64,000 nt of DNA from Pectinatus haikarae. Its GTDB lineage: Bacteria > Bacillota > Negativicutes > Selenomonadales > Selenomonadaceae. How positions within the stretch are numbered: the first letter of the stretch is position 1; each line of letters begins with the position of its first letter. This document shows, one piece after another, positions 1-64,000 of this stretch. The notes below the pieces were generated by a model. It was not told the DNA's origin. It worked only from the letters and a program-made list of their open reading frames with translations, and did not search any database. The stretch is from NCBI RefSeq assembly GCF_015732185.1, contig NZ_WIQM01000008.1, positions 186,001 to 250,000 of the forward strand, in the 5' to 3' direction. Both the position numbers and the translations under genes were made by a program.

Positions 1-157
1 TTTCCTGCATCGCTGTCATTCTAGTCAAATTTGTGTCTGCCATCATCTGCAAATAACTGTTCACTGTTTGCAGGCAATAAATCGCATAAAATCCCACTGC
101 CGCTGTCAAACAGATGATAATCGCAAAGCTCATTCCCAATCTGACCTTAATTCCCAC
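1..157 (-). CDS. Methyl-accepting chemotaxis protein, N-terminal fragment cut by window edge
   Basis: This is the start of a gene that leaves the window at base 1. Reading the minus strand from a GTG at 157 gives VGIKVRLGMSFAIII followed by a hydrophobic stretch and then a polar helix with LTRMTAMQE. That is the usual N-terminus of a chemoreceptor: a short basic cytoplasmic tail, the first membrane segment, then the extracellular sensor. A good Shine-Dalgarno, GGAGGG at 165-170, sits 7 bases before the GTG; the other GTG two bases upstream runs into a stop after nine codons. Only about 52 codons are visible, so the ligand domain and signalling domain cannot be described. The family is inferred from the pattern, not from a search. 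Confidence 0.6.
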   Translation of the reverse strand, partial: MGIKVRLGMSFAIIICLTAAVGFYAIYCLQTVNSYLQMMADTNLTRMTAMQE

Positions 158-312
158 ACGGTATCCCTCCATGTAATATATACTTTACAGCAATTTTTTT
201 TGCAAATTAAGACAAACTGCCTGCTTCATTACGTTAGCACAAATTTACCGTCCTTACTTTAAAAAATTATTAAATTTATGTTAATTGAGAAAAACAGTTC
301 TTTCTTCATCAT

Positions 313-341
313 TTGTAAAATTTATATTTTAGCTGTAAAAT
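313..341 (+). promoter_or_regulatory. Likely sigma-A promoter of the uracil permease gene
   Basis: TTGTAA at 313-318 and TAAAAT at 336-341 are separated by 17 bases, about 55 bases before the permease start. No PyrR-type box or terminator hairpin is visible between this promoter and the gene, unlike the pyr operon. Confidence 0.4.
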
Positions 342-398
342 AATAATTTATAAGAAATCTTTCATTTACAATCAGTAAATATATAAAGGATGTAATAT

Positions 399-1670
399 AT
401 GAAAAAATACTACGACGTCGAGGAAAAAGTTCCTTTACTAGAAGGAATTCCTCTCAGCCTGCAGCATCTATTTGCCATGTTCGGCTCCACTGTACTTGTA
501 CCTTTTTTATTGAAAGTCAATCCTGCTACGGCACTTTTTATGAACGGCATCGGCACTATTTTATATTTAGTTATCTGTAAAGGCCGCCTCCCTGCATATC
601 TTGGTTCAAGTTTTGCTTTTATTTCACCGGTGTTAGCAGTTCTTGCAACTGCCAACATGAGTTACGGTGACGCACAAGGCGGATTCATAGCTTTTGGACT
701 GTCATTCATTGTTTTATCATTGATCATTAATAAAACGGGAACCAAGTGGATTGATTTTATTCTGCCGCCTGCTGCCATGGGAGCGGTTGTCAGCGTCATC
801 GGTCTGGAGCTTGCCCCGCTTGCTCTTACCATGTCTGGTTTCATTACTGATCCCTCGGCACCTCCGGCTGTACAGCCGCACTTAGCCATGATTTCCTCCG
901 GCCTTACCCTTATCATTACAATTCTAGCTTCCGTCATTGGTCGTGGCTTTATAGGCATTATTCCCGTATTGATCGGTGTCGTCGGTGGATATATCATTTC
1001 TTTTTTTCTCGGTATCGTTGACTGGTCAGGTGTCCAAAATGCTCCGTGGTTTGCCGTGCCGACATTTTACCGGCCAAATTTCAATTTTAGCGCTATTATG
1101 ATGATAATGCCCGCTCTGTTCGTCGTTTTTGCGGAACATGTGGGACATCTTTTCATTACAGGCAGCATCGTTCACCGTGATCTGCTGAAAGATCCCGGAC
1201 TGCACCGTTCACTTTTTGCCGATGGTCTTTCCAATATAATCTCCGGTTTTGTCGGTTCTACACCAAATACTACTTACGGCGAAAATATAGGTGTCATGGC
1301 CATAACCCGTGTCTACAGTGTCTGGGTAATAGGCGGCGCTGCCGTATTTGCTGTTCTGTTTTCCTTTATTGGTAAAATAGCAGCCGTCATCCATGCCATT
1401 CCCGTCCCCGTAATGGGTGGTGTCAGTATACTTCTTTTCGGCATCATAGCCTGCTCAGGTATACGTATGCTCATAGAAAAACAGGTAGATTATACCAAAT
1501 CAAAAAATATGATACTCACCGCCGTAACTATGGTCAGCGGCCTGAGCGGTGCCGTGTTAACGTTGGGACCTGTCCAGCTTAAAGGAATGGGACTTGCTAC
1601 CGTGGCAGCAATGGTTCTGAGTATTTTTTTCGGCATCTTTGAAAAACTGCATATAGACAATAAAAATTGA
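399..1670 (+). CDS. uraA: Uracil permease, NCS2 family
   Basis: Inner-membrane uracil:proton symporter of the nucleobase-cation-symporter-2 family (UraA/PyrP), 423 residues, close to the family length. The N-terminal motif VPLLEGIPLSLQHLFAMFG is typical, and the chain is almost entirely hydrophobic helices, about 14 expected. Family motifs are visible: the AYLGSSFAFISP segment in the first half, the acidic transport residue in VVFAEHVGHL (near residue 247), and the substrate loop GSTPNTTYGENIG (near 287-299). The gene converges on the de novo pyrimidine operon and shares a bidirectional terminator with pyrD, so salvage uptake and synthesis genes are neighbours. The start follows a weak AAAGGA. 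Assignment to uracil rather than xanthine or uric acid rests on the UraA-like N-terminus and the pyr context. Confidence 0.9.
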   Translation: MKKYYDVEEKVPLLEGIPLSLQHLFAMFGSTVLVPFLLKVNPATALFMNGIGTILYLVICKGRLPAYLGSSFAFISPVLAVLATANMSYGDAQGGFIAFGLSFIVLSLIINKTGTKWIDFILPPAAMGAVVSVIGLELAPLALTMSGFITDPSAPPAVQPHLAMISSGLTLIITILASVIGRGFIGIIPVLIGVVGGYIISFFLGIVDWSGVQNAPWFAVPTFYRPNFNFSAIMMIMPALFVVFAEHVGHLFITGSIVHRDLLKDPGLHRSLFADGLSNIISGFVGSTPNTTYGENIGVMAITRVYSVWVIGGAAVFAVLFSFIGKIAAVIHAIPVPVMGGVSILLFGIIACSGIRMLIEKQVDYTKSKNMILTAVTMVSGLSGAVLTLGPVQLKGMGLATVAAMVLSIFFGIFEKLHIDNKN

Positions 1671-1680
1671 TTCAAATATA

Positions 1681-1722
1681 AAAATACAGCCGGAGAATTT
1701 ATTCTCTTCCGGCTGTATTTTT
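1681..1722. terminator. Bidirectional terminator between uraA and pyrD
   Basis: The inverted repeat AAAATACAGCCGGAGAA / TTCCGGCTGTATTTT has an A run on one side and a T run on the other, so it can end transcripts from both converging genes. It touches the pyrD stop codon. Confidence 0.75.
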
Positions 1723-2635
1723 ATGTTCGCAGCTTTCCTATCAGATCTCTTATATCTGTCAAATTCTTCTGCTCCAGATATTTCTTTAAATCCCTATATA
1801 TTTTAACAGTTGAGTCAGGCTCGACGAAATTTGCGGTCCCTATAGCGACTGCATCAGCCCCTGCGAGAAAAAACTCTATGGCATCCTGGGCATTCATTAT
1901 TCCGCCCATGCCTATTATTGGCAGAGAAATCGCTTTTCTAACCTGCCAAACCATGCGCAGTGCAACAGGTTTAACAGCCGGTCCCGACAAACCACCCGTA
2001 ATATTTCCCAATACGGGTTTGCACGTATTGATGTCTATTGCCATGCCAATAAGTGTATTTATCAACGATACCGCATCAGCTCCCGCATTTTCTGCGGCTT
2101 TTGCCATAACAGCTATATCTGTCACATTAGGTGAAAGTTTAATTATCACCGGCTTGCCTGTATTTTTTTTAGCAGCCTTTATAACTGCCACCATGCTTTT
2201 TGGCTCCACCCCGAAAGCAATACCGCCTTCCTTCACATTTGGACATGATACATTAAGCTCAATTGCTTTCACTCCGTCAATATCAAGTATTTTAGCCAGT
2301 TCACCGTACTCTTCCACTGTGTTTCCGGATATATTAACTATTATTGGGCAGTTATACTTTCCAATGCGAGGCAGTATCTCATTAACGAGAAATTGCACCC
2401 CCGGATTTTCCAGCCCTATGCAATTAAGCATTCCTGCCGGTGTCTCAGCTATTCGTATTCCCCTATTGCCATTTCTCGGTTCCAGCGTCGTTCCCTTCAC
2501 CACAATAGCACCAAGCGTAGAAAAATCAGCGAAATCTTCAAATTCTTCGCCAAATCCAAAAGTCCCTGAGGCTGTCATTATAGGTGAATTAAGTTTAATC
2601 CCGGCAAATTCCGTTTTTAATGAAACACTGCTCAT
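1721..2635 (-). CDS. pyrD: Dihydroorotate dehydrogenase B, catalytic subunit
   Basis: Oxidises dihydroorotate to orotate with FMN in the cytosol; the class 1B form passes electrons through PyrK to NAD+. At 304 residues it has the usual length. The TIM-barrel motifs are clear: substrate and FMN loop [15 protein letters not shown] (20-34), [14 protein letters not shown] (100-113), [13 protein letters not shown] (near 126-138) with the catalytic cysteine of class 1[29 protein letters not shown] and the phosphate-binding [11 protein letters not shown]. Its ATG overlaps the pyrK stop by one base, and a GAGGT Shine-Dalgarno lies inside pyrK, which suggests translational coupling. It is the last gene of the pyr operon. 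Confidence 0.95.
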
Positions 2636-3402
2636 CAGAAAAATACCTCCCTGCTCTCAAAAACAGGTCCGTCCTTACAAACCTTTTTACGTCCGCATTT
2701 TGTTTCTATAGTACAGGAAAGACATGCTCCCAATCCGCAGGCCATACGTTTTTCCAAGGAAACCTCGCATATTATCCCATGTCTGACCGCTACTTCGGCC
2801 GAGCTCCTCATCATTATTTCCGGGCCACAGACAAAAATTTTATCATAGCTTTCTGCAGTCAATATTTCCGGCAGATATTCAGAAACAAATCCCCTCATAC
2901 CCATAGAACCGTCATCTGTAGTTATGAAAGTATTTTTTACTATATTTTTGAATAACGGCAGCGGCCAGTCCATTTCCTCTGCATTTTTACAGCCCATAAG
3001 TATATCTGCCTTTCCTGCAAAGCGTTTCGCCAACAAAAGCAATGGTGCTATTCCGAGACCGCCGCCTACAAGCAGCGGTTTTTTGCATGCGAGATCGAAG
3101 CCATTGCCCAACGGCCCCATTATACTGACCTTCTGACCTACACTGGTTTTTGCAAGGCGCTTAGTCCCCTTGCCTATCACTCTGTATATCAGTATTAAAT
3201 TACTGCCCGCTGCATCCGCTATACTCAAAGGACGGCGCAGCAAAATCTCTCCATCAGGAACCTGCAGCTGAACAAATTGTCCGGCCGCAAATTTCTCTGT
3301 ATTGGCAGAAATATTGATATCCAAAAGATAGACATCATTGGTGCCTATTTTTTCATGCCTTTTTATTACCCCGTCTGCCAAAAAGTGCTTATGCAAGGTC
3401 AT
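2635..3402 (-). CDS. pyrK: Dihydroorotate dehydrogenase B, electron transfer subunit
   Basis: FAD and [2Fe-2S] subunit that links PyrD to NAD+. The ferredoxin-reductase fold is seen in order: FAD motif RRPLSIAD, then [15 protein letters not shown] as the NAD site, and a C-terminal cluster of cysteines CGLGACLSC plus a later cysteine in KVCKDGPVF that holds the iron-sulfur centre. I chose the ATG at 3402 ([11 protein letters not shown]), giving 255 residues. An upstream ATG at 3456 would add 18 residues of carB-overlapping sequence with no family counterpart. The chosen start overlaps the carB stop by 14 bases, in keeping with a tightly packed operon. Confidence 0.92.
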
Positions 3403-6400
3403 CACCGCCGCCGACGTAATCCTGCAGAGCCAGTGTATAAACAAGACGGCGTTCACGCATAAAGGAAAGTACCCGCAGAACCTGCCATGCAGTATCGAGA
3501 GCTGTAAGACATGCTATACCATGTTCCACTGTCGAACGGCGTATCTTGAAACCGTCTTTGGCTGAAGTTTTTCCCGGCGTAAGCGTATTTATTACCATAT
3601 TTATCTTTCCTGCCTTGATCATTTCCAAAATATCGCCCTTGCTTTCGTGTACTTTGCCGACAATATCCACAGCTATGCCCATTTTGTCGATAGACTCTGC
3701 TGTTCCCTTTGTGGCAACCAGATTGAATCCTAATTCACTGAAAGCTTTTGCAAGCTGCTGCATTTCCTCTTTATCTTTATCCGCTACCGTGAACAGTATT
3801 GTTCCGTTTGTCGGTATATTCATTCCCGCTCCGGTGATAGCCTTATATAAAGCACGCGAATAATGATAATCTATTCCCATTACCTCGCCTGTTGATTTCA
3901 TTTCCGGACCGAGCGATATATCTACATCCTGCATTTTGGCAAAAGAAAATACAGGCGCCTTCAAGGCTACATATGGTTTCGGTGTAACAAGCCCCGAATG
4001 ATAACCCATTTCCTTGAGAGAATGTCCCAATGCGGCTCTTGTCGCCACATTTACCATTTTTATATCTGTTACTTTGCTTAAAAACGGAACTGTGCGACTT
4101 GAACGCGGATTTACTTCTATTACATAAACATGCTCATCGACTATTACGTACTGAACATTCATCAAACCTTTGACATTAAGCCCCAGAGCCAGCCTTTTTG
4201 TATAATCCACAATAGTATAAATCACTCTTGCCGATAAGGTCTGAGGCGGATATACAGCAATACTGTCACCTGAATGTATACCCGCACGTTCAATATGTTC
4301 CATTATGCCCGGTATAACAACGTCAGTGCCATCACAAATAGCATCCACTTCAACTTCTCTTCCCTGCATGTAATGATCAATGAGCACAGGATGCTCCGGT
4401 GACACTTTGACAGCCCTTCCCATATAATCCCGCAATTCATCTTCGTTGTAGACTATTTCCATAGCTCGTCCGCCGAGTACATAAGAAGGACGGATAACGC
4501 ACGGATATTTTATATTTTCTGCTGCTTTTATCGCATCTGCGACATTGGTGACGCTTTCACCGCACGGCCGCAATATATGAGTTTCTTCCAGCAGTTCATC
4601 AAACCGTTCTCTGTCCTCAGCCCTGTCTATATCATCCACCGAGGTACCCAATATTTTTACGCCCGCTTTTTCCAGTGAATCGGCAAGGTTTATCGCTGTT
4701 TGTCCGCCGAACTGGACTATAACCCCCTCTGGTTTTTCCTTATCGATTATATTGAGAACATCTTCTGGTGTCAGCGGTTCAAAATACAGTCTGTCGGATA
4801 TATCAAAATCCGTGCTGACAGTTTCCGGATTATTATTTATTATAATTGCTTCTATGCCCATCTCCCGCAAAGCCCATACAGAATGAACCGAGCAGTAGTC
4901 AAATTCCACACCCTGACCAATACGTATCGGTCCTGAACCCAAAACAACTACTTTTCTCTTGTCAGAAGGCTGCACTTCATCCTCCTGAGCATGAAATGTA
5001 GAATAATAGTATGGCGTAGCCGCTTCAAACTCAGCAGCGCACGTATCGACCATTTTATAACATGGCATAATCTGCATTTCTTTCCTCATGCGCCGAATTT
5101 CCAGCATTTCTTTACCGGCTATTTCCGCTATTGAACGGTCGGCAATGCCTTTATTTTTTGCTGCCAGCAGCAATTCCTGCGTGAGAGGTTCATTTTTTAT
5201 TCTTTTTTCTATATCAATGATATTTTTTATTTTTCTTATAAACCATTTATCTATTTTGGTTATTTCATTTATTTTATCTATATCAGCTATGCCACGGCGC
5301 AAAGCTTCAGCAACAACGAATATCCTTTCATCGTTTATCAGCGCCAGCTTTTTCAGGACAGTTTCATCATTCCATTCCGCCACATGTTCCATACTAAGAT
5401 AGTGCACACCTATTTCCAGCGAGCGAACGGCTTTTAATATAGCACCCTCAAAGTTTCTGTCGATGGACATTACCTCGCCTGTCGCCTTCATCTGCGTACC
5501 GAGTGTATGATCGGCAAGAACAAATTTATCAAATGGCCAGCGCGGGAATTTCACCACACAATAATCCAATGCCGGCTCAAAACAAGCCTTTGTCTTTTGT
5601 GTTACAGCATTTGTTATTTCATCCAATGTATACCCTATAGCTATTTTTGCCGACACCTTGGCGATAGGATAGCCTGTGGCTTTTGATGCCAGTGCAGACG
5701 ATCTGCTTACACGAGGGTTGACTTCAATTACATAGTAATTATTTGTTTTGCTGTCCAGAGCATATTGAGCATTACAGCCGCCTTCTATGCCAAGTTCGCG
5801 TATTATGCGCAGCGATGCCGATCGGAGCATCTGATATTCATGATCCGTGAGTGTCTGCGAAGGAGCCACAACAATACTGTCTCCTGTATGTACACCGACC
5901 GGATCAAAATTTTCCATATTGCAGACAGTAATGCAGTTGTCTCCGCTGTCGCGCATCACTTCATATTCTATTTCCTTCCAGCCGGCGACGGAACGTTCTA
6001 TAAGCACCTGTCCGATCATACTGTATTTCAGTCCGCGTATGACGATTTCCACAAGTTCCTGGTCATTGTCGGCTATGCCGCCGCCTGTGCCGCCCATTGT
6101 ATAGGCAGGCCGTACTATTATAGGATAGCCTATTTCTCCTGCAAATTTTACGGCATCTTCGACAGTTTCAACTATTTTACTTTCCGGTATCGGTTCACCC
6201 AGCTTTTGCATCGTTTCCTTAAATAATTCCCGATCCTCAGCCTTCTTTATCGCTTTCAGCGATGTCCCCAAAAGCTCAACCTTATATTTTTCCAGAACAC
6301 CATGCTCAGACAGCTGTACAGCCAGATTCAATCCTGCCTGCCCGCCGAGAGTGGCAAGCAATCCATCAGGACGTTCTTTGCTGATTATTTCCTCCAAAAA

Positions 6401-6616
6401 TTCAACAGTCAGCGGTTCTATATAAACACGATCGGCAATGTGTGTATCCGTCATTATAGTGGCAGGATTGCTGTTCACCAGAACAACTTCCAGTCCTTCT
6501 TCCTTCAAAGCCCTGCATGCCTGTGAACCCGCATAGTCAAATTCTGCCGCCTGCCCAATAATTATCGGACCGGAACCAATTACCATTACTTTCTTCAGAT
6601 ATTCCTTCTTCGGCAC
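3389..6616 (-). CDS. carB: Carbamoyl-phosphate synthase, large subunit
   Basis: Makes carbamoyl phosphate from bicarbonate, ammonia (from CarA) and two ATP. The chain is the usual duplicated synthetase: first ATP-grasp half with [22 protein letters not shown] at the N-terminus, a second half restarting at [20 protein letters not shown] near residue 555, and the C-terminal allosteric domain (about 940-1075) that in Firmicutes senses UMP and PRPP. I place the start at the GTG at 6616 (VPKKEYLKK), three bases after the carA stop, giving 1075 residues. An ATG at 6649 would overlap carA and add 11 residues that homologues lack. AAAGGGG in the end of carA can serve as the ribosome site. Confidence 0.95.
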
Positions 6617-6618
6617 GG

Positions 6619-7686
6619 TTAAATTGCCCCTTTCTTCATCATTGCGCAAAATTCGTCAAAAAGATACGTATTATCATCCGGTCCGGGTGATGCTTCCGGA
6701 TGATACTGTACTGAAAATAAAGGCAGAGTCTTATGATGCATTCCTTCTACCGTACCATCGTTCATCGATATATGAGTTATATCAAAAGGAAGCCTTTCAA
6801 GCGATTTTTCATCCACTGCATAACCGTGATTTTGTGATGATATATACACGCGCCCCGTCCGCAAGTCCTTTACAGGCTGATTTGAACCGCGATGACCGAA
6901 TTTCAGTTTATAAGTATCCGCTCCGCTTGCCAAGGCTATTAATTGATGTCCGAGACAGATACCAAAAACGGGTTTCTTTCCTATCAGCTGCTTTATTGTC
7001 TCTACAATATCCAATACATCCTTTGGATCTCCCGGTCCGTTCGACAAAAATATACCGTCCGGTTTCAGCTCAAGAATCTCGCGTGCACTGGTACGAGCCG
7101 GTACAACTGTTACCTTGCAGCCCCGTTCATGCATTGATTCCAGCATATGCCTTTTTACGCCGAAATCCATTGCAACTATATGCAGACCGTCGTTTTCCAA
7201 TACATATTTTTCCGGAGTGGTTACCCTGTCTACAGTTTTGTGATCAAGAGGTATGCTCATGAGTTTTTCACATTCATTTTCTGCTGCGTCCGCCGCTGTT
7301 ATTATACCTTTCATTGTTCCTGCCGAACGGAGACAGCGGGTAAGCGCACGTGTATCCACATTATAAAGACAAGAAATACCCTTATCCTTCAGAAATTCAC
7401 TTAATTCACTTTCTTTTTGCCAATTACTGCCAACATCACACAGCTCTCCTGTTATGAAACCATTTGCAAAACAATTGCGGCTTTGGTTAAATTTTTCGGC
7501 AGTTCCATAATTGCCAATCATCGGATATGTCAATGTTATAATCTGCGAACAATAGGACGGATCAGTCAAAATTTCCTGATATCCTGTCATTCCTGTATTA
7601 AATACTACTTCACCGCAAGCCGGTTTATCGCCCAGCAGGTCGCCTGTGAATATGCTGCCGTCCTCAAGAGTCAATTTGCCTTTCAA
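6619..7686 (-). CDS. carA: Carbamoyl-phosphate synthase, small (glutaminase) subunit
   Basis: Glutamine amidotransferase subunit that feeds ammonia to CarB. The N-terminal CPSase domain is followed by a class I glutaminase with FLSNGPGDP, the nucleophile motif [10 protein letters not shown] and the catalytic HPEASPGP near the C-terminus. The start is probably TTG at 7686: it lies 8 bases after GGAGG and gives the family-like [15 protein letters not shown] three codons upstream overlaps the Shine-Dalgarno and is unlikely. This yields 355 residues. A short hairpin lies in the 95-base gap to pyrC, otherwise the gene continues the operon. Confidence 0.93.
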
Positions 7687-7727
7687 ATAGAGCACCTCCG
7701 AAAATTATCCATCCCTGTACTATTGGC

Positions 7728-7748
7728 AGGCAGATATCTTATCTGCCT
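7728..7748 (-). other. Hairpin between pyrC and carA
   Basis: A perfect inverted repeat, AGGCAGATA / TATCTGCCT with a three-base loop, lies in the longest gap inside the pyr operon. No T run follows on the minus strand, so it is more likely a messenger stability or processing element than a terminator. Confidence 0.4.
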
Positions 7749-7781
7749 CCTGTTGAGAGTTTATTTCTATTATAATATATT

Positions 7782-9074
7782 TCAATCTATAATTATACCA
7801 TTTTGCATAATTATTCTTCCGTCAACAATAGTCATTATGGGTTTTCCCCTTAATTTTCTGCCTATAAACGGTGAATGAGCACCCATTGTATAAAATTTTT
7901 CTTTTTCTACTATCCACTCTGCCTCAGTATCGATCACAGTAACATCAGCCGGAGCATTTTTACTCAAAGTCCCCTTGTTCAGTTTAAAAACCTTAGCGGG
8001 AGAGGACGTCATTTTTTCCACTAAAAGAGGTAAATCTATCTTTCCTTCATGATACAAATCCGTCAAAAGAACACCAACTGCTGTTTCCAATCCGGGGAAA
8101 CCACTGGGTGCATACCTGAATTCTCTGTCTTTTTCCTCTTCAGCGTGTGCGGCATGATCTGTCACTATCGCATCAATAGTTCCGTCTATAAGTCCCTCCT
8201 GCATTGCCTTTACATCTTCAGCTGTACGCAAAGGAGGATTTACCTTAGTAGAAGAATCCGCCATATCGACCATATCTTCCGTCATTGTCAGATTATGCGG
8301 CGTGACTTCAGAAGTTACCTTTACTCCCCGCTTCTTTGCCTGACGCACCAATTCCACTGCGTTTTTACTGCTTATATGTGCTATGTGGATAGGCGCATCG
8401 GCATATTCGGCAAGCAGAATATCGCGCATAACAGCTATATCTTCCGCAACTGTCGGCCGTCCCTTCATGCCGAGCATAGCACTTCTTTTTCCTTCATTCA
8501 TAACGCCATCTTCCACCAATGCCGTTTCTTCCGCATGCGATATTATTATCTTATCAAAAGTACGCAGATAATCCAGCCCGTTGAGCAGAACACGGGAATT
8601 TTGCACGTAATGTCCGTCATCAGAAAATGCCACAGCACCGGACTGACACATATCTCCCACTTCTGCCAGTTCTTCGCCCTTCTGCTCCTTCGTCAAAGCA
8701 CCTATTATTTCTATATTGACAACAGCATCTTCTCTTGCCCGCTGCTTTAATCCATCTATCAGAATTGCCTTGTCGACGACCGGTTTGGTATTCGGCATTG
8801 TTGCGATAGTGGTATATCCTCCCGCTGCGGCCGCCCTTGACCCGGAAGCAAAATCTTCCTTTGCTTCCTGGCCGGGCTCTCTCATATGCGTATGCATATC
8901 AATAAGCCCTGGCGTAACTATTTTTCCTGATACATCTATGACCTGCACGGCATTGTCTGCCTGAATATTTTTACTTACTTGCTCTATTTTTCCATCTTCA
9001 ATAAGAACATCCGCCGTTTTGTCTATGCCATTTGCGGGATCTATCACTCTGCCGCCTTTAAGCAGTAATTTCAT
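7782..9074 (-). CDS. pyrC: Dihydroorotase
   Basis: Zinc enzyme that closes carbamoyl aspartate to dihydroorotate in the cytosol. The class I dihydroorotase layout is visible over 430 residues: the metal motif DMHTHMREPG near residue 59, the glycine-rich FASGSRAAAAGGYTT, the motif HAEETALVEDG, later metal histidines in PIHIAHISS, and DAIVTDHAAHAEEEK with the catalytic aspartate. The ATG overlaps the end of pyrB by 17 bases and has GGGAGG upstream. It is the second gene of the operon. Confidence 0.95.
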   Translation of the reverse strand: MKLLLKGGRVIDPANGIDKTADVLIEDGKIEQVSKNIQADNAVQVIDVSGKIVTPGLIDMHTHMREPGQEAKEDFASGSRAAAAGGYTTIATMPNTKPVVDKAILIDGLKQRAREDAVVNIEIIGALTKEQKGEELAEVGDMCQSGAVAFSDDGHYVQNSRVLLNGLDYLRTFDKIIISHAEETALVEDGVMNEGKRSAMLGMKGRPTVAEDIAVMRDILLAEYADAPIHIAHISSKNAVELVRQAKKRGVKVTSEVTPHNLTMTEDMVDMADSSTKVNPPLRTAEDVKAMQEGLIDGTIDAIVTDHAAHAEEEKDREFRYAPSGFPGLETAVGVLLTDLYHEGKIDLPLLVEKMTSSPAKVFKLNKGTLSKNAPADVTVIDTEAEWIVEKEKFYTMGAHSPFIGRKLRGKPIMTIVDGRIIMQNGIIID

Positions 9075-10020
9075 TGCTTTTTCCTCCCGTCAAAATAAGT
9101 GTTAAAATAGCCATACGTACAGCCACTCCATTTCTTACCTGCTCCTGAATAGCAGAATTACTGCTATAAGCAACTTTCGGTGAAATTTCCCAGCCCTTGT
9201 TCATTGGTCCCGGATGCATTACCAATACATCTTTTTTAGCCAACGTCAAGCGTTTTTCATTCAGCCCGAAAATACGTGCATATTCCCGTGTTGAAGGAAA
9301 CAGACCTGATTTTTGTCTTTCCAATTGTATTCGCAAAACATTTATCACATCGGCATTTTCAATAGCATCTTCAATACGATCATGGATGAAAATACCCTTT
9401 TCCTCAAAAAGAAAACGCGGTATAAGCGTCCTTGGTCCTGCCAAATGTACTTCTATACCCATTTTTCGCATTCCCCATATATCGCTTCTGGCCACACGGC
9501 TGTGCAGTATATCACCTATTATCGCACATTTAAGACCTTTGAATCCGCCCTTATACTGCCGGATAGTAAATAAATCCAGCAGCCCCTGTGAAGGATGCCC
9601 ATGTGCACCGTCTCCCGCGTTGACTATAGCTGCCTTTACCACCTTTGTTGCATATTCTGGAGCTCCCTCCGCCTTATGCCGCATAACAATAGCATCAACG
9701 CCCATATCTTCAACAGTCAAAAGTGTATCACGAAGACTTTCTCCCTTGACAATACTGCTTGAACCTGCTGTTATATTTATAACATCAGCTCCCAGATATT
9801 TTCCCGCAAGCTCAAAAGAACTGCGCGTCCTTGTGCTGGGTTCATAAAACAGGTTTACTATTGCTTTCCCGCGCAATGCAGGTACTTTTTTAATATCCCT
9901 GCTAATAATATTTTTCATTTCCTTAGCAGTTTGCAGCACTAATTCAATCTCATCAGGTGAAAAATATTCCAAACCAAGAATATTTTTTCCTCGCAGTGAA
10001 ACACTCTTACTTTCCACCAT
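9058..10020 (-). CDS. pyrB: Aspartate carbamoyltransferase, catalytic subunit
   Basis: Joins carbamoyl phosphate to aspartate, the committed step of pyrimidine synthesis. The carbamoyl-phosphate motif FYEPSTRTRSSFELAG (near 55-70) is diagnostic; GDGAHGHPSQGLLDL and the C-terminal MHPGPMNKGWEI also match the family. At 320 residues it has the length of the catalytic chain. No pyrI regulatory subunit follows, as expected for Firmicutes. It is the first gene of the operon and directly follows the PyrR-type leader with a terminator. Confidence 0.96.
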   Translation of the reverse strand: MVESKSVSLRGKNILGLEYFSPDEIELVLQTAKEMKNIISRDIKKVPALRGKAIVNLFYEPSTRTRSSFELAGKYLGADVINITAGSSSIVKGESLRDTLLTVEDMGVDAIVMRHKAEGAPEYATKVVKAAIVNAGDGAHGHPSQGLLDLFTIRQYKGGFKGLKCAIIGDILHSRVARSDIWGMRKMGIEVHLAGPRTLIPRFLFEEKGIFIHDRIEDAIENADVINVLRIQLERQKSGLFPSTREYARIFGLNEKRLTLAKKDVLVMHPGPMNKGWEISPKVAYSSNSAIQEQVRNGVAVRMAILTLILTGGKSNEITA

Positions 10021-10042
10021 ATACGCCCCTTTTCATATATAA

Positions 10043-10077
10043 AAAAAAGCTTTCTCATGCGCAAGGCATAAGAAAGC
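10043..10077 (-). terminator. Attenuator terminator in the pyr leader
   Basis: On the minus strand a GCTTTCTTATG / CATGAGAAAGC stem (one G-U pair) is followed by eight T residues, 23 bases before the pyrB start. With the PyrR-type box just upstream, this is a regulated intrinsic terminator. Confidence 0.8.
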
Positions 10078-10109
10078 ATATAGCTATCCCATTCAAATAA
10101 ATCAGATAT

Positions 10110-10141
10110 CCCTTTCAACCTCGCTGGATTTTATTAAAGGG
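10110..10141 (-). promoter_or_regulatory. PyrR-binding loop of the pyr leader
   Basis: The minus strand reads AATCCAGCGAGGTTG inside a CCCTTT / AAAGGG stem. This matches the known PyrR RNA consensus ARUCCNGNGAGGYU. By analogy with Bacillus, UMP-loaded PyrR binds this loop and favours the downstream terminator, lowering pyr transcription when pyrimidines are plentiful. The pyrR gene itself is not in the window. Confidence 0.85.
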
Positions 10142-10159
10142 CCATATTATGTTGTTCAA

Positions 10160-10189
10160 ATGATATCACACAAGAAGTTTAATTGTCAA
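10160..10189 (-). promoter_or_regulatory. Promoter of the pyr operon
   Basis: On the minus strand TTGACA (10189-10184) and TATCAT (10165-10160) are 18 bases apart, placing the start of transcription just upstream of the PyrR box. Confidence 0.65.
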
Positions 10190-10199
10190 ATACCAAAAA

Positions 10200-10820
10200 T
10201 TATCTTTTATCATATAACTTCTGATATGATTTTTTATTGTCGATCACCTTATGGACATAATCACGTGTCTCTTTAAAGGGAATTTGTGTGTAATCACTGA
10301 AACTGCCCCCCCATCTGTAGGTCTTACTCCATTCTTCTATTTGCCCGTGTCCCGCGTTATATGCCGCAATAGCCAAAACTTCATTATTGCCGAATTCCTT
10401 CATCAAAAAAGACAGATACCAGACACCGTAATGAATATTCGTCTCTGGATCATAAAGTTTATCATTATTATAATTTTTATCATTTATATTATTTGCTATC
10501 CACGCACCAGTCTCAGGCATTATCTGCATAAGCCCGACCGCACCTCGATGTGATCTGGCCTCCGGCAAAAAACGGCTCTCAGCAAGAATTATACCTGCTA
10601 CCAGTGAATCATCCATATTGTACTGTCTGGCATATTTTTCCACCACTTCTTCATATGGATAAGGATAAAAATATTTTTTTTCAACTTTTTCTATAACATG
10701 CGTCTGTAATCCTTCATAAATTCCGGCAAAAACCACAGACAGAAATATCATTATTATAATAAATCCCTGGGCCGCACTCAATAAATAGTCTACTACCGAC
10801 CTGCTGTTGTCGTTCATCAT
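10200..10820 (-). CDS. Lytic transglycosylase, SLT family, membrane-anchored
   Basis: Cleaves peptidoglycan glycan strands. An N-terminal hydrophobic segment (about residues 17-37 from the chosen start) works as an anchor or uncleaved signal, leaving the catalytic domain outside the inner membrane. The SLT domain has the catalytic glutamate in ILAESRFLPEARS, then GAVGLMQIMPETG and the AIAAYNAGHGQIEEW motif. The ATG at 10820 overlaps the coaE stop as ATGA, giving 206 residues; an in-frame ATG at 10817 is equally possible. It is the last gene of a mutM-coaE-slt run, an order common in Firmicutes. Confidence 0.9.
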   Translation of the reverse strand: MMNDNSRSVVDYLLSAAQGFIIIMIFLSVVFAGIYEGLQTHVIEKVEKKYFYPYPYEEVVEKYARQYNMDDSLVAGIILAESRFLPEARSHRGAVGLMQIMPETGAWIANNINDKNYNNDKLYDPETNIHYGVWYLSFLMKEFGNNEVLAIAAYNAGHGQIEEWSKTYRWGGSFSDYTQIPFKETRDYVHKVIDNKKSYQKLYDKR

Positions 10821-11425
10821 CCATTTTCCAGCCTTTTTAACAGGGAAAACCACAATCTGAAAACCCTTTTTTTATTTGTTTCTATCCCATGACTTGTATC
10901 AATTACTTGATCTGCTCGCTCCATTTTATATTTTAAAGGCATCTGCGCTTTAATACGTCGTTTTGCCTCGGCGAAGCTGTAGCCGTTTCGCCTTCTTAAA
11001 CGTTCTATCTGCACTCGCTTATTTATATAGACAACCCATTTTTCATCGACAAACTTATCCCAGCCTGTTTCAAACAGCAGCGGAACATCTATAACAGCTA
11101 TTTTTTCTTTATTCCCTTCCAATTCTTCCATCTGCCTTTTTACTTCATTCATAATAAGCGGATGGCTTGTATCATTTATCCATTTTTTTTCCTTATTATC
11201 GGCGAATACGATATTGCCTATCATTCTCCTGTTAAGACTTTTATCATTATTTATAATTATTTTGCCGAAATGATCAACATACGCCTGCCATAAGATCTCT
11301 CCCGGAAGAGATAAACTGTGCGCTATTTGATCCGTATCAATTACCGCTGCTCCTGCCTGCCGCAAAAAAGAGCATACCGTTGATTTTCCGCAGGCAATCC
11401 CGCCTGTCAAGCCAATCTTATACAT
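10817..11425 (-). CDS. coaE: Dephospho-CoA kinase
   Basis: Phosphorylates the ribose 3'-hydroxyl of dephospho-CoA, the last step of coenzyme A synthesis. The P-loop GLTGGIACGKSTV (5-17) is followed by the adenylate-kinase-like fold with DTDQIAH and VIDVPLLFETG. At 202 residues it has the usual length. It lies between mutM and slt with short gaps, so co-transcription is likely. Confidence 0.95.
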   Translation of the reverse strand: MYKIGLTGGIACGKSTVCSFLRQAGAAVIDTDQIAHSLSLPGEILWQAYVDHFGKIIINNDKSLNRRMIGNIVFADNKEKKWINDTSHPLIMNEVKRQMEELEGNKEKIAVIDVPLLFETGWDKFVDEKWVVYINKRVQIERLRRRNGYSFAEAKRRIKAQMPLKYKMERADQVIDTSHGIETNKKRVFRLWFSLLKRLENG

Positions 11426-11468
11426 AACATAATCCTCGTATTATCATTTCAAAGCCTGTCAAAAACTT

Positions 11469-12302
11469 TTATTTCTCCAATTTTTGACATTCAGGACAAA
11501 AACACGTACCGCGCCCGCCTACTTTTATCTTTTCTATTATTGTACCACATTTTTTACACGGTTTTTTATCCCGTCCATAAACAAATAGATTATCCTGATG
11601 CGTTCCCTTTCTGCCTTCACCATTAACATAATCACGAAAAGTAGTTCCTCCGTCGCGGATTCCCTCGCTTATAACTTTATTTATCGACGCACAAAGTAAT
11701 TCAGCCTCATTTTCATTTACGAAAGATGATATTTTTTCAGGATTTATACCTGCAAGAAACAAAGCTTCATCAACATAAATATTGCCCAGTCCGGCAATAT
11801 TTTTTTGATTAAGAAGAAACATTTTTATCTTGCCGCTGTTTTTTTTCAGCCTTGATACTAAATATGAAACAGTAAAATCTTTTGACAAAGGTTCACAGCC
11901 TAATTCGTAAAGCCCTTTTATTTTTTCCCGTTCTTCTTCCTTTATGGCATATAAAGTGCCAAAAGTACGCATATCTGCATAAATCACTTTATCCCCATTA
12001 TCTAAATAAAATATTATTTTCTTATACTTATCTTCTTCATACCCTTTCTTTACATAACACAAACGGCCTGTCATTCTCAGATGAAAAACAGCCATGATAT
12101 TGTTTTCCATCTGCATTATGAGATATTTTCCTTCTCTTCTCATCTTTACTATCTTTTGTCCTGTAAGACGTTTTTCATACAAAGAAAGTTCAGGAAATTT
12201 GATAAGCCTTGGCAATAAGATTTCTATATATTCAATAGTTTTTCCCAATATCCTTTTTTCAAGCGTACGCCTTATTGTTTCTACTTCCGGCATTTCCGGC
12301 AT
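11469..12302 (-). CDS. mutM: Formamidopyrimidine-DNA glycosylase (Fpg)
   Basis: Removes 8-oxoguanine and formamidopyrimidines and nicks the abasic site. The N-terminus MPEMPEVETIRRTL matches the family MPELPEVET signature, with the catalytic proline at position 2 and glutamate at 3. LLNQKNIAGLGNIYVDEALF is the helix-two-turn-helix. The C-terminus carries a zinc finger with CKKCGTIIEK and CFCPEC, and the family RDYVNGEGR. A GAGG ribosome site lies 8 bases upstream. Length 277 is normal. Confidence 0.96.
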   Translation of the reverse strand: MPEMPEVETIRRTLEKRILGKTIEYIEILLPRLIKFPELSLYEKRLTGQKIVKMRREGKYLIMQMENNIMAVFHLRMTGRLCYVKKGYEEDKYKKIIFYLDNGDKVIYADMRTFGTLYAIKEEEREKIKGLYELGCEPLSKDFTVSYLVSRLKKNSGKIKMFLLNQKNIAGLGNIYVDEALFLAGINPEKISSFVNENEAELLCASINKVISEGIRDGGTTFRDYVNGEGRKGTHQDNLFVYGRDKKPCKKCGTIIEKIKVGGRGTCFCPECQKLEK

Positions 12303-12316
12303 AAAATCAACCTCTT

Positions 12317-12970
12317 CTATTCACTTTTTTGTCTGATTATTTTTTCTGCATACTCTTTCATATTATATATACTGACAACCCGCCACGTATCATCGTCCTG
12401 TTTTTCCATTGATATCTCTATAACCGTATTTTCCGTTTTTTCATCTTTATCTGTTTCAATACCTACAACAGCTTTGTTCCCATCAACTTTGGTATATTTT
12501 ATTCTTTTGAATTTTATATTCCCCACTGACAATTTTTCTGTTATATCACTGTTATTCTTCGATACTGAATATTCCCCGCTGCTTTCCTCATTACTGGAAC
12601 TTTTCCATTCTCCTGATTTTATATAAGAATCTACTTCAGCTTTCATCTCATTTACTGCCATAGGCTTGGCTAATTTAATTAATCCTTCTGCCAGATTTCT
12701 GACAGGATTTTTCTGCATAAAAGGATCTTTTGAAAAATATACATAAAAATAATCATCATATGCTTTATTTAATATGCTGTCTGTATCCACATATTTATCA
12801 AAAGTTTCTATATCATGTTTTTTTATAGCATCGGCTATAAGTCCCACTGTATATTGCGGTGTTTTCAGCCAATAAAAATAATAGAAGCTGCTGCCGGCCA
12901 GTATTACTGCAATAAATAGCAAAATACATAATCTGAAACCTGATAAAATTTTATTTTTTCTCTCATCCAT
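12317..12970 (-). CDS. DUF2939-like membrane-anchored protein of unknown function
   Basis: A 217-residue protein with one N-terminal membrane helix (about 11-31) after a short basic tail, then a soluble part outside the membrane. The segment TPQYTVGLIADAIKKHDIE followed by FDKYVD resembles DUF2939, whose members have a helical repeat next to the membrane. The middle is serine and asparagine rich, and the C-terminal part looks like a small beta domain ending WRVVSIYNMKEYAEKII. No catalytic motif is visible. It lies 13 bases from the upstream transporter gene and 14 bases from mutM, so it belongs to the same minus-strand run, but its job is unknown. Confidence 0.7.
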   Translation of the reverse strand: MDERKNKILSGFRLCILLFIAVILAGSSFYYFYWLKTPQYTVGLIADAIKKHDIETFDKYVDTDSILNKAYDDYFYVYFSKDPFMQKNPVRNLAEGLIKLAKPMAVNEMKAEVDSYIKSGEWKSSSNEESSGEYSVSKNNSDITEKLSVGNIKFKRIKYTKVDGNKAVVGIETDKDEKTENTVIEISMEKQDDDTWRVVSIYNMKEYAEKIIRQKSE

Positions 12971-12982
12971 AAAATAATCCTT

Positions 12983-13849
12983 TTATTTATTTCTTTTTAT
13001 ACTCAGCTTTTTTTTTGCCATGGTCAGATACATTGATCCTCCAATTATAAATACACCGCCCATCACAGAAAGAAAATGCATTATTTCACCAAAAAAAAGA
13101 TATCCCCACAGGGCATTGAAAAAAATACCTGTATATAATACAAAGCTGACCAACACAGCATTAGCTGACCCATATGCCTGTGTCATTAAAGCCTGCGCCA
13201 AGAGAGAAACTATACCTATACCCGCAAGTAAAAACATCTCCTTAGTATCCGGAGAATGGTAATTGCCAGCCATACCTGCAATACCTATCAGCATACTGCA
13301 AAAAAGAAAATAAAATACTATTTCCCATGAATTATGTCCGCCGCCTTCAAATAATTTATGAATCGTAATATATGCCAGTGCAGCCAAAAAAGCCGAAAAA
13401 ACAGCTAAAATTGCATATATAGAAAAAGAATTATATTCCCATGGACGCAGCAACAGCATAGTTCCTGCTCCTATTGCCAAAAGAGGCAGAAATGTTTTCG
13501 GCGGTATTTTTTCTTTAAGCCATACTGCCGATAAAAAAAGAACAAAAATAGCTGATAACTGCTGCAATATAGCAACATCCCCTAAATGCATGCCAGAAAT
13601 AGCTATAAAAATCAAAAACATACTCATCCCGCCGACTGCACCGCGAAAAACCAATGCCGGGATATCTTTATTCGAAAATTTTATATCAAATTCCTTCATT
13701 ATAAATAATAGAACTATTATGCCTATTACACTTCTGCCAAAAACTATTTCCCCGCTGCCCATAGAAAAACTGAGACTCTTTACCATTATATTCATAATAC
13801 TAAAGGAAAGTGCAGCTCCTACAGCCAATATTAAACCTCTATTCAACAT
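12983..13849 (-). CDS. EamA/DMT-family transporter
   Basis: A 288-residue inner-membrane protein with about ten hydrophobic helices arranged as two EamA halves; the second begins near residue 150. The family pattern of export of amino acids or other metabolites is known, but the substrate cannot be read from the sequence. Features include IGVIVLLF near the N-terminus, VAILQQLSAIFVLFLSAVWL at the end of the first half, and a basic C-terminal tail KKKLSIKRNK inside the cell. It is the first gene of the run into DUF2939 and mutM. Confidence 0.85.
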   Translation of the reverse strand: MLNRGLILAVGAALSFSIMNIMVKSLSFSMGSGEIVFGRSVIGIIVLLFIMKEFDIKFSNKDIPALVFRGAVGGMSMFLIFIAISGMHLGDVAILQQLSAIFVLFLSAVWLKEKIPPKTFLPLLAIGAGTMLLLRPWEYNSFSIYAILAVFSAFLAALAYITIHKLFEGGGHNSWEIVFYFLFCSMLIGIAGMAGNYHSPDTKEMFLLAGIGIVSLLAQALMTQAYGSANAVLVSFVLYTGIFFNALWGYLFFGEIMHFLSVMGGVFIIGGSMYLTMAKKKLSIKRNK

Positions 13850-13936
13850 GATTACACATCTCTTTTATTTTTTATTATTTTACCACATATAAAAGCTCTT
13901 TTACCATTTTACAATATAACGACAGTAAAATTTACT

Positions 13937-13969
13937 CAAAAAATAACAAAAGCCGCAGTTTCCTGCGGC
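13937..13969 (-). terminator. Terminator after the LysR gene
   Basis: GCCGCAG / CTGCGGC stem with a four-base loop, followed on the minus strand by TTTTGTTATTTTTT. Confidence 0.75.
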
Positions 13970-14033
13970 CTGACTATTACCTGCCCTGCCATACCACAAA
14001 CGCTGGCACAGACCCATTATAAGATCAATAAAC

Positions 14034-14909
14034 TCATCGTTCATCAGCAAAACTATCGAGTGCAAATTTTTGAAACTCATATACCAAAGGAGAAAGCAGC
14101 CTGCTTGTATCCCAGGCTATGCCTATAGTTCTTCGGCAATGCGGAGAAGAAAGTTTTAAAAATTTTACATTTAATCTATCCATTCCGGGGATCTTAGGTA
14201 TGAGCGAAACACCAAGATCAGCAGCAACTAAATTAGCCACAGTAACTATTTCGTCACCCTCAAATTCAATATGAGGTGTAACACCTGTCATATCAAAAAG
14301 TTGATTTGCTAAAAGCCTTAAGCCATAAAAAGGTTTTAATGTTATAAAAGATTCATCCGCTATATCCTTCAAATTAACACTTTCCCTTTTCGCCAGCGGA
14401 TGATCCAGAGGAACTATCACAAATAATTCTTCAGAACATAACGGCAGCCAACCGATCGTTTCGTTCATTAAAAGATTCGAACATATGCACAAATCTGTTT
14501 TTCCCTTTATGAGCCGTTCTGTAAGAACAGTTGAATTATCTTGATTCAGTTTAAATTTACATTGTGGATGATTTTTTCTGAAACTGCTTATAAGTCTTGG
14601 TACTATATAGCTTCCTAATGAATGAAGAAAAGATAAATTTATTATCTGCTTATCAGGCCTGTCTATTTCCATCTTAGCTGCAGTTTCTTCTTTGACAATA
14701 CGTTCAGCATGAGCTAAAAGCATTTCTCCATATCTGGTGAGCGTTACCTCTTTAGTATTACGATTTAACAACTGCACGCCCAATTCTTTCTCCAAACGAA
14801 TTATTGACCTGCTCAATGCCGATTGCGTTATAGATACTGCCTTAGCTGCTTTTGTAAAATTGCCGATGTGCGCTATGGCTAAAAAATATTCCAATTGTTG
14901 AAGCTCCAT
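14034..14909 (-). CDS. LysR-family transcriptional regulator
   Basis: A 291-residue DNA-binding regulator. The N-terminal winged helix-turn-helix is typical: MELQQLEYFLAIAHIGNFT, AAKAVSITQSALSRSI and LEKELGVQLLNRNTKEVTLT, followed by a coiled linker and a periplasmic-binding-like effector domain from about residue 90. It is divergent from the ThrE-type exporter gene, and a 13-bp perfect inverted repeat sits just before its ribosome site. LysR proteins usually bind near their own promoter and control the divergent gene, so the exporter is the likely target; the effector is unknown. Confidence 0.92.
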   Translation of the reverse strand: MELQQLEYFLAIAHIGNFTKAAKAVSITQSALSRSIIRLEKELGVQLLNRNTKEVTLTRYGEMLLAHAERIVKEETAAKMEIDRPDKQIINLSFLHSLGSYIVPRLISSFRKNHPQCKFKLNQDNSTVLTERLIKGKTDLCICSNLLMNETIGWLPLCSEELFVIVPLDHPLAKRESVNLKDIADESFITLKPFYGLRLLANQLFDMTGVTPHIEFEGDEIVTVANLVAADLGVSLIPKIPGMDRLNVKFLKLSSPHCRRTIGIAWDTSRLLSPLVYEFQKFALDSFADER

Positions 14910-14926
14910 TTAAATCTCCTTATTAT

Positions 14927-14955
14927 TTTATCTATGATATTTTATCATAGATAAA
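14927..14955. promoter_or_regulatory. Perfect palindrome, probable LysR operator
   Basis: TTTATCTATGATA / TATCATAGATAAA with a TTT spacer is a perfect 13-bp inverted repeat. It contains the T-N11-A spacing expected for LysR proteins and lies between the LysR ribosome site and the divergent exporter gene. At this place it could autoregulate the regulator and activate or repress the exporter. Confidence 0.55.
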
Positions 14956-15159
14956 TCATTATATAGTAATAATTATCATTATAAAAAGTATGTCAAATAA
15001 TTGTATTATACATAGATTATAGCTTCTTTATTTCAATTTTTCCAGTATATAATATTCATTCCATATGGTAATAGATATTTTTTGAAATTAGAATTTGACA
15101 CATCTTCAATTCAGTTTAAAATTATGTATACACTATACATATTAAAGGATATGATATTT

Positions 15160-16497
15160 ATGGATAATAATCAAGTATATATAAAAGATCCCTATTTTGA
15201 AATTGGCCGAAAATTACTTCTCATTCTAAAAACAGGACAAATTCTTATGGAAAGTGCCGCTGATACAAACCGTATAACAAGAACTATGAAAAGAGTGGCT
15301 GCCTTTATGGGAATAACAGCAGGTACACTGCATATACACATCACCTATACCACTATTATGATCAATATAAGCGACGGCGATCATTCAATAACAAAATTCC
15401 AAAAATGTATCAAGCATGGGATAAATATGACTAAAATTTCTGCTGTAAGTAAGCTTTCATGGAAATCTATAGAAAAAAACTATACATTAGATCAATATGA
15501 AACTGAACTTAATAGAATATTTACCCTAAAAAAACAATATACAGCAATTTTTATTGCAATAGGTGCAGGATTAGCCTGCGGCGGTTTTTCCAAACTTTTT
15601 GGCGGTGACTGGATAGCATTTTTTTATACTGCCGTATGCGCCTCCATTGGTTTTCTCCTTCGCTCCTACTGCAACAAGCTTGATATAAACAGCTATGCAT
15701 CAATAGCCATATCTTCCTTTGCAGCAGCCATCCTTGCTTATCTGACACATTTTATCCCCGGCTCATTGACACCATGGCATCCTCTTTTGGCATGCGCACT
15801 CTTTATAGTTCCGGGTATCCCCTTAATCAATTCTGTTGACGATCTTCTTGACAATTATATAGTTTCCGGCATAACCAGAGCCGTAAATACTATATTAATG
15901 GTCGGCAGCATGAGTTTTGGTATTGTTCTGGCCATAAAACTATGTCAGGTGGAGGATTTTACTATATTAAGCACCCACCCTGACAGTTCCTATTTTGTAT
16001 ACGGCATAGCAGCCGCTATAGCATCTGTCGGTTTTTCAACTATCTTTAATGTACCGCGCCGCCTTCTATGGGTTGTCGCCCTTGGTGGAATGATATCTGT
16101 ATGCATAAGAAATTTTGTAAACTTTGATCTTGATATGGGTTTAGCTGCCGGTTCTTTTGCCGGGGCTGTGATCGTCAGTATTCTCGCTTTAAAAGTTGTT
16201 CATCATGTGCATACCCCTATGCATGTCATAACTCTGCCATCGGTCATTCCTATGATTCCCGGAGTATTTATGTACAGGCTCATGTTTGGACTGATAAATA
16301 TAAATGCCATGGACACAATTTCACTGATCCACGTTTTTCAAAGCGGTGTTATTGCAAGCCTTACTATTTTGGCAATAGCAGTAGGTGTAGCTATACCAAA
16401 TATTTTTGCCAGAAGATATCTGGACAGCAATAAAAAAGAACACTGCAAGAAATTATTGGAAAAAAGGAATAATAATTTTAACATCAATTTATTATAG
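15160..16497 (+). CDS. ThrE-type threonine/serine exporter, both domains fused
   Basis: A 445-residue inner-membrane protein. The N-terminal soluble part (about 1-115) has LLILKTGQILMESAADTNRI and the HITYTTIMI strand seen in ThrE N-terminal domains (DUF1212). Five helices follow, starting with YTAIFIAIGAGLACGGFSKLF, then a second set corresponding to the ThrB-type C-terminal domain with LPSVIPMIPGVFMYR. Many Firmicutes carry the two halves as separate genes; here they are one chain, as in Corynebacterium ThrE. I chose the ATG at 15160 because AAAGGA lies about 11 bases upstream; an ATG at 15082 would add 26 residues without a clear ribosome site. The divergent LysR probably controls it. The substrate is known for the family only. 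Confidence 0.85.
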   Translation: MDNNQVYIKDPYFEIGRKLLLILKTGQILMESAADTNRITRTMKRVAAFMGITAGTLHIHITYTTIMINISDGDHSITKFQKCIKHGINMTKISAVSKLSWKSIEKNYTLDQYETELNRIFTLKKQYTAIFIAIGAGLACGGFSKLFGGDWIAFFYTAVCASIGFLLRSYCNKLDINSYASIAISSFAAAILAYLTHFIPGSLTPWHPLLACALFIVPGIPLINSVDDLLDNYIVSGITRAVNTILMVGSMSFGIVLAIKLCQVEDFTILSTHPDSSYFVYGIAAAIASVGFSTIFNVPRRLLWVVALGGMISVCIRNFVNFDLDMGLAAGSFAGAVIVSILALKVVHHVHTPMHVITLPSVIPMIPGVFMYRLMFGLININAMDTISLIHVFQSGVIASLTILAIAVGVAIPNIFARRYLDSNKKEHCKKLLEKRNNNFNINLL

Positions 16498-16697
16498 ATA
16501 AAAATCTTTATTTATGTTAAGAGCCTGATTATTGAAAAACAAAACAACTGGTCGTATAATAAAAAAAGAAACATCACAGCAACTTTTAATATCCATAAAA
16601 ATTGCTGTGCAATAACTCATTAAATTTACTCCTGTTATATATTTAATTAAGCTTTTCCCGGTAATTTATCAAAATAAGTATAAGGAGAATCTAATTT

Positions 16698-17858
16698 ATG
16701 AACAACTTTCAATTTGTTAATCCAGTGAAAATAATTTTCGGCAAAAATACCTTAGAAAATCTTCCTTCTGTAATTCCTGCAGGAAGCAAAGTATTGATTA
16801 TTTACGGAGGCGGCAGTATCAAACGTTCGGGGCTGCTTAATGAAATAAAAAATACCTTAAAAAATTATAAGTTGGGAGAATTCGGCGGCATTGAACCAAA
16901 TCCTTCATATGAAAAATTAATGCAGGCTGTAGAAATAATCCGGTCAGAAAAATATGATTTTTTATTGGCTGCCGGCGGCGGATCAGTGATTGATGGCACT
17001 AAATTCATAGCAGCTGCAGTACCTTTTATGGCTGATGATCCATGGAAAATAATTTCTGAGCATATTCCTGTAAAAAAAGCCGTTCCCTTCGGTACAGTGC
17101 TTACCTTGCCCGCAACCGGATCAGAAATGAATAATGGAGCAGTGATAACAAGAAAATCCTTAAAATCAAAACTTCCATTTATGAGTGCAGCAGTTTTTCC
17201 TAAATTTTCCATTCTTGATCCGGTCTATACTTATACTCTGCCTCAAAAACAAATTGCCAACGGTGTTGTCGATGCTTTTATTCATGTAATGGAGCAATAT
17301 ATGACCTATCCGGTAAATGCCAAAATACAAGATAGATTTTCAGAGGGACTTCTCCTGACGCTTATTGAAGAAGGACCTAAAGCCTTGCAGAATCCTCAAA
17401 ACTATGATGTCCGCGCCAATATAATGTGGGCAGCAACACTAGCGTTAAATGGTCTTATCAGCAGCGGTGTTCCCCAAGACTGGTCCACTCATATGGTGGG
17501 CCACGAAATTACAGCTTTATATGGTCTCGATCATGCTCAAACATTGGCTATAGTTTTCCCGTCCATGCTGAAAGTAATGAAAAATGAAAAACAACAGAAG
17601 CTGCTGCAGTATGGCAACAGGATCTGGGACATTGATACCAATATGCCAGTTGAAGCACAAATAGACAAAGCTATTCAAAAAACTCAATCTTTTTTTGAAG
17701 AAATGGGAGTAAAAACACATTTTTCTGATTATCATTTAGATAAATCCGTTGTAGAAAAAATTATTGATTCACTTATCTCACATAACATGACAAAGCTTGG
17801 TGAAAATGGATCAGTTAACCCTGACATAGTACGTAAAGTTTTGAATTTGAGTTTATAG
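16698..17858 (+). CDS. Iron-containing alcohol dehydrogenase, YqhD/BDH type
   Basis: A 386-residue NAD(P)H-dependent alcohol or aldehyde reductase. The N-terminus NFQFVNPVKIIFGKN matches the YqhD and butanol dehydrogenase group. GGGSVIDGTKFIA is the cofactor loop (about 94-106). The metal ligands fall in VVDAFIHVMEQY and the closely spaced histidines of HMVGHEITALYGLDHAQTLAI. It lies 200 bases downstream of the exporter in the same direction with its own AAGGAG site. The substrate cannot be set from sequence; YqhD-like enzymes reduce a broad range of short aldehydes. Confidence 0.9.
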   Translation: MNNFQFVNPVKIIFGKNTLENLPSVIPAGSKVLIIYGGGSIKRSGLLNEIKNTLKNYKLGEFGGIEPNPSYEKLMQAVEIIRSEKYDFLLAAGGGSVIDGTKFIAAAVPFMADDPWKIISEHIPVKKAVPFGTVLTLPATGSEMNNGAVITRKSLKSKLPFMSAAVFPKFSILDPVYTYTLPQKQIANGVVDAFIHVMEQYMTYPVNAKIQDRFSEGLLLTLIEEGPKALQNPQNYDVRANIMWAATLALNGLISSGVPQDWSTHMVGHEITALYGLDHAQTLAIVFPSMLKVMKNEKQQKLLQYGNRIWDIDTNMPVEAQIDKAIQKTQSFFEEMGVKTHFSDYHLDKSVVEKIIDSLISHNMTKLGENGSVNPDIVRKVLNLSL

Positions 17859-17883
17859 ACAAATAAAAAATAATTCTCATATA

Positions 17884-17936
17884 AACTGCCCTCCATAAGC
17901 TGAACAGAAATCTGACTTATGGAGGGCAGTTCATTT
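17884..17936. terminator. Bidirectional terminator between alcohol dehydrogenase and prfC
   Basis: A long perfect stem, ACTGCCCTCCATAAG / CTTATGGAGGGCAGT, is followed by TCATTTTTT on the plus side and by an AT-rich tract on the minus side. Confidence 0.8.
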
Positions 17937-17972
17937 TTTATATACAAAAATTATTTTTTCTATTTTATTTTT

Positions 17973-19586
17973 TTATGCTTCTTTTTTATCCGGTGGTACA
18001 TTATGCAGTACGATATCAGGATTGTTATCGCTTATCCATCCAAGTGACCACTCATTATTTAACAACAGCACAGGCCTGTTTTTCATATCATAAACAAACA
18101 TTCCTCTGTCAGCTCCCCGCAGAGATTCAGGTACGACTTCTTTTCCATCATTAAACTCAAGCCATCTTGCTACCTCAAAAGGCTGCATAGTTATCACTAT
18201 GTCAACATTATATTCATTTTTTAAACGATATTCCAAAACCTCAAATTGCAATTGTCCGACAGTACCGACAATATAACTCTCCATACCTGTACCTGGCTGT
18301 TCGAATAACTGCACTGCACCTTCTTGCGTCAGCTGTGTTATTCCTTTTATAAACTGCTTTCGTTTCATAGTATCTTTAGCTTCTACCCTGGCAAAACGTT
18401 CCGGAGGAAATACCGGAAAATCAGCAAATTTAAATTTATTTTTAGTGTCACATATTGTATCGCCTATACCAAAAATACCCGGATCAAATAATCCTACTAT
18501 ATCTCCCGGATATGCATCATCTATTATCTGTCTGTCCTGCGCCAAAAACTGCTGCGGCTGGGAAAGTTTTATTATTTTATTTTCCTGGATATGAAAAACT
18601 TGCATATTACGTTCAAATTTACCAGAACATATGCGGATAAACGCCAGCCTGTCATGATGCGCAGGATTCATATTAGCCTGAATTTTAAATACAAATGCCG
18701 AAAATTTTTCATCATCAGGCATTACAATTCCTTCTGTCGATTCATGCGGCTGCGGCTGCGGAGCTAACCTCAGATATTCTTCAAGAAAATTTTGTACACC
18801 AAAATTAGTCATAGCACTGCCAAAAAACATCGGAGTTAACTCACCATGTGAAATTTTTTCATCATTCCACTCTTCCCCTGCCGTATCAAGCAAATCTATA
18901 TCGCCAAGAAGAGTTTGATATACATCATTATCAATCTGTGCTATTGCATCTTTATCATTCATGGAAAAAACAACAGAAGCTCTTTCCTTCTGCCCGTGTG
19001 AATCGTCTGCGGCAAAAAGCTCAATATGTTTTTTTCTTCTATCATATACGCCATGATATTGTCCATCTATGCCTATCGGCCAATTCATCGGATAAGCACG
19101 TATGCCCAAAACATTTTCTATTTCCGTCATCAAGTCAAGCGGCGCTTTGCCAAATCTATCTAATTTATTTACAAAAGTAAATATTGGTATATTCCTTTGT
19201 TTACACACTTTAAAAAGTTTCTTAGTTTGTGTCTCTATACCTTTAGCCGCATCAATTACCATCACCGCACTGTCAACAGCCATCAGTGTTCTATAAGTAT
19301 CTTCGCTAAAATCCTGATGCCCCGGTGTATCCAATATATTTATTCTGCATCCTGCATAATCGAACTGCAAAACACTTGATGTTACAGATATACCACGCTG
19401 CTTTTCTATTTCCATCCAGTCTGATACAGCATGCCTCTGAGCCTTTCTTGATTTTATGGAACCGGCCAGATGTATGGCGCCTCCATATAAAAGTAATTTT
19501 TCCGTAAGCGTCGTTTTTCCTGCATCCGGATGTGATATTATAGCGAATGTACGTCGCTTTTTTATTTCATTTTGCAGCTGCTCCAT
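17973..19586 (-). CDS. prfC: Peptide chain release factor 3
   Basis: GTPase that recycles RF1 and RF2 from the ribosome after termination. The G-motifs are complete: AIISHPDAGKTTLTEKLL (P-loop), switch I region around EKQRGISVTSSV, DTPGHQDFSED, and NKLD. Domain II and the RF3 C-terminal domain follow, with EYNVDIVITMQPFEVARWL. The ATG at 19586 lies 7 bases after GGGAG; a TTG directly before it is also in frame. Length about 537, as expected. The 5' untranslated region holds two hairpins (separate entries). Confidence 0.95.
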   Translation of the reverse strand: MEQLQNEIKKRRTFAIISHPDAGKTTLTEKLLLYGGAIHLAGSIKSRKAQRHAVSDWMEIEKQRGISVTSSVLQFDYAGCRINILDTPGHQDFSEDTYRTLMAVDSAVMVIDAAKGIETQTKKLFKVCKQRNIPIFTFVNKLDRFGKAPLDLMTEIENVLGIRAYPMNWPIGIDGQYHGVYDRRKKHIELFAADDSHGQKERASVVFSMNDKDAIAQIDNDVYQTLLGDIDLLDTAGEEWNDEKISHGELTPMFFGSAMTNFGVQNFLEEYLRLAPQPQPHESTEGIVMPDDEKFSAFVFKIQANMNPAHHDRLAFIRICSGKFERNMQVFHIQENKIIKLSQPQQFLAQDRQIIDDAYPGDIVGLFDPGIFGIGDTICDTKNKFKFADFPVFPPERFARVEAKDTMKRKQFIKGITQLTQEGAVQLFEQPGTGMESYIVGTVGQLQFEVLEYRLKNEYNVDIVITMQPFEVARWLEFNDGKEVVPESLRGADRGMFVYDMKNRPVLLLNNEWSLGWISDNNPDIVLHNVPPDKKEA

Positions 19587-19630
19587 CAAATATCTCCCTT
19601 TATATTAATCATTATAATAACAATGATATT

Positions 19631-19684
19631 ATGCAGTTTAAAGGCTGCACATGCCTAAAAGTTCACCGGAGAACCCGTTGAACT
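19631..19684 (-). other. Two hairpins in the prfC leader
   Basis: Reading the minus strand, AGTTCAACGG / CCGGTGAACT with a short TTCT-type loop (19684-19660) is followed at once by GTGCAG / CTGCAT (19650-19631). The first is followed by TTTTAGG, a poor T run, so it is not a convincing terminator for sucD. The position 45-100 bases before prfC suggests a structured leader. Confidence 0.45.
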
Positions 19685-19744
19685 AAAAACTTACTTTATT
19701 ATTCTAACATAAATAAACAATAAAATCATTTTATAGAGATAAAA

Positions 19745-19796
19745 TAAAAAAAGCACAGCAAATTATAAATCAGCAAAATAATTCACCGTGCTTTTA
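19745..19796 (-). terminator. Probable terminator after sucD
   Basis: On the minus strand AAAGCACGG and CTGTGCTTT pair (one G-U) around a long AT-rich loop and are followed by a run of seven T residues. Confidence 0.6.
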
Positions 19797-19866
19797 CATG
19801 TTATTGTTATTCTATAGTGTTTTTACACTGATTTTTTTCTTAAAGCTAAAAACTTAAAAATAATTA

Positions 19867-20769
19867 TTAACAGTTATGACATTCTTCATATATTCCTGCT
19901 GCCTTTAAAGTTTTGACCATCGTTTCTCCCATATGAGCAACAGTATCCGCAACTTCTATGCCTGCAGCATTAAGAGCTTTTATTTTGTCAGCAGCTGAAC
20001 CTTTTCCTCCGGAAATAATAGCTCCAGCATGTCCCATACGTTTGCCGGGAGGAGCCTGACGACCGCTTATAAATGCGGCTACAGGTTTTTTCATATTAGC
20101 ATGTATCCATGCCGCAGCATCTTCTTCCGCTGTTCCGCCTATTTCACCTATCATCAATACAGCCTTAGTTTCACTATCCTTATTGAACGATTCCAATACA
20201 TCAATGAAATCTGTCCCTTTTACAGGATCACCGCCTATACCAATAATGGTAGTCTGTCCAATTCCTGCATTACTCATCTGATACATAGCTTCATAAGTCA
20301 AAGTTCCTGAGCGTGAAATTATACCGACGTGACCTTTTTTGTGTATTGATCCTGGTATTATACCTATATTACATTCATCCGCAGTCATTATTCCCGGACA
20401 GTTAGGACCTATCATACGTGTTTTTTTGCCTTTAAGGTAGCGGCGAACCTTTATCATATCATCAACAGGAATATGTTCCGTAATGCAGACGACAACGTCC
20501 ATTTCCGCATTTATTGCTTCCAGTATACTATCTGCCGCAAATTTTGCAGGCACAAAAATAACTGAAGCATTTGCACCTGTCTTTTCTTTTGCCTCTGCCA
20601 CAGTATTAAAAACAGGAACTCCTTCTACAGTTTGTCCTCCCTTTCCGGGAGTCACACCGCCCACTATCTTAGTTCCATAGGCAAGCATATGATTTGTATG
20701 AAAAAGAGCTTGTTTTCCGGTAATTCCCTGTACTATTACTTTAGTATCTTTATTTATAAAAATTCCCAT
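19867..20769 (-). CDS. sucD: Succinate-CoA ligase, alpha subunit
   Basis: ADP- or GDP-forming succinyl-CoA synthetase alpha chain, 300 residues. The CoA-binding Rossmann part begins [15 protein letters not shown]; the phosphohistidine is in the [14 protein letters not shown] motif near residue 247, and [11 protein letters not shown] is present. It lies 23 bases after sucC in the same direction, so the two make a heterotetramer from one transcript. In propionate- or succinate-forming Negativicutes the enzyme links succinyl-CoA to ATP formation; that metabolic role is inference here. Confidence 0.96.
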
Positions 20770-20792
20770 AAAAAAATCCTCCTCTCCGTCAA

Positions 20793-21962
20793 TTAAGCAT
20801 TTTTAACTAATTCGACAACTTTTTTGGCACCTTCTGTCATGGATTCAACCATAATGACATTAGGAATATTGGCCTTTTTCAATATTTCCCGGCCTTCTTT
20901 TACATTTGTACCGTCCAGACGAACAACAATAGGCAATTTCAATTCAAGCATCTTATTTGCTTCAATAATACCTTCAGCGATAATATCACATTTATTTATA
21001 CCACCAAAAATATTAACAAAAATACCTTTTGCCTGCCCATCTGCTGTCATAATTTTAAATGCCTTGGCATCATCCTCTGCCGATCCCTGACCGCCTACAT
21101 CAAGAAAATTAGCTGGTTCTCCGCCATAATGTTTAATGATATCCACAGTAGCCATAGCCAACCCTGCTCCATTAACCATACACGCAACATTACCGCCCAG
21201 GTTCACATAATTAAGTCCTAATTCCGCCGCTTCCCTTTCTTTAGGATCTTCTTCTGTTTCATCACGCAATGCAATAATATCAGGATGACGGAACAAAGCA
21301 CTGTCATCAAAATTAAGCTTAACATCAAGTGCCATCACATTATTATCCTGCGTCAGAACTAAAGGATTTATTTCAGCCAAAGAGCAATCCTTATCCACGA
21401 ATACTTTATACAATCCAGTCATTAAAGAAGCTGCCTTATTAATGAGAGAAGGTTCAATATTTAATTTAAAAGCCATGCGGCGTGCCTGGAAAGGTGCAAG
21501 ACCAATAAACGGGTCTATATATTCTTTTATTATTTTATCCGGAGTAGATGAGGCTACTTCTTCTATTTCCATACCGCCCGCCTCTGAGCCTATCATAACG
21601 GTCTGCGCTGTATTGCGATCAATCGTGAAACTTAAGTACAATTCCTTAGCTATTTTACAGCCAGATTCTATCAAAAGACGATTTATTTTTTTTCCCTCTG
21701 GACCAGTCTGCTTCGTAACTAAAACTTTTCCAAAAAGTTCTTTTGCATAGCTTTTAACCTCTTCAGCAGATTTAGCAATTTTTACGCCACCAGCTTTTCC
21801 TCTTCCACCAGCATGAATCTGCGCTTTTACAACTATTACATCCTGTCCAAGCTCTTTAGCAACTTTTACTGCTTCCTCGGGTGAAAAAACCGGCTTACCA
21901 TCAGGAACAGATACGCCATAGGAACGAAGAATTTCTTTACCTTGATACTCATGAATATTCAT
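20793..21962 (-). CDS. sucC: Succinate-CoA ligase, beta subunit
   Basis: ATP-grasp chain of succinyl-CoA synthetase, 389 residues. Visible are [17 protein letters not shown] at the N-terminus, the nucleotide-binding [25 protein letters not shown] with metal-binding residues, and [15 protein letters not shown] with [18 protein letters not shown] at the subunit contact. The gene precedes sucD. A GGGGTG ribosome site lies 7 bases upstream. No terminator or other gene is seen in the 190-base AT-rich gap upstream. Confidence 0.96.
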
Positions 21963-22155
21963 TTAAACACCCCAATCCATTAAAATTTATTGCTGTAAAA
22001 AATTACAAGATATAATATATTGTAAATTTTCACAAAAAAAATAAAAACGGCATCAAAACAAAATATTTCAATAGATTCAACCATTTCCCATCATCTGCAA
22101 ATTATAAAAAATATGACGTAAAATGATCGAATCAATTATAAAAATAAAATAAGGA

Positions 22156-22506
22156 TTAATATATTTTTACGGTTTCGCCTCTATTGAAACTAGGAAAATA
22201 TGCTCCTTCAACAGACATTTGACCTGGTAACGAAGCTTTTTTATTAAATAAAATTGTACAATGTCCTATATCGGCCAAATTTTTATTAACATCCGAACCG
22301 ATATCAACTATCCTGAATTTTAGGGCTCCCCATTCAAGTGTATCCCCTGCTTCAATGTTTTCTGCAAGCTTTCCCTTCGTATGAACAATGGACATCGCTG
22401 CGAGTCCTTCACTACATCCATCATTTACAATAGTTATACATTTACTTGTTTTTAAAAGGCTTGATACATTTTCACCAACGGATACTATATCAAATGCATA
22501 CTTCAT
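22156..22506 (-). CDS. PTS glucitol/sorbitol IIA-like protein, orphan
   Basis: A 116-residue protein that resembles the IIA component of the glucitol PTS (SrlB/GutA fold). The family hallmark GHxTxxF is seen as DIGHCTILFNKKA, followed by LPGQMSVEG, matching the PG-V-V strand. A histidine in MSIVHTKGKLAE sits where the phosphorylated histidine is found in SrlB. No IIB or IIC gene lies nearby, so it may act as a regulator or serve a transporter elsewhere. It is flanked by sucC and a glycosyltransferase with gaps of about 110-190 bases and is probably transcribed alone. The family call is from pattern only. Confidence 0.7.
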   Translation of the reverse strand: MKYAFDIVSVGENVSSLLKTSKCITIVNDGCSEGLAAMSIVHTKGKLAENIEAGDTLEWGALKFRIVDIGSDVNKNLADIGHCTILFNKKASLPGQMSVEGAYFPSFNRGETVKIY

Positions 22507-22618
22507 CCTTACACCGCCTTATTTTTTATTATTATACCACAATTAAATAAAATTATGAAATAATTTAACGTCATATTAAAATAAATGATGACTATATGAA
22601 TTTTATATTATATCAATT

Positions 22619-23578
22619 CTATTTATTTATATTTAGCTGAATTTTCATTAGATCTCTAGCTGAATTTCCATAATAATATGCCGCTTTTTCATAATCACCT
22701 ATTTCTTCATAATTCCTCCCAGCAAGCAGCATAAGTTCTGGGGTATCAGGTTCCAAAAACTCTAAATCGTTCCATACAGATTGATATACATAGCCTTTAT
22801 ATAATTTATCCATTACAGGAGTATTCCCCTTTAACCAAGGTTTTGCTTCATTGACAAAATGCAATATTATATCATTTTTCTCTCTCAAATCAATCGTCGG
22901 ATCATTAGGAGCAGTCATTCTATTAAATTTATGTGGAAGATCATAAATATTGTTTTGAAGAATTACATTTATGGCATCCTGATCGGGAAGCAAAAAAAAT
23001 TCATAAAATTTAACATAACAATCTTCGATCAACTTTGTTATGTTTCCTAGTTTCCATAAATGCATATTTATAAGTAATACTCCAGAATTAAAATATTTAT
23101 CTGATTTTAACCCCAGCCGATCTATTTGTTCAATACCATGTTTCTTCTTATACTGACTGGCAGCTATTATATATTTATCCGGTATTTCTATGTCCCATAA
23201 TTGTTTTATATCCCCTACACACAACATATCTGCATCTAGGTATATCAATTTTTTTACATTATCGGGTAAAATTTGTGGGATAAATATTCTTAAAAGTATA
23301 GCCTTGTTAAAACGTTTATCCGTATAAATTGATAAATCAGGCAATGATTTTATTTTTTCTTCCAAATCATATGTTTTTATGTAAGCATTTTTATATAAAT
23401 TATTGAATAAATCTATTTTTTTTCTGTTTAAATCTGATAATTTTTCACTAATAGCAACATGAAATACTATTTTATTTCCCAAAGAATTCATTATTATGGA
23501 AGTCATTAAAATACCTGCATATGATAAATATTTATTATCCACACCCAATGCTATATTTATAATGTTTTTTTCTGTCAT
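22619..23578 (-). CDS. Glycosyltransferase family 8 protein with C-terminal TPR-like repeat
   Basis: A 319-residue retaining sugar transferase of the LPS galactosyl/glucosyltransferase type. INIALGVDNKYLSYAGILMTSI is the nucleotide-sugar start, LIYLDADMLCVGDIKQLWD carries the metal-binding DxD, and YFNSGVLLINMHLW and FLLPDQDAINVI are the usual GT8 motifs. Near the end, LMLLAGRNYEEIGDYEKAAY looks like one tetratricopeptide repeat, which is unusual. Its ATG overlaps the remB stop by four bases (ATGA), placing it in the dnaA-recF transcript. GT8 enzymes decorate lipopolysaccharide or surface glycans; the acceptor is unknown. Confidence 0.88.
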   Translation of the reverse strand: MTEKNIINIALGVDNKYLSYAGILMTSIIMNSLGNKIVFHVAISEKLSDLNRKKIDLFNNLYKNAYIKTYDLEEKIKSLPDLSIYTDKRFNKAILLRIFIPQILPDNVKKLIYLDADMLCVGDIKQLWDIEIPDKYIIAASQYKKKHGIEQIDRLGLKSDKYFNSGVLLINMHLWKLGNITKLIEDCYVKFYEFFLLPDQDAINVILQNNIYDLPHKFNRMTAPNDPTIDLREKNDIILHFVNEAKPWLKGNTPVMDKLYKGYVYQSVWNDLEFLEPDTPELMLLAGRNYEEIGDYEKAAYYYGNSARDLMKIQLNINK

Positions 23579-23817
23579 TTATTTACCGCCATAAAATTTT
23601 GTCCTATTGAACGATTATATAGAGTTGATGCAGATATAGATGATATATAGATTTTATTATCCGTTACTATACAGGATTTAGGCAAACTTTTTGATATATC
23701 CTCAATTCTTTCTTTCATTGCCAATATAAATTCATCATTCTTTTTATTTTTTATATCATATATAGCAATCACATTTTTCAAAGGAATAGATACATTTTGT
23801 CCTATATGGAGAAACAT
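23575..23817 (-). CDS. remB: RemB-like DUF370 protein
   Basis: An 80-residue protein resembling YaaB/RemB, an extracellular matrix regulator found between recF and gyrB in Bacillus. MFLHIGQNVSIPLKNVIAIYD matches the start of the family and the YISSISASTLYNR segment matches its end. The gene overlaps the stop of the dciA-like gene by one base and the GT8 start by four, so all are coupled. In Bacillus the protein acts with RemA and SlrR to activate biofilm genes; here only the family and position are certain. Confidence 0.8.
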   Translation of the reverse strand: MFLHIGQNVSIPLKNVIAIYDIKNKKNDEFILAMKERIEDISKSLPKSCIVTDNKIYISSISASTLYNRSIGQNFMAVNK

Positions 23818-24728
23818 TAATTTTCCCCCTTTTTTTCCATCAATTTTTTCATTTCATTATATATCAAATCATATTTAAGCCTGTTTATATTTTCTTTCAC
23901 TACCTTTTGGTTTATCTGCTCCGGAGGCAATGCCTTATAAAGCATAATAAGGGTCTTAAGCTGAATATCATCATACGATGTAATTTTTAAATTTATTGTC
24001 ATGCGCTGAACTAAACTTATTCTAGCCTTGTTGACCATATCTGCAGAGCAATTGTCAACATAGTTCTTTATTTCTCCATATCTAGCCCAAGGTCTAGTCA
24101 TTAATATTTTTCTTATCTGAGAATAATTTATATTTTTAAGTTCACGTCTGCAATTATCACAGTAATCTTCTTCTGCTGCGCATAATGCAGCACATTTTTT
24201 ACATTCATGCCAATTATTTTGTTTTTTAATCTTATTAATTTTTTCATTTACTATTAAAACTTTTTTAATATATTTTGCCAGATCTTCATCATTAATTGCC
24301 GCACATTTTTTTTCAACAGAAATCATTTCAGCTTCAGAGAGTTCTGTATTTGCTAATATTCTCTTTGTATTTTTTTTCTCCTTTATTCTCGACGAAATTA
24401 TTTTATTACTGCCATTTTTTCCATAAGTGAAGTGTATATCTTTTATCAATTTATATTGAAGAGCATTATTTATTTTATCTAAAATATCAAATTTCATATA
24501 CAAAAGATTATTTGCCCATACACTGCTGGATGTGCCTATATGCAAAGTACCAAATGCAAAATTTTTTGGAACAGCATGATCTGCTATGTCTTTTCCCACT
24601 ATAGATTCCCAATAAAATCTTATTAAATAAAGTTTATATTCCGGAGATTTAGTAAGATGATTTAGGGCCCTGGGCATTATTTGACCAACACTGTTAAAAT
24701 CAGTATTCTTTCTTTTTCTTTTCAGCAT
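23817..24728 (-). CDS. DciA-like (DUF721) protein with C-terminal zinc ribbon
   Basis: A 303-residue protein. Residues about 10-100 fit DUF721, the DciA domain that loads the DnaB helicase in bacteria without DnaC or DnaI: LYLIRFYWESIVGKDIADHA and LHIGTSSSVWANNLLYMK are the conserved parts. After a lysine-rich linker, CKKCAALCAAEEDYCDNCRREL near 177-198 contains two CxxC pairs and would bind zinc. The C-terminal third is helical and unrecognised. The gene starts seven bases inside recF and is coupled to remB. A helicase-loading or replication role is inference from the domain and the dnaA-dnaN-recF neighbours. Confidence 0.7.
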   Translation of the reverse strand: MLKRKRKNTDFNSVGQIMPRALNHLTKSPEYKLYLIRFYWESIVGKDIADHAVPKNFAFGTLHIGTSSSVWANNLLYMKFDILDKINNALQYKLIKDIHFTYGKNGSNKIISSRIKEKKNTKRILANTELSEAEMISVEKKCAAINDEDLAKYIKKVLIVNEKINKIKKQNNWHECKKCAALCAAEEDYCDNCRRELKNINYSQIRKILMTRPWARYGEIKNYVDNCSADMVNKARISLVQRMTINLKITSYDDIQLKTLIMLYKALPPEQINQKVVKENINRLKYDLIYNEMKKLMEKKGEN

Positions 24729-25837
24729 TCTGCAGTCCTTACATCGCCCAGCGACACATTATAAAGATGAGCGTCTTTTAGATCAGCAAACATAGAAATA
24801 TCAGTAGCTGTAACAATTGTTTGTATCTTTTTTTCTTTAAAAAATACTAACATTTTTTCTCTTCTATTTTTATCAAGTTCACTCATAACGTCATCTAAAA
24901 GTAATACAGGATATTGACTGGTGATACTTTTTATATATTCTAGTTCAGCCAACTTTAAAGATAAAACAGTAGTTCTTTGCTGTCCTTGAGAACCAAAATT
25001 TTTTAGATTTATTTTATTTATAAAAAATTCTATATCATCATGGTGTGGACCGGCTCCAGTACTTCCCCGCCTGATATCATCCAATCTGTTTCTTTTTATA
25101 GTATCAGCATACAATTCTTTTAAATTTTCCATATTATTTTCTGCAAACTCTATATTGTTTATTTTATAGTTCATAGTAAGAATTTCCCTATTATCGGATA
25201 TATTTTTCTGCATAACAGCTGCAAAATTTGACAGTTGATTTATTGCAGCATAACGTTTTTTCCATATGAAAACAGCTGTATCTATAAGCTGCCTATCCCA
25301 TATATCAAGCATAGAAGCTTTTTGTTTTTTTTCTCTTATGGATTTTAAAAGGTTATTTCTTTGACTTGTTATCTTATTATATTTTACCAGCATATCATAA
25401 TAAAATATATCAGTCTGAGACAATTCAATATCCAAAAATCTTCGACGGAGACTTGGTGATCCTTTTATTAAAAGTAAATCTTCAGGAGAAAACATTACTA
25501 TGGTAATATTTCCCGGCAGATTTTTTTGCCGTATATTTCCGCCATTAAGTATTATTTGACGGCGTTTTAGTTTATTTAAATAAATTTTGATATTATTTTC
25601 TATATCTATCCTTGAAAAATCAATATTTATTACTGCCTCATTTTTCTGCCATGATATCAGATCTGCATCATTCTTTATGCGATATGATGTACCCAAAGCA
25701 GCATAGTATATTGCTTCTATTATGTTGGTTTTACCTTGAGCATTGTTTCCTGTAAATATATTTAAAGCTGGCGAAAAAGTCAATTCAAGAGTTTTATAGC
25801 TGCGAAAATTTTTAAGCAGTAATTTATTTATATTCAT
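24722..25837 (-). CDS. recF: DNA replication and repair protein RecF
   Basis: SMC-like ATPase that binds gapped DNA and helps RecOR load RecA. The Walker A GNNAQGKTNIIEAIYYAA is near residue 29; the signature and Walker B parts are SQGQQRTTVLSLKLAELEYI and PVLLLDDVMSELD. The ATG at 25837 gives MNINKLLLKNFRSYK, 371 residues; an ATG two codons upstream is too close to GGGAT to be the main start. It follows dnaN after 47 bases. Confidence 0.95.
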   Translation of the reverse strand: MNINKLLLKNFRSYKTLELTFSPALNIFTGNNAQGKTNIIEAIYYAALGTSYRIKNDADLISWQKNEAVINIDFSRIDIENNIKIYLNKLKRRQIILNGGNIRQKNLPGNITIVMFSPEDLLLIKGSPSLRRRFLDIELSQTDIFYYDMLVKYNKITSQRNNLLKSIREKKQKASMLDIWDRQLIDTAVFIWKKRYAAINQLSNFAAVMQKNISDNREILTMNYKINNIEFAENNMENLKELYADTIKRNRLDDIRRGSTGAGPHHDDIEFFINKINLKNFGSQGQQRTTVLSLKLAELEYIKSITSQYPVLLLDDVMSELDKNRREKMLVFFKEKKIQTIVTATDISMFADLKDAHLYNVSLGDVRTAEC

Positions 25838-25890
25838 AAACATATCCCGTATAAATTATAGAAACATTAAAAAACAAAAATGATATTTTA

Positions 25891-27009
25891 TTATATAGCC
25901 TTGCGTACAGGCGTGACTACATAAATAAACAAGTCATCACCGACTGCTTTTATAGAAGCCGGACTGGTTTCAGTATTAAAAGAAAACGTTATATCTTCTG
26001 TATTTATATATTTAAGCATATCCAGTATATATCTGGCATTAAAGGCTATACTTATGGGTTGACCATTGAGTTTTATATTTATGTTTTCTTCAGCTTTTCC
26101 TATTTCTGGGTTATTTGATGATAAAAGTAAGTTATTTGTGTCAAAATTAAGTGTAATAATATTATATTGATTAGAACGGGATATCAATGCTACGCGATCT
26201 ATTGCACTTTGTAATTCTCGTGTTTTTATAAGAGCAGATGAGCTAAATGAGGGGGGAATAACATTGTTATAATCGGGGAACTGACCCTCTATTAATCTGG
26301 AAACAATGTAGACATTATCATAACTGAAGCTGATCTGATTGTGAGAATAGATAATATCTACATCAGTAGGAATATCAGAAGCAAGTAATGTGGATAAATC
26401 GTTGAGTATTTTAGCAGGAATTATTAGTTTCGCTGTTATGTTTGTTTTGTTATCATCCATTATTTCTTTTTTTACAGCAAGCCTGTGTGTATTGGTAGCC
26501 GCCATAGTTATTTCAGCATTATTAAGATCAAATAAACATCCTGTGAAAACAGGTCTCATCATTTCTGTGGCACAGGCGAATGATGTTTTTTTAATTAAAT
26601 CAATAAGTACATTGCTTTTTATTGAGATATTGTTATTGCTTTCTAATTTTTTAATTTTAGGAAATTCAGATGAAGCCATACTTAGAAGGTTAAATTTTGC
26701 TGTGTTTGATTTTATAGTTACTGTATTTTGTTCGGAATTTGATGCTATTTCTATTTCTTCTCCTGGTAATGTTTTTATTACGTCTGCAAAGTATTTGCCT
26801 GGAAGTACTAAAGTTCCTTCTTCTTTTATATCTGCGGTTATTTTACAGATTATACCTATATCATAATCTGTTGTTTCTATTTTTAGTATATCATTTTCTG
26901 CATGTATGTATATCCCTGAAAGTATTGGCATTTGAGGTTTGCTTGATATGGCTTTTATGTTGATTTGAATAGCTTGTAAAAGGTCATTTTTGGTACATAT
27001 GAAATTCAT
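25891..27009 (-). CDS. dnaN: DNA polymerase III, beta sliding clamp
   Basis: Ring-shaped processivity clamp for DNA polymerase III. At 372 residues it has three clamp folds; ISSKPQMPILSGIYIHAEND, ATEMMRPVFTGCLFDL and RLIEGQFPDYNNVIPP are conserved, and the chain ends VVTPVRKAI where most clamps end in PMR. The ATG lies 8 bases after AAGGAG. The gap to dnaA contains the origin unwinding element. Its base composition is AT-rich like the recF and remB genes next to it. Confidence 0.96.
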   Translation of the reverse strand: MNFICTKNDLLQAIQINIKAISSKPQMPILSGIYIHAENDILKIETTDYDIGIICKITADIKEEGTLVLPGKYFADVIKTLPGEEIEIASNSEQNTVTIKSNTAKFNLLSMASSEFPKIKKLESNNNISIKSNVLIDLIKKTSFACATEMMRPVFTGCLFDLNNAEITMAATNTHRLAVKKEIMDDNKTNITAKLIIPAKILNDLSTLLASDIPTDVDIIYSHNQISFSYDNVYIVSRLIEGQFPDYNNVIPPSFSSSALIKTRELQSAIDRVALISRSNQYNIITLNFDTNNLLLSSNNPEIGKAEENINIKLNGQPISIAFNARYILDMLKYINTEDITFSFNTETSPASIKAVGDDLFIYVVTPVRKAI

Positions 27010-27017
27010 TTTATTCT

Positions 27018-27090
27018 CCTTATTTATTATTAATATATATTTATATAAAGTTAGTCGTCGTAGTCGTAGGGGCTGTGAAAATGTTGATAA
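27018..27090 (-). other. oriC: Origin unwinding element: DnaA boxes, GC block, DnaA-trio repeats, AT-rich tract
   Basis: Reading in the dnaA direction: TTATCAACA (27090-27082), TTTTCACA (27081-27074), a CCCC block, then the trinucleotide series TAC GAC TAC GAC GAC TAA (27068-27051), then a purely AT tract to 27018. This is the order of the basal unwinding system described in Bacillus subtilis, where DnaA spreads from the boxes onto single-stranded trios. It is seen directly; function is inferred. Confidence 0.8.
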
Positions 27091-27135
27091 CTTGCTTTTT
27101 ATCTTTTGTAGTAAGGTTTTTTTGTGTTAATAAGC

Positions 27136-27246
27136 TGTTGATAAGTATAGCTTCTGAATTCACAAATTCACATTTTAAAGAGCTATAGTTTTTTATCCAC
27201 ATAAAGTTCACCTTTTATACATATTAAATACACATTTTGTGGATAA
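27136..27246. other. oriC: DnaA boxes between dnaA and dnaN
   Basis: Three more boxes accompany the unwinding element: TGTTGATAA at 27136-27144, the consensus TTATCCACA at 27193-27201, and TGTGGATAA at 27238-27246 next to the dnaA stop. Orientation is mixed. Confidence 0.75.
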
Positions 27247-27255
27247 GTATTTAGA

Positions 27256-28674
27256 TTAAATATTTTTTATCTTATTTGTCAACTCTTTAATGGTATTATC
27301 AAGTTTTTTATCAGATTTTCGTCCTTGACTGATTTTATCATAGGCATGTATGACTGTAGTGTGATCTCGTCCGCCAAAAATTTCACCTATACGCGGTAAG
27401 GATGAATCAGTTAATTCTCTGCATAAGTACATAGCTATTTGACGGGGAAAAGCCAGATTTCTTGTTCTTTTTTTCGCGACTAATTCGGCAATATCTATTT
27501 TAAAATAAGATGAAACAATTTCCTGCACAAGCTCAAGGGTCACTGTACGGCTTTCATTATTTGTAAATACATTTTTTAATGCCTCCGCAGCTAATTCTTT
27601 TGTTATTACTTGTTTGTTCAGTGAAGAAAAAGCCATTACACGAGTGAGTGCCCCTTCCAGTTCCCTGATGTTGTTATCTATACGGCTGGCAATATATACC
27701 ATAACATCATTAGGAACAGTAAGATTTTCTAATAAAGCCTTTTTCCTTAAAATTGCTATACGTGTTTCAAGATCAGGAGCTTGAATATCAGTTATAAGGC
27801 CCCATTCAAAACGAGACCGTAAACGATCTTCAAGAGTTTGTATTTCCCGCGGATGCCGGTCACTTGATATTATTATTTGTTTATTGGCATCGTGCAGGGT
27901 GTTAAAAGTATGAAAGAATTCTTCCTGGGTATGTTCTTTTTTAGAAAGAAATTGGATATCATCAACAAGCAGCACATCAATATTTCTATATTTTTGTCTA
28001 AAAGCTTCTGGTTTGCCGTCGCGGATAGAGTTTATAAGTTCATTTGTAAATTTTTCGCTTGATATATATAGAACACGCATATCTGGATTATTTTGCAGTA
28101 TTTTATGACCTATTGCATGCATGAGATGTGTTTTGCCAAGCCCCACACCGCCATACATAAAAAAAGGATTGTAAACTTTAGCGGGAGATTCTGCTACTGC
28201 TAAAGCGGCTGCATGGGCAAAGCGATTAGAATTCCCCGTTACGAATGTTTCAAATGTATATTTATGGTTTAAAGATGATGAGTCTCCAGGTACTATAGGT
28301 AAGGGTGCATTATTTTTAGGAAAATCTGAAACCGAGGGTTCCTCTATTTTATTGACGGGAGCAGCAGGTGTATAAATTAAAGGAATTTGTGTCTGATCTT
28401 CTTCTTGCATGGTGTCTTGTAAATGAAAGCTGGTTATTATAATATCAAGTCTTGCTTTTGTGACATCATAGCTTGCATCAAGAATAAGCTGCATATAATG
28501 TTTTTCGATCCAATCTTTGGAAAAATCTGTCGGTGTTCCGAGTTGCAGAGCTGTAGTTGTTAATGTCATTGGTTTTATAGGTTTGAGCCATGTGTCGCAT
28601 ACCATTTTTGAAAGAGAATTTTCCAATTTTTTCAGTATTTCTTCCCAAGTAGCATATAACTGTGCATTCTCCAT
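27256..28674 (-). CDS. dnaA: Chromosomal replication initiator DnaA
   Basis: AAA+ initiator that binds DnaA boxes and opens the origin. Domain I is at the N-terminus ([21 protein letters not shown]), followed by a variable linker to about residue 135. Domain III has [22 protein letters not shown] (Walker A near 174-181), [10 protein letters not shown] (Walker B) and [21 protein letters not shown]. Domain IV contains [19 protein letters not shown] and [11 protein letters not shown], the box-binding signature. Length 472 is normal. Clusters of DnaA boxes flank it on both sides, so initiation and autoregulation are likely from these regions. Confidence 0.98.
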
Positions 28675-28805
28675 TAAAAAGATCCTTTCTGTCTATAAGT
28701 TTAAAACAGGTTGTAATTTATCAAAATACTGAGGAAATTTGATCCTGTCTATTAAGCATATGTAATAATAGTCGATTAAAAAAAGTATTTATCGGACAAA
28801 AAAAG

Positions 28806-28975
28806 TTATCCACAAAGTTATGCACAATTGTTGATAACTTCAAATTTTTTTAAAGTCTTGTCTCTATTAGGCAATGAAAAAGCTTTAAGAAAAAAATACT
28901 GGTAATCAAGTATCTACAAAGCTGTTGATAAAATATGTGGATAAAATAAAAATATGTGGATAAATATGTGGATAT
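28806..28975. other. oriC: DnaA-box cluster upstream of dnaA, second half of a bipartite origin
   Basis: In the 430-base gap between dnaA and rpmH: TTATCCACA at 28806, TTATGCACA at 28818, TGTTGATAA at 28829 and 28923, TGTGGATAA at 28936 and 28955, and TGTGGATAT at 28967. Boxes in the left half point mostly one way and those in the right half the other. The rest of the gap is AT-rich and without genes. Coding direction switches here, from minus to plus, as expected at an origin. Confidence 0.85.
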
Positions 28976-29029
28976 GTATATATCATCTTATCAAAAGCCA
29001 ATAAAGTTATCAATAATTATTTTGAATTG

Positions 29030-29058
29030 TTGACACTATAAGCCGTGTAGTCTATAAT
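29030..29058 (+). promoter_or_regulatory. Consensus promoter of rpmH
   Basis: TTGACA at 29030-29035 and TATAAT at 29053-29058 with 17 bases between: a perfect housekeeping promoter about 45 bases before the rpmH start. Confidence 0.85.
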
Positions 29059-29104
29059 TTCATATAGCAAATTGTCATTTTATTAGTTTAAGGAGGTGTA
29101 TAGA

Positions 29105-29239
29105 GTGAAAAGAACATTTCAACCTAACAACCATTGGAAAAAGCAAACTCATGGATTTCGTGAACGCATGAAAACAAAGGGCGGACAGTTAGTTATTAAA
29201 AGAAGGCGCGCCCGCGGCAGAAAGAAATTATCTGCATAA
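29105..29239 (+). CDS. rpmH: 50S ribosomal protein L34
   Basis: A 44-residue basic ribosomal protein. Reading from GTG at 29105 gives a start [15 protein letters not shown], then [20 protein letters not shown] and [10 protein letters not shown], which matches L34 end to end. AAGGAGG lies 8 bases upstream. The usual family start is MKRTFQP, so the GTG is the right codon. The gene opens the plus-strand rpmH-rnpA-yidD-yidC-jag run. Confidence 0.97.
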
Positions 29240-29303
29240 GCACGGAATATAATATAGATTGCCTGAAGTTTTTGTGTAGTCTTAATAAAATTAATCGTGC
29301 GCA

Positions 29304-29346
29304 GGGGAACATCCCCGGGCAAAAGCCGCGGGGAATGTCAACCCCC
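29304..29346 (+). other. GC-rich structured leader between rpmH and rnpA with alternating G and C blocks
   Basis: Four blocks follow in order: GGGG (29304-29307), CCCC (29313-29316), GGGG (29330-29333) and CCCC (29342-29346). Block 2 can pair with 1 or with 3, and 3 with 4. The 2-3 pairing is extended by ACAT/ATGT outside and GGC aaaa GCC inside (29309-29338). It ends just before the rnpA ribosome site GGAG at 29355. Confidence 0.55.
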
Positions 29347-29362
29347 ATTAATATGGAGTTGT

Positions 29363-29719
29363 ATGAATCAGAAATTATCAAAAAAAATAGTAATGCAATA
29401 TAATGAGGAATTTCAATATATATATCAAAGGGCAAAAACTTTTTCTGATAGATATATAGTGATGCATATTGCAGATAATAGTAAATTTAATCATAAAATA
29501 GGCTTTGCTGCTGGTAAAAAACTGGGTAATGCCGTTGTCAGAAATCGTATCAAAAGAGTTTTACGGGAAATTTATCGCAAAAATAAAAAAAATATTAGTA
29601 TAAATTGTTGTATTTTACTGGTCGGACGCATGGCATCAGTCAATACAGATTACACTGTTATAGAAAAGTCTTTTTGTCGTTTATGTAAAAGAGCAAAGAT
29701 TTGGAAAGATGTGCTATAA
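29363..29719 (+). CDS. rnpA: Ribonuclease P protein component
   Basis: Protein subunit that helps the RNase P RNA bind and cut pre-tRNA leaders. The RNR motif is complete in [21 protein letters not shown], and KIGFAAGKK precedes it. Starting at ATG 29363 (MNQKLSKK) gives 118 residues with GGAG upstream. An in-frame ATG 66 bases earlier would translate through the GC-rich leader and gives no family-like residues. The gene overlaps nothing and is followed after two bases by yidD. Confidence 0.93.
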
Positions 29720-29721
29720 AA

Positions 29722-29934
29722 ATGATGAAGAAATTAATTATCGGCATGATATACTTTTATCGCAATTATATTTCTCCTTTGAAAGCACCTTCTTGCAGAT
29801 ATATTCCTACTTGTTCCGAATATGCTGTTACTGCGATTGAAAAATATGGGGTGAAAAAGGGCGGCCTTATGGCAATAAAGCGTATACTGCGTTGTCATCC
29901 ATTTCATGAAGGCGGCTATGATCCCGTTAAATAA
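29722..29934 (+). CDS. yidD: Membrane protein insertion efficiency factor YidD
   Basis: A 70-residue protein of the YidD family that helps YidC-dependent insertion. Conserved parts are [24 protein letters not shown] and the C-terminal [13 protein letters not shown]. It is encoded between rnpA and yidC, its normal place. Start at the first of two ATGs, 29722. Confidence 0.93.
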
Positions 29935-29960
29935 TAAATAATTGATTAGGATGTGATGAA

Positions 29961-30626
29961 TTGAGTGGATTTTTTGATTCGCTATTTCACCCGATAGTAC
30001 AGATATTAGAAACTGTGCTGGGTTTTTTTTATTCCCTGACACAGGTTATAGGGCTGGATAATTATGGTCTGGCTATAATATTAATGACAATCGTTATTAA
30101 AATGCTGCTATATCCTATTACGGTAAAGCAGGTAAAGTCAATGAAGGCTATGCAGGATTTACAGCCTAAGATAAAGGCATTACAAGAAAAGTATAAGGGA
30201 AAACCTCAGGAACTTCAACAGAAGATGGGGCAGATTTATAAGGAAGCGGGAGTTAATCCGTTGGCAGGATGTCTACCGCTTTTAGCACAGATGCCAATAT
30301 TAATGGCAATGTTTTATGCTTTGCAAAGTGTTCATTTTGATAATAATCCGGCATTTTTGTGGGTACCGAATCTTGCATTACCGGATCCTTTATATATACT
30401 GCCTGTTTTATCGGCATTGACCACGCTTATCACTCAGTGGCAAACATCCAGATCATCTGCTCAGGCAGCGCAGATGAAAGTGATGATGATTGCCATGCCT
30501 ATATTCATAGGATGGATAAGTATTAAATTTGCGGCTGGTCTGGTTTTATACTGGGTAGTGATGAACATTATGCAGGTATTGCAGCAGTGGTGGATGTACC
30601 GTAATGAAGGACAGCCAACTAAGTAA
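29961..30626 (+). CDS. yidC: Membrane protein insertase YidC/Oxa1 family
   Basis: A 221-residue inner-membrane insertase of the short Gram-positive type, without the large periplasmic domain of proteobacterial YidC. Five membrane helices are expected; LAIILMTIVIKMLLYPITVKQ, NPLAGCLPLLAQMPILMAMFYAL and LVLYWVVMNIMQVLQQ are typical, and a cytoplasmic basic loop KIKALQEKYKGKPQELQQK lies between the first two. Translation probably begins at TTG 29961, after AGGA. In this organism with an outer membrane the lack of the periplasmic domain is worth noting. No lipobox is seen. Confidence 0.92.
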   Translation: MSGFFDSLFHPIVQILETVLGFFYSLTQVIGLDNYGLAIILMTIVIKMLLYPITVKQVKSMKAMQDLQPKIKALQEKYKGKPQELQQKMGQIYKEAGVNPLAGCLPLLAQMPILMAMFYALQSVHFDNNPAFLWVPNLALPDPLYILPVLSALTTLITQWQTSRSSAQAAQMKVMMIAMPIFIGWISIKFAAGLVLYWVVMNIMQVLQQWWMYRNEGQPTK

Positions 30627-30644
30627 GGGGGGCTTCTTGAGAAT

Positions 30645-31283
30645 ATGGCGAAAGTTATTGAAGTATTAGGGCGGGATATAGAGGAAGCAAAGAGAAATGC
30701 TCTCAGGCAGCTGGAAATGCCTGAGAGTCGTGTTCTGTTTGAAATACTGGAAGAACCGTCAAAGGGTTTCCTAGGTCTTATTGGCAATAAAGGTGCTAAA
30801 ATACGCGCAAGTGTGAAGGAATTGCTTCCCTCAGAAAAAGCGCAGACTTTTTTAAAAGATGTATTCGCAGCTATGCAAATGGATGTTAGTATAAGCAGGA
30901 AAGAAACTGAATTCGGATGTCTGTTTGAAATGAGCAGCAATCAGGATATGGGGATAATGATAGGCAAGCATGGTCAAACACTTGATGCGTTGCAATATCT
31001 TACAAACATGGCCGCAAATAAAGGGGCCGATAGCAACAGAGAACATATTATTCTGGACGTGGAAGATTACAGGAACCGCAGAGAGGATACGCTAAAACAT
31101 TTGGCATGGAGAATTGCCGATAAAGTAAGAAATTCAAGAAGAAAAATGACATTAGAGCCGATGAACAGGCACGAACGCAAGATAATTCATATGGCATTGC
31201 AGGATGAAGCTGATATTATAACTTACAGTGATGGAGAAGAACCGCATCGCAGGATAATAGTAGACATAAAGAAAAACAGATAG
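30645..31283 (+). CDS. jag: RNA-binding protein Jag/KhpB
   Basis: A 212-residue cytosolic RNA-binding protein. The Jag N-terminal domain (1-50, IEVLGRDIEEAKRNALRQL) is followed by a KH domain with MGIMIGKHGQTLDALQYL, and a C-terminal R3H domain with MNRHERKIIHMALQ and EPHRRIIVDIKK. In Firmicutes it pairs with KhpA and affects cell-wall synthesis and sporulation or division genes. It follows yidC closely, its usual place. A strong terminator ends the run after it. Confidence 0.94.
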   Translation: MAKVIEVLGRDIEEAKRNALRQLEMPESRVLFEILEEPSKGFLGLIGNKGAKIRASVKELLPSEKAQTFLKDVFAAMQMDVSISRKETEFGCLFEMSSNQDMGIMIGKHGQTLDALQYLTNMAANKGADSNREHIILDVEDYRNRREDTLKHLAWRIADKVRNSRRKMTLEPMNRHERKIIHMALQDEADIITYSDGEEPHRRIIVDIKKNR

Positions 31284-31323
31284 ATTTTTAATGCAGTGTG
31301 CATAGTCATGTTTATATTTTGCT

Positions 31324-31367
31324 GACCAGCCTTTGAATGATATTCAGGGGGTGGTCTGTTTTATTTT
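31324..31367 (+). terminator. Terminator after jag
   Basis: GACCA / TGGTC outer stem and TGAAT / ATTCA inner stem, followed by TGTTTTATTTTTTT. Confidence 0.8.
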
Positions 31368-31436
31368 TTTATTGGTTATATTTCAGGAAGGCTTATATAG
31401 GTGTTTTTAATAGTATTAATTTATAATTTTCATTTA

Positions 31437-31468
31437 AAAGCTGTCTGAAATGAGGGGCGGCTTTTTTA
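31437..31468 (+). terminator. Second short terminator-like hairpin before mnmE
   Basis: AAAGCTG / CGGCTTT (one G-U) with a 14-base loop, ending in TTTTTT. It may back up the jag terminator or attenuate mnmE. A TATAAT-like element (TTATAATATT) lies shortly after. Confidence 0.5.
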
Positions 31469-31543
31469 ATTATCTGTTATAATATTAAGGAAACATTGGC
31501 TGATATAAAAAGGGCCGAGCTTATTATATGATGGAGGAAAAAA

Positions 31544-32941
31544 TTGATAGCTAAGGATATAAATGATACAATCGCCGCGATAGCGACACCATTAGGCGAA
31601 GGCGGTATTGGTATAATTCGTGTCAGTGGAATAAATTCAATTGAAACAGTCGATAGGATTTTTGCGGCTATTAATAAGAGAGCATTGGCAGATAGACATT
31701 CACATCGTGCTGTATACGGGAAAATAATAGATCCGAAAACAAAAGATATAATAGATGAGGCAATATGTATTATTATGAGAGGGCCTCATTCCTATACAAA
31801 AGAGGACATAGTAGAGATACAGTGCCATGGCGGGATGCTGCCTCTGCGCAGAATATTATCCCTCTTAATAGAAATAGGAGAGATAAGACTGGCAGCGCCA
31901 GGCGAATTTACAAAAAGAGCCTTTTTGAATGGAAGAATAGATTTGGCACAAGCGCAGGCTGTTATGGATATAATAAAGGCCAAGACAGACGCATCGCTGA
32001 AAGTGGCATCAGGTCATTTATCAGGCTGTTTTTCCTCACATATACGGCAGATAAGGGACCCCTTATTGGAAATGATTGCTCATTATGAGGCAACAATAGA
32101 CTTCCCTGAGGAGGAAGTGGATGAAATAGATAATATACAGGTTATGGAAAAAATAGGAGAGCTTAAAGATAAGATCAATGTAATGCTTGCCAGCGCCAAT
32201 ACTGGACGTATTTTAAGCGAGGGATTGGTTACGGCTATAGTAGGAAAACCAAACGTAGGTAAATCAAGCCTTCTTAATAGGCTTTTGCATTCTGAAAGGG
32301 CAATCGTCACAGATGTTCCGGGAACGACACGGGACAGCATAGAAGAATATGCTGATATGGAAGGCATCCCTTTAAAAATTATAGACACAGCCGGTATACG
32401 GCATACTGAAGATAAAGTGGAAAAGATTGGTGTGGACAGGGCTCGGTCTTATATAGAAAAAGCTGATCTTATTTTGGCTTTGTTTGACGGAACGAGACCG
32501 ATAGAGGACGATGATAGAAAAATAATAAAATTGATAGAAGAAAAAAATGTTGTAATAGTTATAAATAAAAATGATTTAGAACAATCGTTGGACGAACGCT
32601 GGATAAGAAAACAATGCTCCGGCAGTGAAATAGCGCATATATCTGCTGTCAGTGATAATGGGATAAAGGAATTGACGGAAGTTATTAAAAAGAAGGTCTA
32701 TGCCGGAAATGTGGTCTATAATGAGGGTGAATTGGTAAATAATGTCCGTCAAAGTGAAGCACTTAAAAAAGCGGAACGACATTTGAGTGATGCCATAAAG
32801 AGCCTTGATAATGATATACCGGAGGATCTTGTGGTTATAGACTTGCGTTCAGCATGGGAAAGGCTGGGGGATATTATAGGAGACACTGCCAGCGAAGATA
32901 TAATTGATGAGATTTTCAGCCGGTTCTGCATAGGGAAATAA
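31544..32941 (+). CDS. mnmE: tRNA modification GTPase MnmE
   Basis: With MnmG it makes the cmnm5 group on wobble uridine 34 of several tRNAs. The N-terminal tetrahydrofolate-binding domain (DTIAAIATPLGEGGIGIIRVSG), a helical domain, and an inserted Ras-like G domain are visible: GKPNVGKSSLLNRLL (P-loop), DVPGTTRDSIEE, DTAGI, NKND. The chain ends FCIGK, the invariant C-terminal cysteine motif. Translation starts at TTG 31544, seven bases after GGAGG. Length 465 is normal. Confidence 0.96.
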   Translation: MIAKDINDTIAAIATPLGEGGIGIIRVSGINSIETVDRIFAAINKRALADRHSHRAVYGKIIDPKTKDIIDEAICIIMRGPHSYTKEDIVEIQCHGGMLPLRRILSLLIEIGEIRLAAPGEFTKRAFLNGRIDLAQAQAVMDIIKAKTDASLKVASGHLSGCFSSHIRQIRDPLLEMIAHYEATIDFPEEEVDEIDNIQVMEKIGELKDKINVMLASANTGRILSEGLVTAIVGKPNVGKSSLLNRLLHSERAIVTDVPGTTRDSIEEYADMEGIPLKIIDTAGIRHTEDKVEKIGVDRARSYIEKADLILALFDGTRPIEDDDRKIIKLIEEKNVVIVINKNDLEQSLDERWIRKQCSGSEIAHISAVSDNGIKELTEVIKKKVYAGNVVYNEGELVNNVRQSEALKKAERHLSDAIKSLDNDIPEDLVVIDLRSAWERLGDIIGDTASEDIIDEIFSRFCIGK

Positions 32942-33005
32942 TAGATAAAAATACTGCTGCTTGGAAGAAATACTGTAAGTTTAGACATTAACTGGGGGAA
33001 ATAAA

Positions 33006-34880
33006 GTGTTTATTGCTGGAGATTATGATGTCATTGTTGTTGGGGCCGGCCATGCCGGAGTGGAGGCCGGCCTCGCCGCGGCACGTATTGGATGCAGGAC
33101 GCTGCTCACCACGTTGAATATGGATAATATAGCCATGATGCCGTGTAATCCGTCAGTGGGAGGACCGGCCAAGGGGCATTTGGTGCGTGAACTGGATGCG
33201 CTTGGCGGTGAGATGGGGGTGAACGCCGATAAAACATGCATACAGTTCCGTATGCTCAATACCAGTAAGGGACCAGCTGTGCAGGCTTTGAGAGCTCAAG
33301 CGGATAAGAAAACATACCAGTTTTCCATGAAAGAAACATGTGAAAATCAGGATAATCTTGATATAAAGCAATTGCTGGTGGAAAAAATACTGGTAGAAAA
33401 TGAAAAAATTGCTGGAGTGCAGATAGAAACAGGAGAGATATACACATGCCAATGTATTGTTCTGGCTTCTGGTACATATCTTCGCGGAAGAGTAATAATA
33501 GGTGAAAAAACATATGAAGGCGGTCCTATTGGGCAGAGAGCAGCGGTGGCATTGTCACAGTCCCTACAGAAAATCGGAGTAAAACTTATGCGATTCAAGA
33601 CGGGTACCCCTGCGCGCGTAGACAAGAGAACACTGGATTTTTCTAAAATGCAGATTCAACCCGGTGATAGTGAAGTACACAACTTCTCTTTCCTGAGCAA
33701 TGAGCATACACGTGAACAAGTTCCCTGTTGGCTTACTTATACAAATGAAAAAACACATAAAATTCTCAGAGATAACATAGATAGAGCGCCTATGGCAAAC
33801 GGTATTATCGAGGGCGTAGGTCCGCGATATTGTCCTTCCATAGAAACAAAAATAATACGTTTTCCTGATAAAGATAAGCACCAATTGTTTATAGAGCCGG
33901 AGGGGCTGCATACCAATGAAATGTATGTACAGGGCATGTCTACAAGTATGCCCGTTGATATTCAATTTGAATTTTTAAAAACTATACCGGGGATGGAGAA
34001 CGTAAAAATAATGCGTCCGGGATATGCTATCGAATATGATTGTTTGGATCCTTTACAGCTGAAACCATCGCTTGAGCATAAATATATAGAAGGATTTTTT
34101 TCTGCTGGGCAGGCTAACGGGACATCCGGCTATGAAGAGGCTGCGGCACAAGGTCTTATTGCCGGTATCAATGCAGCCATGAAGATAAGGGGAAGAGAGT
34201 CTCTCATACTCAAGCGGTCAGAAGCTTATATAGGAGTGCTGATAGATGATTTAGTAACAAAGGGTACACAGGAGCCATACCGTATGATGACTTCACGTGC
34301 GGAATATCGTTTGCTTCTACGGCAGGATAATGCAGATATGCGTTTGACTGAAAAAGGCAGACAAGTAGGATTGGTGAATGACGAGCGATACAGCAGATAC
34401 CTGGCAAAAAAGGATAAAATAAATGAAATAAAGATTTTAATGCAGGGGAAAAAGATCAATCCCAGCCGGGAAATAAATGATTTGCTCAGAAAAAATGATA
34501 TGGAAGAAATCAGGGCAAGCATTAATTTATATGATATGTTAAAAAGGAAAAATATAGGATATAAAGAATTGGAAGAGGTATTTAATCTTCCTCATATAAA
34601 TGATGAAGTCATAAAGCAGATAGAAACAGATGCGGTTTATGAAGGATATATCAGCAAGCAGGAGGAACAGGTAAGCCGGATGGAAAAATTGGAAAACAAA
34701 AAAATACCACCGGATATAGATTATATGAAAATCGCTAATTTGCGCGAAGAAGCTGTTGAAAAGCTGAATAAAATAAAACCCTTATCACTTGGCCAGGCAG
34801 GGCGAATATCCGGTGTTTCTCCGGCGGATATATCTATACTTTTGATTTATTTGGAACAATATAGCCGGAGGAATGATTAA
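33006..34880 (+). CDS. mnmG: tRNA uridine 34 modification enzyme MnmG (GidA)
   Basis: FAD and NADH partner of MnmE. The dinucleotide fold [19 protein letters not shown] near residue 10 is followed by [19 protein letters not shown] and [25 protein letters not shown], and [21 protein letters not shown], all conserved. The C-terminal helical domain that contacts MnmE and tRNA ends near [22 protein letters not shown] start after GGGGGAA gives 624 residues, the family length. It overlaps rsmG by one base. Confidence 0.96.
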
Positions 34881-35596
34881 TGGATTTTTATGATTGTCTG
34901 CAGCGACGAACAAAAGAGTATGGAATACAGCTCAGTGAAGTGCAGTGTGAAAAATTCAATATATATTATAAACTGCTTGTTGAGTGGAATAATAAAATCA
35001 ATTTGACTGCGATAACTGATCCTGATGAAGTGGCTGTCAAACATATCATTGATTCATTAAGTGGTTGGAATGAGAATTTTTTTGATCCTTCGGCAAGGAT
35101 TATTGATGTCGGTACAGGTGCAGGCTTTCCCGGTATACCTTTGAAAATAATGTATCCTGCGCTACGTTTAACATTGCTGGATTCACTTGCCAAACGTATA
35201 AAATTTCTTCAGGATGTGGCCGATAAACTTCATATATCAGATATAGAATTTGTTCATGGGCGGGCTGAGGAAATAGGCCGCAAAAAAAATTACAGAGAAA
35301 GTTTTGATATAGTTTTTTCCCGTGCGGTAGCAAGAATGCCTGTTTTATGTGAATATACTCTGCCACTTGTAAAAAGAGATGGTTATTTTACAGCGCTTAA
35401 GGGAAAACAGTATAAAGAGGAAATTTGCGAGGCAGAAAATGCAATAAAAATATTAGGAGGCTCTCTGGCAGAAGTAAAACCTGTCAAATTACCGGGTCTC
35501 GATGATGTTCGGGCTGTTGTTTATGTGCTCAAGACGGATAAAACCCCCGATGTATATCCCCGTAAATCGGGTAGTCCGGAAAGAAAACATTTGTAA
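34880..35596 (+). CDS. rsmG: 16S rRNA m7G527 methyltransferase RsmG
   Basis: Methylates G527 of 16S rRNA in the 530 loop. The SAM site IIDVGTGAGFPGIPLKIMYP is clear near residue 74, preceded by WNNKINLTAITDP and HIIDSL, and FTALKGKQ follows in the catalytic half. The start overlaps the mnmG stop (TAATG), so coupling is expected. Length 238 is normal. Confidence 0.95.
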   Translation: MDFYDCLQRRTKEYGIQLSEVQCEKFNIYYKLLVEWNNKINLTAITDPDEVAVKHIIDSLSGWNENFFDPSARIIDVGTGAGFPGIPLKIMYPALRLTLLDSLAKRIKFLQDVADKLHISDIEFVHGRAEEIGRKKNYRESFDIVFSRAVARMPVLCEYTLPLVKRDGYFTALKGKQYKEEICEAENAIKILGGSLAEVKPVKLPGLDDVRAVVYVLKTDKTPDVYPRKSGSPERKHL

Positions 35597-35624
35597 TAGA
35601 GGAATTTACTGAGCGGCAGCTAAT

Positions 35625-35646
35625 AATATAGCGGAGGCTATATTTT
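35625..35646 (+). terminator. Small hairpin after rsmG
   Basis: ATATAGC / GCTATAT with a four-base loop followed by TTTTG. Stem is short and AT-rich, so termination may be weak. Confidence 0.35.
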
Positions 35647-35700
35647 GAAAAAGTATTATGGTAATGATCATCATAACTATATATGAAGGGTGGGGGATAT

Positions 35701-36390
35701 ATGCGCAGATATATTTTACTGGTCCTGTGTATAAGTTTTCTATTGGACTCAAGGGCAGCTTTGGCAGCTCTTCCATCTGCCGCGATAGATTCTGAGCCGG
35801 TAGTAAATGCGGAAACGGTGAAAAATCAGGATGTGGGACAGACTGCTGCTGAGGATAATAAGGGATCGGCAGCAAAAAAGGATAAAGACGAAAATATATT
35901 TAAAAAAATGAATAAAGCGGATGAGGCCGATAAAAAAAGATTTGTGCTGATAGCAAAAGACAGCAGATTTTTTTATTACCTTGACCGTAAATCAGCCCGC
36001 TGGATCTTTGAGCCGAACAGCAGCAGAAAAATAATGGATGTATGGATACAATTGGTTGATGCCAACAAGGCAAGTGCACCGGCTGATAAATATTCAAATA
36101 TTTCTGCTGATCAGTCATATTTGCTGGATCATTATTATATACGCCCTCAATTGCGGCAGATGCAATTCCTGTGTGAACTTGAAGTCGTAGGGCAGCCATC
36201 TAATAATGTGACGCAGAATGTGTATTCTGTTAAGAATTGGGAAGATATTATTCCCGGAAGCATTGAAGAAACCATATTCAACGCAGTCGTGAATACAAAG
36301 GAAAGTCTTGTGAAAATTGATACACAGAGCAACAGTATGGACATACAGGCCAGAGACTTTTTAGATAGAGTGCTTAATATAGGTTTGTGA
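35701..36390 (+). CDS. Secreted protein of unknown function, surface-adhesin-E-like
   Basis: A 229-residue protein with a cleavable signal peptide (MRRYILLVLCISFLLDSRAALA) and then a lysine- and aspartate-rich low-complexity stretch to about residue 75. The folded part begins FVLIAKDSRFFYYLDRKS and continues RKIMDVWIQLVD, a pattern like the surface-adhesin protein E domain (a short beta sheet that reads out a residue-by-residue change of state); this similarity is only suggestive. The start is ATG 35701, after GGGGG; an ATG 18 bases upstream has no ribosome site. It sits where noc or parA normally follows rsmG in Firmicutes. Neighbouring DnaA boxes lie directly behind it. Confidence 0.65.
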   Translation: MRRYILLVLCISFLLDSRAALAALPSAAIDSEPVVNAETVKNQDVGQTAAEDNKGSAAKKDKDENIFKKMNKADEADKKRFVLIAKDSRFFYYLDRKSARWIFEPNSSRKIMDVWIQLVDANKASAPADKYSNISADQSYLLDHYYIRPQLRQMQFLCELEVVGQPSNNVTQNVYSVKNWEDIIPGSIEETIFNAVVNTKESLVKIDTQSNSMDIQARDFLDRVLNIGL

Positions 36391-36459
36391 TGATTTGGGC
36401 AGTATTTAGCTGGATTGTGTCTGTTCGAAGACTTTAGGAAACTGAAATTTATTATTCGG

Positions 36460-36719
36460 TTATCCACAATATCCACAGGGAAATGTTCAAAATTTGTGGA
36501 TAACCGTTGAATAAATGAAAAAAACTGTTGATAATCTGTAGGTAACTAATAAAGTTATCCACAGGAGGATTTATGAGCCGGCAAAATTATAATTATTTTT
36601 TGGAAACACGAATTTCCTTATATATCAGGCTTCCATGTGATTTATATATAGGCATTTATTTAATATGAAAAATGAAAAAGAAGAATTATCCACAAATTAT
36701 TTTTAAAAATTGTGGATAA
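36460..36719. other. Second DnaA-box cluster (seven boxes)
   Basis: In a 374-base gap between the secreted protein gene and the converging AICAR transformylase gene: TTATCCACA at 36460, ATATCCACA at 36469, TGTGGATAA at 36495, TGTTGATAA at 36526, TTATCCACA at 36555, TTATCCACA at 36686 and TGTGGATAA at 36711. Five are exact consensus. The last two form the arms of a terminator hairpin. The density equals that of the main origin. Confidence 0.8.
36573..36668 (+). CDS. Possible 31-residue peptide with strong ribosome site
   Basis: ATG at 36573 is preceded by ACAGGAGGATTT, an almost ideal ribosome site, and opens 31 codons to TGA at 36666-36668. The predicted peptide begins MSRQNYNYFLETRISL and is rich in tyrosine, leucine and isoleucine, with a C-terminal hydrophobic half ending CDLYIGIYLI that could touch a membrane. 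The first DnaA box in front overlaps the ribosome site. No family is recognised. Chance cannot be excluded at this length. Confidence 0.35.
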   Translation: MSRQNYNYFLETRISLYIRLPCDLYIGIYLI

Positions 36720-36730
36720 TTCTTCTTTTT
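36680..36730. terminator. Bidirectional terminator whose arms are DnaA boxes
   Basis: Perfect 16-bp repeat GAAGAATTATCCACAA / TTGTGGATAATTCTTC with a 14-base loop, then a run of eight T residues on the plus side and CTTTTT on the minus side. It can end both converging transcripts. Confidence 0.75.
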
Positions 36731-36764
36731 TTTGCATCTGCTATTATGGCTGCATAGTAATAAA

Positions 36765-37937
36765 TTAGTGATGAAAGAGACGAATACCGGTCATAGCCAT
36801 AGTTATTGAGTATTTATCACATGTTTCAATGACATTGTCATCACGAATGGAGCCGCCGCTTTGTGCTATATATTTTACACCGCTTTTATGGGCACGTTCT
36901 ATATTGTCACCAAATGGGAAAAAGGCATCAGAAGCGAGGGCAGTACCAGTTATGGCAGAAAGCCATTCATGTTTTTCTTCTCTGCTAAGAACTGGAGGCT
37001 TTTCTGTGAAAACATTTTTCCAGTTGTTATCTGTAAATAAATCCATATATTCATCCGAAATATATACGTCTATGGCATTATCTCTGTCAGGGCGGCGAAT
37101 ATTTTCTTTAAATGGCAGAGAAAGAACTTTGGGATGCTGGCGTAAATGCCAGAAATCAGCTTTATTCCCGGCAAGACGAGTACAATGAACACGTGACTGT
37201 TGTCCGGCGCCTATACCTATGGCTTGTCCGTCCTTGGCATAACAGACGGAATTTGACTGGGTATATTTCAATGTTATTAAAGCAACAATAAGGTCTCTTT
37301 TTGCATCGGGAGGTAAATCTCTGCAGACCGTAGGAATACTTGAAAAAAGATCGTCAGTAATTTTTAAATCATTTCGTTTCTGTTCAAAAGTGATACCAAA
37401 AACTTCTTTTATTTCAGATGCCGGTGCATGATAACTTTTGTCCATTTGAATTATAAGATAATTACCTTTTCTTTTTTTCTTCAATATGGAAAGAGCTTCC
37501 GCTGAATAAGAAGGCGCTATTATACCGTCAGAAACTTCACGGGTCAGGAAAGATGCCGTAGCGGCATCGCATTCATCGGATAAAGCGGCAAAATCTCCGT
37601 AGGAGGACATACGGTCGGCGCCGCGTGCGCGAATATAGGCTTCGGCAAGAGGTGTAAGTTCAATATCTTCTACAAAATAAATTTTTTTCAGCAAAGCTGA
37701 AAGAGGAAGTCCGACAGCGGCACCGGCAGGACTTACATGTTTAAAAGAAGCAGCTGAGGGAAGATTTGTGGCTTCGTGCAGCTCTTGTACGAGCTGCCAG
37801 CTGTTAAAAGCATCAAGCAGATTGATATAACCAGGGCGGCCGTTTAATACAGTAAAAGGGAGATTGCCTTCGTTTATGAAAACTTTTGCGGGTTTTTGGT
37901 TCGGATTGCAGCCATATTTTAGTTCTATTGAGTTCAT
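36765..37937 (-). CDS. AICAR transformylase, stand-alone (no IMP cyclohydrolase domain)
   Basis: Formylates AICAR with 10-formyltetrahydrofolate in purine synthesis. This 390-residue protein corresponds to the C-terminal part of PurH: LKYGCNPNQKPAKVF at the start, FKHVSPAGAAVGL with the catalytic lysine-histidine pair, SYGDFAALSDECD, KYTQSNSVCYAKDGQAIGIGAGQQSRVHC, and ALASDAFFPFGDNIE with PGGSIRDD-like QSGGSIRDDNVIE near the end. The MGS-fold cyclohydrolase domain is absent, so that step needs another enzyme (for example PurO or a separate PurH N-domain). This stand-alone form is known from other Firmicutes. It converges on the secreted protein gene. Confidence 0.9.
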   Translation of the reverse strand: MNSIELKYGCNPNQKPAKVFINEGNLPFTVLNGRPGYINLLDAFNSWQLVQELHEATNLPSAASFKHVSPAGAAVGLPLSALLKKIYFVEDIELTPLAEAYIRARGADRMSSYGDFAALSDECDAATASFLTREVSDGIIAPSYSAEALSILKKKRKGNYLIIQMDKSYHAPASEIKEVFGITFEQKRNDLKITDDLFSSIPTVCRDLPPDAKRDLIVALITLKYTQSNSVCYAKDGQAIGIGAGQQSRVHCTRLAGNKADFWHLRQHPKVLSLPFKENIRRPDRDNAIDVYISDEYMDLFTDNNWKNVFTEKPPVLSREEKHEWLSAITGTALASDAFFPFGDNIERAHKSGVKYIAQSGGSIRDDNVIETCDKYSITMAMTGIRLFHH

Positions 37938-38180
37938 ATCAATACTCCTTTGGGTTTCAGATATATATGCATATCGATAAGATGTTAAAAAGACAGAAAG
38001 TATCTGTTTATGAGCTCACTTTATCATTTTACGTGATATTTTGTCAAGACAGAATAGACGGTATACAGGAAAGCACTTTTTTAGAAAATTTGACAGCTTA
38101 ATAAGCGATAGACGTTTAGATTTTTTATATGTATAATGTTGATGAAGATAATAGACTGATTTGGGAGGGGGTTTTATATA

Positions 38181-39143
38181 ATGATAAAAAGTATTGCCGT
38201 TTTAACTAGTGGGACCGATAGTCCGGGCATGAACGCTGCTATAAGAGCTGTAACGAGGGCGGTATTGTTTGAGAAAAAAACTGTCTGGGGAGTTAATGAT
38301 GGATTTTATGGGTTGGTACATGATGAGATGAACCTATTAAAATCGATATCGGTCAGTGACACTATTCAACGTGGGGGAACTTTTTTGGGAACAAGTTTTT
38401 GTCCTGAATTTGAAACGACCGCGGGAAGAAAAAGAGCCTTTGAAAATTTGAGGAAGCATAAAATCGACGGGATGATCGTTATCGGCGGAGATGGTACGAT
38501 GAAAGGTGCTAAAGTTTTCAGTGAAGAGTTTGCTTTTCCGATAGTGGGAATTCCCGCTACAATAGAAAATGATATTTGGGGGACTGACTATACTATAGGC
38601 TGCGATACTGCAGCTAATACGGTGGTTGAGGCGCTTAATAAACTGCGCGATACGGCACTTTCCCATCGCCGCGTTATTGTAGTAGAAGTATCGGGGAAAA
38701 AATGCGGGTGGCTGCCGATGGTATCGGGAATAGCCAGTGGGGCAGAATATATTTTAGTTCCCGAATACAGCATTGATATGGATGGATTAGTAAAAGCACT
38801 TAAAAAACGGCATACTTTAGAAAAAACATACAGCCTTATAGTAGTTGCCGATGGCTGCGGAGATATTATGAAAATAGGCAGGGAGATTGCCGAGAAAACG
38901 CATTTGGATACGCGTATTTCTGTGTTGGATCTTATTCTGCGCGGTGGTTCTCCTACTGTGGAGGATAGAGTGAAGGCAAGCCGTCTGGGTGAAAAAGCAG
39001 CATTGGCATTATTATCGGGTCTTTATGATATGGTAATAGGTTATGACAGAAATGATATTGTTACTATAGATTTGAAAGATGCTGTTGCCAATACGAAGGA
39101 GCTTGACAGAGAATATGCGCGTATTGCCAGAATTTTGACCTAA
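38181..39143 (+). CDS. Divergent 6-phosphofructokinase
   Basis: A 320-residue member of the phosphofructokinase family. Family motifs are recognisable: VLTSGTDSPGMNAAIRAVTR, RGGTFLGTSF, VIGGDGTMKGA (ATP rather than diphosphate type) and GTDYTIGCDTAANTVVEAL. Compared with the well-studied E. coli PfkA, several active-site positions differ: the catalytic TIDND is TIEND, EVMGRYCG is EVSGKKCG, LGHIQRGG is LDLILRGG, and the glutamate of the sugar site lies in a VVADGCGD context. So kinetics or substrate may differ from ordinary PfkA. An ATG at 38181 follows GGGAGGGGG. It is transcribed alone, with a bidirectional terminator after it. Confidence 0.8.
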   Translation: MIKSIAVLTSGTDSPGMNAAIRAVTRAVLFEKKTVWGVNDGFYGLVHDEMNLLKSISVSDTIQRGGTFLGTSFCPEFETTAGRKRAFENLRKHKIDGMIVIGGDGTMKGAKVFSEEFAFPIVGIPATIENDIWGTDYTIGCDTAANTVVEALNKLRDTALSHRRVIVVEVSGKKCGWLPMVSGIASGAEYILVPEYSIDMDGLVKALKKRHTLEKTYSLIVVADGCGDIMKIGREIAEKTHLDTRISVLDLILRGGSPTVEDRVKASRLGEKAALALLSGLYDMVIGYDRNDIVTIDLKDAVANTKELDREYARIARILT

Positions 39144-39185
39144 TAAGTCTTCATGCGGCAGCCGGAGCTTAAATTTATAGAGCAT

Positions 39186-39226
39186 AAAAATAAGGACCAT
39201 TTTATTTTGGTCCTTATTTTTGTGCA
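39186..39226. terminator. Bidirectional terminator between the phosphofructokinase gene and metH
   Basis: AAAAATAAGGACC / GGTCCTTATTTTT perfect stem with a ten-base loop; T runs on both strands. Confidence 0.85.
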
Positions 39227-39246
39227 GCCATATTATTAAAAAATAT

Positions 39247-41649
39247 TTACTGTGGGAAAGAATCATTTTTTCTCTTATTTGTGAGATTTTTTGCTATTTC
39301 CACGGCGACAACACCATCCGCGGCATATGCATCGGCTCCGGCACTGTCGGCATATTCCTGTGTGAGTACGGCACCGCCTACTATTACCTGAGCAGTTGAT
39401 CCTGCTTCTTTCAGAGAGGCTATGACGGCGTCAATTTGAGTCATAGTCGTGGTCATTAGTGAGCAGAGACCAACTATGTCAGCATCATTTTCGATGGCAG
39501 CTCGGACAATCTTTTCATTATCAACATCTTTGCCCAAATCTATAAGCTTAAAACCGTTATTTTCCAAAAGTGCGGAAACTATATTTTTTCCAAGATCGTG
39601 TATGTCACCCTTTACGGTAGCAATAACAACGGTTCCCTTGCTTTTTGCCAGCTGGGCCGGCAGGATCTCTTTTATTTTTAAGAACGCTTCTCGCATAGCT
39701 TCAGCAGAAAGCATGACCTGCGGTAAAAAAATTTTTTTGGCGCCAAAATTTTTACCAACAATATTCATTGCGGCTGTAAGAGCATTTTCCGTTATTTCAT
39801 TTGATGAATGTCCATTTTTTAAAGCTCTTTCCACCAGTCCGGCAATATTTTCCTTTTCTCCGGTTATGATAGACTGTTTAATTGCCTCAATAATATTTTC
39901 ATCTGTTATTTCAATTATTGAGGCAGGCTTGTCGACAGCTTGATCTGATGCATATAAACTGTATTTTTGGCCGTTTGAGTCTTTTCCATTTAAAGCAGAA
40001 GCAGCCAGTAATGTGTTTTTCATTAAATGATCATAAGGATTTATTATGGGAGCATCAAGACCGACTGCCAGGCACATGGCAAAAAAAGTACTATTTATAA
40101 GAGGTCTGTTGGGAAGTCCAAAAGATATATTTGATAAACCCATTGTCGAAGGGTAGCCAAACTCGCTGCGGTACAGAGATAAGGCTGTTAATACTTCAAC
40201 AGCGGCAGTTTTATCTGCGGCAATAGTCATTACCAGACAATCGAGAATAAAATCATTGTCATGCAGTCCGAATTTTTTGGCAGCCGTAATTATTTTTTTC
40301 AGAATAGCGATGCGTTCATTTCCCGTTTTGGGCAGTCCCTTATCGGATAAGGGAAGGCATAGGACCGCAGCACCATATCTTTTTGCCAGCGGCAGAAAAT
40401 ATTTTAAACGATCAGGTTCTGCAGAAACTGAATTTATGAGTGCACGTCCGGGATAGGCTTTTAATCCTGCTTCCAGAGCTTTTGGATCGCTGGTATCTAT
40501 CGACAGGGGAGTAGGTACTATCTGAGATATTTCTTTTATTGCTTTTTCCATGGCAATGGATTGATCAATGCCACCCACGCCCATATTGACATCAAGAATG
40601 TCAGCACCGGCATTTGTCTGCTCTACAGCTTCTTTTTTTACAGATATGAAGGACCCTGTTTTTATCTCAGCAGCAAGCTTTTTACGGCCGGTCGGATTTA
40701 TTCGTTCACCAATGAGTTTTGTCGGAAGATCTGCACCAATAAAAATAGTCTTGGTGCGGCTGGTCAGAGCAAGCCTTTTTAGCGGTGACTTGCGTATAGG
40801 ATCAGACTGATCCGCAATAGCATTTTTTATTGCGGCTATATGTGCGGGGGTTGTCCCACAGCAGCCGCCGACAAAAGAGGCACCTGCTTCTACCAGTTTT
40901 GGCGCCCAGCTGCCCATATCATCGGGAGTCATCGGAAATACAGTTTGTCCGCCTATCAAGTGAGGCATGCCGGCGTTAGGCTGAACACTGATAGGACACC
41001 TGCAATTGTCGGCGAGTATTTTTACTATGGGAAGTAATTCCTCAGGCCCGGTGGAGCAGTTGGCTCCGATAATATCAGCTCCCATTGCTTCAAGTGTGAT
41101 CGCTGCAGTCTGCGGATCGGTTCCGGTAACGGTTCTGGCATCTTCAGAATATGACATTTGGCAGATGACGGGAATTGCAGGAGAGGCATCTTTGACGGCT
41201 AAGAGAGCTGCTCTCATTTCCTGCAGATCTATACATGTTTCGATTAATAGATAATCCGCACCGCCTTCTATCAATGCGTGTGCCTGTTCAAAATATGCTT
41301 TATATACTTCATCAAAGCTGATATCACCAAGTGGGTCGATAAATCTGCCGATAGGGCCCATTGAGCCGGCAACTTTGCAGCGGCCTTGTGCAGCCGCTTT
41401 TGCATTTTTTACACCAGCAATATTTATTTCACGTACCTTGTCAGCTAAATTATAATGTGAAAGTTTCAAGGAGCTGGCACCAAAAGTGTTGGTTTCAATA
41501 ATGGTCGATCCAGCGGAAATATACTGTTTATGGACATCGATAATAGCAGCAGTATTATTGAGATTAAGTATTTCAGGACATGCTCCTGTTTTTAAAATAC
41601 CGGCTGACTGCAAAATAGTGCCCATGGCTCCGTCAAATATATTAAGCAT
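39247..41649 (-). CDS. metH: Cobalamin-dependent methionine synthase lacking the activation domain
   Basis: Transfers a methyl group from methyltetrahydrofolate via B12 to homocysteine. The 800 residues hold the homocysteine domain (about 1-290) with zinc cysteines in GANCSTGPEE and GGCCGTTPAHI, the folate domain (about 310-570) starting LIGERINPTGRKKL, and the cobalamin modules (about 600-800) with the DxHxxG motif GDIHDLGKNIV. The chain ends without the SAM-dependent activation domain, which is encoded by the separate gene upstream (41709-42374). The two are co-oriented with a 59-base gap that contains a parS-like sequence. Confidence 0.94.
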   Translation of the reverse strand: MLNIFDGAMGTILQSAGILKTGACPEILNLNNTAAIIDVHKQYISAGSTIIETNTFGASSLKLSHYNLADKVREINIAGVKNAKAAAQGRCKVAGSMGPIGRFIDPLGDISFDEVYKAYFEQAHALIEGGADYLLIETCIDLQEMRAALLAVKDASPAIPVICQMSYSEDARTVTGTDPQTAAITLEAMGADIIGANCSTGPEELLPIVKILADNCRCPISVQPNAGMPHLIGGQTVFPMTPDDMGSWAPKLVEAGASFVGGCCGTTPAHIAAIKNAIADQSDPIRKSPLKRLALTSRTKTIFIGADLPTKLIGERINPTGRKKLAAEIKTGSFISVKKEAVEQTNAGADILDVNMGVGGIDQSIAMEKAIKEISQIVPTPLSIDTSDPKALEAGLKAYPGRALINSVSAEPDRLKYFLPLAKRYGAAVLCLPLSDKGLPKTGNERIAILKKIITAAKKFGLHDNDFILDCLVMTIAADKTAAVEVLTALSLYRSEFGYPSTMGLSNISFGLPNRPLINSTFFAMCLAVGLDAPIINPYDHLMKNTLLAASALNGKDSNGQKYSLYASDQAVDKPASIIEITDENIIEAIKQSIITGEKENIAGLVERALKNGHSSNEITENALTAAMNIVGKNFGAKKIFLPQVMLSAEAMREAFLKIKEILPAQLAKSKGTVVIATVKGDIHDLGKNIVSALLENNGFKLIDLGKDVDNEKIVRAAIENDADIVGLCSLMTTTMTQIDAVIASLKEAGSTAQVIVGGAVLTQEYADSAGADAYAADGVVAVEIAKNLTNKRKNDSFPQ

Positions 41650-41668
41650 AGATATTAACTCCTTTTAA

Positions 41669-41684
41669 TGTTGCACGTGAAACA
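41669..41684. promoter_or_regulatory. parS: parS site, near-consensus
   Basis: TGTTGCACGTGAAACA differs from the Bacillus parS consensus TGTTTCACGTGAAACA at one position. It is in the gap between metH and the activation-domain gene, 1.1 kb from parA. ParB is expected to bind and spread from it. Confidence 0.8.
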
Positions 41685-41708
41685 TGCAGTAAGTTTATTG
41701 AATCTTTG

Positions 41709-42374
41709 TTATTGTATACGGGAAGAACAATTTTTTTGCGGGCATGTAGCACAGGAAGGTCTTTGCGGAGTGAAGGGATCTGTCTCAGGCACAAGTCCGA
41801 TGATAGCAGTAACAGATTTTCTGGGAGTCAGCATCATGGATGAAGTATATTCTATTCCTATGGCAGACGCGTTAGTCAGACGAAGCATATGCGGCTGACA
41901 GCTTATATCCCAATCGCCATATCCTGGGCTGAATCGCCAAATACGTTTATAGCCAAGCGGCTTGATCGAAATATCAATGTTTTTTTCAAGACCGTCAGCT
42001 ACTTGTTCAACTGCAGCTGTGGCTGCTGCATCAAGCAGCAGCCCGTGTGTGTAGCTTCCCTCATGGAAATTTTTTTCAATGGCAGTTTCAATATTACTGC
42101 CTGCTGTCACAGAAAGTAATATCACTTTTTCAGAATGGCTCAGATGCTTAAGAATTTTACTGCCCTGCAGTCTAAACGGAACAGAAGCGGAAACGATACC
42201 TTTGATGTTGTCATAGTTATACATTTCCCAGCTTCCTCGCGGTTCTGCAAGATATACCATTTCGTTGCAGGCAGCGATAATAGCTTGTTCACTGAAATCA
42301 GCGGCAGAAAGACCGGCATAGCGTCGTGTTTCCTTTATATCAACAGTTCTTAAAGGAGGATTATATATCGGCAT
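41709..42374 (-). CDS. Stand-alone methionine synthase activation domain protein
   Basis: A 222-residue protein equivalent to the C-terminal, SAM-binding activation domain of MetH, which reductively remethylates inactive B12. Motifs include the RYAGLS start, LFSVTAGSNIE-like LLSVTAGSNIETAIEK, GLLLDAAATAAVEQVAD, FSPGYGDWDIS and SAIGIEYTSSMMLTPRKSVTAIIGL. The ATG at 42374 is preceded by GGTGG; the open frame runs 84 codons further upstream with no family residues. The C-terminus carries cysteines CATCPQKNC, which are unusual for the domain. It precedes metH in the same direction. Confidence 0.88.
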   Translation of the reverse strand: MPIYNPPLRTVDIKETRRYAGLSAADFSEQAIIAACNEMVYLAEPRGSWEMYNYDNIKGIVSASVPFRLQGSKILKHLSHSEKVILLSVTAGSNIETAIEKNFHEGSYTHGLLLDAAATAAVEQVADGLEKNIDISIKPLGYKRIWRFSPGYGDWDISCQPHMLRLTNASAIGIEYTSSMMLTPRKSVTAIIGLVPETDPFTPQRPSCATCPQKNCSSRIQ

Positions 42375-42812
42375 GGGAGCAGACCACCTTATGAAATAAA
42401 ATAGTAAAAATAGTATGTAGAATTCAGAAATATTTCCGGCTGGCAGGTTAAAAAATGGATAGCAGCGAATAAATCTGAAAGGTGAAAAGCACAATTGATG
42501 ATTTTCTGCTGAATAATATTTATACAGTGAATGAAGATAATTGCGGTAAATATCAATGCGGTTTATATTGCTGTTAAAAATTATTTTCTGTAGGAAAGAA
42601 GTATAATATATTCTATCATAAAACAATTATCTGTGGTAATATAGAAAATTTTTAGCTGGATATAGTATATGCCTTAGTAAAAAATGTTTTGTGAATATGC
42701 GGCTGAAAATGGAAAAAATGAATATTGATGATAAAATGAATGTATTAATGGACAAGAGAGTTTTCTGCAGAGGGTCATTTAATTGACACGCAGATCAATA
42801 AGGGGAGATCAG
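42375..42812. other. Intergenic region between the activation-domain gene and parA
   Basis: A 438-base AT-rich gap between divergent genes. The activation-domain frame stays open to 42626 but lacks codon-like composition. I see no RNA structure or riboswitch (no cobalamin or SAM box); promoters for the two divergent transcripts are expected here. Confidence 0.5.
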
Positions 42813-43571
42813 ATGACAAAGATAATTGCTATAGCAAATCAAAAAGGCGGCGTAGGAAAAACTACCACTGCAATTAACTTAAGTGCAGCTTTTGTTAAGG
42901 CAGATAAAAAGGTAATGCTGATAGATGCTGATCCGCAGGGAAATGCTACAAGTGGCTGCGGTATTGAAAAAGGACAGATAGAGAAGTCACTGTATGATTT
43001 ATTGCTCAGAGAAGAAAAAATAAAAGAAATTCTGCGAAAAACGAAGAGCGGAATAGATATTTTACCTGCAACTATAGATTTGGCTGGTGCAGAAGTGGAA
43101 CTTGTGGCGATGTTTTCACGTGAAACAAAGTTAAAAAAAGCATTGGATAAAGTAAAAGCAGAGTATGATTATGTCGTAATCGATTGTCCGCCCTCCTTGG
43201 GATTGCTGACTATAAATGCGCTGACTGCTGCTGATTCAGTAATTTTGCCATTGCAGTGTGAGTATTATGCGTTGGAAGGGATGACACAAATTTTGAATAC
43301 TATAAATTTGGTAAAAGAAAATCTAAATGAAAAATTGTTTTTGGAAGGAGTTGTACTGACAATGTATGACAGCAGAACGAAGCTATCAGCGCAAGTGGCA
43401 GAGGAAGTGAACAGACATTTTCCTGAAAAATTATATAAAACGATAATTCCCCGCAATGTGCGATTGAGCGAGGCTCCATCATACGGATGCCCGATAAATG
43501 AATATGATCCTTCATCAAGAGGCGCTGCCGCATACGCGGCATTGGCGGACGAGGTGATGTCTCATGCCTAA
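42813..43571 (+). CDS. parA: Chromosome partition ATPase ParA (Soj)
   Basis: A 252-residue Walker-type ATPase that moves ParB-parS complexes. The deviant Walker A is IANQKGGVGKTTTAINL with the signature lysine, followed by LIDADPQGNAT and VIDCPPSLGLLTINAL. I chose ATG 42813, right after AGGGGAGA; a TTG 30 bases earlier would add ten residues. The stop overlaps parB by eight bases. A parS-like sequence lies inside its coding region. Confidence 0.95.
   Translation: MTKIIAIANQKGGVGKTTTAINLSAAFVKADKKVMLIDADPQGNATSGCGIEKGQIEKSLYDLLLREEKIKEILRKTKSGIDILPATIDLAGAEVELVAMFSRETKLKKALDKVKAEYDYVVIDCPPSLGLLTINALTAADSVILPLQCEYYALEGMTQILNTINLVKENLNEKLFLEGVVLTMYDSRTKLSAQVAEEVNRHFPEKLYKTIIPRNVRLSEAPSYGCPINEYDPSSRGAAAYAALADEVMSHA
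43112..43127. promoter_or_regulatory. parS: parS-like site within parA
   Basis: GTTTTCACGTGAAACA contains the palindromic core TTTCACGTGAAA; on the other strand it reads TGTTTCACGTGAAAAC, 14 of 16 matching the parS consensus. Location inside the partition operon is typical. Confidence 0.65.
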
Positions 43572-44466
43572 AAATACACATACTGGCTTGGGACGGGGTC
43601 TGGGAGCTTTGTTGAATAATATTGAAATTGACAGTAAAGAAAAAATAGAACAGATCAATACAAATGATATAAGAACAAATCCTTTTCAACCACGCTCGAA
43701 TTTCGACGAGAAATCCATTACAGAATTGGCACAGTCAATTGAAAAATGTGGTATATTGCAGCCTGTTTTGCTGAGAAAAATTTCGGAAGGATATCAATTG
43801 ATAAGTGGAGAAAGGAGATGGCGTGCATGTAAAAAAATAAAACTTGATGTAATACCGGCGATAATACGTGATTATTCGGATAGGGAAGTAGCCCAAATTG
43901 CGCTTATTGAAAATTTGCAGAGAGAAGATCTAAATGCTATGGAGGAGGCTTCAGCCTATTCACGGCTTCTTTCAGAAACAGGAATCACGCAGAATGAGCT
44001 TTCACAATATATAGGGAAAAGCCGCAGCCACGTGGCAAATTTTTTACGGCTCCTGCATTTAGCCAAACCTATACAACTCCTCATAATGGAAGGAAATCTT
44101 AATATGGGACAAGCTAAACCTCTGTTGGCGATAAAAGATGAAAAGCTTCAGGAGAAGACAGCTGTGTATATATTGGCCAATGAATTATCAGCAAGAGAAG
44201 CTGAAGATGTGGTAAAAAAGATATTGCAAAAACAAACCGATATAGATGGAAAAAGGAAAAAACATTTTGCTGATGATGTTTTTATAGCAGATATAGAAGA
44301 AAAATTGGCACTCCTCCTGGGAACGAAAGTAAATATTAAGACAGGTACCAGAAAAAACAAAATTGAAATAGAATTCGGCTCTGCTGAGGATTTGGACAGA
44401 ATAATTGATGCTGTGATGAAGAAAGATGAGAAAAAGGAAATAGCAGAGCATGAATTTTTCATATAA
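43564..44466 (+). CDS. parB: Chromosome partition protein ParB (Spo0J)
   Basis: CTP-dependent clamp that loads at parS. The N-terminal GLGRGLGALLNN is the ParA-activating tail, IRTNPFQPRSNFD and LISGERRWRACK (GERRxR, CTP-binding) follow, then ENLQREDLNAMEEASAYS and the helix-turn-helix LSQYIGKSRSHVANFLRLL. The C-terminal dimer region ends IDAVMK. At 300 residues it is normal in length. It overlaps parA. Confidence 0.95.
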   Translation: MPKNTHTGLGRGLGALLNNIEIDSKEKIEQINTNDIRTNPFQPRSNFDEKSITELAQSIEKCGILQPVLLRKISEGYQLISGERRWRACKKIKLDVIPAIIRDYSDREVAQIALIENLQREDLNAMEEASAYSRLLSETGITQNELSQYIGKSRSHVANFLRLLHLAKPIQLLIMEGNLNMGQAKPLLAIKDEKLQEKTAVYILANELSAREAEDVVKKILQKQTDIDGKRKKHFADDVFIADIEEKLALLLGTKVNIKTGTRKNKIEIEFGSAEDLDRIIDAVMKKDEKKEIAEHEFFI

Positions 44467-44614
44467 GTTTTGATAAGAAAATTATTTTTGTGGTATAATA
44501 ACTTGTACTCACGGTTGAAAAATTTTGAGTAATTGGTTATGGGCAGCCAATAGAGGTGTTTTTTTAATTCCGTAAAAAATAAGCCTATTTTTAGATAAAG
44601 GAGATTAGTAGAAC

Positions 44615-45118
44615 ATGACAAATGGTTCTATAGGAATGATGAATGAAACAGTATTGTATATAATAGCTGCGATGGCGGTATTACTTTTGATAGCTTATAT
44701 AATCACAGTAATTTTGATGGTAAAGCTGGGAAATATGAAAAAACGCTATAAAGAGATGATGCAGGGTGTCGATTCAAAAGATTTAGAAAATATGCTGTTG
44801 GAACATATTTCAAAAGTGGAAAAGGTAATGCAGCAAAATACCGAAATAGAGATGGAAAATAAAAAAATTCGTGATATTTTGCAGAATGTGATCCAAAAAG
44901 TCGGAGTGGTACGGTTTGCTGCCTTCGAGGATGTCGGTGGCGATTTGAGTTATGCAGTCGCCCTTTTGGACAGGAAAAATTCGGGAATTATACTGTCCGG
45001 TATATTTAGCCGCAATAGTTCGACCACATATATGAAACCTGTAGATAAGGGTCATTCTTCATATAAGCTTTCCGATGAAGAAAATGAAGCTCTGAATAAG
45101 GCAATTTCGCAATCATAA
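44615..45118 (+). CDS. DUF4446 family protein, single membrane helix
   Basis: A 167-residue protein with one N-terminal membrane helix (about 12-36), a charged coiled-coil stretch (about 45-90) and then a soluble domain. VGVVRFAAFEDVGGDLSYAVALLD and GIILSGIFSRNSSTTYMKPVDKG match DUF4446, a family often encoded near parAB in Firmicutes. Its role is unknown. It follows parB by 148 bases and ends with a strong terminator. Confidence 0.85.
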   Translation: MTNGSIGMMNETVLYIIAAMAVLLLIAYIITVILMVKLGNMKKRYKEMMQGVDSKDLENMLLEHISKVEKVMQQNTEIEMENKKIRDILQNVIQKVGVVRFAAFEDVGGDLSYAVALLDRKNSGIILSGIFSRNSSTTYMKPVDKGHSSYKLSDEENEALNKAISQS

Positions 45119-45130
45119 TTTAACTAAGGT

Positions 45131-45168
45131 AAACCTAAAACTGATTTACAGCAGTTTTAGGTTTTTTT
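45131..45168 (+). terminator. Terminator after the DUF4446 gene
   Basis: AACCTAAAACTG / CAGTTTTAGGTT stem followed by seven T residues. Confidence 0.85.
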
Positions 45169-45695
45169 ATAAAAATATTCATAAAACCAATTGAATTGAT
45201 TGGCATTGATGCATAGTTTAGCAGTGATGATTTGCCAATGTGCAACAGCAGAGAAAAAAATATATTTCAGTGATGAGCCTATTAGAAAATGTCTAAATAT
45301 AAAGCTGTTATCCATGGAAAAAGTATATGAATGATATAAAAAATATTACAATGATTACAAAAATATTTGATGGCTGTATATACTTGTAATGGAAAAGAAA
45401 TAGTGTTAGACTGAAAAAGTAGCAGATTTGTTTTTAGTAATGTATTATATTTTTCGTCTTTTCAGAGATAGTTTGCCGCTGCGGGCAAATATTGTTCAAC
45501 ATTGACTTCTAAGTGTGGATGAAAGTGAATTCATTTGAGCTTAGGAGTTTATTTACGTGAAACAGAAGAATATAAAGTCGGCAAGTTATACTGTGCAGGA
45601 GAAGCTGTCAGCAAATTTATGGGCATCAACAGGCAGGCTGCTTAATTGCATGGACTGGTTGTGAAAAAATGAAAAATAATTCGTGAGGCGATCTT
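45169..45695. other. Gene-free region upstream of cfa
   Basis: A 527-base gap. A 6-bp hairpin TTTGCC / GGCAAA is at 45472-45488. A degenerate parS, TTATTTACGTGAAACA (45549-45564), differs from the consensus in three positions. Around 45600-45650 a short open frame reads GEAVSKFMGINRQAA before a stop, like the helix-turn-helix of a BirA-type regulator; it may be a relic. No complete gene is seen. Confidence 0.5.
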
Positions 45696-46886
45696 ATGTT
45701 GAAAAAGGCTGCATTAAAAACTGCATTAAAATTATGGAATAAGGGTGGTTTTTCTGTACAATTTTGGGATGGAGAAGAAAAAAATTATGGAGAAGAGACC
45801 CCAAAATTTAAAATAATTTTTCATCGTGAACCGACATTAACAGATATCAAAGATATGAATACGGATCTTGTGCTGACTCTCGGACAGGCTTACATGGATG
45901 GCAGTATAGATTTTGAAGGCTCTCTAGATGATGTTATAGCGGTCATGTTCAAAAATCAAAACGGTGATGTAAAAAAATATGCACTTGATGAATTAAAGAG
46001 AAAAATGTTTTCTGGAATTGAGGAACAGGAAAAGCAAAACATTCACAGTCATTATGACTTGGGCAATGATTTTTATGCGAAGTGGCTCGATAAGACAATG
46101 TCATATTCGTGTGCATATTTTAAACATGAAACGGATACATTAGATGAAGCACAGCTTCACAAAATAGATCATTCTTTGCAAAAATTGTTGCTGAAAAAGG
46201 ATGAGACTCTCCTTGATATAGGCTGCGGGTGGGGCTGGCTCATAATAAGAGCGGCACAGCAATATGGAGTCAATGCAGTAGGCATAACATTAAGTGAGGA
46301 GCAATATGCCGGGGCCACAGAAAGAATAAAAAAACTTGGTCTTGAAGATAAGGTAAGGGTTTTACTGCTTAACTATATGGACCTTGATATTGAAAAATAT
46401 CAATTTGATAAAATCGTAAGTATAGGGATGTTTGAACATGTCGGGAAGGAGTTTCTACCTCTTTATCTGCATAAGGTGAATACGTTACTGAAAACTGGAG
46501 GACTATTTCTGCTTCATTCGATAATGGGTTATACTGAGGCACCGACTAATGGATGGATAAAGCGATATATTTTTCCGGGAGGATATATACCGACTGTGCG
46601 TGAAACAGTAAATCTATTCCCCGATTTTAATTTTTATTTACTTCATATGGAAAGTTTACGCCGTCATTATGCACGTACACTTGACGAGTGGTATAAAAAT
46701 TTTCTTGCATGCAAGGATACATTGCCGGCTAAATATGATGAACAATTTAAAAGAATGTGGGGACTTTATCTTTCCGGCTGCGCATCTGCTTTTAGGACGG
46801 GCAATATAGACGTTGTGCAGTATTTGTTGAGCAAGGGAATAAATAACGATCTGCCGATGACCGATGAATATATGTATGAAAAATGA
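45696..46886 (+). CDS. cfa: Cyclopropane-fatty-acyl-phospholipid synthase
   Basis: Adds a methylene bridge to unsaturated acyl chains of membrane lipids using SAM. Over 396 residues the core shows IHSHYDLGNDFYAKWLDKTMSYSCAYF, the SAM-binding LLDIGCGWGWLIIRAAQ, VGITLSEEQYAGA, KIVSIGMFEHVG and FIFPGGYIPTVRE-like IKRYIFPGGYIPTV. FFLHSI-type HSIMG is present too. The N-terminal lipid-binding part begins ALKLWNKGG. A GAGGCG ribosome site lies upstream. It is transcribed alone. Confidence 0.95.
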   Translation: MLKKAALKTALKLWNKGGFSVQFWDGEEKNYGEETPKFKIIFHREPTLTDIKDMNTDLVLTLGQAYMDGSIDFEGSLDDVIAVMFKNQNGDVKKYALDELKRKMFSGIEEQEKQNIHSHYDLGNDFYAKWLDKTMSYSCAYFKHETDTLDEAQLHKIDHSLQKLLLKKDETLLDIGCGWGWLIIRAAQQYGVNAVGITLSEEQYAGATERIKKLGLEDKVRVLLLNYMDLDIEKYQFDKIVSIGMFEHVGKEFLPLYLHKVNTLLKTGGLFLLHSIMGYTEAPTNGWIKRYIFPGGYIPTVRETVNLFPDFNFYLLHMESLRRHYARTLDEWYKNFLACKDTLPAKYDEQFKRMWGLYLSGCASAFRTGNIDVVQYLLSKGINNDLPMTDEYMYEK

Positions 46887-46942
46887 TATATTGCACTTGA
46901 TCAGGCAATAAAAAATTCAGGTGTTATATTTTAGAGACAAGG

Positions 46943-46987
46943 GACGGCTGCTGTGAATATTATTCATAATGGCCGTCTTTTGTTTTT
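46943..46987 (+). terminator. Terminator after cfa
   Basis: GACGGC / GCCGTC with an inner TGAATATTATTCA palindrome, then TTTTGTTTTTG. Confidence 0.75.
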
Positions 46988-47116
46988 GATAAATATAATT
47001 ACAAATATTACATAGTAATTAAGAACAAATCTTGACAAAATAAATGATTTTATTTAATATAAAGCTATAAATATAGACTAAAGTTATTATCCATTCATGA
47101 AGAAAAATTTTCATTT

Positions 47117-47332
47117 ATGAATAGATTAAAAGGAGGCTTTCCTATTTTAAAGCTGTTTTCTGATGTGGAGAAAAATAAAAATGAGTTGGAAGAAATACTT
47201 TTGCGCGTTCGTACTGATGAAATTATATACAGACAGAAAAATGAAATAGAAATTGCAAATCGATTAAAACTATTGGAAAATCAATTGAACATTGCGGTTA
47301 AAAATCTAAATGATGCTATGACGCTCAAATAA
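47117..47332 (+). CDS. Possible small coiled-coil protein
   Basis: An open frame of 71 codons, acidic and basic residues alternating in ELEEILLRVRTDEIIYRQKNEI and a predicted coiled coil to the end. Before the ATG only a weak GAAG site is seen. A perfect AAAGGAGG lies inside, ten bases after the ATG, and is followed seven bases later by ATT in the same frame, so a shorter form initiated at ATT is conceivable. No family is recognised; it may be chance. Confidence 0.35.
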   Translation: MNRLKGGFPILKLFSDVEKNKNELEEILLRVRTDEIIYRQKNEIEIANRLKLLENQLNIAVKNLNDAMTLK

Positions 47333-47511
47333 ATGCAACACGGTTACATCTGCAAAATTTATGCATGAGCTTATTTTCAATAGAAATCGTAAATGATAAG
47401 AATTGAAAGAAATATTTTAGACATATATATATTAATAAAAAGGATTTTTGTGTGAATTAGAGAATAAATCCTAATAGATATTAAGATAGAATTCTTGTCT
47501 TTTAGAAAAAT

Positions 47512-47621
47512 ATCAGTGCACTTATTTTATGTGCCGACTGATTAAAATAGTATCGAATAAACAGAGATCATGTTTGTAGATCAAGCGGCGGAATTAACTG
47601 CTGCCTGATATGTTTATTCGA
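47512..47621 (+). ncRNA. Structured leader upstream of the ferritin-like and encapsulin genes
   Basis: Two adjacent foldable elements: hairpin ATCAGTGCAC / GTGC(CG)ACTGAT at 47512-47542, then a closing stem TCGAATAAACA (47553-47563) / TGTTTATTCGA (47611-47621) that encloses GATC..GATC and GGCGG..CTGCC hairpins, a three-way junction. It ends 48 bases before the start codon. The rest of the 336-base gap (47333-47511) shows no gene. I could not match it to a known riboswitch. Confidence 0.5.
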
Positions 47622-47668
47622 CATTATAGCAATAAAAGGCAAGTTTTATTAAAAGGGGGACAAATTAG

Positions 47669-48034
47669 ATGGCAGATTTTGCAAATCCGTTTCAGGGCAA
47701 TGTTGATCGTAAATTAACAAAGGGAGAATTGATACAGGCAGTACGGCTGGATATTTCAGGAGAACTTGAGGCAATTTACCTTTATGATGCACATGTGCAG
47801 GCAACAGATAATGAAGTGGCTAAAAAAGTTATAGCTGATATACGTGATGAAGAAAAAGCTCATGTCGGAGAATTGATGGCGCTGCTTCGTATTCTTGACC
47901 CTGAAGAGGCTGAGCATTTTGCTTCTGGAGAAGCCGAAGTTAAAGAATTGCTCGAAGAACTGGAAAATGAAAAAAAGGAAAGTGTTTTGAAAAAAACTGA
48001 TCCTGAGGCTACCGTAGGAAGTCTTATCAAATAA
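47669..48034 (+). CDS. Encapsulated ferritin-like protein (encapsulin cargo)
   Basis: A 121-residue ferritin-like protein. The helical domain has metal-binding carboxylates in LDISGELEAIYLYDAH and DIRDEEKAHVGELMALL, as in EncFtn and rubrerythrin-like cargo. After an acidic linker the C-terminus is ATVGSLIK, matching the TVGSL-type cargo-loading peptide that docks on the inner wall of encapsulin shells. The encapsulin gene follows after 66 bases. Known cargo proteins of this type oxidise and store iron; function here is inferred. Confidence 0.88.
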   Translation: MADFANPFQGNVDRKLTKGELIQAVRLDISGELEAIYLYDAHVQATDNEVAKKVIADIRDEEKAHVGELMALLRILDPEEAEHFASGEAEVKELLEELENEKKESVLKKTDPEATVGSLIK

Positions 48035-48100
48035 ATAACATAATCGGTGATTCATAGATTTGTTTTAATGGTTGTAAAAATAACAGGAGGGATGTTTTGT

Positions 48101-48916
48101 ATGGATTATTTATCTAGAGACGCAGCACCATTTACTGACGAATTTTGGGAACAAATTGATAAAACAGTTGTAAAAACAGCGGGCAATGTATTGCATGGAC
48201 GCAGGTTCATTCCATTATATGGACCTTTGGGCATAGGTGTCACCAGTATTACTGTTGATGATGCTGATAAATTAGAAGAAGTTTCCAAAAATGGGTTTAT
48301 GATGACCTCCGGGCGCAAATTTTTGGAAATTCCCACATTATATGAAGACTTTCTTTTATCAGCGAGAGATTTGGAAAGTGCCGCTCATGCCGGATATCCT
48401 GCTGATTTATCAAAGGCCGTTAATGCAGCGGAAGATTGTGCATTGAAAGAGGATCGGTTAGTATTTTTTGGCAATGCAGACTTTAAGATAGACGGGTTGT
48501 TTAATGTTGCCGGCTCAAATAAAATCAAAAAAAATGACTGGACTGTTGGCGAAAATGCTTTTACGGATATAGCGGCGGCGATAAATCTACTGGTTGAAAA
48601 AGGTATATACGGTGCTTATTCGCTGGCAATCAGTCCAGATCTTTATTTGCAGATGCAAAGATTGCAGCCGGGAACTGGTTTACTGGAAATAGACAGAGTG
48701 AAAAAACTTCTTGACAAGAGAATATATTCAACACCTGTACTGGGAAAGGGAAAGGCAGTTCTTGTTTGCGCGGACAGCAGAAATATGGATTTGGTGATCG
48801 GCCAGGATCTTAAAACGGCATATCTTGAACAAACAGAATTAAATCATAAATTCCGTATTCTTGAAACAATGCTGTTGAGAATAAAAAGACCTCAGGCAAT
48901 AGTGATCTTTGAATAA
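48101..48916 (+). CDS. Encapsulin shell protein (family 1)
   Basis: A 271-residue HK97-fold protein that assembles into a nanocompartment. MDYLSRDAAPFTDEFWEQID and VVKTAGNVLHGRRFIPLYGPLGIG are the N-terminal arm, LPTLYEDF-like EIPTLYEDFLLSARDLE follows, and GAYSLAISPDLYLQMQR, LEIDRVKKLLDKRIYSTPVL and RPQAIVIFE match the family C-terminal part. I chose ATG 48101: AGGAGGG lies nine bases upstream; earlier ATGs are too close or lack a site. It forms an operon with its cargo gene. Confidence 0.95.
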   Translation: MDYLSRDAAPFTDEFWEQIDKTVVKTAGNVLHGRRFIPLYGPLGIGVTSITVDDADKLEEVSKNGFMMTSGRKFLEIPTLYEDFLLSARDLESAAHAGYPADLSKAVNAAEDCALKEDRLVFFGNADFKIDGLFNVAGSNKIKKNDWTVGENAFTDIAAAINLLVEKGIYGAYSLAISPDLYLQMQRLQPGTGLLEIDRVKKLLDKRIYSTPVLGKGKAVLVCADSRNMDLVIGQDLKTAYLEQTELNHKFRILETMLLRIKRPQAIVIFE

Positions 48917-48977
48917 AACGGGTAAACGGCGGTCGGCAGGCAGCCTATAATATATTATATTGGAGGTATAATTTAGA

Positions 48978-49352
48978 ATGGAAAAGGTAGTTTTTTATCG
49001 TTGTGAAAGATGCGGAAATATAGTGGCACTTATAAATAACGGCGGTGGTACATTGTCCTGCTGCGGTCAGCCTATGACCAAGCTTGAGGCCAATACTACT
49101 GATGCGGCACAGGAAAAGCATGTACCTGCAGTTACCAAGAAAGATGATAAGATAGAAGTCGCTGTTGGTTCAGTGCTGCATCCTATGCAGGAGGAACATT
49201 ATATTCAGTGGATAGCTCTTGCTACGGATTCACGTGTGCGCATCCAGTTTTTAAAGCCGGGTGAAGAACCTAAAGCCGAGTTCTGTGGGGCACAGAACGG
49301 AACAGTCTATGAATATTGCAATTTACATGGTTTATGGAAAAAAGATTTTTAA
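48978..49352 (+). CDS. Desulfoferrodoxin / superoxide reductase
   Basis: Reduces superoxide to hydrogen peroxide without making oxygen. The N-terminal desulforedoxin-type centre has FYRCERCGNI and the adjacent pair LSCCGQPM; the catalytic iron site has HPMQEEHYIQW, CGAQNGTVYEYCNLHGLW with the cysteine and histidine ligands. So it is the two-iron class, 124 residues. It follows the encapsulin gene by 61 bases with a GGAGG site. In an anaerobe this suits the oxidative stress cluster. Confidence 0.95.
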   Translation: MEKVVFYRCERCGNIVALINNGGGTLSCCGQPMTKLEANTTDAAQEKHVPAVTKKDDKIEVAVGSVLHPMQEEHYIQWIALATDSRVRIQFLKPGEEPKAEFCGAQNGTVYEYCNLHGLWKKDF

Positions 49353-49654
49353 GAACTTTGTGTGAAGATGAGGGGATTCTCTGGTAGAGGATCCTCTTCT
49401 CTATATCAAGATGTGTTTATCGGTGAAGGGCTAAAATGTATGGCTGTAGCTAAGAATTAATCTGTGATTGGCCTAGTATGCTGACAATACCTATTGTTTC
49501 TTTTAGTTAGTATATATTTTTTTAAAAATTAATTACAAAAAAATACTAAAAACTATTGAAATTTTTATAACGCAGTAATATAATAATAATTAGTTGAGAA
49601 TATTTTTCATGCAGAAAATATAATAATTTTAATAAGAAAAGGGAGTTGTTGGCA
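49353..49654. other. Gap between superoxide reductase and nitroreductase genes
   Basis: A hairpin GAGGGGAT / ATCCTCTTC (49370-49399) may be a weak terminator. An A- and T-rich inverted repeat TTAGTAT (49507-49513) / ATACTAA (49543-49549), extended by T and A runs, could be an operator or a hairpin before the next gene. No coding region is seen. Confidence 0.45.
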
Positions 49655-50248
49655 ATGGGTCAGTTTCAGGAAGCAGTAAGCAAACGCCGTACAAATTATG
49701 CACTGGGAAAGAACGTTAATGTCTCGTCAAAGCAGATAGTTGCAGAAATAGAACAATTAGTGAAGGATGTTCCTTCAGCATTTAATATGCAGTCAGCCAG
49801 GGTTGTAGTGGCCTTTGGCAGTAATCATGATAAAATATGGCAGATCACAAAGGATATTTTGCAAAAAATTGTACCGGAAAAGAATTTTGCTGCCACTGAA
49901 GAAAAAATAAACGGTTTTGCCGCAGCATATGGCACAGTTTTATATTTTGATGAAACGCTTACTGTCGAATCGATGCAAAAGCAATACGCTGCTTATGCGG
50001 ATAATTTCCCGGTATGGGCTCAGCAGGCGAATGGAATGCTGCAATTTGCTATTTGGACAGTACTCAATAATATGGGACTTGGTGTTAATCTGCAGCATTA
50101 TAATCCTTTGATTGATGATCAGGTAAAGAAGCTTTTTAATGTACCGCCAAGCTGGAAATTAATTGCGCAGATGCCTTTTGGAGAACCATTGCAGGTTCCG
50201 GGACCTATCGAAAAAATAGATGTAAGTGAAAGAGTTAAAATTTTTTAA
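49655..50248 (+). CDS. Nitroreductase family protein (Frm2/YdgI type)
   Basis: A 197-residue FMN-dependent oxidoreductase related to fungal Frm2/Hbn1. MGQFQEAVSKRRTNYALGKN, PSAFNMQSARVVVAFG and the later WTVLNNMGLGVNLQHYNPLID are characteristic; the chain ends EKIDVSERVKIF. The ATG at 49655 follows GGGAG; a TTG nine bases upstream is less likely. Its place after superoxide reductase and before glutathione peroxidase suggests a role in redox stress, though the electron acceptor is unknown. Confidence 0.88.
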   Translation: MGQFQEAVSKRRTNYALGKNVNVSSKQIVAEIEQLVKDVPSAFNMQSARVVVAFGSNHDKIWQITKDILQKIVPEKNFAATEEKINGFAAAYGTVLYFDETLTVESMQKQYAAYADNFPVWAQQANGMLQFAIWTVLNNMGLGVNLQHYNPLIDDQVKKLFNVPPSWKLIAQMPFGEPLQVPGPIEKIDVSERVKIF

Positions 50249-50293
50249 TTAAATAAATCTTGTTGAATTTATATTGTGCAAGGAGGGTAAATG

Positions 50294-50842
50294 ATGGCTA
50301 TTTATGATTTCAAGGTAAAAACTAATCATGGGAAAGAAAAATCACTTGCGGATTATAAGGGAAAAGTCCTTATTATTGTCAATACGGCAAGCAAGTGCGG
50401 ATTTACGCCTCAATATGAAGAATTACAGCAGGTGTACTTAAAATACAAGGATAAGGGTTTTGAAATATTGGCCTTTCCAAGTAATCAGTTTGCAGCGCAG
50501 GAGCCGGGAAATGCTGCAGAAATAGAACAATTCTGCAAGGTAAATTACGGTGTAACATTTCCTATATTTGAAAAAGGAGATGTTCGCGGAGAAACTGCAC
50601 AGCCTCTTTTTAAATATTTAACAGAACAGGCAGCCTTTAAGGGATTTGATGAAGCTCATCCTAATGCTGCAAAATTGCAAAATGCCATAAACACGAATTT
50701 CCCGGAATTTATGAAGGGTGATTCTGTGAAGTGGAATTTTACGAAATTTCTTGTGGATAAAGAGGGCAATGTCGTAAAACGGGCTGAACCCACTACTACA
50801 CCGAAACAAATGGAAGCAGATATCGAAAAACTATTGGGATAA
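50294..50842 (+). CDS. Glutathione peroxidase family, cysteine type
   Basis: Thiol peroxidase of about 182 residues. The catalytic cysteine is in [13 protein letters not shown], the family glutamine in [11 protein letters not shown] and tryptophan in [11 protein letters not shown]. In place of selenocysteine there is a cysteine codon (TGC), so it is probably thioredoxin-dependent. Two ATGs overlap; the second at 50294 has better spacing to GGAGGG. It follows the nitroreductase by 45 bases and ends with a strong terminator. Confidence 0.95.
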
Positions 50843-50869
50843 TTTTAACAGGCTTTTATAAGCAGGTAA

Positions 50870-50938
50870 ATACTGTATAGGGGAAAGTGTATCAAATTAA
50901 TGATCTGATATATTTTTCCCTATACAGTATTTTTTATT
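50870..50938 (+). terminator. Terminator after glutathione peroxidase
   Basis: TACTGTATAGGGGAAA and TTTTCCCTATACAGTA pair with one bulge and a long loop, then TTTTTTATT. Confidence 0.75.
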
Positions 50939-51038
50939 AAAAAAATAACGTAATAAAGGTAAAAATCAGATTATATAGAATAATATATATAAGGCTATAC
51001 TATACTAAGCAGTTGCGCAAGAAAAGGGGCTTTGGCAT

Positions 51039-52823
51039 ATGAAAAATTTATATTCTATTAAAGTCAGATTGATTTTTACTATAGTTGCAGTTTCAATAGG
51101 AACAATACTTTGCGTCGGTGGTTTTTTTATTTATAATATGATCAGAAACAGTGAAAATCAAATCGCCGATTATAGGCAAACACTGGTCGAAAATGTAGAT
51201 CGTGAACTTAAACTGCAGACAGAAATAGCCATGAGTCTTATTAAGGATGTGTATAGCAAGCAACAGTCAGGTATGATCACAGAGGCACAGGCGAAAGTAC
51301 AGGCGGCCTCTTTGGTAAGGCAATTGCGGTATGATGATGGCAGAGGATATTTTTGGATAGATACATATGATGGAGTAAACGTTGTCCTCATGGGAAGAGA
51401 TATAGAGGGCCAATCACGTATTGACTCAGTTGATCCCAACGGAAAATATTATATAAAAGAAATAATAGAGAATGGCCGTAAAGCCGATGGAGGGTATACA
51501 GATCTTATGTTTGCAAAACCGAATGAAACGATACCTTTGCCAAAACGCAATTATTCTATTGCCTTTGACCCATATAAATGGGTCTTGGGAACAGGAGGCT
51601 GGATTGATTATATTGATGCCAGGGTAGCTCAAAAAGAAGCAGCTGAAAAACAAATCCTTCAGGACAGTATCATCAGAATTGTAATATATATGGCAGTATT
51701 GCAAATAATACTGATTGGCATAGCTATATATGTGGGGAAAATACTGGCTGATCCGATAGAATTTGTTACTGAAAAGATGAATATTTTGGCAACAGGAGAT
51801 TTCAGCTCAACCGTTGAAGGAAAAATATTGGAACGCAAGGATGAAATAGGAATAATGGGGCGTTCTCTGCAATCTTTGCATAATAATGTTAAGACGTTAT
51901 TGAAAAAAATCGCTGAATCTGCTGAATATTTGGCAGCATCCGCGCAAGAGTTGACGTCAAGCGCCGAACAATCGGCTACGGCAAGCAATCAAGTTGCCGA
52001 TTCGATGGTAAATGTGGCACATTTGTGCAATGATCAATTTTCTGCAGTAGATGGTGCGGGAAAAAATACGAGTGATCTTTCCAGTCATATGCAGAATTTT
52101 ATGAGTGCGATAGAAGAATCGGGACAGAAGATAAAACTGGCAAGCGAAGCTGCCGGGAGAGGAAATAAGGAAGTATCGGCAGCTGTTTCAAAAATGGAAG
52201 ATATGGAGAGGTCTGTCAGCAAATCCGCTGAGGTTATAGGCGGATTAGGTAAAAGGTCAGAGAAAATAGGTGCTATTGTCGATACAATAGGCAGCATAGC
52301 GGGACAGACCAATCTGCTGGCATTGAATGCTGCCATAGAAGCAGCCAGAGCGGGAGAACACGGTAAGGGGTTTGCTGTTGTTGCCGAAGAGGTCAGAAAG
52401 TTGGCTGAACAATCGCAAATGGCTGCCAGCGAAATTGCAGAATTGATAAGTTCTATACAGAATGAAACGCAGAATGCGGTTACTGTTATGCAAACAGGTG
52501 TAGATCAAGTGAAGGAGGGGTCATCGGTAGTTGATAATGCAGGAAATACATTTGGTGATATCGTGGGCATGGTGGAACAGATAGCTGAACGGTCAGAAAG
52601 TATGGAACAGATAGTCGGCAGCCTGGCAAAAGGGACAGAAGACATAGCTGCGACCGTGGAAAAAATCGACAGTATGAGCCGCAGTGTATCCGCTGAAGCT
52701 GAAACGGTTTCTGCCGCCACAGAGGAGCAGACTGCTTCGATGAATGAAATTGCTGATGCCAGCCGTACGCTGGCTCAGATGGCACAGGAACTGCAGGGAG
52801 CTGTCAGTTCGTTTAAAATATAA
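51039..52823 (+). CDS. Methyl-accepting chemotaxis protein with Cache sensor
   Basis: A 594-residue chemoreceptor. Membrane helix 1 (about 9-33), an extracellular single-Cache domain (about 38-200; [31 protein letters not shown]), membrane helix 2 (about 206-230), a HAMP domain, and a long signalling coiled coil with [50 protein letters not shown]. The last motif contacts CheA and CheW. It starts after AAGGGG and ends with a bidirectional terminator. Ligands of this Cache class are small carboxylates in known examples; here unknown. Confidence 0.94.
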
Positions 52824-52967
52824 TGGCCTTTGAACAGAAAGGCAGCAGTATCAAGAGGCATGAGTGACAGGCAGGATAAGGTGTAATTGCATCAGTATGA
52901 GTATCATGGGCACAAAGAAAACGGATTTTCGTGTGAGAAATGATATTATTTTGGGCTGGTTTTGCTG

Positions 52968-53004
52968 AAAGTGGCTTCTGCCAATTTAAGGCAGGAGCCA
53001 CTTT
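52968..53004. terminator. Bidirectional terminator between the chemoreceptor and PPOX genes
   Basis: AAAGTGGCTTCTGCC / GGCAGGAGCCACTTT nearly perfect stem with a seven-base loop; T run on the plus side and A run on the other. Confidence 0.8.
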
Positions 53005-53397
53005 TTATTGCAATATTGTTTTTTCACCTGATATTGTTTGCAATACAGCGTGGACATTTTCGATATGGAATATTTCGAATATGCCATCGCCGACAGAGTA
53101 TAAATTACCAAGTGAAGGCATAGTTTGTAGGGCTTCTTTCTGGGAATCTTCTGTGGTGCAGAAAACAGCTGTACCATTAATACGCAGAAGATTATAGTCT
53201 ATGTCGACACAGCATATTTCTAAATTAGGATTGAGCACCAGCTGTTTGTACATGTCATTTTGGTTGGAAGTGCAGAAGGTCAGCTTGCCATTGTACTCCA
53301 TGACAAACCCCAAAGGTCTTATGTGAGGGATATTGTCGCAGGTTGTTGCCAGATAAAAAATCTTGTTAGTCTTCAGGAATTTTAAGATGTCTTTCAT
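53005..53397 (-). CDS. PPOX-class (pyridoxamine phosphate oxidase-like) flavoprotein
   Basis: A 130-residue split-barrel protein. FLKTNKIFYLATTCDNIPHIRPLGFVMEYNGKLTF is the FMN-binding strand pair of this class. ICCVDIDYNLLRINGTAVFC continues the barrel. I chose ATG 53397, six bases after AGGAGG; an upstream ATG at 53442 has no site. It lies downstream of the HxlR regulator with a 58-base gap and is likely co-regulated with it. The substrate is unknown; many relatives bind F420, heme or flavin. Confidence 0.82.
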   Translation of the reverse strand: MKDILKFLKTNKIFYLATTCDNIPHIRPLGFVMEYNGKLTFCTSNQNDMYKQLVLNPNLEICCVDIDYNLLRINGTAVFCTTEDSQKEALQTMPSLGNLYSVGDGIFEIFHIENVHAVLQTISGEKTILQ

Positions 53398-53455
53398 AAA
53401 GCGCCTCCTAGCAGGATTACAATAAATTAGATGGTCAGGCATTGTTTGATAGTAG

Positions 53456-53803
53456 TCATTGTTTCTTCATATATAATTGATAAGAACTGCCCCAATCGTA
53501 TATGGCTTGAATTATGGGCTTCATGGATAAACCAAGTTCTGTAAGTTCATATTCAACATGCGGAGGTACTTCAGGAAAAACGGTTCGTTTTATGATTTGG
53601 TCCTGTTCTAATTCACGCAGTTGCAGTGTCAGCGATCTGTGAGTTATTGTTTTAAGCAGACGCCGCAGTTCGGTGAAACGTTTTTTTCCGCTTAAAAGTC
53701 GATAAAGAATAAGCCCTTTCCATTTGCCGCTGACAATATTCAAAGTAGTTTCTACAGGGCATGGTTCATAGACACACATAGAAGTATCTTGGGTATCGTT
53801 CAT
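53456..53803 (-). CDS. HxlR-family transcriptional regulator
   Basis: A 115-residue winged-helix regulator. The family motif CPVETTLNIVSGKWKGLILYRLLSG (with CVYEPCP cysteines), RFTELRRLL and LQLRELEQDQIIKR are typical, ending with YELTELG. The cysteines close to the start could sense thiol-reactive compounds, as in YodB and HypR. It is divergent from a nitroreductase gene and has repeated AGTATA-type half sites in between. Confidence 0.92.
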   Translation of the reverse strand: MNDTQDTSMCVYEPCPVETTLNIVSGKWKGLILYRLLSGKKRFTELRRLLKTITHRSLTLQLRELEQDQIIKRTVFPEVPPHVEYELTELGLSMKPIIQAIYDWGSSYQLYMKKQ

Positions 53804-53848
53804 TCTAAAGCCCCCTTTTGAAAAGAAAAGATTTATTGAAGATAAGAT

Positions 53849-53896
53849 AAGTATACTAGTTGAAGGAAGCCAATAGCAAGTATAAAAAATATACTT
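53849..53896. promoter_or_regulatory. Repeated AAGTATA half sites, probable HxlR operator
   Basis: AAGTATACT at 53849 and the inverted repeat AAGTATA / TATACTT with a five-base spacer at 53878-53896 lie between the divergent HxlR and nitroreductase genes; a further TATACTT half site is at about 53961. The arrangement fits control of both promoters by the HxlR protein. Confidence 0.5.
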
Positions 53897-54031
53897 TGGT
53901 AAAGTTTTATATATTATCTATAAAAATTTTGCGTACTTCCGATTATTTGCTGCATTTGATATACTTTTGATGAGGCTGAAGGATAGGTTTTGCTATGCTA
54001 TTAAGACGGCTGAGGAAAGAAGGTAGTTGTG

Positions 54032-54703
54032 ATGCAATTTTGTGACAGACAGTTTATTTTAGACACATTTAATTTTCGCCATGCTTGCAAGCATTTTGAC
54101 AAGGGAAGAAAGGTTTCGGGAGAGGATTTTGCTGTAATCTTAGAAGCGGGAAGATTATCGCCTAGCTCCTTTGGTTTTGAACCATGGTCATTTCTTGTAG
54201 TTGAGAACAGACAGCTTAAGGATAAGCTGTGGAATGCGGCATGGGGTGCACAGAACAGTTTCAAGGGGGCAAGTCATTTTGTTATTTTACTGGCAAGAAA
54301 AAAAATAGATACAGTCTATGATGCTGCTTATATAAAAGACATCATGAAAAACGTGCAGAATTTACCGGAAGCTGTAATTGAGCAAAGATTGAGTGCTTTT
54401 GAAAATTTTCAGAGAAAAGATTTTAATTTGCTCGAGAGTGAAAGAGCAATTTTTGACTGGGCGTCCAAGCAGACATATATAGCATTGGCTGATATGCTGA
54501 CTGCTGCGGCAGCATTGGGGATAGATTCGTGTCCTATTGAGGGGTTTGATCAAAAAGAAGTAGATCAAATATTATCGGCTGAGGGTGTAATGGACAAAGC
54601 TCATTTTGGAGTGTCTGTAATGGCAGGATTCGGTTATAGGATGGCAGAACCGCATTCTAAGACACGCAGAAAAACAGAAGATGTGGTGAAGTGGATAGAA
54701 TAA
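54032..54703 (+). CDS. NAD(P)H-dependent nitroreductase
   Basis: A 223-residue FMN-dependent nitroreductase of the NfsB group. FNFRHACKHFDKGRKVS and RLSPSSFGFEPWSFLVVE bind flavin, and ALADMLTAAAALGIDSCPIEGFD is the second flavin motif. The ATG at 54032 has AAGG eight bases upstream; a GTG directly before is also in frame. It is divergent from HxlR, the arrangement in which HxlR proteins control flavin reductases for electrophile stress. Confidence 0.92.
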   Translation: MQFCDRQFILDTFNFRHACKHFDKGRKVSGEDFAVILEAGRLSPSSFGFEPWSFLVVENRQLKDKLWNAAWGAQNSFKGASHFVILLARKKIDTVYDAAYIKDIMKNVQNLPEAVIEQRLSAFENFQRKDFNLLESERAIFDWASKQTYIALADMLTAAAALGIDSCPIEGFDQKEVDQILSAEGVMDKAHFGVSVMAGFGYRMAEPHSKTRRKTEDVVKWIE

Positions 54704-54748
54704 AGAATATATAATAGAAAGTGTCCTTTAATCTGCAAAAAGCTGTAG

Positions 54749-54805
54749 AATTCCCCTTTATAAGACAATGTCTGATAATTGTCTTATAAAGGGGAATTTT
54801 ATTTT
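54749..54805 (+). terminator. Terminator after nitroreductase
   Basis: AATTCCCCTTTATAAGACAA / TTGTCTTATAAAGGGGAATT, more than 18 base pairs, then TTATTTT. Confidence 0.85.
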
Positions 54806-54814
54806 ACTCAAGGT

Positions 54815-54828
54815 TTACATAAATGTAA
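54815..54828. promoter_or_regulatory. Palindrome upstream of the sugar ABC operon
   Basis: TTACAT-AA-ATGTAA is a perfect palindrome 58 bases before the binding-protein gene. A -10-like TTATAC lies about 25 bases later, so the palindrome would overlap the -35 region and could be an operator. Confidence 0.35.
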
Positions 54829-54886
54829 CGATAAAAATATTATTTGATGTTATACTTCATTCATACACGAGGAGGTTAAAATAAGC

Positions 54887-56188
54887 ATGAAAAAAAATAT
54901 TCTCAAAGCAGTAGCTGCGGCACTGATGACTGCGTCGTTATTGACGGGATGTGGGAACGATAATGCGGGATCAGAACAATCTGCTCAGGGAGATAAGGTA
55001 AAAATAGAATACTGGCATGTAAATGCAGAGACACAGGGTGGGAAAACTGTACAGGAACTTGTTGATAAATTTAATGCGCAAAGCAAGGATGTGGAAGTTG
55101 TCGCCCGATACAACCCTGATATGTATAAAGGGCTTATGCAAAATTTGCAGGCTGAAGCGGCCGCAGGAAAATCGCCGGCTGTAGTACAGGTCGGATGGGC
55201 ATTTTTAGATTACTTTTCAAATAATTTTACATACAGTGCGCCGCAAAAGATCATTGACAAAGATTTTTCGGATGATAAGAATTTTTTGCAGGACAATTTT
55301 TTACCCAATGTTTTGGATTTGGCAAAAAATAGTAAGGGTGATCAGGTCGGTATTCCCTATTCTCTCAGTACACCGGTGTTATATATTAACAGGGACTTGC
55401 TCCGGCAGGCGGGGCTTGATGAGAATGGACCGAAAACTTGGGAAGAGTTAATAAAATTTTCTGATACAGTAAAAAAACAAACAGGAAAATATGGGTTTTA
55501 TATGCAGGAACCGGCAGATAACTGGGCACAGCAGGCTCTCCTAGAAAGCAACGGTGCCAGAATGATAACTGACGGTAAAGCAAGTTTTGCGTCCGAAGAT
55601 GGAATAAAAGCATATCAGGCATATGCGGACATGGTAATTAAAACAAAATCTGCATTGCATATTTCTTGGGATCAGGGAGTACAGGCATTTGTCAACGGTG
55701 ATGTGGCGATGCTATACACTACTATTGCTCAAAGAGCCAATGTTCAAAAAGGGGCAAAGTTTGACGTGGCCGCAGTCAGTTCACCGGCATGGGAAGGCAA
55801 ACCCAAAAAGTTGCCGGCTGGAGGATGTTTTCTGGCCATAACGGCACAGGATGAAAAACAGCAGAAAGCGGCTTGGGAATTTGTAAAATATCTCTACAGT
55901 GTCGAGTCTATGGCAGCATGGACAAAGGGAACAGGGTATGTGCCTCCGCGTAAAGATGTGGCAGATGCAGAGAACGGACTTAAGAGTTTTCTAGAGGAAA
56001 ATAAAATGATGAAAGCCGCAACTTCACAGATGGATAGTGTAGTTCCCTGGGCATCTTTCCCGGGAGATGCAGGCCTTCAGGCCGAACAGCTTCTTCTTGA
56101 TACCAGAGATAAAATTCTCAGCGGCAGTATATCTGCCCGTGAAGCATTGACTCAGACGCAGGAGCAGATCAATAATCTGTTAAAATGA
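54887..56188 (+). CDS. Carbohydrate ABC transporter, substrate-binding lipoprotein (UgpB type)
   Basis: A 433-residue extracellular solute-binding protein, family 1. The lipobox LLTGC with the lipidated cysteine at residue 22 follows a hydrophobic signal. VKIEYWHVNAETQGGKTVQELVDKFNAQ begins the mature fold. VQVGWAFLDYFS and GIPYSLSTPVLYINRDLLRQAG resemble glycerol-3-phosphate or sugar binding proteins such as UgpB. First gene of a five-gene transporter operon. GGAGG lies 8 bases upstream. The substrate is not known. Confidence 0.9.
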   Translation: MKKNILKAVAAALMTASLLTGCGNDNAGSEQSAQGDKVKIEYWHVNAETQGGKTVQELVDKFNAQSKDVEVVARYNPDMYKGLMQNLQAEAAAGKSPAVVQVGWAFLDYFSNNFTYSAPQKIIDKDFSDDKNFLQDNFLPNVLDLAKNSKGDQVGIPYSLSTPVLYINRDLLRQAGLDENGPKTWEELIKFSDTVKKQTGKYGFYMQEPADNWAQQALLESNGARMITDGKASFASEDGIKAYQAYADMVIKTKSALHISWDQGVQAFVNGDVAMLYTTIAQRANVQKGAKFDVAAVSSPAWEGKPKKLPAGGCFLAITAQDEKQQKAAWEFVKYLYSVESMAAWTKGTGYVPPRKDVADAENGLKSFLEENKMMKAATSQMDSVVPWASFPGDAGLQAEQLLLDTRDKILSGSISAREALTQTQEQINNLLK

Positions 56189-56220
56189 TGAGACAGTGCA
56201 CGTATTTATAAAAAAAGATT

Positions 56221-56276
56221 ACGGTAAAAACGGTATGGCTTAGAAAATTTATCTAAGACTATCGTTTTTTACTGTT
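56221..56276 (+). terminator. Hairpin between binding-protein and permease genes
   Basis: ACGGTAAAAACGGTATGGCTTAGA-type repeat pairs with TCTAAGACTATCGTTTTTTACTG-type sequence to give a long stem ending in TTTT. Such hairpins within sugar ABC operons often keep binding protein more abundant than permease by partial termination or messenger protection. Confidence 0.55.
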
Positions 56277-56311
56277 TTAAGCTTCAATGGAAATTAAAGG
56301 AAAACAAAAGT

Positions 56312-57220
56312 GTGCGTGTAATGAAAAATAAAAAAAATCTTATAACACAAAATACAATGATAGCTTATATGCTCATACTGCCTGCCCTTTTGGTATTTGC
56401 TATATTTATGTTTTATCCGCTTTTTTATACGGCATATTTGAGTTTTTTTGATTGGAATATGATAAAACCGCTAAAAGTATTTGTCGGGCTGGATAACTAT
56501 AAAGCGTTATTCAGTGATCCTCTGATGCCTTTAGTAATAAAAAATACGGTAGTGTATATTTTGATTTTACTTATATTAAATTGTGCAGCGCCATATATAT
56601 TGGCATTTATTTTATCCTTTGTAGTAAAGAAGGGCCGCGGTTTTTATAAAGGTGCGTTTTTTTTGCCCAGTGTCATTTCTCTGGTAGTCGGTTCAATATT
56701 ATATTTATGGATATTAAATCCTGTATCTGGACCGGCGGCTGTAGCCGCAGAATTTATGGGGATAAATATTCCCATATGGAGCAAGACTCAAGGTTTGGTT
56801 ATTGTTGTGCTTAGTATAATAACTACGTGGAAGATTTTTGGCTACAATTTCATTGTTATATTCGGCGGAGTTACTGGCGTGCCTCAGGAGATTATAGAAG
56901 CAGCAAAAATAGATAATATTCCCTTGTATAAAATATTTTTTGATATAGTATTGCCGATGAGCAGTGCCACCGGTGTATATATTTTTATAATGACGATCGT
57001 CCAGGGTCTTCAATATGTGTTCACACCTATAAAAGTAGTTACTCAAGGCGGTCCGGACAATGCAAGTTCCAATGTTATATATGATATTTATCAGGAAGGA
57101 TTTTTATTATACCATACCGGATATGCTTCTGCGATGTCCATTGCCGCAATGGTTCTATTTGTAATTTTATTGGTCATTGAATTCCGATATGTGGAAAAGG
57201 GGATCTATTATGAAAATTGA
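56312..57220 (+). CDS. Carbohydrate ABC transporter permease, UgpA/MalF type
   Basis: A 302-residue inner-membrane protein with six expected helices. The EAA loop EAAKIDNIPLYKIFFDIVLP that couples to the ATPase is present. FDWNMIKPLKVFVGLDNYKALF is typical for the N-terminal part. The start is likely GTG 56312, 11 bases after AAAGG, or ATG 56321. It overlaps the next permease gene by 11 bases. Confidence 0.9.
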   Translation: MRVMKNKKNLITQNTMIAYMLILPALLVFAIFMFYPLFYTAYLSFFDWNMIKPLKVFVGLDNYKALFSDPLMPLVIKNTVVYILILLILNCAAPYILAFILSFVVKKGRGFYKGAFFLPSVISLVVGSILYLWILNPVSGPAAVAAEFMGINIPIWSKTQGLVIVVLSIITTWKIFGYNFIVIFGGVTGVPQEIIEAAKIDNIPLYKIFFDIVLPMSSATGVYIFIMTIVQGLQYVFTPIKVVTQGGPDNASSNVIYDIYQEGFLLYHTGYASAMSIAAMVLFVILLVIEFRYVEKGIYYEN

Positions 57221-58031
57221 CAGCAGCCTGAAATGGCATGTGCTGCTCTGTATTGCTTTATTTGTTTCCCTGATGCCAATTGTTTTTGCAATTTCTACAT
57301 CCTTTAAGGAGCTCAGTGAGGCTTATGGAAATGTTTTGGGACTTATACCGCATAATCCGACAATGGCAAACTATTTGCGTATCTTTCAGGAATTGCCGCT
57401 GAATCAGATAACGCTGAACACTGTTATCGTGGCTTTTGCTGTGACAGTATTTAAAATCGTTACAAGTGTTATGGCGGCTTATGCTTTTGTCTATTTTAAT
57501 TTTAAAGGTAAAAACTTATTGTACATCATATTGATAAGTACTATATTTATTCCTTTTACCATGACTATGATACCAAATTATCTTATTATTTCACAGATCG
57601 GTCTGAGAAATAATATAATTGGTGTAATTCTGCCGCAATTAAGTGATGCTACGGGTATATTCCTTATCCGACAGGCAATGAGAAGTATCCCGCTGTCCTT
57701 TATAGAGGCTGCCAGATTGGAACAAGCGGGAATTTTTCATATAATGTTCGGCATTGTCCTACCGCTGGCAAAACCGGCCGTTATTTCCACTGGTATAATG
57801 TTTTTTATAAATTCGTGGAATGAATATGTGTGGCCGGTGCTGATACTAAAAGATACTGCAAATTATACACTGCCGCTTGCACTGCAGCTGTTTATCAGCT
57901 CCGAAGGAGGCACAGATTTTTGTGTGGCAATGGCGGTTTCGGTCGTTACGATGATCATACCTTTGGGTTTATATCTCATTTTTCAAAAATATATTATTAG
58001 TACGTTCACTTCTTCAGGTGTGAAGGGGTGA
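57210..58031 (+). CDS. Carbohydrate ABC transporter permease, UgpE/MalG type
   Basis: A 273-residue second permease. NPTMANYLRIFQELPL, the EAA loop EAARLEQAGIFHIMFGIVLP, FINSWNEYVWPVLIL and the C-terminal FQKYIISTFTSSGVKG are characteristic of the MalG/UgpE side. ATG 57210 follows AAGGGGA inside the preceding gene. The two permeases form the membrane channel of the importer. Confidence 0.92.
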   Translation: MKIDSSLKWHVLLCIALFVSLMPIVFAISTSFKELSEAYGNVLGLIPHNPTMANYLRIFQELPLNQITLNTVIVAFAVTVFKIVTSVMAAYAFVYFNFKGKNLLYIILISTIFIPFTMTMIPNYLIISQIGLRNNIIGVILPQLSDATGIFLIRQAMRSIPLSFIEAARLEQAGIFHIMFGIVLPLAKPAVISTGIMFFINSWNEYVWPVLILKDTANYTLPLALQLFISSEGGTDFCVAMAVSVVTMIIPLGLYLIFQKYIISTFTSSGVKG

Positions 58032-58049
58032 TGAGAAAGGAAAGTAGTT

Positions 58050-59168
58050 ATGAAGGAAATAGTATTTGAAAATGTATGCAAAAAATACGGAAAAAATACA
58101 ATAATAGAGAATCTTAATTTTACTGTTCATAGTGGTGAACGATTGATTCTTTTAGGTGCTTCAGGCTGCGGCAAATCAACAACATTAAGAATGATTGCGG
58201 GATTGGAGGATATCACATCCGGTAATTTATATATGAATGGGCAGCGTGTAAATGATATAGTCAGCGGAAAACGCAATTTGAGCATGGTGTTTCAAAATTA
58301 TGCACTTTATCCGCACATGACAGTGACAGAAAATATAATTTACGGGCTAAAAATTCAAAAACTGCCGCAGGCGGAAATACATGCCAGACTCACGGCAGCC
58401 TTGGGAAAATTGGAATTGGACGGATTGGAAAACAGAAAACCAAAGGATTTATCAGGCGGTCAGCGTCAGCGAGTGGCTCTGGCAAGAGCTGTCGTAAAAC
58501 GCAGTGAACTGCTTTTGCTGGATGAACCGCTGTCAAATCTTGATGCACAGCTTAGAGTACATGCGAGGAAAGAATTGGTAAAAATTCATCAGGCATATAA
58601 ACAAACTTTTGTATATGTAACGCATGATCAGGTGGAAGCGATGACGATCGGTGATCGTGTAGCAATTCTGGACAAAGGACGCCTGCAGGTGATAGATACA
58701 CCTAATAATGTTTACAACAGACCGGCAAATATTTTTACGGCAAAATTTATAGGTTCACCTGGCATGAATATTTTTAAAGGTTCGTATTCAGATCACTTCT
58801 TACAGTTGGGAAAGCAAAGCATAAAGCTGTCTGAAGCTTGGAGCGCCTATATAGGTGAAAAAAATTGCCGTGAATTTTATTTCGGCATCAGACCGGAACA
58901 TATTTTGCTGTACAGAGAAAAACACAGAGATACTTTTGCCGGCGTGGTCAAATATGTAGAGGAATATGGCAGCCGCCGCGGAATTTATTTTGAAACGGAA
59001 GGCAGCGAAGTCGTGGCGGTCACTGAAGCATCAGATTTTAAACCGGGCAGCAATATATATTTTGCGGCAGATAGTGATAAACTGCATATCTTTGACAGCA
59101 AAAATAAAAAAAATATAGGCTATCCAGAGGTGTATCATGGCAATATATATCAGTACCAATCTGTATGA
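58050..59168 (+). CDS. Carbohydrate ABC transporter ATPase, UgpC/MsmK type
   Basis: A 372-residue ATPase. Walker A LGASGCGKSTTLRM, Q-loop VFQNYALYPHMTV, signature LSGGQRQRVALARAVVK, Walker B LLLLDEPLSNLD and the switch histidine in VYVTHDQVEAM are complete. A C-terminal TOBE-type regulatory domain (about 240-372; FYFGIRPEHILLY) is present. It overlaps the isomerase gene by 32 bases, so the two are coupled. Confidence 0.95.
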   Translation: MKEIVFENVCKKYGKNTIIENLNFTVHSGERLILLGASGCGKSTTLRMIAGLEDITSGNLYMNGQRVNDIVSGKRNLSMVFQNYALYPHMTVTENIIYGLKIQKLPQAEIHARLTAALGKLELDGLENRKPKDLSGGQRQRVALARAVVKRSELLLLDEPLSNLDAQLRVHARKELVKIHQAYKQTFVYVTHDQVEAMTIGDRVAILDKGRLQVIDTPNNVYNRPANIFTAKFIGSPGMNIFKGSYSDHFLQLGKQSIKLSEAWSAYIGEKNCREFYFGIRPEHILLYREKHRDTFAGVVKYVEEYGSRRGIYFETEGSEVVAVTEASDFKPGSNIYFAADSDKLHIFDSKNKKNIGYPEVYHGNIYQYQSV

Positions 59169-59943
59169 ACCGCAGCAGCTGCAGAATATATTTGCGCTCT
59201 TGAAAAAGATGTCGCTGCCGATAGGCATAGAACTCTTTCCAGAATGGCAGAGTGAAATATTCTGCAAGATGCTGAATATGTATTATGATGAATTTAAAAA
59301 GCATCCGATAACTCTGCATGGGCCTTATTATGGGACAGAACACAGCCGGGCTGAGGGAACGGAGGAATATGCAAGAGCGATGGTATACTTCAAAAAGACA
59401 TTTGAACTTTCTCGGGAACTTAAGGCCCGGCATATTGTCTACCATCACAACAACTGCAGAATAGATATAGGCCAAAAACAGGAATTAATCACTGTAAGTG
59501 AGAAAAATCTGGCAAAATTGCGGCGAGAGGCGGTAAAATTCAAAGCGAAAATAGTCGTAGAAAATGCCGGCATATTGGCTCATAAAAACATGTTATTCGA
59601 TCAGGATGAATTTATTGAAATGGCTGAAAGGGTACCGGAGAAAATATTGCTTGATATCGGGCATGCTCATGCCAACGGCTGGAATATAAAATATATTATA
59701 GAGAGATTGGCAGATAAGATTATTGCCTATCATGTGCATAATAATGACGGATATGAAGATAAGCATGACAGAATATTTCATGGAACACTTGATTTTGCGG
59801 ATTTTATAAACTGCTATAAGAAATATACACCAAATGCTGATATTGTTGTTGAATATGGTAAACAATGCGCGATGGATTCTGAAGGAATAGCAGAAGACAT
59901 AGACTATATTAAAAAAAATATAACTGCGGCAGCAAGTAAATAA
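59137..59943 (+). CDS. Sugar phosphate isomerase/epimerase-like protein (TIM barrel)
   Basis: A 268-residue AP-endonuclease-2-type TIM barrel. Metal-binding positions are visible in IVVENAGIL, LLDIGHAHANG, YHVHNNDGYEDKH and VVEYGK. The gene overlaps the ATPase gene and has GAGGTG upstream, so it is translated with the importer and probably acts on the imported sugar or its phosphate. The exact reaction is unknown. Confidence 0.82.
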   Translation: MAIYISTNLYEPQQLQNIFALLKKMSLPIGIELFPEWQSEIFCKMLNMYYDEFKKHPITLHGPYYGTEHSRAEGTEEYARAMVYFKKTFELSRELKARHIVYHHNNCRIDIGQKQELITVSEKNLAKLRREAVKFKAKIVVENAGILAHKNMLFDQDEFIEMAERVPEKILLDIGHAHANGWNIKYIIERLADKIIAYHVHNNDGYEDKHDRIFHGTLDFADFINCYKKYTPNADIVVEYGKQCAMDSEGIAEDIDYIKKNITAAASK

Positions 59944-59986
59944 GGCTGTACAATATTATTTAAGAATCAGAAACATATAATGAAAG

Positions 59987-60029
59987 CAGACGGGCACCCT
60001 AATACATTGGTGAGTCCGTCTGTTTTTTT
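59987..60029 (+). terminator. Terminator of the sugar ABC operon
   Basis: CAGACGG / CCGTCTG with mismatched inner pairs, then seven T residues. Confidence 0.8.
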
Positions 60030-60136
60030 ACGAAGTGTGCTTGTTGACAAATTAACATAGAGGTTATATACTAAATTTAGTAATAAAAAGTAATTAGATA
60101 ATAACAAGTAATTAAAAATTAAAGGGGGATTTTTGT

Positions 60137-61528
60137 ATGGCATATGCAACAACCAATCCGTATACGGGTGAAGTGGTCAAATCTTTTCCGACGGCGAAAG
60201 ATGATGAGGTCAAAGCGGCTATAGGGCTAGCTGATGATGCGTTTAAAGGCTGGAAAAACACCAGTTATGAAGAAAGAGCTGCTGTTTTATTGAAGGCAGC
60301 TGAAATTCTACGAAAAAGGCATACTGAATATGCAAAAATTCTCACACTCGAAATGGGAAAATTAATTGCAGAGGCAGAAGCAGAAGTTGAATTGAGCGCT
60401 AAAATTTTGGAATATTATGCTAAAAATGGAGCCGCTCAGCTTCAGCCACGCAGTATACCTGTCGAAGGGCTGCCGGCAGATGCTGCAAAACTTGTATATC
60501 AACCATTGGGTGTACTTTATATAGTAGAACCTTGGAATTTCCCGTATTATCAGATAGTGCGGATATCGGCACCGCAGCTGATGGCGGGGAATACTCTGCT
60601 GTTGAAACATGCGTCTAATGTGCCGCAGGCGGCGGCTACTTTTGAAAAATTATTTATAGAAGCTGGTTTGCCTAAAGGGGCTTTTATAAATCTATATGCT
60701 GCACATAATCATAGTGAATTGATCCTATCTGATCCGCGGGTGCGTGGAGTGGCATTGACTGGAAGTGAACCTGCCGGTGCGGCTGTAGCTTCAACTGCTG
60801 CCAAATATTTGAAAAAGAGTACTCTTGAGCTGGGCGGTTCAGATGCTTTTATTGTTCTGGATGATGCCGATATCGATAAAGCTGCAAAATGGGCGGTGTT
60901 CGGACGTCATTGGAATGCGGGGCAAGTGTGCGTTTCTTCGAAAAGAATTATATTAGTCGATTCAATTTATGATGAATTTATGGAAAAATACAGAGCAGGA
61001 GTTGCGGCTCTTAAAGCGGGAGATCCGCTTGATCCGTCAACCACGCTTGCACCTTTGTCTTCTTTTGAAGCTTTGGAGCTTTTGAAGAAACAAGTGAGCA
61101 CGGCTGTTGCCGGAGGCGCCAAGGCAACTGTGGCAGGTCAGCCGGTTCCTGAAAAAGGTGCTTTTTATCAACCTACTATTTTAGAAGATATTGCTCCGAA
61201 AAATCCGGCTTATTATACGGAAATGTTTGGGCCTGTGAGCCAGATTTATCGTGTGGCTGATGAAGCCGCTGCTGTTAAGATGGCAAACGATTCTCCGTTT
61301 GGTCTTGGCGGATCAGTGTTTACAAAAGATCCTGTACGTGCTCAGCGTGTGGCTAAGCAAATCGATACCGGCATGATGTATATAAATCATCCCACTAGTG
61401 TCAGAGCCGATATACCTTTCGGCGGTGTGAAAAATTCCGGTTATGGACATGAATTGATCGATCTGGGCATTCATGAATTCGTTAATATCAAAGTGATTGT
61501 GGATATGCCGATTGACGGAGATTTTTGA
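60137..61528 (+). CDS. NAD(P)-dependent aldehyde dehydrogenase, succinate-semialdehyde dehydrogenase-like
   Basis: A 463-residue aldehyde dehydrogenase. YIVEPWNFPYYQIVRI and MAGNTLLLKHASNVP bind the cofactor, KSTLELGGSDAFIVLDDAD carries the general-base glutamate, and NAGQVCVSSKR the catalytic cysteine near residue 262. The C-terminal FGGVKNSGYGHELIDLGIHEFVNIK resembles GabD/YneI-type succinate-semialdehyde dehydrogenases, but the substrate is inference. AAAGGGGG gives a strong ribosome site. Transcribed alone, closed by a terminator. Confidence 0.9.
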   Translation: MAYATTNPYTGEVVKSFPTAKDDEVKAAIGLADDAFKGWKNTSYEERAAVLLKAAEILRKRHTEYAKILTLEMGKLIAEAEAEVELSAKILEYYAKNGAAQLQPRSIPVEGLPADAAKLVYQPLGVLYIVEPWNFPYYQIVRISAPQLMAGNTLLLKHASNVPQAAATFEKLFIEAGLPKGAFINLYAAHNHSELILSDPRVRGVALTGSEPAGAAVASTAAKYLKKSTLELGGSDAFIVLDDADIDKAAKWAVFGRHWNAGQVCVSSKRIILVDSIYDEFMEKYRAGVAALKAGDPLDPSTTLAPLSSFEALELLKKQVSTAVAGGAKATVAGQPVPEKGAFYQPTILEDIAPKNPAYYTEMFGPVSQIYRVADEAAAVKMANDSPFGLGGSVFTKDPVRAQRVAKQIDTGMMYINHPTSVRADIPFGGVKNSGYGHELIDLGIHEFVNIKVIVDMPIDGDF

Positions 61529-61560
61529 TAAATACATCTTCGGAATGAATAATCTATAAA

Positions 61561-61633
61561 AAACAGTGAGCATGGAAAATTTTCCTTTCTTTACCTTAAG
61601 ATCGGATATCTTTCATGCTCACTGTTTTTTGTA
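61561..61633 (+). terminator. Terminator after aldehyde dehydrogenase
   Basis: AAACAGTGAGCATG / CATGCTCACTGTTT with a long loop, then TTTTTG. It could also serve the minus-strand remnant. Confidence 0.75.
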
Positions 61634-61645
61634 TTTATTTGTTTT

Positions 61646-61861
61646 TCATTTCAAAAAAGGTTTTGTATTCAAAAGAAAATTACCTATATTGGCAGCTGTG
61701 CCTATCTCCCCTTTTTCTATATGATCAAGAATGGACAGATGAAGTCCGGTGGACGCAGGATGACTGACATAAAACAGAATGAATAATGACAAAGTATCTT
61801 TTGTATTAATCAGATTTCTTGCGATTATACAGGAAACTTGACTGGCAACAATTACAATTAA
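61646..61861 (-). pseudogene. C-terminal remnant of an unidentified minus-strand gene
   Basis: A frame open for 71 codons on the minus strand between a stop at 61864 and a TGA at 61648, with no ATG or GTG start. Its translation, for example LFYVSHPASTGLHLSILDHI followed by GTAANIGNFLLNTKPFLK, looks like protein rather than noncoding AT-rich sequence. It ends a few bases from the terminator of the converging gene, where a gene end is expected. The missing 5' part seems replaced by the TonB-receptor promoter. No family assigned. Confidence 0.35.
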
Positions 61862-61882
61862 TTATGAATAATACAAAAAATA

Positions 61883-61912
61883 TTGACAAAATTTTCAGCA
61901 TTCATATATAAT
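61883..61912 (+). promoter_or_regulatory. Promoter of the TonB receptor gene
   Basis: TTGACA at 61883-61888 and TATAAT at 61907-61912, 18 bases apart. Confidence 0.7.
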
Positions 61913-61921
61913 GATATGGGT

Positions 61922-61940
61922 GATAATGAATATTGTTATC
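61922..61940 (+). promoter_or_regulatory. Fur-box-like operator
   Basis: The 19-base sequence starting GATAATGAATATTGTTATC matches about 15 of 19 positions of the classical Fur box GATAATGATAATCATTATC and lies just after the -10 element, where a repressor would block transcription start. Confidence 0.65.
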
Positions 61941-61974
61941 ATATAAAATTTATTGTATATGGAGGAATATAGTT

Positions 61975-63972
61975 TTGAAAAGGTGCTTTAGACAGATTGG
62001 TCCATATGTTATGGCCTTTTTTTTTGCAGCTTCTCCCACGGTTTTTGCAGCGGATAACACTGACGATGCAAAAACGGAGGAAGACGACAGCCAAACTTTT
62101 GTTTTCGATGAAGTTGTGGTAACTGCACCGAAAATGAAGGAACCATTAAAAGTAGAAACAGATCCGAGACATCCGCGTCAGCCGGTGCCAGCTGCCGATG
62201 GGGCCGGTTATTTGAAAAATATTCCGGGATTTTCGATGGTGAGAAAAGGGGGGACAGGTGGTGATCCTATCTTTCGAGGCTTAGGAGGCAGCCGGCTGAA
62301 TATAGTGATGAACGGAGGTTATATTTTAGGCGGCTGTCCGAGTAGAATGGATCCTACTACTACCTATGTTTTTCCTGAAACCTTCAGTAAAATAACTGTA
62401 TTGAAAGGTCCGGAAAGTGTAGAATACGGCAGCAGCATAGCAGGTTCAATAATGTTCGAAAGGGATACAGAGCCTTTTACAAAACCGGGAACAAGACTTA
62501 ATACAAGCCTTCTTTTTGGCAGTGATAATCGAAGAGATCAATTGCTGGATGTTACGCAAGGTGATGAAAAGGGCTATGTACGTATAATCAGGACGAGAAA
62601 TAAGGCAGGCGATTATAAAGATGGCAATGGCAATTATATTCATTCTGCATATAAGAGGGACAGTACAACAGGAATAATAGGCTTCACACCGGATAAAGAT
62701 ACGTTGCTGGAATTTTCTATTGATACAAGTTCGGGAAGGGCTGCCTACGCAGATCGCAATGTTGACGGAACACAATTTGACAGAGACAGTTATAATTTGC
62801 GGTTTGAGAAAAGAAATATTGGCAGTGTTCTGCAAAATATAAAGGTCAATGCTTCCAGAAGCACAATTGATCACATTATGGATAATTATACGCTGCGTCC
62901 TTTAAAAGCCGGCACTATGGCAAGTTCAATGGAAGTGAAAAGGACCACTACGAGCGGAAGAATATCATTTGATCTGGCGTTGGCGAAAAATTCTTCAGCT
63001 GTTTTAGGTATGGATTATCAAAAGAATGAACATTCAGGAAATATGATTATGGGTGTGAAAGATTATTCCGCCAAACCATTGTCACCGGATATGACATTTA
63101 CAAATTATGGAATTTTTGCTGATTATAAAACTTATATTGATGATAACAGCCGGATACTGAGCGGTATACGTTTTGATGATCTGGCTGTTAAGTATGCAAA
63201 ATATCCGGGAAGAGAAGATCATGACAGGACATATGCAGCTTTTCTTCGATATGAGCATGATTCTGTGCGCATGCCGGTGACGTCATATGTAGGGATAGGT
63301 CATGCGGAACGTCCGGCAGATTGGTGGGAACGGAGAAAAACAGGAGGGATGTCGGCATCGCCAGAAAAAAACACTCAGCTGGATACAGGCTGGCTTTATC
63401 ATAAAGGAAAAATAAATGCAAATGTATCACTTTTTTATTCAAATGTAGATGATTTTATTTTAGTGACAAATGAAGGAAATGCAGTAAAGAATATTGATGC
63501 AGTATTATACGGCGGAGAGGCCGATTATACATATAAGTTATCTGAAAGATGGACGGCAGGTGCTGCGCTGGCATATACACAAGGGCGCAATAAAACGAAT
63601 GACAGACCTCTTCCCCAAATTGCACCTTTTGAAGCGACATTCAGCCTTAAATCAAATATTGATGATAAATGGGAAGCAGGAATACTATGGCGGCTGGTAG
63701 CTGCACAGAAACAGTATTCTGTGGGAGAAGGAAATGAAATTGGTACAGATATAGGCCCTTCCGGTGGTTTTGGAATTTTGTCTTTGAACGCTTCTTATAA
63801 ACCAAATAAAAATTGGACTATAGCTGCGGGTGTGGACAACCTGCTCAATAAAAATTATGCGGAATTTGTGAGCCGCGGCGGTGTGGATATATCTACACTT
63901 GATATGCCTGCTACTGTACGGGTCAATGAACCGGGAAGAAGTTTCTGGTTAAAGGTAAATTACAATTTTTAG
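61975..63972 (+). CDS. TonB-dependent outer-membrane receptor, copper-receptor (OprC) type
   Basis: A 665-residue outer-membrane barrel. Signal peptide to about residue 25 (MAFFFAASPTVFA), then a TonB-box-like region FVFDEVVVTAP, a plug domain (about 55-170) and a 22-strand barrel ending in KVNYNF, with the terminal phenylalanine expected for outer-membrane insertion. The plug segment GGCPSRMDPTTTYVFPETF and KITVLKGPESVEYGSS resembles the TonB-dependent copper receptor family (TIGR01778). Translation probably starts at TTG 61975, nine bases after GGAGG. A Fur-like box precedes it, which would suit iron-controlled expression; substrate copper versus iron chelate is unresolved. Confidence 0.9.
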   Translation: MKRCFRQIGPYVMAFFFAASPTVFAADNTDDAKTEEDDSQTFVFDEVVVTAPKMKEPLKVETDPRHPRQPVPAADGAGYLKNIPGFSMVRKGGTGGDPIFRGLGGSRLNIVMNGGYILGGCPSRMDPTTTYVFPETFSKITVLKGPESVEYGSSIAGSIMFERDTEPFTKPGTRLNTSLLFGSDNRRDQLLDVTQGDEKGYVRIIRTRNKAGDYKDGNGNYIHSAYKRDSTTGIIGFTPDKDTLLEFSIDTSSGRAAYADRNVDGTQFDRDSYNLRFEKRNIGSVLQNIKVNASRSTIDHIMDNYTLRPLKAGTMASSMEVKRTTTSGRISFDLALAKNSSAVLGMDYQKNEHSGNMIMGVKDYSAKPLSPDMTFTNYGIFADYKTYIDDNSRILSGIRFDDLAVKYAKYPGREDHDRTYAAFLRYEHDSVRMPVTSYVGIGHAERPADWWERRKTGGMSASPEKNTQLDTGWLYHKGKINANVSLFYSNVDDFILVTNEGNAVKNIDAVLYGGEADYTYKLSERWTAGAALAYTQGRNKTNDRPLPQIAPFEATFSLKSNIDDKWEAGILWRLVAAQKQYSVGEGNEIGTDIGPSGGFGILSLNASYKPNKNWTIAAGVDNLLNKNYAEFVSRGGVDISTLDMPATVRVNEPGRSFWLKVNYNF

Positions 63973-64000
63973 TTAATAATACAGTCGGCCGGTTTAACCG

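Follow-up and report, generated by a model that had tools for sequence, protein, structure and literature searches.

A conserved DnaA-box cluster close to oriC in Pectinatus as a candidate site for titration of DnaA after initiation

Control of replication initiation is poorly known outside Escherichia coli and Bacillus subtilis. In B. subtilis six DnaA-box clusters (DBCs) are located outside oriC, and deletion of all six was described to result in early initiation (PMC5295017, PMC13220808). As the original work is rendered in these two sources (Okumura et al. 2012), the DBCs hold several near-consensus boxes each and are mostly intergenic. Several of the B. subtilis sites lie at promoters (sda, ywlC, trmE), while a strong DnaA site was found between the converging genes gcp and ydiF (PMC4447404). 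The oriC of B. subtilis is bipartite around dnaA. In E. coli the datA cluster occupies the gap that follows two transcription units (PMC5742627); a terminator is adjacent (PMC5742627, PMC10950094), and transcription through datA can matter (PMC10950094). The core common to E. coli DARS1 and DARS2 has box I opposed to boxes II and III (PMC5742627); as measured in MG1655, a double box 12 bp apart faces a third box at a distance of 14 bp. For Streptomyces coelicolor, a member of another phylum which is likened here by description, a cluster outside oriC was reported to repress untimely initiation (Smulczyk-Krawczyszyn 2006, as cited in PMC5742627). We found no publication dealing with the DnaA boxes of Pectinatus, and the literature naming both DnaA boxes and Negativicutes deals, according to titles and abstracts, with other subjects. 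The functional kind of site described below is already known; new are the occurrence of such clusters in Negativicutes, their fusion with a terminator, and an apparently recurring module of boxes with spacings of 11, 22 or 33-34 bp.

The window, the whole stretch of 64,000 bp that was analysed (G000:C4:186001-250000), is part of a draft genome of 3.1 Mb. Its mnmG is 87 % identical to that of Pectinatus cerevisiiphilus and 82 % identical to those of P. frisingensis and P. brassicae, and the host, a beer-spoilage organism, is assigned to Pectinatus (Selenomonadaceae, Negativicutes). A non-coding gap of exactly 374 bp (36391-36764) separates the stop codons of two converging genes. The upstream gene (35683-36390, + strand) is the last of an mnmE-mnmG-rsmG run and encodes an uncharacterised protein of 235 amino acids, for which no Pfam match and no NCBIfam match over the cut-off was found. 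This protein has an apparent signal peptide and is conserved beside rsmG. The downstream neighbour (36765-37937, - strand) is an AICAR formyltransferase gene (NF005492, purH-like). The entire cluster lies within this gap and consists of five exact and two one-mismatch DnaA boxes within 260 bp, approximately 7.5 kb from the oriC part upstream of dnaA (end at 28975); the positions and counts given in the first-pass annotation were reproduced. The cluster starts with an exact box, TTATCCACA, at 36460-36468 (+), which is directly abutted by the one-mismatch box ATATCCACA at 36469-36477 (+). A further exact box at 36495-36503 (-) is convergent with the first, at a start-to-start distance of 35 bp. 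The second one-mismatch box, TTATCAACA, is found at 36526-36534 (-) and another exact box at 36555-36563 (+). The last two exact boxes, at 36686-36694 (+) and 36711-36719 (-), form the left and right arm, respectively, of a terminator hairpin.

Such a grouping is hardly expected by chance. The window harbours 13 exact boxes against 0.8 expected, and pattern searches with the exact box returned 78 in the whole genome, among which the cluster at 36391-36764 is the densest group found. The Poisson probability of four further boxes within 260 bp of one box is ~7e-11, or ~6e-9 when taken over all 78 boxes, and five linked boxes occurred in none of 20,000 random placements. The low chance put forward in the first-pass annotation was thus substantiated, while its statement that ordinary intergenic regions of the window have no boxes needs a small correction: isolated exact boxes occur elsewhere in the window, at 23535, 26389 and 50752. 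Like the DBCs of B. subtilis, the cluster is a dense group of near-consensus boxes outside oriC.

The gap was aligned for five Pectinatus species, including that of the window, and the cluster was found at the same place in the four others. Identity to the window sequence amounts to 94 % in the box columns, 82 % in the rest of the hairpin and 41 % in the remaining cluster columns. None of the five species shows a change in the boxes at 36460 and 36495, while the box at 36555 is retained in four and has been lost by deletion from P. frisingensis. The spacings that measure ~35 and ~25 bp are retained among the five, with a middle spacer of variable length. A near-perfect inverted repeat of four boxes makes up the left part of the cluster in P. 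brassicae and P. frisingensis. Conservation is thus selective for the boxes, which appear to have been kept at this locus by selection. Absence of the boxes from near relatives had been named in the first-pass annotation as the outcome that would speak against its reading; instead they are present in 5/5 Pectinatus species, and many other genera have boxes at this place too.

It may be argued that the boxes are a by-product, either of a terminator or inverted repeat that contains TGTGGATAA or of drift near the origin. Indeed, two of the seven boxes belong to a hairpin stem that would be conserved in any case. However, the remaining five are not part of the hairpin and rank with the best-conserved segments of the gap, and in clusters outside Pectinatus the boxes are not terminator arms. 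Furthermore, when all 1680 rearrangements of the nine box letters were counted in the five Pectinatus gaps, TTATCCACA occurred 22 times, the box shifted by one base 8 times and each of the others three times at most; none of the rearranged 9-mers approaches the count of the box itself. An origin of the boxes as a by-product is barely plausible in view of these findings.

The hairpin formed by the two right-hand boxes (36674-36731) is near-symmetrical and carries an A-tract and a T-tract. It was missed by a terminator scan with a loop limit of 8 and was detected by folding, with an energy of -27.7 kcal/mol and a z-score of -8 on one strand and similar values on the other. The hairpin probably serves as a two-way intrinsic terminator for the converging genes, and the earlier recognition of two boxes as terminator arms is borne out; they have this position in 5/5 Pectinatus species. 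The stem is invariant over the five-species alignment, except for one double change (C-G to A-U) and one unpaired cell. CCACA has become CAACA in both arms of the P. frisingensis hairpin, by which pairing is kept, and the resulting box variant is also used in oriC. As a test of covariation this single double change in five sequences is weak evidence, being reached by 90 of 500 shuffles, so that the main support for the stem comes from its energy and invariance. In other genera of Selenomonadaceae a separate, ordinary terminator-like hairpin is often found 3' of the rsmG-side boxes. Since boxes and terminator are separate there, terminator arms made of boxes appear to be a trait of Pectinatus only.

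The coincidence of arms and boxes in all five species, upheld in P. frisingensis by a change that keeps both the pairing and a box variant, could point to transcription control, with DnaA on the terminator and the boxes setting termination, antisense reading, or the expression of a small RNA or ORF. Against this, the flanking genes converge, so that neither neighbour has its promoter in the gap, and promoter-like matches within the gap are at chance level. In other genera the boxes stand apart from the terminator and the downstream gene is a different one. An ORF of 31 codons (36573-36668, + strand) is preceded by AGGAGG, which is abutted by one DnaA box, in line with the proposed overlap of a box with the ribosome site of a small ORF. 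However, neither start nor frame of this ORF is conserved in the other Pectinatus species and it is probably not a gene. A search with Rfam over 26-38 kb gave nothing at the gathering cut-off. The suggestion of a DnaA-controlled small transcript thus found no backing in ORF conservation, promoter matches or Rfam, and a role of the cluster in transcription control in general is considered improbable.

The oriC in the window is bipartite and complete at dnaA. One DnaA-box cluster is located upstream of dnaA (28806-28975) and the other in the dnaA-dnaN interval (27082-27246), with a DnaA-trio-like unwinding motif, TAGTCGTCGTAGTCGTAG, at 27052-27069 (+). The motif was found in the dnaA-dnaN gap of 5/5 Pectinatus species. 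The cluster at 36.5 kb had also been proposed to be a third part of the origin, in which it could, for instance, serve as an enhancer or provide a second site of unwinding. It is near oriC, its exact boxes are more numerous than those in either oriC part, and an enhancer might act by looping. However, when a trio beside a GC-rich patch and a box was sought in the cluster, no comparable repeat was found in any of the five species, and the GC skew changes sign at 24-28 kb, not at 36 kb. With a trio at oriC in all five species and none in the cluster, the site is neither a third origin part by these features nor evidently an sRNA gene, and participation in oriC function is regarded as very improbable.

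The cluster is one of four that are located outside oriC, all within ~210 kb of it. The three others are exact-box groups on the other side of oriC, found at C4:173775-173889 (~41 kb from oriC), at C4:35948-36185 (~179 kb) and, upstream of an mgtC-like gene, at C4:6103-6272 (~208 kb; site L039, 6081-6272). Orthologous loci were found to carry clusters at mgtC/mntH in four species, at dak-like/mqnA in five, and upstream of rubrerythrin in three; P. frisingensis has no cluster at the mgtC place (locus L203). By these comparisons, the four clusters are conserved across species to a varying degree. In a complete relative (G067) no group of at least three boxes is farther than 165 kb from oriC; the pair on the mgtC side is 193 kb away. 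Convergent pairs of the form TTATCCACA-N4..30-TGTGGATAA are confined to these clusters in the five genomes, except for a single pair in G034 (C31), which is near a contig end, has other boxes close by and is not assignable to a cluster. The reversed control pattern gave no matches in the five genomes. Pectinatus thus has, as B. subtilis has, several clusters near oriC.

Taken together, the 36.5-kb site is best read as an oriC-proximal DnaA-box cluster which acts as a B. subtilis-like sink, titrating DnaA soon after initiation; we assign this reading a probability of about 0.68. The dnaA product has an intact box-recognition domain (Bac_DnaA_C), and binding of DnaA at the cluster, its titration and an effect on timing are predicted as follows. 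The non-coding gap would dock several DnaA molecules and form a sink beside the origin. Because the cluster is only 7.5 kb away from oriC, it would be copied almost at once after initiation, by which the number of high-affinity sites would double. The clusters on the other arm (~40-55, 160-180 and 190-210 kb from oriC) would be copied soon after it, free DnaA would drop, and a second initiation would be delayed. Transcription from either direction is probably halted at the terminator that closes the cluster. Transcripts of the mnmE-mnmG-rsmG run probably extend across the five boxes in front of this terminator, and this, by analogy with datA, could modulate DnaA occupancy. A profile search of the genome did not detect YabA and returned only sub-cut-off matches for Hda, one of them dnaA itself; while such a search is no proof of true absence, the result leaves room for titration as a main control. 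Four conserved origin-near clusters in a genome in which YabA and Hda were not detected offer a natural test case of whether titration alone can time initiation.

The likeness to B. subtilis, which extends to the bipartite oriC around dnaA and to a strong site between convergent genes, is one of function and does not imply homology, since the loci are different. Unlike in B. subtilis, where several sites are at promoters, YabA was not detected in Pectinatus, the terminator is built from boxes, and the role of the cluster is read from sequence whereas that of the DBCs was established by function. A titration site like datA had been suggested in the first-pass annotation. Titration is the best-supported candidate, and function and placement fit, but the box order differs from that of datA and the cluster is not counted as a datA site. 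In addition, datA has fewer exact boxes and works only with IHF, a site for which between the boxes is needed for DDAH; the IHF consensus is too weak to place in Pectinatus.

Instead of a passive sink, the site might be one that switches the nucleotide state of DnaA, by datA-like hydrolysis of ATP or DARS-like release of ADP. The position of datA in a comparable gap would agree with this, as would the topology of the DARS core, a double box opposed to a third box, which was also encountered in Selenomonadaceae. In Pectinatus, the mgtC and dak-like sites have a distance of 22 bp from double box to opposed box, and the rsmG-side site of other genera has one of 33-34 bp (8 loci), compared to 14 bp in DARS of MG1655. 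The DARS combination of 12 and 14 bp was thus not found, and the variation is unlike DARS, where DARS1 and DARS2 have identical spacings. DARS2, like datA, requires IHF and in addition Fis, and neither is assignable at the Pectinatus cluster. Moreover, the Pectinatus rsmG-side copy is only partly of the double-plus-opposed, DARS-like form. The same topology is present as a triad in oriC of many members of the family, with a double box 12 bp apart and the opposed box 11 bp on (27 loci; 28806-28837 in the window), and may therefore be a general docking arrangement for DnaA. On balance, a switch of nucleotide state at the 36.5-kb site is held to be unlikely.

The recurring module, with spacings of 11, 22 or 33-34 bp, is a lead in its own right. 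A divergent control arrangement gave no such spacing peaks, though the module loci are related by descent, so that the spacing counts are not independent. In vivo, E. coli DnaA prefers double boxes with 2-3 bp between them (PMC11317965). The conserved spacings provide a concrete hypothesis for DnaA assembly on duplex DNA away from the origin. It could be speculated that Selenomonadaceae possess distributed origin-near docking sites built on one module, a double box against an opposed box at one, two or three helical turns, which actively change the nucleotide state of DnaA like datA and DARS and replace YabA and Hda; to this wider proposal we attach little credence.

The cluster was also followed beyond the genus. 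In 20 of 30 loci, the 350 bp after the stop codon of the rsmG-adjacent gene outscored the rest of the neighbourhood for boxes; these 20 loci stem from 18 distinct genomes, including five of Pectinatus. One additional genome (L132) has boxes farther along the same gap. The rsmG-side cluster is thus present in ~14 genomes of Selenomonadaceae other than Pectinatus, whichever gene lies downstream (purH-like, pfk, a transporter, a GGDEF-like ORF or a trkA-like ORF, of which the transporter and the two ORFs were judged by eye). In nine loci with the rsmG-adjacent gene no boxes were found 3' of it (Propionispira, Anaerovibrio, genus g16 and others), and since several genera have the neighbour gene without the cluster, the rsmG-side cluster is not essential in the family. 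The mgtC-like gene has a cluster upstream in 18 of 30 Selenomonadaceae loci (L201-L230), including genera that lack the rsmG-side cluster, and DnaA may also control this gene. Where both genes share a contig in the non-Pectinatus genomes with an mgtC cluster, mgtC and mnmG are 11-163 kb apart. No dak-like/mqnA cluster was found outside Pectinatus in 26 other loci.

Some further box groups were observed. Genus g7, for which no rsmG-side gene was found, has three exact boxes at G036:C1:4979-5071, on the opposite side of oriC and a few kb away from it. Five loci of Acidaminococcaceae (L079, L082, L085, L091, L110) have DnaA boxes directly 3' of noc and before parA. These were considered as the same site and rejected, as the boxes are located behind noc and before parA in Succiniclasticum-type loci; in view of this different gene context, homology with the rsmG-side site is not claimed. 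In L082 and L110 a parS-like sequence, TTTCACGTGAAAC, adjoins the noc-parA boxes. The window of Pectinatus itself harbours parS-like sites at 41669-41684 and 43112-43127, with one and two mismatches, respectively, near parA/parB at ~42.8-44.5 kb.
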